Shown: one piece after another, positions 1-32,434 of the stretch
Layout: every line of letters starts with the position of its first letter
Position numbering within the stretch: position 1 is the first letter of the stretch
DNA from: Byssovorax sp.
Lineage (GTDB): Bacteria; Myxococcota_A; Polyangia; Polyangiales; Polyangiaceae
Direction of reading: 5' to 3'
Assembly: GCA_025362495.1 (NCBI GenBank)
Contig: JANYGI010000181.1
Coordinates: 1 to 32,434, forward strand
DNA length: 32,434 nucleotides
Made by a program: the position numbers and the translations under genes
Notes under the pieces: generated by a model
Seen by the model: only the letters and a program-made list of their open reading frames with translations
Told to the model about the DNA's origin: nothing
Database searches by the model: none

Positions 1-71
1 AGAGCACCAGGAAAGAGAAGGTCGTCGCGCCTGCGTCGGCGCCGGTGAACACCGCGAAGACCGAGCCCTGA
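1..71 (+). CDS. C-terminal tail of a gene cut by the left edge
   Basis: One plus-strand frame is open from the left edge (first full codon at base 3) to a TGA at 69-71 and gives about 22 residues ending in NTAKTEP. Of these 22 codons, 20 end in G or C, which matches the codon use of clear genes in the window. The tail is rich in Ala, Pro, Lys and Val, as in a disordered C-terminus. A perfect hairpin follows 20 bases later. The product cannot be identified from so few residues. The frame could also be chance, because stops are rare in such GC-rich DNA. Confidence 0.5.
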   Translation, partial: STRKEKVVAPASAPVNTAKTEP

Positions 72-91
72 GACGCAGAGTCCGTCGGGCA

Positions 92-124
92 GGGGAGCGT
101 CGCTCGGGCTGCGCGGCGCTCCCC
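92..124 (+). terminator. Hairpin downstream of the left-edge gene
   Basis: Arms ggggagcg (92-99) and cgctcccc (117-124) pair perfectly over 8 bp around a 17-nt GC-rich loop. The hairpin lies 20 bases after the stop at 69-71. No T-run follows, so it would be an atypical intrinsic terminator or a 3'-end stabiliser. Confidence 0.4.
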
Positions 125-181
125 ACCCGCGGGCTCGTTCCGCGCGGGCGCCGGGGCGCGACCGGTGATACCTTCGGCCGC

Positions 182-709
182 GTGAAGATCCTCGCCCTCT
201 GCGGCAGCCTGCAGGCCGAGTCCACCAACCTCGCGTTGCTGCGCACGGCGGCGGCCGCGGCGCCTCCCGGCGTCGACGTGGAGCTCTTCGACGGCGTCCG
301 GGATCTGCCGCTCTTCAACCCCGATATCGAGTCACGCCGCGCCGCCCCCGAGGCCGTCCGCGTCTGGCGAGAGGCGATGGCCGCTTGCGACGGCGTGCTC
401 ATCGCCTCTCCCGAGTACGGGCACAGCCTCCCCGGGGCGCTCAAGAATGCCATCGACTGGCTGATTGGCTCGGGCGAGCTCGAGAGCAAGGTGGTCGCGG
501 TGACGGCCTCGACCGCCGGACCGGGGCGGGGCGTGCTCGGGCTCAGAGCGCTGCGGACCACGCTCGGCGCGGTGAAGGCCATGATAGTTGGCGGCGAGCC
601 TACCGTGCGGAGCGCCGATTTCGATCGTGACGTCGCCGCGCTCGTGAAAGCGCTCGTCGCGGCGATCGCTGCCGCGCGGCAGGCCGAGATCGACGCGGAA
701 CCCGACTGA
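182..709 (+). CDS. NADPH-dependent FMN reductase (flavodoxin fold)
   Basis: This 175-residue protein has the features of the NADPH-dependent FMN reductase / ChrR-like quinone reductase family: a first beta strand ending in GSLQAESTN (phosphate-binding loop, about residues 8-16) and the motif SPEYGHSLPGALKNAIDWL (about 76-94), which in the family binds the flavin ring. The family consensus has SPEYN, so Asn is replaced by Gly here. Length is normal for the family. Family members are cytosolic and reduce FMN, quinones, azo dyes or metal oxyanions with NAD(P)H. The start is GTG at 182, chosen because the phosphate-binding strand begins at once (MKILALCGS). No strong Shine-Dalgarno is visible. 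The gene converges on the YXWGXW protein gene, with a perfect hairpin between them. The substrate cannot be told from sequence. Confidence 0.9.
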   Translation: MKILALCGSLQAESTNLALLRTAAAAAPPGVDVELFDGVRDLPLFNPDIESRRAAPEAVRVWREAMAACDGVLIASPEYGHSLPGALKNAIDWLIGSGELESKVVAVTASTAGPGRGVLGLRALRTTLGAVKAMIVGGEPTVRSADFDRDVAALVKALVAAIAAARQAEIDAEPD

Positions 710-763
710 GCCGCGACCAGCCCCCCAGCGTGGAGCGTCACCGCCGCCCACTCCGCCCCTCGC

Positions 764-792
764 CCGCGGCGCCGTCAGGGCCGGCGCCGCGG
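764..792. terminator. Perfect 11-bp hairpin between convergent genes
   Basis: Arms ccgcggcgccg (764-774) and cggcgccgcgg (782-792) are perfect reverse complements around a 7-nt loop (tcagggc). The hairpin sits between the stops of the FMN reductase (709) and the minus-strand YXWGXW gene (807). It could end transcription from both sides, although neither side has a T-run. Confidence 0.55.
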
Positions 793-806
793 ACCCGTCG
801 AACGCG

Positions 807-1172
807 TCAGCTCCGCGTCCAGTGGCCGGGGATCCACTGGTATGCTCGGCGATTATGGTGCTTTGCCCAGTGCCCGGGCACCCACGCCCAGCCCGCGCGC
901 TGACCGACCCAGTGGCCAGGGGCCCAGCGCCAGGCCCCGCCGGCCCAGCGCCAGCGGCCGGCGATCCACACGTGCGCCGGCGTCGGCGCGGGCGGCGGCG
1001 TCTCGGCCTGGTCGGCGGGAGGCGCGCTCTCGGTGGCGGCCTCGGGCTCGGCGTCTTCGGTCGCGTCGGCGGCCGACTGCGGCGCCGGGGCGCCGTCGTG
1101 AACCACGCACCCGATCGAGGGGAGCGCGAGCAGGAAGGCGAAGAGAGGCAGTGTCAGCTTCAGCGAGCTCAT
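807..1172 (-). CDS. YXWGXW-repeat exported protein
   Basis: This 121-residue protein has an N-terminal signal sequence ending in PSIGC (Cys22). That makes a lipoprotein possible, although Ser at -3 is atypical for a lipobox. Residues 23-65 are a low-complexity Ala/Pro/Glu linker. The C-terminal half (about 66-121) carries four Trp-rich repeats of the W-x-x-G-x-W type (IAGRWRW, APGHW, VPGHW, IPGHW), as in the YXWGXW-repeat family of small proteobacterial surface proteins of unknown function. It is predicted to be periplasmic or surface-exposed. The start ATG at 1172 has a good Shine-Dalgarno (GGAGGA on the minus strand, bases 1178-1183). This SD lies inside a perfect hairpin. The gene is divergent from the phytochelatin synthase gene. 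Confidence 0.8.
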   Translation of the reverse strand: MSSLKLTLPLFAFLLALPSIGCVVHDGAPAPQSAADATEDAEPEAATESAPPADQAETPPPAPTPAHVWIAGRWRWAGGAWRWAPGHWVGQRAGWAWVPGHWAKHHNRRAYQWIPGHWTRS

Positions 1173-1179
1173 GAAAAAT

Positions 1180-1209
1180 CCTCCGCGGCGATGTGAACGT
1201 CCGCGGAGG
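1180..1209 (-). promoter_or_regulatory. Leader hairpin covering the Shine-Dalgarno of the YXWGXW gene
   Basis: Arms cctccgcgg (1180-1188) and ccgcggagg (1201-1209) are perfect 9-bp complements around a 12-nt loop. In the minus-strand transcript the 3' arm contains most of the GGAGGA Shine-Dalgarno that precedes the ATG at 1172, so folding would hide the ribosome site. It could be an RNA thermometer, a protein-bound leader, or a DNA operator in the 215-bp divergent promoter region (1173-1387). Any regulatory role is inferred from the geometry only. Confidence 0.4.
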
Positions 1210-1387
1210 GGGTATACAGCAAGCGGCGTTCCCGCGATCGAGATCGCGCAATCCCGCAGGTTTCAAGGTGAAATGGCGAGGCGCGGGCGCCACGGCGAGG
1301 CGTCGACGCCACTCCCCGGGCCGGGCGCGCGGAGACGCGGCTCGCGCGCCGGCGGGCGCCTGTGCTACCCCGGGGAGACGATCGTCG

Positions 1388-2584
1388 ATGCAGAGCTTCT
1401 ACCGCCGCCCGCTCCCCATCTCGCTCGTGGCCTTCTCGTCGGCCGAGGGCCGGGCGCTGTTCCGCGAGGCGCTCGACGACGGCACGATGGAAGGGTATTT
1501 CCCTCTCGCCGAGCAGTTTCACACCCAGGCCGAGCCGTCGTTCTGCGGCCTCGGCGCGCTGGTCGTGGTGCTCAACGCCCTCGCCATCGATCCTGGCCGC
1601 GCCTGGAAGGGGCCCTGGCGCTGGTACAGCGAAGAGCTCCTGGATTGCTGTCGTCCGCTCGACGCCGTGAAGCGTGATGGGTTGACGATGAGCCAGCTCC
1701 GCTGCCTCGCGCGCTGCAACGGCGCCGAGGTCGAGTCGTTCGCGGCGGACCGCAGCACGCTCGCGGAGCTGCGCGAGCACGTCCTCGCCGCGAGCCGCGC
1801 CGCCGACGGACCGCACGTCATCGCGGCCTATTCGCGCCGCGTCTTCGGGCAGACGGGCGACGGGCATTACTCGCCGATCGGTGGTTATCACCGCGGTCGC
1901 GATCTCGTGCTCTTGCTCGACGTGGCGCGCTTCAAGTACCCACCGCACTGGGTTCCTCTCGCCCTTTTGTGGGAGGCGATGGCGCCCGTGGACGCGATCA
2001 CCGGGCGGCCGCGCGGCTACCTGGTGCTGCGCCGGGGAGCCCAGCCGGACACCTCGATTTGCCGCCTCACGACCGAGCCCGAGGCGTTTCGCGCCGTGGC
2101 GACCGAGCTCGCGGGCGCGCTCCCCGAGGCCATCGCCGGTGCGCTGCCCGGCACGATAGAAGCCGTGATGGAGGCCTTCTTCGCGCGGCTCTCGCCCGCG
2201 GTCGCGGCGCTGCTCGCGACCCGCCCCGAGGCGACGTCCAGTGACGAGGCCGCGCCGCAGCGCGAGCGCCTCGACGCCGTGATGGCCGAGGTACGGCGGA
2301 CGGCGCTCTTCGAGGCCGTTCGCTGCGCGCTGGAGGGCCGAGCCTGGGGCGAGGGCTCGGCCGTGCAGCGCTTCCTCGACGAGAAAGAGCACCCGTTCGA
2401 GCTCGCCACGCTCCTCGTGCTGGCCTGTCCGCAAACGCTGTTCACCCGCTTGCCCGCGGCGCTCGGGGCCCGCCTCGAAGCCCTGCGCGCGCCCGCGGAG
2501 CTGCCCCCGGCCGTGCGCGCCGAGGTGGCTTTTCTGGCCGCGCAGATGTCCGCGCTCCGCGAGAGCTGCTGTCACCCGGCGTAG
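1388..2584 (+). CDS. pcs: Phytochelatin synthase, eukaryote-type, full length
   Basis: This 398-residue protein is a phytochelatin synthase (glutathione gamma-glutamylcysteine dipeptidyl transpeptidase, papain-like fold). The catalytic triad is Cys53 (in EPSFCGLGAL), His160 (in GDGHYSPIGGY) and Asp178 (in LLLDVARFKYPPHWV), at the same spacing as Cys56/His162/Asp180 of the plant enzyme. Cys87, Cys88, Cys106 and Cys110 match further cysteines of the plant enzyme. Most bacterial homologues are about 220-250 residues and lack a C-terminal domain. This one continues for about 180 residues with segments resembling the plant C-terminal domain (MAEVRRTALFEAV near 300-312; an LLVLACPQ segment near 340; a final ESCC). 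The ATG at 1388 follows GGGGAG at 1372-1377. An in-frame upstream start at 1193 would add 65 Arg-rich residues and is unlikely. The last 13 bases overlap the end of the opposite-strand membrane gene. Confidence 0.93.
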   Translation: MQSFYRRPLPISLVAFSSAEGRALFREALDDGTMEGYFPLAEQFHTQAEPSFCGLGALVVVLNALAIDPGRAWKGPWRWYSEELLDCCRPLDAVKRDGLTMSQLRCLARCNGAEVESFAADRSTLAELREHVLAASRAADGPHVIAAYSRRVFGQTGDGHYSPIGGYHRGRDLVLLLDVARFKYPPHWVPLALLWEAMAPVDAITGRPRGYLVLRRGAQPDTSICRLTTEPEAFRAVATELAGALPEAIAGALPGTIEAVMEAFFARLSPAVAALLATRPEATSSDEAAPQRERLDAVMAEVRRTALFEAVRCALEGRAWGEGSAVQRFLDEKEHPFELATLLVLACPQTLFTRLPAALGARLEALRAPAELPPAVRAEVAFLAAQMSALRESCCHPA

Positions 2585-3561
2585 GAGAGCTTCCATCGCG
2601 CCGCGCGCGCCGCGAGGAGGCCGCCCACGACGCCGCCGAGCACCCCTTTCCATGCCGCCATGATCGGCAGCGAGAGGCCCTCTGCACCCCCGAGCAGGGC
2701 CAGCACATAGCCGAGGATCCCCGCGGCGACGGCCGTCAGCGCGACGATACCCGCTCTCGCGAGGCGCCCCGGCGGCGTGCCCGAGGCCGCTCCGACGCGC
2801 CCCAATTTTCGATCGGTGCCCGCCAGATCGCCGGCGCTGAGCACCATGAAGAAGGCGATCACCAGCGCTGTGCTCATCGCGTCGAGCGCGACGTCGGTGG
2901 GCTTCAAGTTCGCCGCGCGCTCCGGGAACGTGCCAATCGCGGCGAGCGCGGCGATCACGCCGTTGCCCGCGCCCTGGGGCACCCCGAAGCGCGTCAGGTA
3001 ATAGCCCGTCGACGGCGCCGCCGCGGGCGCCGGGGGGATCTCCAGATCACCCAGGTGCCTGGCCCGCACCATCCACGCCGACTGGACCATGGCAATCACG
3101 CCCGCCATCCCGCCGAGCGCGAGGCAGAGATCTCCACGCGAGGGCAGGCCGGAGCGCTGGAGGTGAAGCTGCGCGAGCCCGGCCGCGACCAGCGCGACGA
3201 GGAGGCCGAGCCAGGTGCCATGAACCCAGATCGAGGCCAGCAGACCGCCGCGCGCCGGCGTCGCCCGACTGGCCTGCTCCTGCGCGGCCGGGAGCTGGAA
3301 GCGGCCGCTCGCGGCCTGATCGAGGAAGCCCGAGATCGCCCCCGAGAGGCCGAAGAACGGCACGAAGAAGGCCACCGTGCCCGCGAAGACCACCACCGCT
3401 CCCGGGGTGAGCCGCCCCGCCGCCGCGACGCCGAGCGAGATACCCGAGCAAATCCCGAAGACGAGCGCGAACCAGATCGCGCCGTTGATCAGCGCGAAGA
3501 CGAGCCGCAGCCCCGCAAAGGGGATGAGCTTGCGCGCCGGCCGGGCAATCGAGTCATCCAA
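2572..3561 (-). CDS. Polytopic membrane protein of unknown function
   Basis: This 329-residue protein has about seven or eight hydrophobic segments (roughly residues 20-45, 55-79, 107-130, 144-163, 197-212, 226-247, 268-290 and 298-319). Ala/Pro-rich loops fall near 90-105 and 170-185, and a charged, probably cytosolic, loop near 248-266. I recognise no family motif. The only sensible start is TTG at 3561. It overlaps the TGA of the upstream PIG-L gene by 8 bases (TTGGATGA), which suggests translational coupling and places this as the last gene of a five-gene run. Its 3' end overlaps the phytochelatin synthase gene by 13 bp tail to tail. It probably sits in the inner membrane. Confidence 0.75.
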   Translation of the reverse strand: MDDSIARPARKLIPFAGLRLVFALINGAIWFALVFGICSGISLGVAAAGRLTPGAVVVFAGTVAFFVPFFGLSGAISGFLDQAASGRFQLPAAQEQASRATPARGGLLASIWVHGTWLGLLVALVAAGLAQLHLQRSGLPSRGDLCLALGGMAGVIAMVQSAWMVRARHLGDLEIPPAPAAAPSTGYYLTRFGVPQGAGNGVIAALAAIGTFPERAANLKPTDVALDAMSTALVIAFFMVLSAGDLAGTDRKLGRVGAASGTPPGRLARAGIVALTAVAAGILGYVLALLGGAEGLSLPIMAAWKGVLGGVVGGLLAARAARWKLSYAG

Positions 3562-4417
3562 ACTGCGGCTCCTCCGGCGGGGCGCCCATCTGCTCCATCG
3601 CCATTTGCTGGTAGTTGTCGAAATGCCCCGGGCCCACGGGCAGGGCGTAAAAGCACTCGGCGATCTCGACCTTGCCGCCGTGGGCCATGGCCATCCCGCG
3701 GCCCATCCCTTCGAGGAACGTCTCGGCGCCGGAGCGGAGCTGCCTTGTCTGCTCGGCGGTGAGCGCGCGCGGATCGGCGCCCTTGACGAACCAGTCGGCG
3801 AGCATCTCGATCTGTGATTCGTGGCAGAGCGTGGCGGCGATCTTCGTGCTCAGCGTGCCGGCGATGTCGATGACGCGGTTGGGCTTGTGCTCGAGGGGGC
3901 CCATGTACCAGACCTCCTCCGGCTGCACGGGATCGAGCCCCGCGTCGAGGTGCTCGGGGTGGAGCAGCGGAAAGCAGGAGAACACCGCCGCCTCGGAGGC
4001 CATGCGACCGACGGTGAGGTGATCGGGGTGGATCTCGTAGCGCTTGTGGGGATCGAAGGTGAGCACGCGATCGGCGCGCAGGCGGCGGAGGTGATGAATC
4101 AGCCGCTCGCGCAGCTCCTTCCGATGGTCGATGAGGAACCCATCGGGGAAGCCGAGCAGGATCGGGGGCGCCGCGCCGATCACCGCGAGCGCGCTCGTGA
4201 GCTCGCGGGCGCGCGCGGCGGCGACCTCGCCCGGCGAGGCGTCGCGGCGCTTCGATCCGAGCGCGCCGTCGGTCGCGCAGATCGCGTGCACGTGGTGACC
4301 CTGCGCCGCCCACTTTGCGAGGCTGCCCGCGGCGTGAAACTCGCCGTCGTCGGGGTGCGCGTAGACGGCGACGATCGTGAGAGGGGCGGTCGCGAGCGAC
4401 CCGGCCGGCTGATCCAT
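3554..4417 (-). CDS. PIG-L family deacetylase
   Basis: This 287-residue protein carries the signature zinc motif of the PIG-L/LmbE family, AHPDD (residues 20-24; His21 and Asp24 as expected ligands, Asp23 as general base), and the second motif HPDH (130-133). Family members remove N-acetyl groups from GlcNAc-linked substrates, for example in mycothiol, bacillithiol, GPI or antibiotic biosynthesis. The fold starts directly at TIVAVYAHPDD, as usual, and the length is typical. The substrate cannot be predicted, and no glycosyltransferase lies next to it. The ATG at 4417 is 15 bases after the upstream lipoprotein gene. The TGA overlaps the TTG start of the downstream membrane gene, so the two are probably co-translated. 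Confidence 0.9.
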   Translation of the reverse strand: MDQPAGSLATAPLTIVAVYAHPDDGEFHAAGSLAKWAAQGHHVHAICATDGALGSKRRDASPGEVAAARARELTSALAVIGAAPPILLGFPDGFLIDHRKELRERLIHHLRRLRADRVLTFDPHKRYEIHPDHLTVGRMASEAAVFSCFPLLHPEHLDAGLDPVQPEEVWYMGPLEHKPNRVIDIAGTLSTKIAATLCHESQIEMLADWFVKGADPRALTAEQTRQLRSGAETFLEGMGRGMAMAHGGKVEIAECFYALPVGPGHFDNYQQMAMEQMGAPPEEPQFG

Positions 4418-4432
4418 GGAGGCGAGGATAGA

Positions 4433-4966
4433 CTAATCGCCGGCGGTGAGAACGGTGAGCTCGACGACGAGAGGCAACGAGAGCAGCGTCCGCGAGGAGC
4501 CGGCGGGATCGCTGTGGAGCCACTCGACCTGGATCTCCGGACCGAGGCAGAGGTGATAGACGCCCGGACCCGACGCGTTGCCCGCGACGACCGGCAGAAT
4601 GCCCAGGTGGCCTCCGACGCCGAACAGCTTGGTATGCGCGGGATCACCCTCGACGACCCGGTACGCGAGGCGGGCGCCGCCGCGGAGCTCGAGCCGCGGC
4701 TCCGCCCAGTAAAGGTAATCGAGGCCTCCTGTCGTGACGAGCATGCCAGTCCGGGTGCGGCCGTCGAGGCCTCCTCCGAGGCTGCCCGTCGCCTGGAGGA
4801 AGTGGTGTGAGGGGCCGTGAAAGTCGAGCGGCGTCCCGACGGCGATACCCACCGTGGACTCGAACCCGGGGTGCCCGTCGCCGTCGAGCGTCGGCGCGGC
4901 CGCGAGCCGGAGCGACGTCGCGCCGCAGCCGGTGAGCAGGAGCGCGCACGCGGCGAGCTTGATCAT
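4433..4966 (-). CDS. Small lipoprotein, possibly beta-rich outer-membrane protein
   Basis: This 177-residue protein begins with a short lipoprotein signal: MIKLAACALLLTGC, lipobox LTGC with Cys14. The mature part is Gly-rich with alternating hydrophobic stretches (SLRLAAAP, LELRGGARLAYRV, IQVEWL, LLSLPLVVELTVL), compatible with a small beta-barrel or beta-sandwich. I do not recognise a family. An in-frame start 12 codons upstream (5002) exists, but the signal peptide supports the ATG at 4966. It is the third gene of the minus-strand run: 40 bases follow the MopE-like gene and 15 precede the PIG-L gene. Confidence 0.7.
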   Translation of the reverse strand: MIKLAACALLLTGCGATSLRLAAAPTLDGDGHPGFESTVGIAVGTPLDFHGPSHHFLQATGSLGGGLDGRTRTGMLVTTGGLDYLYWAEPRLELRGGARLAYRVVEGDPAHTKLFGVGGHLGILPVVAGNASGPGVYHLCLGPEIQVEWLHSDPAGSSRTLLSLPLVVELTVLTAGD

Positions 4967-5006
4967 CGCGGCACCGTAGCTCGATCCGGCCGCGCCCCGC
5001 ACTCTC

Positions 5007-6299
5007 TCACTTCGGGATCGGGCTGGTGATCACGGTGATCCCCGGCGTCGCCAGCCATTTCCAGCTGTCGATCAGCGTGGTCGAGTCGAGGATCCCATCG
5101 CTCGAATCGTAGACGACCCAGCGGAGGCTGATCTCCTGTCCCGGCTCGGCGGGCGCCCTGGTTTGCAGCCAGCCCGTCGAGCCATGATCGTAATGGAAAT
5201 CGTCGCTCGTGGTGTCGAATCCAAACCCCGTTCCCAGGAGATCCGCGTCGCCGAGGGCGCAGTCGAACACCATGCCTCCGCCGCCCTGGCAGGGGCCGCT
5301 CGGGGCGTTGGGGCAGCCGCAGACGTCGAGGAAGGCGTTATTGACGCTCACCGGGTTGCCCATGCTGTCGAACGAGATGTTGCCGTCGGGCTGCGCCGCC
5401 GGAGCGGGCGACAGCAGCGCGACGAAGAAGTCGTTGTAAGGGCTGCAGATGAAGTTCGGCCACTCGTAGGTGAAGAAGTCGAAGTCGAACGAGAAGCCGT
5501 GCGCGTTCGACGGCACGCGGACCTTGATCTCGACGGCGGCGACGTCGTGCGGATCGCCCGTCATCGTGTCGGGGCACGCCGGCGACTCTTCCGGGAAGCC
5601 GGGAGGGCTCTTGCCGCTGTAGCCTTTGTCGAAGCCGCTGACGTCGTGATAGCCGGGATCCGTCGGCGCCCGCGCCGAGCCGCTGGAGAGGCCGACCATG
5701 CGCTTTCCGGAGCGCACCTTGACGTTCGCGCCAAAGCCGGAGAGGAAGCCATGGCCGAGGTGAAAATTGGGGAGCTGGAGGGCCGTTGGCGGCGTCCCGT
5801 CGGCCATCACCCACGTTGACGAGACGACGCCCCAGTCCTTCGGACCCCTGGAGATCTTGCAGAGCTCGACGGCCTTTGGCACGTTCATCGGATCGAGATC
5901 GGCCACGTCGATCCCGTCGTCGCACGACGCCGCGGGGGGCTCGTCGATCGTGCCGTCGCAGTTCTCGTCCTTCGGCGCGCTCCCGTCGGCGGCGATCACC
6001 TCGACGGCGTTCGGGTTCGAGAAAGGATCGCAGTCGTCACAGTCACCCTGAGCCGGCGTGAAGCCGTCGCCGTCGACGTCGTCGCCCGGGCCGCCGGGGT
6101 TGCACACCGGGGGCGCGCCGCCCGCTCCCGTCGCGCCGGGCCCGCCGTCGAAGCCCACGTCGCCGCCGGCTCCCTCGGTCGAGGACGAGGACCCGAGTCG
6201 GCCGTCGGGGAAGCCTTGCGCCGGCCCGCTCGCGGAGCACGCCGCGAGCCCGAGCAGCAGGGGAGCGAGGAGGAGGCGGAGAGTCGGAGCGGTGCGCAT
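5007..6299 (-). CDS. MopE-type metal-binding / choice-of-anchor-like lipoprotein
   Basis: This 430-residue lipoprotein has lipobox LAAC (Cys21) followed by a Gly/Ser-rich linker (22-70). Residues about 74-120 carry the acidic pattern DVDGDGFTPAQGDCDD...NPNAVE...ENCDGTIDE, typical of the putative metal-binding (MopE-like) repeat common in myxobacterial surface proteins. Residues about 147-425 resemble choice-of-anchor-type secreted domains, with an aromatic core near 268-296 (GFSFDFDFFTYEWPNF) and conserved-looking Asp/Cys positions. The protein is probably surface-exposed and calcium- or metal-binding. The ATG at 6299 lies 14 bases after the stop of the upstream Cys-rich lipoprotein gene, so the two are likely co-transcribed. 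The exact ligand is unknown. Confidence 0.8.
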   Translation of the reverse strand: MRTAPTLRLLLAPLLLGLAACSASGPAQGFPDGRLGSSSSTEGAGGDVGFDGGPGATGAGGAPPVCNPGGPGDDVDGDGFTPAQGDCDDCDPFSNPNAVEVIAADGSAPKDENCDGTIDEPPAASCDDGIDVADLDPMNVPKAVELCKISRGPKDWGVVSSTWVMADGTPPTALQLPNFHLGHGFLSGFGANVKVRSGKRMVGLSSGSARAPTDPGYHDVSGFDKGYSGKSPPGFPEESPACPDTMTGDPHDVAAVEIKVRVPSNAHGFSFDFDFFTYEWPNFICSPYNDFFVALLSPAPAAQPDGNISFDSMGNPVSVNNAFLDVCGCPNAPSGPCQGGGGMVFDCALGDADLLGTGFGFDTTSDDFHYDHGSTGWLQTRAPAEPGQEISLRWVVYDSSDGILDSTTLIDSWKWLATPGITVITSPIPK

Positions 6300-6313
6300 G
6301 GGATGATTTGGCT

Positions 6314-7855
6314 TCAGAGAAAGCAGAATTTCTTCGGCGCGCCGGTATCGACGCAGCTATACGTCGGCCGGCAATCGCTCGTTACATCGCAGGTGTGCAC
6401 GCAGGTGCCGAGGCCGCCGCCGAGCTGGAAGAAGTTGACACACTCCGCCCCGGCGGGGCAGTCGCCCGCGCCGGGGAGGCAGAGCTCGGAGCAGTAGCCA
6501 CCGGGGAAGCCGAACGCGGCTTCGGTGAGGCAGAGGGGATCGTTCGAGCCGGAGAAGCAGTCGGTGTTCGCCACGCAGGGATCCCCCGCGGGCGCCGCGC
6601 CCGGGACGCAGGCGGGGAGGGCCTGGCAGCTCGGATCACCGCAGTCGGTGAGGCCATTGCCGTCGTTGTCAAGGCCGTCGCCGCACGTCGTTTCAGGCGC
6701 CGCGAGGCAGGCTTTCTCGGCGTTGCCAAGATCCTTGCAGAGGTAGCCAGAGCGGCAGTCGGCGTCGGTCGCGCAGCCGTCGAGGCACACCCCGTTGGCC
6801 GAGATCCCGAGCTGCGCGCACACGCCGTCTCCGGCGCAGTCGGGCGCCGCGAGATCGCAGAACTCGGAGCAATAGCCGCCGGGAAACCCCGCGTGCAGCG
6901 GGAGGCAAACCGGATCATCCTGGTTCGCAAAGCACTCGGCGGACGTCACGCAAGGCGTCCCGGCGGCGCCCGCCCCCGGCGCGCAGGCGGCGGTGCCCTG
7001 GCAGCCCGTCGGATCGTCGCAGTCGACGTACCCATCGTCGTCGTCGTCGATGAGATCGTCGCAGCTCGCCTCGGGCTGCCACGGCTCGACGTCGAGCTGG
7101 AAGCCTCCCGGCGCGGGGCCCGTGGTGTCGGCCATCACGAAGTACGTTTTCCCCGCGGCGACGTCGACCGCGAGCGCCTGCTCGAACGAGCCTGTCGCGC
7201 AGGCGATCTCGCTCGCGTCGTCGTCGCACGCGGAGCGGACCGAGAGCGAGAAGCGAGAAGCGCCGGTCGCGAAGAGATGGAGCAGGAGTTTGCCGGGCGT
7301 CAGCGCGGTGATCTGGTACATGGCCTCGTCTCCGCTCTGCGCCGAGCAAGAGGCCTTGTGGACCGCGGGGCGCCCGCGGGTGGTGCTCTTGACGGTGTCG
7401 GGGAGGCCGAGCACCCTGGCGGGTGTACACGAGTCGACGCAGGTGGCCGCGCCGGCGCAGTCGTCGTCTTCGCAGTCAATCTTGCCGTCGAAATCGTTCG
7501 AGATGCCGTCGTCGCAGATCTCCACCTTCTCGCAGCCGGCGAGGTAGAAGGTGCAGTAGTCGCTGCAAGCGAGGGTGCCGGCCGCGAGACCGAAGCTCGA
7601 GCAGTCTTTGCCGGCGAGGTCGGCCCCGTCGCACGGCTCGCCCGGATCGATCTTCCCGTTGCCGCACAGGAGGGGATCGGCGCCGGTGCTCGACGAGCTC
7701 GCGGCGGCCGTGACCGTCGTCGGGCTGGCGCCGCCGGGGCTGCTCGAACCGATGGGCTCACCCCCGACGCCCGCGGGGGCCGCCGCCGTGGCGCACGCCG
7801 CGAGGCCGAGAATGCACCACCCGCCGAGGATCGGCAGGCTCCATCGTGTTCGCAT
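6314..7855 (-). CDS. Cys-rich repeat lipoprotein (myxobacterial type)
   Basis: This 513-residue lipoprotein has lipobox LAAC at Cys21. It starts with a Cys-rich module (CGNGKIDPGEPCDG; ICDDGISNDFDGKIDC) of the kind found in myxobacterial Cys-rich repeat families. A middle region follows (about residues 150-260) that resembles a pre-peptidase C-terminal (PPC)-like beta domain (ALTPGKLLLHLFATG; AAGKTYFVMADT). The C-terminal half holds two homologous modules of about 100 residues (GxPCVxxxxCFxxxxDPxCL...GFPGGYCSE...), separated by CGDGLDNDGNGLTDCGD acidic repeats. It is probably surface-bound. The ATG at 7855 has GGAG six bases upstream. The frame stays open a further 129 codons upstream, but that stretch is not signal-like. 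This is the first gene of the five-gene minus-strand run. Confidence 0.82.
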   Translation of the reverse strand: MRTRWSLPILGGWCILGLAACATAAAPAGVGGEPIGSSSPGGASPTTVTAAASSSSTGADPLLCGNGKIDPGEPCDGADLAGKDCSSFGLAAGTLACSDYCTFYLAGCEKVEICDDGISNDFDGKIDCEDDDCAGAATCVDSCTPARVLGLPDTVKSTTRGRPAVHKASCSAQSGDEAMYQITALTPGKLLLHLFATGASRFSLSVRSACDDDASEIACATGSFEQALAVDVAAGKTYFVMADTTGPAPGGFQLDVEPWQPEASCDDLIDDDDDGYVDCDDPTGCQGTAACAPGAGAAGTPCVTSAECFANQDDPVCLPLHAGFPGGYCSEFCDLAAPDCAGDGVCAQLGISANGVCLDGCATDADCRSGYLCKDLGNAEKACLAAPETTCGDGLDNDGNGLTDCGDPSCQALPACVPGAAPAGDPCVANTDCFSGSNDPLCLTEAAFGFPGGYCSELCLPGAGDCPAGAECVNFFQLGGGLGTCVHTCDVTSDCRPTYSCVDTGAPKKFCFL

Positions 7856-7963
7856 CACAAGCTCCGGAAAAAATCGTGGAAATGGCCACCGCGGGGCTCG
7901 CGGACGCCGTGCGGTATCGACCGCTGCCTTGGTGGCCTCGGGGCGCAGGATCATTCGATTTTG

Positions 7964-7997
7964 CTTCGCCTGGCAAGCGACTTCGCCTGGCCAGCGG
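7964..7997. repeat. Two tandem 17-bp repeats in a divergent promoter region
   Basis: Copy 1 (7964-7980, cttcgcctggcaagcga) and copy 2 (7981-7997, cttcgcctggccagcgg) match at 15 of 17 positions and abut exactly. They lie in the 196-bp region between the divergent starts at 7855 (minus) and 8052 (plus). Adjacent direct repeats in such a place fit a binding site for a regulator that binds as a tandem oligomer. No regulator gene is next to it. Confidence 0.45.
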
Positions 7998-8009
7998 CTC
8001 GCAGCATGG

Positions 8010-8038
8010 TTGACACCGGGACCATCGATGGGCTTTAA
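8010..8038 (+). promoter_or_regulatory. Weak sigma70-like promoter candidate
   Basis: An exact TTGACA at 8010-8015 is followed 17 bases later by ctttaa (8033-8038), a poor -10 match. It lies just upstream of the CAP lipoprotein start at 8052 and just after the tandem 17-bp repeats. If real, the leader would be only a few bases long, which fits the absence of a visible Shine-Dalgarno before 8052. The candidate is weak. Confidence 0.22.
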
Positions 8039-8051
8039 CCACCCGATCATC

Positions 8052-9824
8052 ATGCATCGCTCGCGGATCTCGACCTCGTTCTCGATCTCTCTGGCTCTCC
8101 TCGCGGGGGCGTGCGGCGGCGCCGGTGGAGGCAAGCTGGGCTCGGAGCCCACGCAGTTTCCAACGCAGGCTGCGCTGGCGAAGATCGCCGCCGCGCCGGT
8201 GCCCGCACACCTCTTCGACGACAAAGCCAGGGACGTCCCCACCTGGGAGCTCAGCGATCCGCTGCCGGACGCGATGGAGCAGGTGCCGCATCACGACGAC
8301 ACGGTGTGGAGCAAGCTCCTCGACGACTCGACGGCGACGCGCGGAGGCGCCGTGACGACGAGCGAGGCCATGCACTGCGTCGCCCGGCAACAGGCCGCCT
8401 TCGTCCTCGCCAACGCCGCCATCCCGGCCGCGCCGCTCGTCGACTTCATGGCCGCTCGCTGCGGCGCGTCCACGGGCCAGGTCGGCGTCACTTACCAGAC
8501 GCTGAGCGGCGACGACTCGATCCCCGAGGCGAAGATCGAGGCCCAGTTCAGCGCCCCTGTCAAAGCCATGATCGAGAAGGCCTTGAGCGGCCGCTCCGAC
8601 GTGGGTATCGCCTACCTCCGGAAGAGCGGTCATGCGGTGATCGCCCTGGCGCTCTCGCCGCGGCCGGTGCGCGTCGAGAGGATGCCTCTCGTCCCCGCGA
8701 GCGGCGGTGGCGTGGTGCTGCGCGGCGAGATCCTCGATCCGGTGGGCTCGGTGCGGGCGATGATCAACCGCGGCAGATACGGAGTCGGCACCTGCACCGA
8801 GGACCTCACCGTCGCGCTGCCGCGCTTCGCCTTCACCTGCGCGGCGCTGCCGGCCGACGAGGCGGCGTGGATCACGGTGCTGGCCGTCCCGCCGGGGCGC
8901 ATCCTCGGCACGACGGTGCTCGATACGCTGGTGTGGCCGGCGGGCGCCCCCACCAAGACGTACGCGAAGCTCGCGCAGGATACCGCCCCGGCGGCCGCCG
9001 GCGGCGTGCGCGTCGCCGACCTCGTGGCGGAGATCAACCGCGTTCGCAAGGACGCCGGGCTCGCCCCGCTCCGCGTCGCCGAGCAGCAGAGTCAGACGGT
9101 GGCGCGCCTGGCGCCGCACTACTTCGGTGGGCTGCGAGAGGGCGGGTCGAGCGAGGTGGCCGAGCAGGTCGCGCTCGGCGTGCGCGCGGGCTGGGAGGTC
9201 GATGGCCTGGTGCGCCACGGCAGCCTCAGCTCGACGTGGGTGTACGGCTCGCACAGCGCGTCCGACCTCGTCCATGCGGCGCTCGCGCACCCCTTCAGCC
9301 GCGAGACGCTGCTCGATCCCGAGGCCGAGCGGGTGGCGATCGGCACCGCCGGCAGCGACGCCGATCCCGAGCTAGGCGCCCTGTTCGCGACGTATGCGCT
9401 CTTCGATTCGTACCACCACGATCAGGACACGACGATCGTCGCCACGCGCCTTGCGGCCCTGCGCGCCGCCCACCATGCGTTGCCGCCGACTTTGGTGACC
9501 ACGCTCAGCGTCGAGGCGCAGCGCGCGGCGAAATCGGTGCAAGACGGGAAGCAGACGCCCGAAGAAGCCCTGGACGATCTGCTCAAGCACGCTTCGGAGA
9601 AGGCCTCTGGGCGGGCCGTGCACGCCGGAATGACGGAGACGTCCTCGCTCGACGACATGAAGTTCCCCGATAGCATGCTGATCTCTCCCACGATCCAGCT
9701 CGGGATCGGCGCGGGGCATTATCGCCACGAGGGGCAGCCGTGGGGGCGTTTCGTGGTGTTCTACGTCATCGTCGACGAGACGGTGGGGCCCACGGCCCGT
9801 CGGGCGGGCCCTCGCGCGGGGTGA
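8052..9824 (+). CDS. CAP-domain (SCP-like) lipoprotein
   Basis: This 590-residue exported protein has a signal sequence ending in ALLAGAC (Cys21, a tolerable lipobox). Residues about 25-315 are a unique region with no family I recognise. From about residue 319 the pattern VADLVAEINRVRKDAGLAPL, followed by an Ala/Arg helix with AxLAPHYF, resembles the first half of a bacterial CAP/SCP domain (usually LxxINxxRxxxGLxPL). The classic CAP histidines and glutamates are not clearly placed, so the match is partial. The start is set at ATG 8052, where the signal peptide begins. ATG 8028 in the same frame is possible, and the frame is open still further upstream. A second, smaller CAP lipoprotein is encoded at 15892. 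Confidence 0.72.
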   Translation: MHRSRISTSFSISLALLAGACGGAGGGKLGSEPTQFPTQAALAKIAAAPVPAHLFDDKARDVPTWELSDPLPDAMEQVPHHDDTVWSKLLDDSTATRGGAVTTSEAMHCVARQQAAFVLANAAIPAAPLVDFMAARCGASTGQVGVTYQTLSGDDSIPEAKIEAQFSAPVKAMIEKALSGRSDVGIAYLRKSGHAVIALALSPRPVRVERMPLVPASGGGVVLRGEILDPVGSVRAMINRGRYGVGTCTEDLTVALPRFAFTCAALPADEAAWITVLAVPPGRILGTTVLDTLVWPAGAPTKTYAKLAQDTAPAAAGGVRVADLVAEINRVRKDAGLAPLRVAEQQSQTVARLAPHYFGGLREGGSSEVAEQVALGVRAGWEVDGLVRHGSLSSTWVYGSHSASDLVHAALAHPFSRETLLDPEAERVAIGTAGSDADPELGALFATYALFDSYHHDQDTTIVATRLAALRAAHHALPPTLVTTLSVEAQRAAKSVQDGKQTPEEALDDLLKHASEKASGRAVHAGMTETSSLDDMKFPDSMLISPTIQLGIGAGHYRHEGQPWGRFVVFYVIVDETVGPTARRAGPRAG

Positions 9825-9828
9825 GGCG

Positions 9829-9863
9829 TTCGGGGCGCCGCGCGGGCGTCCTTTTTCCCCGAA
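9829..9863 (+). terminator. Candidate intrinsic terminator after the CAP lipoprotein gene
   Basis: A GC stem (9835-9839 with 9845-9849, loop of 5 nt) is followed by ccttttt at 9850-9856. An alternative outer pairing joins ttcgggg (9829-9835) with ccccgaa (9857-9863). It begins five bases after the stop at 9824 and has one of the few T-runs near a hairpin in this window. Confidence 0.5.
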
Positions 9864-9948
9864 TGGCGTGGAGAAGGGACGGACCTCGGGCGCTCGCGTT
9901 CCCCTCGTTCTCAGCGGAGCTGGCGCGCTGATTGCGTGCGATCCACGC

Positions 9949-11832
9949 ATGCCCGGGCTCTTTGGCTTCTTCGCGCTCGCGCCGGGATCGCGGCTCGAAC
10001 CTCACGTTGCGTCTGGAGTGCTCGCCGAGATGGCGCACCGGATGAGCCACCTCGGCGATGAGATCGTCGAGACCTGGGCCGATCCGGCGAGCGGCGTCGC
10101 GGTCGCGCGGATCGGCGTTCGCGCGGGTCGAAACGGGGCGTGGCCCGGCGCGATCGAGGTCCCGGGGTCGCGGCGCCGGGTGTTCGTCGAAGGCGTGATT
10201 GCCGGAGATACGGTATCTCGCGTCCACGCGGTGACGGAGCGCGGGGTCGCGGCCCTCACGTCGCTCGAAGGCTCGTTCTCGGTCGCCGTGTGGGAGCCGT
10301 GGCGGCGACGGCTCACGCTCGCCGTCGATCAACGCGCCTCGCGACCGCTGGTGTACGCGCGCGTCGGCGGAGCGCTCTATTTCGCCCCCGAGGTCAAGGC
10401 GCTGCTGGCCGTCCCCGGGATCGACAAAGCGCTGGATCCCGCGGCGATCGGCGTCTTTCTGGGCGCGGGGCACCTGCTGTCCACCCAGACGCTGTTCGGC
10501 TCGGTACGGCGGCTCTCGGGCGGACAGCGGTTGATCGCCGAGCCGGGGCCGTCGGGCTCTGGCACGCTCCGGATCGAGGGCGAGGATCGGTATCGGCTCT
10601 CGGCGTCGGGCGACGGGACCGCGCCCCGCGAGCTCGAGGAAGAGCTCTGTGCGCTGGTGCGAGGCGCGGTCGAGCGGCGCGCGGCGGTCCCTGCGACGGT
10701 GGTGTTCCTGAGCGGAGGCGTCGACTCGCGGATCCTCGCCGCCGAGGCGCAGGGCGCGGCCCGGGCCCGCGGCGAAAGGATCCGCACCGTGAGCTGGGGG
10801 ACGCCGGAGCGCCGCGTCGGCTCCGACGTCGAGGTGGCGGCGATCGTCGCCCGCGCGATCGGGAGCGTGCACCGGCGCCTCGACCGGGAGATCGGCGCGT
10901 ACCGAGCGTGCTTCTTCGAGACCGCGTACCTGCTCGACGGCCTCACCGATCTGCCCGCGTATCACCCGCACGAGCACACGTTGATGCGCGCGCTCGGCGC
11001 CGGCGGAGCCCGGGTGGTGGTGCGCGGGGACGAGTGCTTCGGCTACGAGTCGCACGTCGGCACGATCGAGGACGCGCTGGCGACGCTGGGTCTGCGCCGG
11101 CTCGCGCAGGTGCGCCGGGTGCGAGGGCTGCTCGCGCCGCGGGCCCTCGCGATCTGGGGCGGCGCGGGCGCGGCGGCGATCGACGATCTCGCCGACGGCG
11201 TGCGCGGCGCGCACCCGGACGACGCCAAGGATCTGCTCTATTTCCGGCACCGACTCCAGGGGTACCTCGGGTCCGCCGCGTACCTGAAGCAGGCGGTGCT
11301 CGAGCACGAGACGCCGCTCCTCGACGAGGCGATCCTGGCCTTCAACGCGCGGATCCCGGCGCCCTTGCGCGCGGGAAAGCGCTTGTTTCTCCGCGCGGCG
11401 CGGCGCCTCTCGCCCGAGGTGTTCGCCCTCCCGTTCGCGACGCGCGACAACCTCGAGGACTGGGCCGCGCTCGTGGCGGGCTCGTCGCCGGTGCATGATC
11501 ACGTGGCGCGGGAGCTCGCCGATCGCGAAAGCGGGATCTGGGAGTACGTCGATCGCGAGGCGCTGACGGCGGCGTTCGCGCGGGCCGAGGCGCCGAGCGC
11601 CTTCACGGCGGCCCTCGGGCTCGGGAGGCTGCCGCGGCGCGCGGTTCGCTCGCTGGTCCGCGCGGTGCCGTCGGTGGAGCGATCGCTCGTCGCCTGCGTC
11701 CAGCGCCGGACGCTGCGCTTCGATCAGATCTGCCTGCGCCTGCTGGTGCTGAAGAGCTTCCACGATCTCTTCGTGACCGGCGACGGGAGCCGCCGCGCGC
11801 TCGCCCGGCGACTTTCCCCGCGGGGAGCTTGA
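9949..11832 (+). CDS. Asparagine-synthetase-like protein without the glutaminase Cys
   Basis: This 627-residue protein has the two-domain plan of asparagine synthetase B. The N-terminal part (1-205) resembles the Ntn amidotransferase domain (LEGSFSVAVWE; LYFAPEVKALL). The C-terminal part carries the PP-loop SGGVDS (255-260), which binds ATP, and a later RGDECFGY (359-366) at the place of the AsnB GADELFGGY motif. AsnB enzymes start MCG with catalytic Cys2; this one starts MPGLFGFF, so Cys2 is Pro and glutamine hydrolysis is not expected. Comparable Cys-less family members include beta-lactam synthetase and lasso-peptide cyclases, which use ATP to form amide bonds. The ATG at 9949 begins the fold directly, and an upstream in-frame start at 9868 would add 27 residues. 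The dynamin-like gene starts 13-31 bases downstream. The substrate is unknown. Confidence 0.82.
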   Translation: MPGLFGFFALAPGSRLEPHVASGVLAEMAHRMSHLGDEIVETWADPASGVAVARIGVRAGRNGAWPGAIEVPGSRRRVFVEGVIAGDTVSRVHAVTERGVAALTSLEGSFSVAVWEPWRRRLTLAVDQRASRPLVYARVGGALYFAPEVKALLAVPGIDKALDPAAIGVFLGAGHLLSTQTLFGSVRRLSGGQRLIAEPGPSGSGTLRIEGEDRYRLSASGDGTAPRELEEELCALVRGAVERRAAVPATVVFLSGGVDSRILAAEAQGAARARGERIRTVSWGTPERRVGSDVEVAAIVARAIGSVHRRLDREIGAYRACFFETAYLLDGLTDLPAYHPHEHTLMRALGAGGARVVVRGDECFGYESHVGTIEDALATLGLRRLAQVRRVRGLLAPRALAIWGGAGAAAIDDLADGVRGAHPDDAKDLLYFRHRLQGYLGSAAYLKQAVLEHETPLLDEAILAFNARIPAPLRAGKRLFLRAARRLSPEVFALPFATRDNLEDWAALVAGSSPVHDHVARELADRESGIWEYVDREALTAAFARAEAPSAFTAALGLGRLPRRAVRSLVRAVPSVERSLVACVQRRTLRFDQICLRLLVLKSFHDLFVTGDGSRRALARRLSPRGA

Positions 11833-11863
11833 TCTACGCGCGGGGGTGCTCTTTGATGCGCGC

Positions 11864-14406
11864 ATGCCGAGGCTCGTCGAGGGACTTTCCCGCTTCTTCG
11901 GGCGAGTGGAGATCTTCGCGCTCGGCCTCGAAGGCGAGCGTCAGGCCGCCGAGGCGGCGCTAACGAAGGGCCAGCCGCTCGAGGCGCGCGAGCACGCGCG
12001 GGCGATCCTCGCGGCGCTGCCGGAGTCGCCGCTCGGCCTCGCGCTGTGGGCCGACGCGGCCGAGGACGCGTGGCTCGACAACGAGGTCGTGGCGGCGCTG
12101 TCGAAGCTCTCCGAGAAGGTGCCGTGGCGGGCCGATGTGTGGCTGCGCCTCGCGCGCGCGGGGCGGCGGATCGAGTGGCCCGCGGCGCGCGAGGCCCTGG
12201 AGCGCGCGGCGTCGGCGCCCGACGAGCGCGAGTCGGCGCGCCTGGCGCTGCTCGATCTGGCCGATCTCGATCTCGCGGCGGGGGACCCGGCGCGGGCGCA
12301 GCGCTGGCTCGATCGGATCGCCACGTCGCTGACGATCGTGGATCGCGAGGTCGCGGTGCGGCGCGCCGAGTGCGCGCTGGCGCAGGGCGACTCGGCCCAG
12401 GCCGCGCACGAGGTCGAGAAGGTGACGGGCGACGACGCGCTCGACGGGCGCGCCTCGCTGGTGCATGCGCGCCTCGCTCTCGGCCGCGGCGAGGCGGAGA
12501 TCGCCCTGGATCTCGCGCTGCGGGCCTTCGTGCTCGACACCGACGGCGCCGCGGAGCTGGTCGCCGCGCTGGTGGCCGCGTCGCGCGACGTGATGCTCGT
12601 CGATCGGGTGCGCCGCGTGGTGGCCTCGGCGGCGTCGCTCGACGATCCGACCTGGGCCGCGGCCTTCGCGTTCGCCGAGGGGCGGCGCGACGACGCGCGG
12701 CGCGCGCTGCAGCGGGGCCTCAGCCGGGGCTCGCGCGGGGCGGCGTCGACGCTGCTCGCGCTGGCGATCGAGTCGCGCGATCTCGACGCCCTCCACGCGC
12801 TGGCCGAGCGCGATCCCGCGCTGCTCCCGCCGCCGCTGCGCGCGCTCCGCGACGCCTCGATCCTCGCGGCCGAGGGGCAGGGCCGCGCCGCGCTGGATCG
12901 CCTTGATTTCGTGGGCGGCGACGTCGCGGGCTGGGCGGCCGAGCTCCGTCGGAAGGTCATCGCCGGGTGGCTGCCCGCCGCGGGATCGCCGTCGCCGGTC
13001 GCGGCGTGGCCCGAGCTGATCCACCAGCTCCGCGGCCTCGCCGGCGCGCTCGATCGCGTCGATCTCGTGGGCACGCTCGCGGCGCTCTCGGTCGAGCGCG
13101 AGCGCCCGCTGCGCGTGGCCGTGGTCGGCGAGTTCAACGCGGGCAAGAGCACGTTCCTCAACGCCCTGCTCGGCGAGGACGTGGCGCCGACGGGCGTGCT
13201 CCCGACGACGGCGACGCTGCACTGGGTGGCGTGGGCGCCGGATCCATTCGCGCGGATCCTGGTGCGCGGCGCGCAGGATCGCGTGGTGCAGCACGCCGAG
13301 CTCAAGAGCACCTTGAGCGAGCTCGCGGCCGCGGAGTCGAAGGTCGACCGGGTCTACATCTACGCGCCGATCGAGCGCTTGAAGCGGATCGAGGTGCTCG
13401 ACACGCCGGGCTTCAACGCGCCCGATCCCGAGCACCTCGCGGCGGCGCGGCAGGCCTTCGACGAGGCCCACGTGGCCATCTGGTTGCTCGACGCGACGCA
13501 CCCGATGAAGGAGACCGAACGCAAGGTGCTGGCCGAGATCCAGGCCCTAGGCGTGCCGGTGCAGATCCTCGCCAACAAGGCCGATCGGCTCAAGCCCGAC
13601 GAGCGCGCCGCGGTGCTCGAGCACATCCGCGCGAGCCTGGCGCAGGTCGGGCTCGCGTCGTACGCGGCGCCGCTCGCGTTCTCGGCGAAGCTGTCGCTGA
13701 AGGGGCGCATGGGCGACGAGGCGGCGCTCGCGGCCTCGGGCTGGCCCGAGGTCGAGGCGCTGCTCGCAGGCGAGATCGTCGATCGCAGCGAGGCGCTGCG
13801 CGAGACGGCGCTGCGGCGCAAGGCGGGGCGCGTCGCGGTCGAGCTCGCGGCGACGGCGCACGCCCGCGCTGCGGCGGATCGCGAGGTCTACCGCGCGGCG
13901 CGCGAACGGAGCGAGGCGCTGCGCATGGCGGCGGCGCGCCTGCGGCGCGAGAAGGTCGCGGTGGCCGCCGCGGCGGACAAGGCGGTCGACGCGGCGCGGA
14001 AGCTCCTCGCGACCGATCTGCGCCCGCTCGGCGAGCTGCCCGAGGAGCGGCAGCGCAACGACGCTGGCCTGCGCGAGTACCTGCGCGAGCGCTTCGTGGC
14101 GCGCCTCGCCGAGCCGGTGGTGGCCGAGCTCGCGCGCGCGGCGTCGGGCGCGGCGGCGATCCCGATCACGCCGCTCCCGGCGCGCGCTGCGGCCGCGGTG
14201 CGCGCTGTGCTCATGGGCGCGGCGGCCGCGCACGACGCGCCCGCGGCGCTGGTCGAGCGCCCGCTCGATCGGATCCTCGAGGCCGTGGTCGAGGCCTTCG
14301 CGGCGGCGCTCCTGGCCGCGTCGGAAGAGCCCGTGAACGAGGCGGCCTCGGCGGCCCTCGAGCTGCGCGCCGAAGCCCTCGAAGCCGCGCTGCACGCCGC
14401 CGGGAG

Positions 14407-14410
<4 letters not shown>
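11864..14410 (+). CDS. Dynamin-family GTPase with long helical N-terminal region
   Basis: This 848-residue protein has two halves. Residues 1-410 are Ala/Leu/Arg/Glu-rich helical repeats that look like TPR or TPR-like hairpins. Residues about 415-600 are a dynamin-type GTPase: P-loop GEFNAGKS (422-429), switch-I region PTTAT, G3 DTPGF (513-517) and G4 NKAD (571-574). Residues 600-848 form a long helical, Ala-rich segment as in the stalk of bacterial dynamin-like proteins. Such proteins bind and remodel membranes on GTP hydrolysis. The start is uncertain: GTG at 11846 is in frame six codons upstream, and neither has a clear Shine-Dalgarno. The gene follows the asparagine-synthetase-like gene within 31 bases, so they are probably co-transcribed. 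Its TAG shares the four bases CTAG with the stop of the opposing kinase gene. Confidence 0.85.
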
Positions 14411-15804
<1,394 letters not shown>

Positions 15805-15891
15805 GACGAGCGGCAGCCTAGTCGAAGCGCGGCGGTTCGTCGCCCTTCGTTCGCCTGCCCAATCGTCGCGGGCTCGGCTAGGATCGCGTCC

Positions 15892-16434
15892 ATGGCATCG
15901 CGACCCTTCGATCGGCGCTCCGTCCTCGCTCCTCTTGGGCTGGTGCTGGGCTTTTTCGTCATCGGCTGCGGCGACGTGGCCACGAACCTCGGGCCGAGCG
16001 GCGCCAATCCGCTCGACGCGGAAGAGAGCGCGCTGATCGCGGCTCTGAACAAGCTCCGCGCCGACGCGGGCATCGCGACGCCGATGCTGGTCTGCACCTC
16101 GCTCAACGTGTCGGCGTCCGCGCACGCCGACGACATGCGCGACAAGGGCTACCTCAGCGACACCGGCCAGGACATGTCGACGCCGCGCACGCGCGGCTGC
16201 GCCGCGGGGTACAAGCCGGCATGCAACGACGCGTCCACGCCGATGGCCGAGACGGTGGCCTCGGGCGTCGGCACCGGCCCCGAGACGCTCCCGCAGTGGG
16301 AAAAGGACGACAAGACCAAGACGCTGCTCGTCAACGCGGCGCTCGGCGTCGTCGGCATCGGTCGCTCGCTCCAGGGCGATGTCCCGGTCTGGGCGATGGA
16401 CCTCGCCGCGAAGGACGACGCTTCTTGCCACTGA
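15892..16434 (+). CDS. Small CAP-domain (SCP-like) lipoprotein
   Basis: This 180-residue lipoprotein has lipobox VIGC (Cys26). A CAP/SCP domain covers most of the mature protein: ALNKLRADAGIATPML (first helix), SASAHADDMRDKGYLS (with the His of the CAP cavity), and VGIGRSLQGDVPVWAMDLA near the end (the bacterial consensus is VGIG....G..YWVQDFG). Four Cys in the mature region may form disulphides. Bacterial CAP proteins are secreted or surface proteins of mostly unknown function. The ATG at 15892 has a weak AGGA upstream. The open frame extends thousands of bases further upstream across the dynamin and kinase region, but only this part has a signal peptide and domain. Two hairpins follow the stop. 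Confidence 0.85.
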   Translation: MASRPFDRRSVLAPLGLVLGFFVIGCGDVATNLGPSGANPLDAEESALIAALNKLRADAGIATPMLVCTSLNVSASAHADDMRDKGYLSDTGQDMSTPRTRGCAAGYKPACNDASTPMAETVASGVGTGPETLPQWEKDDKTKTLLVNAALGVVGIGRSLQGDVPVWAMDLAAKDDASCH

Positions 16435-16443
16435 AACGAGCGA

Positions 16444-16472
16444 GCTCGATCGGCCTCCAGCGCCGATCGAGC
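16444..16472. terminator. Perfect 11-bp hairpin between convergent genes
   Basis: Arms gctcgatcggc (16444-16454) and gccgatcgagc (16462-16472) pair perfectly around a 7-nt loop (ctccagc). It starts ten bases after the CAP lipoprotein stop and lies before the convergent aldehyde dehydrogenase stop. No strong T-run follows on either strand. Confidence 0.6.
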
Positions 16473-16477
16473 CCGCC

Positions 16478-16498
16478 CTGATAGTTTGTGCCTATCAG
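16478..16498. terminator. Second hairpin overlapping the aldehyde dehydrogenase stop
   Basis: Arms ctgatag (16478-16484) and ctatcag (16492-16498) pair perfectly around a 7-nt loop (tttgtgc). The right arm contains the stop codon of the minus-strand aldehyde dehydrogenase gene (16495-16497). Together with the hairpin at 16444 it makes a two-hairpin barrier between convergent genes. Confidence 0.45.
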
Positions 16499-18060
16499 CT
16501 CTTCTTCGCGCCGAGCACGGCTTCGAGGATCGGGCGGGCGCCCTGGATCGCGACACGCTGCGAGTAGAACGCGAGGCCGCGGAGGCCGCCGAGCTCCTCG
16601 CCGCCGCCGGCGCGCCCCGGTCCGCCGTGGATCATCTGCGGGAGCACGGTGCCCGGCCCGGGGGCCTGATCGGCGATCTTCTCGCTGCCGAACATCAGGC
16701 GACCATGGTAGGGCGCGATGCCGAAGATCATCTCGGCCGTGAAGGCGCGATCGTCGGTGTACGTCGAGCAAACGAGGCCGCCCCGGCCCTTGCGGACCTG
16801 GGCGATGACGTGGTCGGCCTTGCCCGAGTAGGGGAGCAGCGTGGCCACGGGGCCGAAGACCTCGTGGTCGTGGACGTGGCGCGCGCTGTCGGGCGCTTCG
16901 TTCACCAGGAGCGTCGGCGCGACGAAGTAGCCCTTGCCCGCGGCGACGCCGACCTTCTCGAAATCGCCGGTACCGCCGATCACGATCTTCGACTCGGTGG
17001 CGAGGCGCTCGATGCCGGCGCGGATGTCGCGGAGCTGCGCCGCGGTGGCCAGCGGCCCGACGTTGACGCCGTCGAGCGCGGGATCGCCGACCTTCGCGTC
17101 GCGCAGGCGATCGACGAGATCGTCGCGGACCTGATCGATCACGCTCGCGGGCGCGAAGATGCGGCGGATCGCGGTGCACTTCTGACCGGCCTTCTGGGTG
17201 ATGTCACGCGCCACGTCGCGGAGGAACATGTTGTACGTGTCGGAGCCGGGGCCCGCGTCGGGGCCGAGCACCGCGCCGTTGAGGCTGTCGGCCTCGACGT
17301 TCACGCGCACCGAGTTGCCCGCGATGTTCGGCATCAAGCGCAGCGTCTTGCCGGTGTCGGACGAGCCCGTGAACGCGAGCACGTCCTCGCCGCCGAGGTG
17401 GGTGAGCAAGTCGCCCGGCGATCCGGTGACGAGCGAGAGGACGCCGTCGGGCAGCGCCTTCGCCTCGGTGAAGAGCTTGACGATCCGGTACGCGAGGAGC
17501 GCGGTGCTCGTGGCCGGCTTGGAGATGACCGGCATGCCCGCGAGGATGGCGCAGGCGGCCTTCTCGGCGAGGCCCCAGGCGGGGAAATTGAAGGCGTTCA
17601 CGTGCACCGCGACGCCGCTCCGCGGCAGGCTGATGTGCTGCCCGACGAAGCGCGCGGTGCGGCCGAGCTGCACGGCGTCGCCGTCGAGGAGGAAGCGCTG
17701 CTCGCCGAGCTCCTTCGCGAGATCGGCGTAGTGCGCGAGCGTGCCCGAGGCGCCGTCGATGTCGAACTTGGCGTCGCTGCGGGTGTTGCCGGCGTTGAGG
17801 ATCGCCGACTCGATCAGCGCGTCGCGGTTGGCGTGGAGGATCCGCGCCATGGCGCGGAGCAGCTCGCCGCGCTGGGCGAAGGTGAGGGCGCGCAGCGCGG
17901 GCCCGCCCTCGGCGCGGGCGTAGGCCACGGCCCTGGCGAAGTCGATCCCCTCGGTGCTCGTCTGCGCGAGCGCCTCCTCCGTCGTGGGGTTGACGAGGAT
18001 CGACATCTTGCCCGTGCCCGTGATCCAGGCGCCGGCGACGTAGCTTTCAAGCGTTTCCAT
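16495..18060 (-). CDS. PaaZ/BoxD-type CoA-semialdehyde dehydrogenase (stand-alone ALDH)
   Basis: This 521-residue protein matches the aldehyde dehydrogenase half of PaaZ. It has Asn158 in AFNFPAW, the general base Glu256 in VNVEADSLN, the nucleophile Cys295 in [12 protein letters not shown], and near the C-terminus [17 protein letters not shown], which is characteristic of this subfamily. PaaZ numbering of the catalytic residues (E256, C295) is the same. The MaoC-type hydratase domain of PaaZ (another 160 or so residues) is absent, as in BoxD, which oxidises 3,4-dehydroadipyl-CoA semialdehyde in aerobic benzoyl-CoA degradation. Expected activity is NADP-dependent oxidation of a CoA-linked semialdehyde in the cytosol. 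No other paa or box gene is in the window, so the pathway is open. The start ATG at 18060 is well placed. Confidence 0.9.
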
Positions 18061-18112
18061 GGGGCGCGGAGGGTAGCCCCAAGCGACGGTTCTGGGTAGG
18101 GATCGTGAGCGA

Positions 18113-18138
18113 GAGCCGCCCCGGATGGAGGGCGGCTC
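18113..18138 (-). terminator. Hairpin downstream of the Gly/Pro-rich gene
   Basis: Arms gagccgccc (18113-18121) and gggcggctc (18130-18138) pair perfectly around an 8-nt loop. It lies 19 bases after the minus-strand stop at 18157 and before the aldehyde dehydrogenase start at 18060. It probably separates the two transcription units. Confidence 0.55.
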
Positions 18139-18156
18139 GTCAGCGGGCGGGTGGGA

Positions 18157-19203
18157 TCAGAGGCTGTTGCAGGGCAGCTGGCGGACAGCGCGCTTGGTCG
18201 TGGAGCTCTGGCCCTTGCCGAGCTTGACCGAGTCGGGCGTGTCCTGGAACCAGCGATCAATCGAGCTCGGCATCGGCCAGAAGTTCTTGCCACGGTCGAG
18301 GATCACGTCCTTCGGGCCGTTGCCGATCACGCGGCCGTAGACGTCAGTCTGGATGACGAAGCACACGTCTTTGCTGTGCATGGGCGCGTAGAGGTAGCCG
18401 CTCGAGCCCGACTCGAAGTTGACGGTGAAGCTCTCGAGCACCTTGCCCGTCGAGTCCTTGGCCTCGACCTTGTGAGAGCCCGACGAGATCCCCGACGACT
18501 CCGACGCCAGCCACGACTCGCTCGGAGCATTCTTGAGGTTCGAGCCGACCGCGACGCCGTCGACGAACACCGAGACGCCGTCACGCCCCGTGGTGTTGAT
18601 CATGTGCAGCGAAGGATGGGTATACGAATAGATACCCACGACGCCGAGGACGATGACGACGATCACCGCGAGGGCGCCGCCGCCGATGATCTTCAGCTTG
18701 TTGAAGCCACCACCGCTGCTGACGTTGCCGCCGAAGGCGCGAATGGGCATGCCGCCCATACCGCCCATCGGCTGACCGGGCATGCCCATGGGGGGCTGTC
18801 CCGGCATACCACCCATGCCCGGCATACCGCCCATCGGGGGCTGTCCCGGCATACCACCCATCGGGGGCTGTCCCGGCATACCACCCATCGGGGGTTGGCC
18901 CTGCGGCGGTTGGCCGTACTGGCCAGGAGGCGGCTGGCCATACTGGCCAGGAGGAGGCTGGCCGTACTGCTGCGGCGGGCCGCCCATCGGCTGTTGACCG
19001 GGCGGCGCGCCGTACTGGCCGGGAGGAGGCTGACCGTACTGGCCGGGAGGTCCGCCCATGGGCTGACCGGGCGGCGGCCCGTACTGGCCCGGGGGCCCGC
19101 CCTGGGGCTGGCCGGGCGGCTGTCCGTACGGACCGGGAGGCCCGCCGCCGGGGGGATAACCGCCGCCAGGGGGATAACCGCCGCCAGGGGGATTGTTGGC
19201 CAT
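18157..19203 (-). CDS. Gly/Pro/Gln-rich protein with single transmembrane helix
   Basis: This 348-residue protein has three parts. Residues 1-150 are a disordered Gly/Pro/Gln/Met/Tyr tract (GQYGQPPP-type and GGMPGQPPM-type repeats). A transmembrane helix follows at about 175-195 (ALAVIVVIVLGVVGIYSY). The C-terminal domain of about 150 residues is probably extracytoplasmic; its segment GVSVFVDGVAVGSNL followed by SGSHKVEAKDSTGKVL looks like a PEGA-like or similar beta fold. Myxobacterial proteins with such proline-rich N-termini are common; their roles are mostly unknown. The ATG at 19203 has a strong GAGGAG Shine-Dalgarno about 8 bases upstream. The gene lies between hairpins on both sides and so is probably transcribed alone. 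Confidence 0.8.
   Translation of the reverse strand: MANNPPGGGYPPGGGYPPGGGPPGPYGQPPGQPQGGPPGQYGPPPGQPMGGPPGQYGQPPPGQYGAPPGQQPMGGPPQQYGQPPPGQYGQPPPGQYGQPPQGQPPMGGMPGQPPMGGMPGQPPMGGMPGMGGMPGQPPMGMPGQPMGGMGGMPIRAFGGNVSSGGGFNKLKIIGGGALAVIVVIVLGVVGIYSYTHPSLHMINTTGRDGVSVFVDGVAVGSNLKNAPSESWLASESSGISSGSHKVEAKDSTGKVLESFTVNFESGSSGYLYAPMHSKDVCFVIQTDVYGRVIGNGPKDVILDRGKNFWPMPSSIDRWFQDTPDSVKLGKGQSSTTKRAVRQLPCNSL
18787..18898 (-). repeat. 27-bp in-frame tandem repeat in the Gly/Pro-rich gene
   Basis: Two identical 27-bp units (18832-18858 and 18859-18885) are followed by a partial third copy (18886-18898). They are preceded by a copy with one mismatch (18787-18813) and an 18-bp fragment. Each unit encodes nine residues of the GGMPGQPPM type, so copy-number changes would keep the frame. 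Confidence 0.85.
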
Positions 19204-19274
19204 CGAATCGTCTCCTCATCTACCGAAAGGGAAAACCCACCGCAGGGACGCAGCCGTGCGCTCGCCGCCCGCCA

Positions 19275-19299
19275 CGCGCGGATGATACGGATCCGCGCG
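19275..19299 (-). terminator. Hairpin downstream of the TolC-family gene
   Basis: Arms cgcgcggat (19275-19283) and atccgcgcg (19291-19299) pair perfectly around a 7-nt loop (gatacgg). It lies 57 bases past the minus-strand stop at 19357, in the gap before the Gly/Pro-rich gene. No T-run follows. Confidence 0.5.
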
Positions 19300-19356
19300 C
19301 CGGATCCATCGGAAAAAGTACCGTGTGAGTGACGAGACCCCCGGAACGGCCCGTTC

Positions 19357-20787
19357 TCAGTAGGTGCAGTTGGCGGTGGCGAGGAGCGCAGCGATCTTCG
19401 CGCGGATCAGATCGAACTCCTTGACCGCGAGGTCGAGCTCCGCATTTCGCTCGGCTTTCCCGGCGTCGACGAGGTCGAAGCTCGTGCCGGCGCCGGCGGC
19501 GAAGGCGCGCTCGGCGAGGCGCGCGGCCTCGCGGGCGAGATCGCGGTTCTGCTCCGAAACGACGCGCGCTTGCTCGGCGACGCCGACCGATCGCTGGGCC
19601 TGCACGGCGTCGAAGGACGCGCCGCGGCGGGTGGCGTCGAGGCGGAGCTTGGCCTCTTCGGCGTTGGCGCGGGCGATCCGCATCGCGCCGTAGCGCGCGC
19701 CGCCCTCCCAGATCGGGAAGTTGAGCACCGCGCCGATCGTCCACGCCGTCTGGTTGTTGGTGCCGAGGAGCGACGCGCCGCCCGTCGACGCCGAGGCCGA
19801 CGACTGCACCAGCGCCGTCGGCGAGAACGCCAGCTTCGAATCGGTGATGCCGCGCTGGGCGATCTCCAGGCTGGTGCGGGCGGAGGCGACGTCGGGGCGA
19901 TCTTCCACGGTGCCCGTCTGGCAGGATCCGCCGAGCGCTTGCTGCATCTCGTCGAGCGAGATTGTCGCGGGGACGCCATAGGGCTCGTTCGATCCGAGCG
20001 AGAGGCCGAGCGCCTCGCGCGCCTTGCGCAGCGCCTCGTCGCCGGCGATGAGCTGCCCGCGCGCGAGCGCCGTGTCCTGCTGCGCGCGGAGGACGTCGAG
20101 GCGCGTGCCGTCGCCGAGCTTCGTCTTGCGCTCGGCGAGGTTGAGCCGCTGGAGCGAGCTCCGGAGCGAGACGCGGTTGATCTCGGCGACGCGCTCCGCG
20201 GTGTAGACCGCGACGATCGAGCCCGCGACCTGCCCGAGGATGGTGCGGCGCTTGTCCTCCGTGAGCTGCTGCACGGCCTTGACGTTGAGGTGCGCCGTCT
20301 TGATCGCGTACCAGGCGCGCGGCGCGAGGATCGGCTGCGAGGCGCTGATGGATGCCGTCGCCGTGGGCCCGCTGTAGCCTCTGATCGGGTTGCCGTTGAG
20401 GTCGACGCCGGTGGTGCCCGAGAGCAGGTTCTGCGAGATCGACGCCTGGGCGTTGACGGTGGTGAGCGCGGCCGCGAGCGCCTCCCGCGAGGCGCCCTCG
20501 GCGCGCTCGACCTCCTGGATCTGGATCGCGAGATCGGTGGAGCGCGCGGCGATCGTCGTCAGCGCGTCGTGGAAGCTGTTGAGCTGGTGGGGCGCGCCGG
20601 CGATCGGCGCGAGGAGCGGATCGCTCACCTCGACCTTGGGCAGCTCGGGCAGCGCGTCTGCGGGCGGCGCGGCGGGCTTTCCCGGGGCGGTGGGCGCTGC
20701 CGGTTGCGCCGGGCGAGGCTGGGCCGCCGCGGTGCCGGCGACGAGAACGAAGAGCGGAGCGAGGGCCACGATCGGCGACATGCGCAT
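19357..20787 (-). CDS. TolC-family outer-membrane efflux protein
   Basis: This 476-residue protein has a Sec signal (about residues 1-22, cleavage after TAAA) and a Pro/Ala-rich mature N-terminus. Two homologous OEP repeats follow: the first about 70-265, with ASISASQPIL and LNVKAVQQLTEDKRRTI; the second about 290-470, with FPIWEGGARYGAMRIARANAEEAK, a typical TolC-family segment. Such proteins form trimeric outer-membrane and periplasmic channels for RND, ABC or MFS exporters, or for type I secretion. No inner-membrane pump or adaptor gene is adjacent, so the partner is elsewhere. GAGGGAGAG on the minus strand precedes the ATG at 20787; ATG 20781, two codons in, is the alternative. A short AT-richer palindrome lies in the 122-bp upstream gap. 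Confidence 0.9.
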   Translation of the reverse strand: MRMSPIVALAPLFVLVAGTAAAQPRPAQPAAPTAPGKPAAPPADALPELPKVEVSDPLLAPIAGAPHQLNSFHDALTTIAARSTDLAIQIQEVERAEGASREALAAALTTVNAQASISQNLLSGTTGVDLNGNPIRGYSGPTATASISASQPILAPRAWYAIKTAHLNVKAVQQLTEDKRRTILGQVAGSIVAVYTAERVAEINRVSLRSSLQRLNLAERKTKLGDGTRLDVLRAQQDTALARGQLIAGDEALRKAREALGLSLGSNEPYGVPATISLDEMQQALGGSCQTGTVEDRPDVASARTSLEIAQRGITDSKLAFSPTALVQSSASASTGGASLLGTNNQTAWTIGAVLNFPIWEGGARYGAMRIARANAEEAKLRLDATRRGASFDAVQAQRSVGVAEQARVVSEQNRDLAREAARLAERAFAAGAGTSFDLVDAGKAERNAELDLAVKEFDLIRAKIAALLATANCTY

Positions 20788-20854
20788 GCGCTTTCGATGC
20801 TCTCCCTCGGCGCGGCTGACAAGGACAAAACCGCGACCCGAGATTGCTCACGAC

Positions 20855-20872
20855 GCGAAATGATGATTTCGC
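20855..20872. promoter_or_regulatory. Palindromic operator candidate upstream of the TolC-family gene
   Basis: Arms gcgaaat (20855-20861) and atttcgc (20866-20872) are perfect complements around gatg. The site lies about 70 bases before the TolC-family start, in a stretch much poorer in GC than its surroundings, next to two copies of gctaac near 20880-20897. This fits a dimeric repressor site. No regulator gene is adjacent. Confidence 0.35.
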
Positions 20873-20909
20873 AACGATTGCTAACGGGCCGCTAACAAAG
20901 CGCGCGACG

Positions 20910-21596
20910 TCAGTCCGCGAGCCCGCTGCTCTCGCGCGGCTTCTTGCGCTTCGGCTTCTTGCGGGCGGCGGTGACCGATCCGGTCGCGGCCGCCGCGGCC
21001 TTCGGCTCGGTGGGCGCGCCGGCGTCGAGCCAGCGGGAGAGGGCCATCTGATCGGCGGTGGCGCCGCGGCGGATGGCGCGCTTCAGGATGCGCTTGGCGA
21101 CGGAGAGCTTGCCGCAGCGGGCGAGCGCGTGAGCGTAGCTGGCGGCGATGTCGGCCTCGCCCGTCTCGGCGAAGGTGGCGCGCGAGAGCAGCGGGAGCGC
21201 GTCGGCGGGGCGGTCGAGGGCGACGTCGTAGAGGTGCCCGAGGTTGTGCGCGTACCACGGGTTCTCGGGGACGAGCGCCAGCGCGCGCTCGTAGGCGCGC
21301 GCGGCGTAGCGGTAGTGTCCGAGCAGCGACTGCGCGAGGCCGAGCACCGCCCACGCGCCGTCGTCGTCGGGGCGCTGCGCGAGCACGCGGCGCGCGAAGA
21401 GCGCGGCGCGCCAGGGATCGTGCTCGACGCCGAGCTCGGCGAGGTGGCGGTGGGCGAAGATCCACGCGTCGCTCTCGGGCGCCGCGGCGCGCGCGAGGCG
21501 CGCGAGCAGCGGGAGGATCGCCTCGGGCTCGACGCGATCGCGGAGCGCCTGATCGACGTCGCGACGGATGCGCTCCACCTCCTCCGATCGGGCCAT
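20910..21596 (-). CDS. TPR-repeat protein with Lys/Arg-rich tail
   Basis: This 228-residue protein has no signal peptide. Its middle carries TPR-like helical pairs: AWAVLGLAQSLLGHYRYAARAYERAL (about 82-107) and NPWYAHNLGHLYDVALDRPADALPLLSRA fit the TPR consensus, and ADIAASYAHALARCGKLSVAKRILKRAI (about 148-175) fits a further repeat. The last 30 residues are basic (RKKPKRKKPRE), which suggests nucleic acid or membrane binding. It is presumably cytosolic and a protein-protein interaction module. A 155-bp gap with a hairpin separates it from the helicase gene upstream, and a 122-bp gap from the TolC-family gene downstream, so an operon link is not clear. Confidence 0.78.
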   Translation of the reverse strand: MARSEEVERIRRDVDQALRDRVEPEAILPLLARLARAAAPESDAWIFAHRHLAELGVEHDPWRAALFARRVLAQRPDDDGAWAVLGLAQSLLGHYRYAARAYERALALVPENPWYAHNLGHLYDVALDRPADALPLLSRATFAETGEADIAASYAHALARCGKLSVAKRILKRAIRRGATADQMALSRWLDAGAPTEPKAAAAATGSVTAARKKPKRKKPRESSGLAD

Positions 21597-21695
21597 GCCT
21601 CCCGTGATACGACCTCGTCGCGAGCTTGGCTAGCTCCGCGCACGGAAGTCGATCCCGACGTGGCCCCGCGACGTGCGGGCGGGCGGCGCCGCGAG

Positions 21696-21738
21696 GCTCG
21701 AAGGCCCCCCGCGACGAAGCGCGGTCGAGCCTTCGAGC
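21696..21738 (-). terminator. Nested hairpin downstream of the RNA helicase gene
   Basis: Arms gctcgaaggc (21696-21705) and gccttcgagc (21729-21738) pair perfectly. An inner hairpin (ccgcg 21709-21713 with cgcgg 21720-21724) fills the loop. It starts 14 bases after the helicase stop on the minus strand. No T-run follows. Confidence 0.55.
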
Positions 21739-21751
21739 GTCGGTGATGGCC

Positions 21752-24517
21752 TCAGTCGACCGCCGGCTTCGGCGCCGCGGCGTCCGCGCCGACGTCGGCG
21801 TCGATCGCGGCCGGGGCAGCGCCGATCGCGCGCATCGGCTGGGTCGGCGTGTCGAGCGTCGCGGCCTCGTCGTCGCGCTCGCGCGCGAGCTCGGCCGCGG
21901 CGATCTTGCCGGCGATCGTCGCGCCCGTGAGCGTCGCGACGGCCTTCGCGACGTCGTCCTTGCGGACGCTGACGAAGGCGTTGCGCTCGCGCACGCGGAT
22001 GCGGCGGATGCTGAGCTTGTCGATGCCAGCGCGCTCGGTGAGCAGGCGGAGGAAGTCCGCCGCGCGGGCGCCTTCACGCCGCCCGACGTTGACGTAGATC
22101 TCGCCGAAATCACCGTCGGGGAGCGCGTCTGCCGTCGCGTCGACGCTGCCGCCGCTGCGGGGCTCGGGGCGCGACGGCGGTGCCGCGTGGGCGTGGCCCG
22201 GGCTCGTCGCTGCGTGCGGCGCGTTGCCGAACGTCGGCGCGGTGCGGAGCGGGCGCTCGCGGGGCTCGTCGGCGCCGAGGATCGGATCGTCGTCGCCCTC
22301 TTCCGCCGCGGGCTGCCAGGTGATGAACTCGGCGTGGCGCTGCGGCGCGGACGCGCGCGCGACGCCCTCGAGCGTCCCGTCGGCGGCCGATACGGGGACG
22401 TGGTCCTCGTTGCGGCGCGGCTGCTCGCGGCGGCGGTTGCGATCGCGCTCGCGGTTGTCGTCGGGGCGCGGCGTGGCGCTGCGCTCGCGGATCTCGTCGC
22501 CGCGGGGCGCGGGGCGGACGTCGCGCTGCTCGTCGCTGCGCGGGGCGCGATGCTCCTCGGGGCGCGGCGCGGCGTGACGCTCGCGCAGCTCGTCGACGCG
22601 CGGCGTGGCGCTGCGCTCGCGGTTGTCGTCGGCGCGCGGCGTGGCGCTGCGCTCGCGGCCGTCGTCGGCGCGCGGCGGGGCGCTGCGATCGCGACCTTCG
22701 TCGCGACGGCCACGCGGGCGGCGATCGCCTCGACCCTCGGGGCGAGCTTCATTGCGCGGACGATCCGCGCCGCCCTGCGGTGCTGCCTGCGGCGTCGCCG
22801 CGAGCGCGGCGTCGGTCGGCGCGGCGGTGATCGCCGGCGGGGTGCGCCCGGGGACTGGCATCGACGGCGCGGCGACCGCGACCGGGTCGGGCGTCCGCGC
22901 GGTGAGCGCGACCGGTGCGGGCGTCGGCGCGGCGGCGATCGGGGCAGGCGTAGGCGCGGCGGCGATCGGGGCGATCACCGGCGCTGCGACGGCCGGCGCG
23001 AGGATCGCCGCTGCGACGATCGGCGGGGCCGCGGCGACGGGCTTCGGCGTCGGGAGCCGCGGCGCCGGAGGGGGCCGAGGCGGCGCGGCGGGGCGGGGCT
23101 CGGGGCGCGGCGTGCGCGTCGCGCGGCGGGCGGCGCTCGCCTCGTCTTTCGCCGTGGGGCGCGCGCCGAGGTGATCGCGCAGGAGCCCCGCGAGGATCGC
23201 CTCGATGCGATCGTGCGTGAGCAGCCGCCGCGCGAGGGCCATGTCTTCCGGGTGGGCTTCCTTCGACGTGAAGGCCTCGGCCAGCATCGCCACGAAGTCG
23301 GCCTCGGCGCGCGTCTTCAGCTCGCCTTCGCTGGGGATCTGCTTCTCTATCGGCCTTATTTTGTAGGTCAAGCGCAGCAGGTAGAGCCCGCCGATGTCCT
23401 GCGGCGTGATCAGCGAGATCGCCGTCCCGGTGCGGCCCGCGCGGCCGGTGCGGCCGGTGCGGTGCACGTACGACTCCGCGTCCTGCGGGAAGTCGTAGTT
23501 GATCACGTGCGTGAGGTGCGAGATGTCGATCCCGCGCGCGGCGACGTCGGTCGCGACGAGGAAGCGGAGGCGCCCCTCGCGCGTGGCGGACATGACGCGC
23601 TCGCGATCGTTCTGGGCGAGATCGCCGTTGAGCCACGCGGCGTCGAAGCCCTGGCGTTGCAGCGCGCCCGCGACGCGCTCCGTCTCGTCCTTCGTGTTGC
23701 AGAAGACGACGGCGCTCTCGGGATCCTCGACCTCGACCATGCGCAGGAGCGCGCCGATCTTGTCGGCCGCGACCATGTACACGTAGTGCAGGATCGAGAG
23801 CGCGCCGATGTGATCCCCCGAGAGCGTGATGAACTCCGGCGTGCGCAGCTTGTTCTTCGCCATGCGCTCGATGTCGGGCGGCACGGTGGCCGAGAACAGC
23901 AGCGTCTGCCGCTCCTTCGGCATGTGCTCGAGGATGGCCGAGAGCTCGCGCTCGAAGCCCATCGAGAGCATCTCGTCGCTCTCGTCGAGGACGACGAGGC
24001 GCACGTGCTTGGGATCGATCGTGCCGCGGCGGAGGTGGTCGAGCACGCGCCCCGGCGTCCCGACGACGACCTGCGCGCCCGCGGCGATCTGCTCGACCTG
24101 GCGCGGCATCGGCGCGCCGCCGTAGATCGGGACGACGCTGATGTTGCGGCGCTTGCTCAGTCGGTCGAGCTCCGTCGAGATCTGGATGGCGAGCTCGCGC
24201 GTCGGGCTGAGCACGAGGACCTGCACGTTGGCCTGCGAGCGGCGGACGATGTGATCGACGATCGGCAGGCCGAACGCAGCCGTTTTGCCCGTTCCCGTGC
24301 GGGCCTGGACGACGGCGTCTTTGCCGCGCGTCGCGGGCTCCCACACGGCGAGCTGGACCGGGGTCGGGTGGGTGTAGCCCATCTCGACCAGCGTCTCGCG
24401 CAGCTCTTTTGAAAGGGGAAGGACGTCGAAGGTGGGGGCGGCCGGCGACGCATCGGGCTCGGAGCGCGGGAGGCTGCCCGAGGAAGCGGCGGGGGAGGAA
24501 GTCGTGAGGTCCGTCAT
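21752..24517 (-). CDS. DEAD-box RNA helicase, DeaD/CsdA type with DbpA-like RNA-binding end
   Basis: This 921-residue protein begins with a helicase core (about 30-400): Q motif near Thr52-Gln55, Walker A ARTGTGKT (72-79), PTRELA (105-110), TPGR (154-157), motif II DESD (178-181), SAT (209-211), and HRTGRTGRAGRTG in the second RecA domain. Motif II has Ser instead of Ala. A Pro/Ala-rich stretch (about 475-580) and an Arg/Asp-rich repeat tract (about 585-705) follow. The C-terminus (about 800-885: GEIYVNVGRREGARAADFLRLL) matches the DbpA-type RNA-binding domain found in CsdA/DeaD. The DeaD group remodels RNA in ribosome assembly, cold adaptation and mRNA decay. The ATG at 24517 is chosen because MTDLTTSSPAASS leads into the core; the frame is open for 300 codons further upstream without domain content. 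Confidence 0.92.
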   Translation of the reverse strand: MTDLTTSSPAASSGSLPRSEPDASPAAPTFDVLPLSKELRETLVEMGYTHPTPVQLAVWEPATRGKDAVVQARTGTGKTAAFGLPIVDHIVRRSQANVQVLVLSPTRELAIQISTELDRLSKRRNISVVPIYGGAPMPRQVEQIAAGAQVVVGTPGRVLDHLRRGTIDPKHVRLVVLDESDEMLSMGFERELSAILEHMPKERQTLLFSATVPPDIERMAKNKLRTPEFITLSGDHIGALSILHYVYMVAADKIGALLRMVEVEDPESAVVFCNTKDETERVAGALQRQGFDAAWLNGDLAQNDRERVMSATREGRLRFLVATDVAARGIDISHLTHVINYDFPQDAESYVHRTGRTGRAGRTGTAISLITPQDIGGLYLLRLTYKIRPIEKQIPSEGELKTRAEADFVAMLAEAFTSKEAHPEDMALARRLLTHDRIEAILAGLLRDHLGARPTAKDEASAARRATRTPRPEPRPAAPPRPPPAPRLPTPKPVAAAPPIVAAAILAPAVAAPVIAPIAAAPTPAPIAAAPTPAPVALTARTPDPVAVAAPSMPVPGRTPPAITAAPTDAALAATPQAAPQGGADRPRNEARPEGRGDRRPRGRRDEGRDRSAPPRADDGRERSATPRADDNRERSATPRVDELRERHAAPRPEEHRAPRSDEQRDVRPAPRGDEIRERSATPRPDDNRERDRNRRREQPRRNEDHVPVSAADGTLEGVARASAPQRHAEFITWQPAAEEGDDDPILGADEPRERPLRTAPTFGNAPHAATSPGHAHAAPPSRPEPRSGGSVDATADALPDGDFGEIYVNVGRREGARAADFLRLLTERAGIDKLSIRRIRVRERNAFVSVRKDDVAKAVATLTGATIAGKIAAAELARERDDEAATLDTPTQPMRAIGAAPAAIDADVGADAAAPKPAVD
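22395..22760 (-). repeat. Coding repeat tract of Arg/Asp-rich units in the helicase tail
   Basis: The helicase gene here encodes imperfect repeats of 11-14 residues based on DDNRERSATPR (variants: ADDGRERSATPR, VDELRERHAAPR, DEIRERSATPR). The DNA repeats with the same irregular period. Such Arg/Asp/Glu-rich disordered tails are typical of proteins that bind RNA weakly at many points. Confidence 0.75.
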
Positions 24518-24609
24518 CGGTGATCTTTGGTCGGGTCGGGGGACCCGCGGCGGGTGCGGGTCGAGTCGTGGGGCGGGGCGTCGGCGAGCGATCGAGCGCT
24601 GCGAGAGGC

Positions 24610-25173
24610 CTATGGAGGGTTCGGGTGGGTCGAGGATCCGAGCGCCGGGGCCTTCGTTCCGGGGCGGGACAGCTCCCGATCGACGATCGCTTCGACGCGA
24701 CGGCGGAGCGGCGCTAGCTCGCCCGCCTCGCGCCGCACCGCGTGCTCTTCGGCATAGCGGAGCCGCTCGATGGCGTCGAGGGCGCCTTCGTCCTCGGCCC
24801 CACCGCGGCACGCGTCGGCGACGTCGTCGCGGTGACCCCACTCGGGGGTGAGCGCCGCGCGAAAGCGCGCGAGCGCCGCGTCTTCGCCGTCGGTCCCGGC
24901 GGCGGCGAGGCGGGCGCGCTCGACGGCTGCGTGAAGCGCGAGGAGACCGTCGCGGCACGTTTTGAACGAGGCGGCCGGCGGGTTGCCAGCGCACGAGAGG
25001 CCGCCGGGGCAGGGGTTGAAGAGGACCTGCTGGGACACCTGCACCGCGCTCGCGACGGCGACGGCGACGGTGATCGCCCAGAAAACACCGGTCGCAACGC
25101 GGCGTCCGGTCCTCCGCGCGCTGGGAGGCGCGGCGCGCGGCGCATCGGGGTTTTCGGGGATCGGGCTGGGCAT
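24610..25173 (-). CDS. Small single-pass membrane protein, function unknown
   Basis: This 187-residue protein has a Pro/Arg-rich cytosolic N-terminus, one transmembrane helix (about 26-46, ATGVFWAITVAVAVASAV), then an extracytoplasmic part with Cys55, Cys61 and Cys73 and a helical, charged C-terminal region (about 75-165). I recognise no family. No clear Shine-Dalgarno precedes the ATG at 25173. It lies 92 bases upstream of the helicase gene on the same strand and 80 bases from the divergent outer-membrane gene. The helical content and low Ala-repeat bias suggest a real gene rather than an antisense frame. Confidence 0.6.
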   Translation of the reverse strand: MPSPIPENPDAPRAAPPSARRTGRRVATGVFWAITVAVAVASAVQVSQQVLFNPCPGGLSCAGNPPAASFKTCRDGLLALHAAVERARLAAAGTDGEDAALARFRAALTPEWGHRDDVADACRGGAEDEGALDAIERLRYAEEHAVRREAGELAPLRRRVEAIVDRELSRPGTKAPALGSSTHPNPP

Positions 25174-25253
25174 TCGGAGGGCGCGTTCTTTCTACACACA
25201 CGCGAGGGCGCGCCGCAGTGCTATCACCGTGCGGCGGGCGCGACGATACGCCG

Positions 25254-26717
25254 ATGGTTCGTTTTTTTCCTTGGCCGTCGATTACCGGGGCACGCGGGGC
25301 AATCTTGCCCCTCGCCCTCGCCGGCTCCCTCGTGGCCGCAGAGGCCCGCGCCGACGACCCGCCGCGCCTGCGCCAGGGGCACTTCTCGATCGACCTCTTC
25401 CAGGGGCCGCTCCTCGCGCCGATCAGCGTCACCGGCATCGCCGGCGCCTACGCGGCGTACGCCGAGGGCATCTCCGGCTTCGTCGCCAACGCGGCGAGCC
25501 CCGGCGTGCGCGAGCCGTTCAGCGTCAGCAATTTCGAGATCGACGGCTCGGGATCGATCTCGATCCCGATCTCGCTCTTCGAGAACAACGACTTCGATAA
25601 CTCGGGCTCGCTCGACTACGACTACTCCAACTTTCTCTACGGCACGTTCGGCGGGATCATCCAGTACGGGCCGTTCGGCGCCGGCATCAACGCCGAGCTC
25701 CAGCGCTACTCGCTCACCAGCGCCAAGGCGCAGACGACGAACGTCACCATCGGCAAGTATCACCTGCTCGGCGCGTTCCGGGTCTTCGGCGATCAGCTGG
25801 TGATCGGCGGCGGCGCGCGGTTCGCCACGCTCGGGATCGACGCGCCCGGGGGCACGTTCACGATGATCGGCGCCGCGCCCGAGCTAGGCTTCCTGATCCG
25901 GCCCGACTGGCAGTCGTTCCGCATCGGCGCGACAGCGCGCTTGCCGGTGCAAGGGGCGCCCGCGCCGGGCTTCGGCAACGGCCTCCCGGTGGGGCTCGAG
26001 CTGCCGGGTCACGTCGTGCTCCCGTGGGAGATCGAGGCCGGCGTCGCCGTGCAGATCGGACCGCGCCCGCTCAACCCGGTGTGGATCGATCCCGTGCAGC
26101 AAGAGACCGAGGTGAAGGCCTCGTTCCGCGAGCGCATCGAGGAGCGCGCGCGCCGTCGTCACGACGAGCTCGCGACCATCCACGATCCCGTGGCGCGTGG
26201 CCTGCGCGAGCGCGATCTGCTCGTGGCGGGCGCGCTGTCGTTGCTGCGTGATCATCGCGAGGAGCAGCAGGCGCTCAACTCGCTGAAGAAAGAGCGCCGC
26301 GCCCGCTACTGGAACTGGCCGCGCGAGCACTTGCTCGTCACGGCCGAGCTGCTGGTGACGGGCGCGGTCGATCAGGGCGTCAGCATCCAGACGTTCCTCG
26401 GGCAGAACGAGGTCCACCACGATCCCTCGTCAGGCGGCGCGGGCTCGTCCGGCGCGACGGTGAGCTTCTCGCCGCGCTTCGGCGTGGAGACGGAGCCGGT
26501 CCCCGATCTGGTGCACACGCGCTTCGGCACCTACTACGAGCCGAGCCGCTTCGGCGATCGCGTGGGCCGCCAGCACTTCACGTTCGGAGCCGATTTGAAG
26601 CTCTTTCACACCACCTACTGGGGCCTCGTGCCCGAGGTGATCTACAAGATCCAGGCGACCGCCGACATGGCCCCGCGCTACCAGAGCGTGAGCCTCGGGG
26701 CGGGCGTCTGGCATTGA
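25254..26717 (+). CDS. Probable outer-membrane beta-barrel protein
   Basis: This 487-residue protein has a Sec signal ending ARA/DD (cleavage after about residue 33). The mature protein is rich in alternating aromatic/hydrophobic and small residues (SISIPISLF, FGGIIQYGPFGAGINAEL, GGGARFATLGI), with a terminal aromatic (final GAGVWH) as in barrel proteins. A charged helical insert (about 285-345: VKASFRERIEERARRRHDEL) interrupts the barrel-like part. It resembles FadL-like or general myxobacterial outer-membrane proteins but no family is certain. The ATG at 25254 is chosen for the signal peptide; GTG or ATG codons up to 25218 lie upstream in frame. It converges on a TPR gene across the inverted-repeat element at 26759. 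Confidence 0.75.
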   Translation: MVRFFPWPSITGARGAILPLALAGSLVAAEARADDPPRLRQGHFSIDLFQGPLLAPISVTGIAGAYAAYAEGISGFVANAASPGVREPFSVSNFEIDGSGSISIPISLFENNDFDNSGSLDYDYSNFLYGTFGGIIQYGPFGAGINAELQRYSLTSAKAQTTNVTIGKYHLLGAFRVFGDQLVIGGGARFATLGIDAPGGTFTMIGAAPELGFLIRPDWQSFRIGATARLPVQGAPAPGFGNGLPVGLELPGHVVLPWEIEAGVAVQIGPRPLNPVWIDPVQQETEVKASFRERIEERARRRHDELATIHDPVARGLRERDLLVAGALSLLRDHREEQQALNSLKKERRARYWNWPREHLLVTAELLVTGAVDQGVSIQTFLGQNEVHHDPSSGGAGSSGATVSFSPRFGVETEPVPDLVHTRFGTYYEPSRFGDRVGRQHFTFGADLKLFHTTYWGLVPEVIYKIQATADMAPRYQSVSLGAGVWH

Positions 26718-26758
26718 TCTAGTCGCTGCGTCGGGGCGCGGAGGAGAGCCGGAGAGAT

Positions 26759-26891
26759 CCGGAAATTGACGCAGAGACGCAGAGGCGCAGAGGCGCAAAA
26801 AAAAGAGGAGAGGAGAAGTATTTGATCTCTTCTCTTCGCTCTCCGTCTTTTTGCGCCTCTGCGTCTCCGCGCCTTTGCGTTAAAATTCCGG
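26759..26891. repeat. 133-bp imperfect inverted repeat built of 8-bp units (MITE/REP-like)
   Basis: The element begins and ends with ccgg...aatt / aatt...ccgg. Its left arm (26759-26818) contains four adjacent octamers: acgcagag, acgcagag, gcgcagag, gcgcaaaa (26769-26800). These are followed by an A-run and a purine tract. The right arm (about 26828-26891) is its imperfect reverse complement (tttttgcgcctctgcgtc...). It fills the gap between convergent genes ending at 26717 and 26907. RNA from either strand could fold into a hairpin of about 60 bp, so it may also act as a bidirectional terminator. No ORF or transposase is inside. Confidence 0.8.
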
Positions 26892-26906
26892 CGATCGAAA
26901 TCGCCT

Positions 26907-27956
26907 CTAATTCAGCTCTTTTTCCGGGCGCTCGGCTTGCTCGGCTTCGAGGAACGTCGCGGTGATTTCGCGCTCGAGGGCCAGGGTGATCTCGCGCTCG
27001 ATCGCTTCCATGTTGCCGGCGAGGCGGGCGACGTTGAGGGCGTAGACGAACACGCGCGCGCAGGGGCCGGCGAGCGCGCGGCTGCTCTCGGAGAGCGGGC
27101 CGCCGAGCAGGGCGGTGCGCGGCTTGGCCTCTTCCGAGAAGCCGTCGAGGAGCACCAGGGCGCGCGGATCGACGCCCTCGGCCACGAGCTCGACGCCTGG
27201 GACGTCGGACACGTAGACGTCGGCGCCGTCGACGTAGTGCTTGAGCACCGGGTTCAGCGCCGTCACGGCCCGCTCGACGATCTTCGCCGTCGCGTCGCGG
27301 CCGGGCGCCCACGGGGGCATCCCCATTTCGAGATCGAGCTCGCGCGACTTCAGGAACGCCGACGTCGCGCCGCGCGTGTCGCCCTTCTCGTCGCGGATCA
27401 GGCCCAGGTAGTACTGCGCCTCCGCGTGGCGCGCGTCCTTCGTGACGGCCTCTTCCACGAGGGCCGCGGCCTTCTCGGCCTGGCCGATCTCGTAGAACGC
27501 GCGCCCGATCAGGAACGCGTGGTTGGGGTTGTCGTACGGGCCCGCGGGGATCTTGGCGACGACCTTCGCCGCTTCTTCCCCGTCGCCCTTGCCGAGCAGC
27601 GCGTCGAATTTCAGCAGCAGCGCGTCGATGATCTCTTCGTCGACCTCGGCGAGATCGAGCGCCTGCTCGCACATCTCGAGGGCCTGATCGTAGTCGCCGA
27701 GCGGATGGATGTAGACCTCGGCCGCGTTGAGCATGGCCTCGAGGTAGGTGTCGTCGAGGGCGATCGCCTGGCGGTAGGCCTCGATCGCCTCTTCGCCGTC
27801 GCCTTCGAGGGCCGCGACGAAGCCGAGGAGGTTGTGGGCTTCCGGGGAGTTGGGGTCGAGCTCGAGGGCTCGCTTGGCGGAGGCCTCGGCACCGCGGGTG
27901 TCGCCGCGCTGAACGAGGTCCCACCCCCGATCGAGGTGCGCGGAGAACTGATCCAT
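26907..27956 (-). CDS. TPR protein with degenerate zincin-like domain
   Basis: This 349-residue protein has TPR repeats in residues 1-215 (AEASAKRALELDPNSPEAHN; AIEAYRQAIALDDTYLEAML; ALEMCEQALDL; AQYYLGLIRDEKGDTRGA). A C-terminal domain (about 225-345) resembles the small zincin-like metallopeptidase family (Zincin_1) in order and spacing: VSDVPGVELVAEGVDPRALVLLDG, then a beta strand ARVFVY, then the helix that normally holds HExxH. Here that helix reads REITA (329-333), so both His ligands are lost and only Glu330 remains. It should not be an active protease. The ATG at 27956 was chosen; a TTG 13 codons upstream (27995) is possible. The gene is divergent from the 88-residue protein gene. Confidence 0.75.
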   Translation of the reverse strand: MDQFSAHLDRGWDLVQRGDTRGAEASAKRALELDPNSPEAHNLLGFVAALEGDGEEAIEAYRQAIALDDTYLEAMLNAAEVYIHPLGDYDQALEMCEQALDLAEVDEEIIDALLLKFDALLGKGDGEEAAKVVAKIPAGPYDNPNHAFLIGRAFYEIGQAEKAAALVEEAVTKDARHAEAQYYLGLIRDEKGDTRGATSAFLKSRELDLEMGMPPWAPGRDATAKIVERAVTALNPVLKHYVDGADVYVSDVPGVELVAEGVDPRALVLLDGFSEEAKPRTALLGGPLSESSRALAGPCARVFVYALNVARLAGNMEAIEREITLALEREITATFLEAEQAERPEKELN

Positions 27957-28129
27957 TGGACTCGATGAAGTGTTCGAGATGCGCTTTCGAGTCAAGTGCA
28001 GCGTGCGAGCGCGCCGAAATTTGGCCCGTTCGGCGCGCCTCCGATAAGGGCGTGGGGTGTCCCGCCGCTCGGTGTCCGGTTTCCCTCCGGCCTTTCCAGC
28101 CGACGCCGCGGTCCCGGAGGAGATCCGTC

Positions 28130-28396
28130 ATGCGCTCAGAGAAAAAGGCCGACCTCATCGCCGAGCTTCAGCGCCTCTTGCACGACGTGTTCGTCGCGCG
28201 TGAAAAGGGCGAAAACTACCCGCGGCTCGCGCGGGCTCACGGCTATGTGGACGGCTACATGCGCGCGCTCCTCGAGAGCGGGCAGGCGACGAAGCAAGAG
28301 CTGCTCGAGCTGGTGGCGGCCGAGCGAGCCCGCGTGAGCGGGCCGGCGACGCGCGACGTCGCGATGGAGTCCGCGTCCGAGATCGCCGCCGCCTGA
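28130..28396 (+). CDS. Small helical cytosolic protein, function unknown
   Basis: This 88-residue protein starts at ATG 28130 after a strong GGAGGAG Shine-Dalgarno (28116-28122). It is helical and charged (KKADLIAELQRLLHDVFVAREKG; GQATKQELLELVAAERAR) with a Tyr/Gly-rich middle (GYVDGYMRALL). It has no signal peptide and no family I recognise. The strong ribosome site and the lack of low-complexity sequence support a real gene. The open frame continues upstream to 27956, but that region is the divergent promoter gap. A palindrome and a second hairpin follow the stop. Confidence 0.72.
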   Translation: MRSEKKADLIAELQRLLHDVFVAREKGENYPRLARAHGYVDGYMRALLESGQATKQELLELVAAERARVSGPATRDVAMESASEIAAA

Positions 28397-28404
28397 CGCA
28401 CGCA

Positions 28405-28426
28405 GGGAGAGGATCGATCCTCTCCC
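28405..28426. terminator. 22-bp perfect palindrome between convergent genes
   Basis: Bases 28405-28426 form a perfect palindrome with arms gggagaggatc and gatcctctccc. As RNA it folds into an 8-9 bp stem with a small loop. It lies nine bases after the 88-residue gene and ahead of the convergent small Cys-rich gene, so it may stop transcription from both sides. Confidence 0.55.
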
Positions 28427-28443
28427 CTCGGCGTCCGCGAGGG
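28425..28443. terminator. Adjacent hairpin with 7-nt loop
   Basis: Arms ccctcg (28425-28430) and cgaggg (28438-28443) pair around a 7-nt loop (gcgtccg). It abuts the preceding palindrome and lies twelve bases beyond the minus-strand stop at 28455. It forms the minus-strand half of a double-hairpin barrier. Confidence 0.4.
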
Positions 28444-28454
28444 CCTGCGGGCAG

Positions 28455-28745
28455 CTACGGCGCGCAGGCCGCGATGCAGTCCTTGAAGGCGGGGCTGTCG
28501 TTCTTGATGTCGATGCACGGCGACGTCGAGAGGCAGTCCGCCGCGCACGCCGTCGCTCCGGTGCAGTTGATCTCGGCGCCGCCGTCGACCGTGAAGTGGC
28601 ACTCGTCGGTGAGCCGCTCCACGGCCCTGGCACAGGGATCCGTCGGCGCGGGCGTCTCGGTCGCGCACGCGCTCTTCGCCGCGGCCGCGAGGGTCGTCGC
28701 GGCGGCGGCGAAGAGCGCCGCGACGAAGACCCTCGCCGAGCTCAC
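28455..28745 (-). CDS. Small Cys-rich exported protein
   Basis: This 96-residue protein starts at GTG 28745. That GTG overlaps the TGA of the large upstream gene by four bases (GTGA), so its translation is probably coupled. The N-terminus is a hydrophobic Ala-rich signal (VFVAALFAAAATTLAAAA). A lipobox at Cys27 is poor because Lys is at -3. The mature protein has nine Cys (27, 38, 49, 61, 67, 71, 77, 90, 94), enough for four disulphides, and a spacing like CxxxxxC-xxxC-xxxxxC. It is probably a periplasmic or surface protein. I recognise no family. The tight coupling to the large surface protein suggests a shared role. Confidence 0.72.
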   Translation of the reverse strand: MSSARVFVAALFAAAATTLAAAAKSACATETPAPTDPCARAVERLTDECHFTVDGGAEINCTGATACAADCLSTSPCIDIKNDSPAFKDCIAACAP

Positions 28746-31700
28746 AGCGGCAGGACGTTGACGTCGCCGACGGCGTCGGGGACGCCCGCGCGCCACCAGT
28801 TCACGAGCGAGAGCTGCCCGTCGATCTCGACGATGTGGGAGAACGCGCCGGCGAAGTTATCCTGGGCGATTTCCTCGACCTTCCAGGTGTGCTTGTCGGC
28901 CGCGGGCGAGCCCACCGCGTAGTGGAGCTTGCCCGCCGTCGCGTCCTGGTAGCTCACCCGGATTTCGCCGCTCGGCGTGACGACCAGGTTCGCGTCGTCG
29001 CCGACGAGGTGCTGCCCGTCGACGAACGGCGTGCTGCCGAGGCCGCGGCCGTCGTCGATCACCTCGGGCGCGCTCACCTTGGTGCCGCCGGTGATCTTCA
29101 TGTAGCGGAGCGACTCCGCGAGGCCGTCGACGTAGGCGAGGTGCCAGTCGTTGCTGGTGTCGATGAAGAGCGACACGCCGATGCCGACGTCGCCCGTGTC
29201 GTTGCCCATCGTGTCCGCGCCGTCGACGATCTTCGTCACCCACGCGCCGCTCGCGTGCGAGGCGACGCCGAGGTTGCCGTGGATGCGATCGTAATACGCG
29301 ATGCCGATCGTCCCCTTCGGATCGACGGCGATCGACACGTAGTCGCCGACCACCTCCGGGTACGAGTCGATCTTGCTCGCGTCGGTCTTCACCGCGCAGG
29401 TCGGCGTCCCGCCGCTGTCGACGCAGGCGCTGCCCGACGCGCAGGACGGCGTGCACTTGGCGTCGTCGAGGGCCGCGGTGCAGACCTTCGTGGCGGCGAT
29501 GCAGGCCGTGCTGGTCGGGCAGAGCGAGGCGCGGCACGGCGTGCTCTTGTCCGTCACCGCGTCCTCGAACGTCCAGTCGGCGGCGCCGGGGCTCTCGCCC
29601 TTGCTCGTGGCGACGCGCACCGTCGAGACGAGCGCGCCCTTGTCGCCGCCCGCCGTGACGCTGCTGTAGGCGATGACGAAGTTGCCGCCGAGGGCGACGA
29701 TCTTCGCGTAGCGCCCGCTGTCGGCGTCGGCCTTGCCATCGACGGTGGAGATCGCCCACGCCGTGCCGTCGAACTTCGCGAGCTTGAGCGCGCGGTGGGT
29801 TCGATCGTAGTAGGCGACCGCGGGGTTGCCCTTGGAATCGAGGGCCATCGAGGTCCAGATCCCGACATCGTCGCCGGGCTCGGTCTGACCGCCGCGGAAG
29901 CCGTTGACGTCGATCGTCTTCGGGTCCGGCGGCGGATCGGCCGGCACGCCGTCGACCGATTGCCAGTCGACGCTCTTGCCGTTCCACTTGCCCACGACGA
30001 GATCGCCGTAGGTGTTGCTGTTGCTCCAGTCGGCCTCCGCGTAGCCCGCGACCCAGAGCGTCTTGCCCGAGACAGCGACCGACGTGTACGCGCCGATCAG
30101 GCCGTGCGCGAGCGCCGGCAGCTCGCTGCCACCGGTGGTGGACGCGCCCACCGACGCCGTCGTCGTCGGGGCGTCGGAGCAGTTGCAGCCAGCCCACGTG
30201 GACGCGAACGCCAGCACCGCGAACGGAGCCACGCTGCGGACCGTGAGCGTGCGCTTCTGCGGCGCGGCGCTCTTCTTCGCGTGCGCGATCGGAGCGGCCA
30301 CCTTGCGCGAGCGATCGCGCTTGAAGAGGCGCGACGCGATGCCGGCGACGGCGGCGCCGAGCAGCCACACGCTGCCGGACGTGCTCGTGTCAGCGCCCGC
30401 GACCGTGCAGCCGCAGCCGGCGGCGGTGGCCTCGACGCGACCACGCACGAGCTCCTGCGAGGTCGAGGCGACGTTGCCTTCTTCGTCCTTCGCCTCGACG
30501 TCGATGGCCGCCGCGTCGCCGACGACGAGCGTCGCCAGGGCCGCGGTGGTCTGCCAGTCGGACCACTTGCCGCCGTCGAGGCGGACGCGCGCGAGCGAGC
30601 TGTCGCCCGAGACCTTGTCGTGGAACGAGAGCGCGATCTTGCCGGCCTCGACCTTGCCGACCTTGATCACCGGCGGCTCGGCGTCGACGACGACCTCGAC
30701 CTGCGCGGGATCGGCGTCGAGCGTCATCGGCTCGCCGGCGACCTTCGAGCGCACCTCGATCACGTGCTTGCCCTGGGCGCGGAGCCAGCCGTCTTGCACG
30801 TCGAGGCGACGCGACTTCGTGTACGGGTGCCAGAAGCCCTGATCGACGCGGTACTGGTACTCGATGGTGTGGGTGCCGTCGTCCATCGAGGAGCCGACGT
30901 AGAGCGACGCGATGGGCGCGTTGTCGTCGCGGATCGTCAGCAGATCGAGGCCGGCGCGATCGACCTTCTTCGACAGGAGCTGCGCCTGCGTCTTGCTCGA
31001 CGGGGGCACGGGGCCGGGGGCCGCGGGCATGCCGAACGCGGCGAAGATGGCGAGGTAGTTGTCGCTGCCCTTGCTCAGCTTGCGGAGGCCGGGCGAGCCC
31101 TTGCCCTCGACAGAGTCGGGGATGACGAGGCTGAGCCCGAGCGACGCCAGCGAGCTGTTGAGGTTGATCGGCTTGAGGCCGCCGCCGGCGAGCTGCCCGA
31201 CCTGGCTCGAGATCAGGTCACCGAGCGACGCGGCGATGGTGGCCGGCTTCTCGCGCAGGAGCGAGCTGTTGGTGACGACGCCGTTGTTGACGCCGATCTT
31301 GTTGAGCACCGGCGTGAGGCCGGCGGGCGTGACCGTGAGGTTGACGGGGACGTCGAGATCGAACGTGGCCGTCATGAAGCGGATGTAGCGGTCGAGCGAG
31401 AACATGTAGAAGTCGAACGACGCCTGGTTCAGCTTGATCCGCAGGAGCGGATCAGTGTCGAGGTTCGTCCCGTTGCCGAAGGCGATGGTCGGCGCCGACG
31501 AGGGGCGAATGACGATCGCGACCTGCTGCGCGTCGCCCTGGAGGCCGAGCGTCTTCGACGACATCGCGAGGAGGCCGAGCGTCCCCGAGTTGAGGAGGGC
31601 GACGTTCTCCGTCGAGATGCCGATGCAGAGCAGGCCGCTGTTGTAGAGGCCGCTCATCGCGTAGTTGGCGAAGCGCTCGGAGATCGCGAGGCCGAGGTGC

Positions 31701-32434
31701 GGCCCGGGCGTGCCCGCGGGCCAGTCGCTGTTCGGGGTCGTGTCCGCGAAGAGCGCGTCGGGGATCGGGATGCCCGTGGGCAGCGCGAGGTCGGAGAGCT
31801 TGACGCACTTCGAGAGGGGGTTCGGCTCGGCGCCGCCGTACATGCCGAGGGTGAAGCCATCACCGACGCCGTTGGTGATCGTGCCGGGATCGAGATCGCC
31901 CCACGCGAAGCCGGGGTGATGGTCGCTCTTGCCGAGGCCGCCGGCCGCGAAGAGGAAGTCGAGCCCGCCGGTGGTGCCGGGCGAGATGCTGGCGAGGAGG
32001 CCGCCGAGGTTGATGTGCCCGTCGGTCCCGAGGACGATCGACGCGCACTCGTCGGTGTCCGTGGTGCCGTAGCGACAGACGCCATTGACGTCGTTCGTGC
32101 CGGTGGGGCAAGTGGGGTTGAGCGCCGGATTGGCCTTCTGGCAGAGTTGCTGATCGATCTGGCTGGTCAGGGTGCCGAGGAGCGGCCCGATCAGCTGCCC
32201 GAAGGCCACGCCCTTCAGCGCGTTGATGAGACCCGAGCTGAAGCTTCCACCGCAGAAATGCAGGGCGTTCTTGATCTGGTTCTGATCGACGTCGAGGGTG
32301 ACCTTGAGCTTGGAGTACCCGAAGCGCGAGTGCGCGGAGTTCTGATCCGCGGCGATCTCGATATCGACGTTGATGTCGATGGCCGCGTAATCCTCGGGCC
32401 CGCCGGGGCAGGTGCCGTCGCCGTCGAGCACGCC
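28742..32434 (-). CDS. Very large surface protein with internal MYXO-CTERM-like signal, 5' end cut off
   Basis: At least 1,230 residues are encoded, with the N-terminus beyond the right edge. The first module (32434 to about 30430) is a Leu/Gly-rich secreted region ending in an Ig-like stretch (PPVIKVGKVEAGKIALSF; RLDGGKWSDW). Then comes AAGCGC, a hydrophobic helix and FKRDRSRK (30302-30424). This pattern marks the C-terminus of MYXO-CTERM proteins, but here it is internal. At once after it, a second signal-like stretch ends in WAGC (30185-30277). The final module (to 28742) has propeller-like repeats (SVAVSGKTLWVAGY; SMALDSKGNPAVAYYDR; SIAVDPKGTIGIAYYDR) and a Cys-rich insert near 29380-29550. 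No stop divides the two modules. It looks like a fusion of a MYXO-CTERM protein and a lipoprotein. The stop overlaps the start of the downstream Cys-rich gene. Confidence 0.8.
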   Translation of the reverse strand, partial: GVLDGDGTCPGGPEDYAAIDINVDIEIAADQNSAHSRFGYSKLKVTLDVDQNQIKNALHFCGGSFSSGLINALKGVAFGQLIGPLLGTLTSQIDQQLCQKANPALNPTCPTGTNDVNGVCRYGTTDTDECASIVLGTDGHINLGGLLASISPGTTGGLDFLFAAGGLGKSDHHPGFAWGDLDPGTITNGVGDGFTLGMYGGAEPNPLSKCVKLSDLALPTGIPIPDALFADTTPNSDWPAGTPGPHLGLAISERFANYAMSGLYNSGLLCIGISTENVALLNSGTLGLLAMSSKTLGLQGDAQQVAIVIRPSSAPTIAFGNGTNLDTDPLLRIKLNQASFDFYMFSLDRYIRFMTATFDLDVPVNLTVTPAGLTPVLNKIGVNNGVVTNSSLLREKPATIAASLGDLISSQVGQLAGGGLKPINLNSSLASLGLSLVIPDSVEGKGSPGLRKLSKGSDNYLAIFAAFGMPAAPGPVPPSSKTQAQLLSKKVDRAGLDLLTIRDDNAPIASLYVGSSMDDGTHTIEYQYRVDQGFWHPYTKSRRLDVQDGWLRAQGKHVIEVRSKVAGEPMTLDADPAQVEVVVDAEPPVIKVGKVEAGKIALSFHDKVSGDSSLARVRLDGGKWSDWQTTAALATLVVGDAAAIDVEAKDEEGNVASTSQELVRGRVEATAAGCGCTVAGADTSTSGSVWLLGAAVAGIASRLFKRDRSRKVAAPIAHAKKSAAPQKRTLTVRSVAPFAVLAFASTWAGCNCSDAPTTTASVGASTTGGSELPALAHGLIGAYTSVAVSGKTLWVAGYAEADWSNSNTYGDLVVGKWNGKSVDWQSVDGVPADPPPDPKTIDVNGFRGGQTEPGDDVGIWTSMALDSKGNPAVAYYDRTHRALKLAKFDGTAWAISTVDGKADADSGRYAKIVALGGNFVIAYSSVTAGGDKGALVSTVRVATSKGESPGAADWTFEDAVTDKSTPCRASLCPTSTACIAATKVCTAALDDAKCTPSCASGSACVDSGGTPTCAVKTDASKIDSYPEVVGDYVSIAVDPKGTIGIAYYDRIHGNLGVASHASGAWVTKIVDGADTMGNDTGDVGIGVSLFIDTSNDWHLAYVDGLAESLRYMKITGGTKVSAPEVIDDGRGLGSTPFVDGQHLVGDDANLVVTPSGEIRVSYQDATAGKLHYAVGSPAADKHTWKVEEIAQDNFAGAFSHIVEIDGQLSLVNWWRAGVPDAVGDVNVLPL
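30185..30277 (-). other. Internal lipoprotein-signal-like segment
   Basis: The 31 codons here encode a basic start (KKSAAPQKR), a hydrophobic core (VAPFAVLAFAST) and WAGC, close to a lipobox. GTG codons at 30299-30301 and within the core could serve as starts, but no Shine-Dalgarno is visible before them. It directly follows the MYXO-CTERM-like signal in the same frame. Confidence 0.55.
30302..30424 (-). other. Internal MYXO-CTERM-like sorting signal
   Basis: The 41 codons here encode AAGCGC, a polar spacer, the hydrophobic segment SVWLLGAAVAGIASRLF and the basic run KRDRSRK. In the MYXO-CTERM family this order (Cys motif, helix, Arg cluster) ends the protein and directs processing and surface sorting. 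Here about 520 residues follow it in frame. Confidence 0.65.

Follow-up and report, generated by a model that had tools for sequence, protein, structure and literature searches.

The question raised by this locus is whether a full-length, plant-like phytochelatin synthase (PCS) in a myxobacterium was acquired from a eukaryote, and whether such an enzyme makes phytochelatins or only cleaves glutathione. The DNA analysed here, called the window, is a stretch of 32,434 nt from a 10.84-Mb genome. Our reading, to which we give a probability of roughly 0.7, is that the gene is a bacterial full-length PCS of the E-type (group 2), which would make PC2 and probably longer phytochelatins, and that plant PCS is derived from a bacterial two-domain enzyme of this sort and not the reverse.

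The PCS gene occupies positions 1388..2584 (stop codon included) on the + strand, on which all parts of the gene described below also lie, and forms an uninterrupted ORF for 398 amino acids. A possible ribosome-binding site (GGGGAG, 1372..1377, + strand, recognised by eye) is found 10 nt upstream of the ATG. The papain-like catalytic domain (residues 4-211, 1397..2020) was identified both by Pfam and in the predicted model; the protein covers the whole 210-position profile of PF05023 with E=1.6e-85 and 286.1 bits (curated cut-off, 24.9). Solved structures found by sequence at E<=1 were those of Alr0975 only, and the AlphaFold model of the window protein (mean pLDDT 88.4) matched one of these (6tho_B) with Z 29.4 and rmsd 2.1 over 211 aligned residues at 29% identity, as expected of a papain-like fold. 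Judged from these sequence and model comparisons, the gene is a genuine full-length PCS with plant-type residues, in agreement with the first-pass annotation, and its catalytic domain is followed by a predicted folded C-terminal domain.

Conservation of individual residues was examined in alignments A2 and A3, which consist of the window protein and 42 of the 53 related loci whose product has 280 aa or more and whose ORF ends in a stop codon. The catalytic triad of Cys53 (1544..1546), His160 (1865..1867) and Asp178 (1919..1921) is intact, and each of the three is kept in 43/43 A2 rows. These residues correspond to Cys56/His162/Asp180 of AtPCS1, and the motifs Cys87-Cys88 (CC, 1646..1651; each in 42/43 rows) and Cys106-x3-Cys110 (CxxxC, 1703..1717; 42/43 and 43/43 rows) correspond to Cys90/91 and Cys109/113 (numbering of AtPCS1 from PMC11314372). 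The near-plant numbering of the triad and the four further plant cysteines, both pointed out previously from the sequence, were thus verified. Long near-identical stretches had also been noted, and DVARFKYPPHWVPL is indeed identical in the AtPCS1 sequence used, a non-database copy; 120 of 213 columns of the catalytic domain (56%) are identical to this copy. In the definition of group 2 (E-form) given in PMC11314372, Glu/Asp-Pro lies four residues before the catalytic Cys, the CC and CxxxC motifs are present and the proteins are separate from N-form PCS. The window protein has Glu49-Pro50 at this place (in A2, position 49 is E in 28/43 and D in 15/43 rows, and position 50 is Pro in 43/43) and all four of the motif cysteines, and its separation from N-form PCS is seen in the tree described below.

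Thr46 (1523..1525), located seven residues N-terminal to the catalytic Cys and the counterpart of AtPCS1 Thr49, is T in 43/43 A2 rows, and the Thr-x-x-Glu/Asp context as a whole (1523-1534, residues 46-49) is kept in 43/43 members. For plant PCS, published work interprets this context as a site for casein kinase 2. Casein kinase 2 is not known from bacteria; if it is absent there, the motif is conserved for another reason.

Residues 213-398 (2024..2581) are predicted to form a helical C-terminal domain, whose best-conserved motif is at residues 379-390 (2522..2557; E379 in 41/43, Q386 in 43/43 and L390 in 39/43 A2 rows). When folded alone, the domain was again helical with a mean pLDDT of 89.1, and a Foldseek search of this model against PDB gave no match at E<=0.001 (best, 0.66). 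Resemblance of these segments to the plant C-terminal domain had been proposed from the sequence, and profile-profile comparison bears this out: the profile of 43 bacterial tails (window included) matched that of two plant tails (AtPCS1 and TaPCS1, both non-database copies) with a probability of 98% and E=3e-13 over 153 columns in order, against E of 0.95 for the reversed plant profile and 0.09-0.73 for five column-shuffled plant profiles. The match persisted when the bacterial profile was restricted to 10 cyanobacterial tails (E=1.8e-8), to 32 tails of other bacteria with the window left out (E=2.7e-9), or to 29 tails from outside the clade holding the plants (E=3.6e-9). The plain pairwise comparison of the window tail with the non-database AtPCS1 tail is weak by itself (score 50 with a shuffle mean of 30.9, equalled in 4 of 1000 shuffles), and the tails of L114, L068 and L073 gave low pairwise scores too.

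Support independent of these non-database sequences comes from PF09328 (Phytochelatin_C), which matched 16 of the 43 A2 members at E<=0.01. Of nine bacterial PCS searched with this profile, seven matched at E<=10, at one or the other end of the profile, and L051 exceeded the curated cut-off (29.7 vs 25 bits). The window protein alone gave no match, either at E<=10 or, in another search, at E<=0.01. Over 377 Myxococcota genomes, no match of PF09328 was above the cut-off, and weak matches (E<=10) were found in 73 genomes, this genome not among them; a member-by-member scan was needed to see the domain. PF09328 is also reported not to be recognised in algal PCS (PMC12899622).

What distinguishes the window protein from the plant enzymes is the distance between the anchor motifs of this domain, which is 23 residues in the window protein vs 90 in AtPCS1 and 107 in TaPCS1 (non-database copies); it is 23 in L051 and 6 in L109. 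The plant-type Cys-rich segment with its twin-Cys metal sites is absent from the window PCS, and the Cd-binding pairs 351-352 and 369-370 of TaPCS1 (PMC7586750) fall within the missing segment. Bacterial C-domains of the 43 A2 members have 1 to 7 Cys, and a CC pair occurs in six of the 43; that of the window protein is at 394-395, not at the place of the plant segment. By these profile and motif comparisons, the segment 213-398 is a homologue of the C-domain of plants with the Cys-rich segment missing, and comparison with other bacteria suggests that this extra C-terminal part of the enzyme, often regarded as added on the plant side, was already present in bacteria.

The distribution of this architecture was surveyed by a scan of GTDB genomes with an E-type profile, in which the best 80 of 86 relatives gave 78 loci. 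Fifty-three of the 78 have a product of 280 aa or more and a stop codon, chiefly in Myxococcota and Cyanobacteria, 24 are shorter and one runs off its contig. By titles, 19 of the 78 are cyanobacterial, and the remainder are mostly Myxococcota or the old ‘Deltaproteobacteria’. Firm members from Pseudomonadota are fewer than the titles suggest. Most of them are short, as in Paucibacter (L088) and Rhodoferax (L128), and one gammaproteobacterial MAG (L099) carries a full-length PCS; L114 is titled Verrucomicrobiaceae, and L127 (36% identity, 214 aa) looks N-type. In the phylum of the window, 37 of 377 genomes had PF05023 above the cut-off, and for the phylum to which a Calothrix (G451) belongs the figure was 18 of 146. 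In the same family as the window, 20 of 108 genomes had a match at E<=0.001 in a protein search, weak ones counted. No viral PCS relative was confirmed in two scans of viral contigs. The first-pass annotation had stated that typical bacterial homologues lack the C-domain, which holds for the short N-type and fails for many other bacterial PCS. Since the full-length architecture is widespread in bacteria, ‘eukaryote-type’ as a statement of origin is unsupported.

Interspersed with the full-length proteins are short E-type PCS (L065, L088, L128, L097, L098, L101, L103, L118 and L122), a pattern that looks like repeated loss of the C-domain. The PCS of Polyangium and Sorangium (L067, L068 and L070) have a much shortened tail, with 304-314 aa in total, and in the alignment L067 retains only part of the C-domain.

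The window PCS gene appears to stand alone. Upstream of it are genes for an FMN reductase (182-709, + strand) and, divergently, for a WXXGXW-repeat protein (807-1172, - strand), and downstream are a convergent ORF without a Pfam match and a PIG-L deacetylase gene (3554-4417, - strand). The ORF at 5007-6299 matched PF11617, a MopE-type putative metal-binding motif, weakly and below the cut-off (E=0.0071). No metal pump was recognised in the nine ORFs scanned up to 11865, no homologues of eight neighbour proteins from relatives were found within the window, and when the ORFs of 90 aa or more lying up to 4.5 kb from the PCS gene were compared with those of 74 other loci, none of them clustered.

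Relatives have other neighbours. At L102, the PCS start is preceded at a distance of 19 nt by the end of a gene for a heavy-metal RND pump of the CusA/CzcA family (1013 bits, above the cut-off of 701), and at L051 an RND adaptor gene ends 91 nt upstream of PCS, with the TIGR01730 model above and the CzcB/NccB metal model below the cut-off. The RND gene near PCS at L059 fits a multidrug and not a metal model, so an RND neighbour is not always a metal gene. A heavy-metal P1B-ATPase like that of L053 was found in 11 of 79 sequences (the 78 loci from the best 80 of 86 relatives, and the window, which has none): nine cyanobacterial loci (several arranged alike, and one of them the locus that supplied the query), plus Sorangium L067 and L122. 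From a background of 96 matches in 19 genomes (about 164 Mb), about 0.6 would be expected vs these 11, with thresholds differing between the two counts. Two E-type PCS, L153 (AP018310.1) and L154 (AP018264.1), are carried by conjugative cyanobacterial plasmids, where they lie between two cation-transporting ATPases, with HlyD/RND and thioredoxin genes nearby; one of these plasmids is the record behind L057.

Genes for ECF sigma factors are also found near PCS. That of L082 (1020-1616) overlaps PCS by 4 nt and that of L088 (5064-5960) lies 34 nt before it, both having SigZ as the best NCBIfam model, below the cut-off; tblastn added sigma-factor homologues at L095 (2705-2187, divergent from PCS) and at L128 (4401-4844, about 1.1 kb before PCS). 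An ECF sigma factor is a possible regulator of PCS. Some relatives have alcohol-dehydrogenase-like neighbours (by eye). The sigma-factor and alcohol-dehydrogenase-like contexts point elsewhere than to metal.

The direction of descent was examined in trees in which eukaryotes are represented by two plant sequences and an unverified nematode sequence, all three of them non-database copies. A catalytic-domain tree of 84 rows was built without L120, L121 and L124 (partial) and L058, L061, L062, L063 and L072 (near copies). In this tree, E-type PCS form one clade of 74 rows, including the three non-database eukaryotes, with support of 100/100 vs 10 rows used as the N-type outgroup, which are short sequences other than Alr0975. 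The window protein therefore does not fall inside the ordinary short bacterial PCS, and its tail is not unrelated to the eukaryotic domain, the two findings that would have spoken against the view taken earlier of this gene. Both plant rows are inside a 25-row clade (98/95) within the E-type, which is composed of the window, plants, cyanobacteria, Polyangium/Sorangium, L079, L114 and three Pseudomonadota rows, while the nematode row is outside it on a long branch. The 77-row tree additionally omitted the long rows L024, L029, L127, L114, L094 and the nematode, and the copy L005; plants again fell within a clade of bacteria, of 23 rows and with support of 98/91, and were separate from the window. 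When presence of the C-domain was mapped on this tree, eight changes were required, seven of them forced by starred branches, with short E-type rows basal. This would correspond to one gain and about seven losses of the domain, a count that depends on the root, which is on a long branch.

An origin of the gene by transfer from a green alga or plant relative into this myxobacterium lineage, with later loss of the Cys-rich segment, had been raised at the outset, and we consider it very improbable. It would fit the 56% identity with the non-database AtPCS1 copy and the pairing of window and plants in the best 84-row tree (59/57), where the alternative of uniting the window with cyanobacteria is worse by 2.1 log units (p-AU 0.154). 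Branching order within the 25-row clade is weakly resolved, however: plants with cyanobacteria gave p-AU 0.476 and the window with Polyangium/Sorangium p-AU 0.206, and the pairing is gone from the 77-row tree, where support for the order inside the 23-row clade is again weak. Rooted at its midpoint, the full-length tree (rows below 290 aa or lacking a stop, near copies, L057, L060 and L114 left out) pairs plants with cyanobacteria (98/84) and places the window outside, with the caution that 12 rows, namely both plants and ten cyanobacterial rows, were flagged for unusual letter make-up, which could draw plants and cyanobacteria together. Holding window, plants and nematode together costs 13.5 log units with p-AU 0.0945, which is not a rejection, and transfer from a eukaryote to the myxobacterium is rejected by none of the AU tests. 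Against transfer, too, the highest identity of the window PCS is to a myxococcal sequence (L073, 66%), and the gene has a GC of 72% and a GC3 of 90%, within the GC3 range (77-95%) of five other ORFs of the window. Since the non-database plant rows are nested in an otherwise bacterial clade, the transfer is unsupported.

Another alternative concerns function: the main role of the window PCS may be that of a gamma-Glu-Cys dipeptidase that turns over glutathione and glutathione conjugates, with phytochelatins as at most a side product. We regard this as unlikely, though less so than transfer. The short cyanobacterial enzyme is reported as a peptidase (PMC7411734, PMC12899622), extracts of Geitlerinema sp. 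PCC 7407 yielded phytochelatins in vitro at only about 0.1% of Arabidopsis levels (PMC7411734), and the window gene has no recognised metal pump beside it in the scanned range. On the other hand, the window protein is E-type and not N-type, some of its relatives adjoin metal-efflux genes, and the same Geitlerinema, whose PCS has 401 aa, raises PC2-PC4 under Cd in extracts and in vivo (PMC7411734). Because a cyanobacterium with a PCS of this length makes PC2-PC4 under Cd, phytochelatin synthesis is likely for the window PCS by analogy. In the open-licence literature, no report of activity was found for the window protein or any Myxococcota homologue.

The genome has a gene for glutathione synthase (TIGR01380, 351 bits; cut-off, 299) and a gene resembling a plant-type glutamate-cysteine ligase (TIGR01436, 436 bits, under the cut-off of 463), and a gshA of the PF04262 type gave no match. 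Glutathione synthase was matched in 75 of 75 sampled Myxococcota genomes (70 above the cut-off) regardless of the presence of PCS, and is therefore uninformative on linkage. For a bacterial full-length E-type PCS, the reading preferred here, the reaction would be as follows. Cys53 would attack glutathione with release of glycine, and the gamma-Glu-Cys unit would be passed to a second, presumably metal-bound, glutathione to give PC2 and probably longer peptides. A rising load of Cd, Cu, Zn or As may be the trigger, and the C-domain may stabilise the enzyme and modulate how it responds; the twin-Cys metal brake known from plants would be missing.

Much of this framework is already known from cyanobacteria. 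The E-forms described there measure 394-400 aa and carry a C-terminal extension, and a C-terminal domain is reported both for green-algal E-forms and for those of nearby cyanobacteria (PMC11314372, 2024); with the 2020 report on Geitlerinema (PMC7411734), this means that long bacterial PCS, a C-domain common to green algae and bacteria, and cyanobacterial phytochelatins were all known before. Earlier papers describe all cyanobacterial PCS as being without the C-domain (PMC7586750, 2020) or repeat that cyanobacterial PCS lack it and that plants may have gained it by fusion (a review of 2023, PMC9917255), and the view for cyanobacteria was corrected in PMC11314372. In open-licence papers, we found none on a Myxococcota branch of PCS, on a match between bacterial tails and Phytochelatin_C or on the missing plant segment, and, judged by titles, no report of a myxobacterial PCS.

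The window PCS is like the cyanobacterial E-forms in length, in Glu/Asp-Pro before Cys, in CC and CxxxC, in the C-terminal extension and in the clade common to both in trees; it differs in belonging to another phylum, and cyanobacterial A2 rows are 43-48% identical to it over the full length. The Geitlerinema PCS, compared by description, is of similar length. With the plant PCS (AtPCS1 and TaPCS1, non-database copies) it has in common the triad, the four extra Cys, a homologous C-domain and, for AtPCS1, the catalytic identity given above, and it is unlike them in the short spacing of the anchor motifs. Alr0975/NsPCS, a short N-type enzyme, has the same catalytic fold, whereas it is without the C-domain and, according to PMC11314372, without the CC/CxxxC cysteines.

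On balance, we favour a history in which the ‘regulatory’ C-domain of plant PCS was a bacterial invention, a helical domain gained once and early in E-type PCS, lost several times, spread partly with metal-resistance islands and passed to plants together with the catalytic domain, and in which the Cys-rich metal-responsive segment alone was inserted afterwards. If true, this would replace the proposal of a short cyanobacterial enzyme that gained its Cys in plants and was fused there to a C-domain from the plants' own or another genome. The bacterial family supplies natural enzymes having the C-domain scaffold without the Cys-rich segment, as well as close relatives without the C-domain; with natural enzymes that have or lack each piece, the long-debated role of each piece becomes directly testable. 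The isolated carriers Sorangium, Polyangium and Nannocystis are places to look for bacterial phytochelatins.
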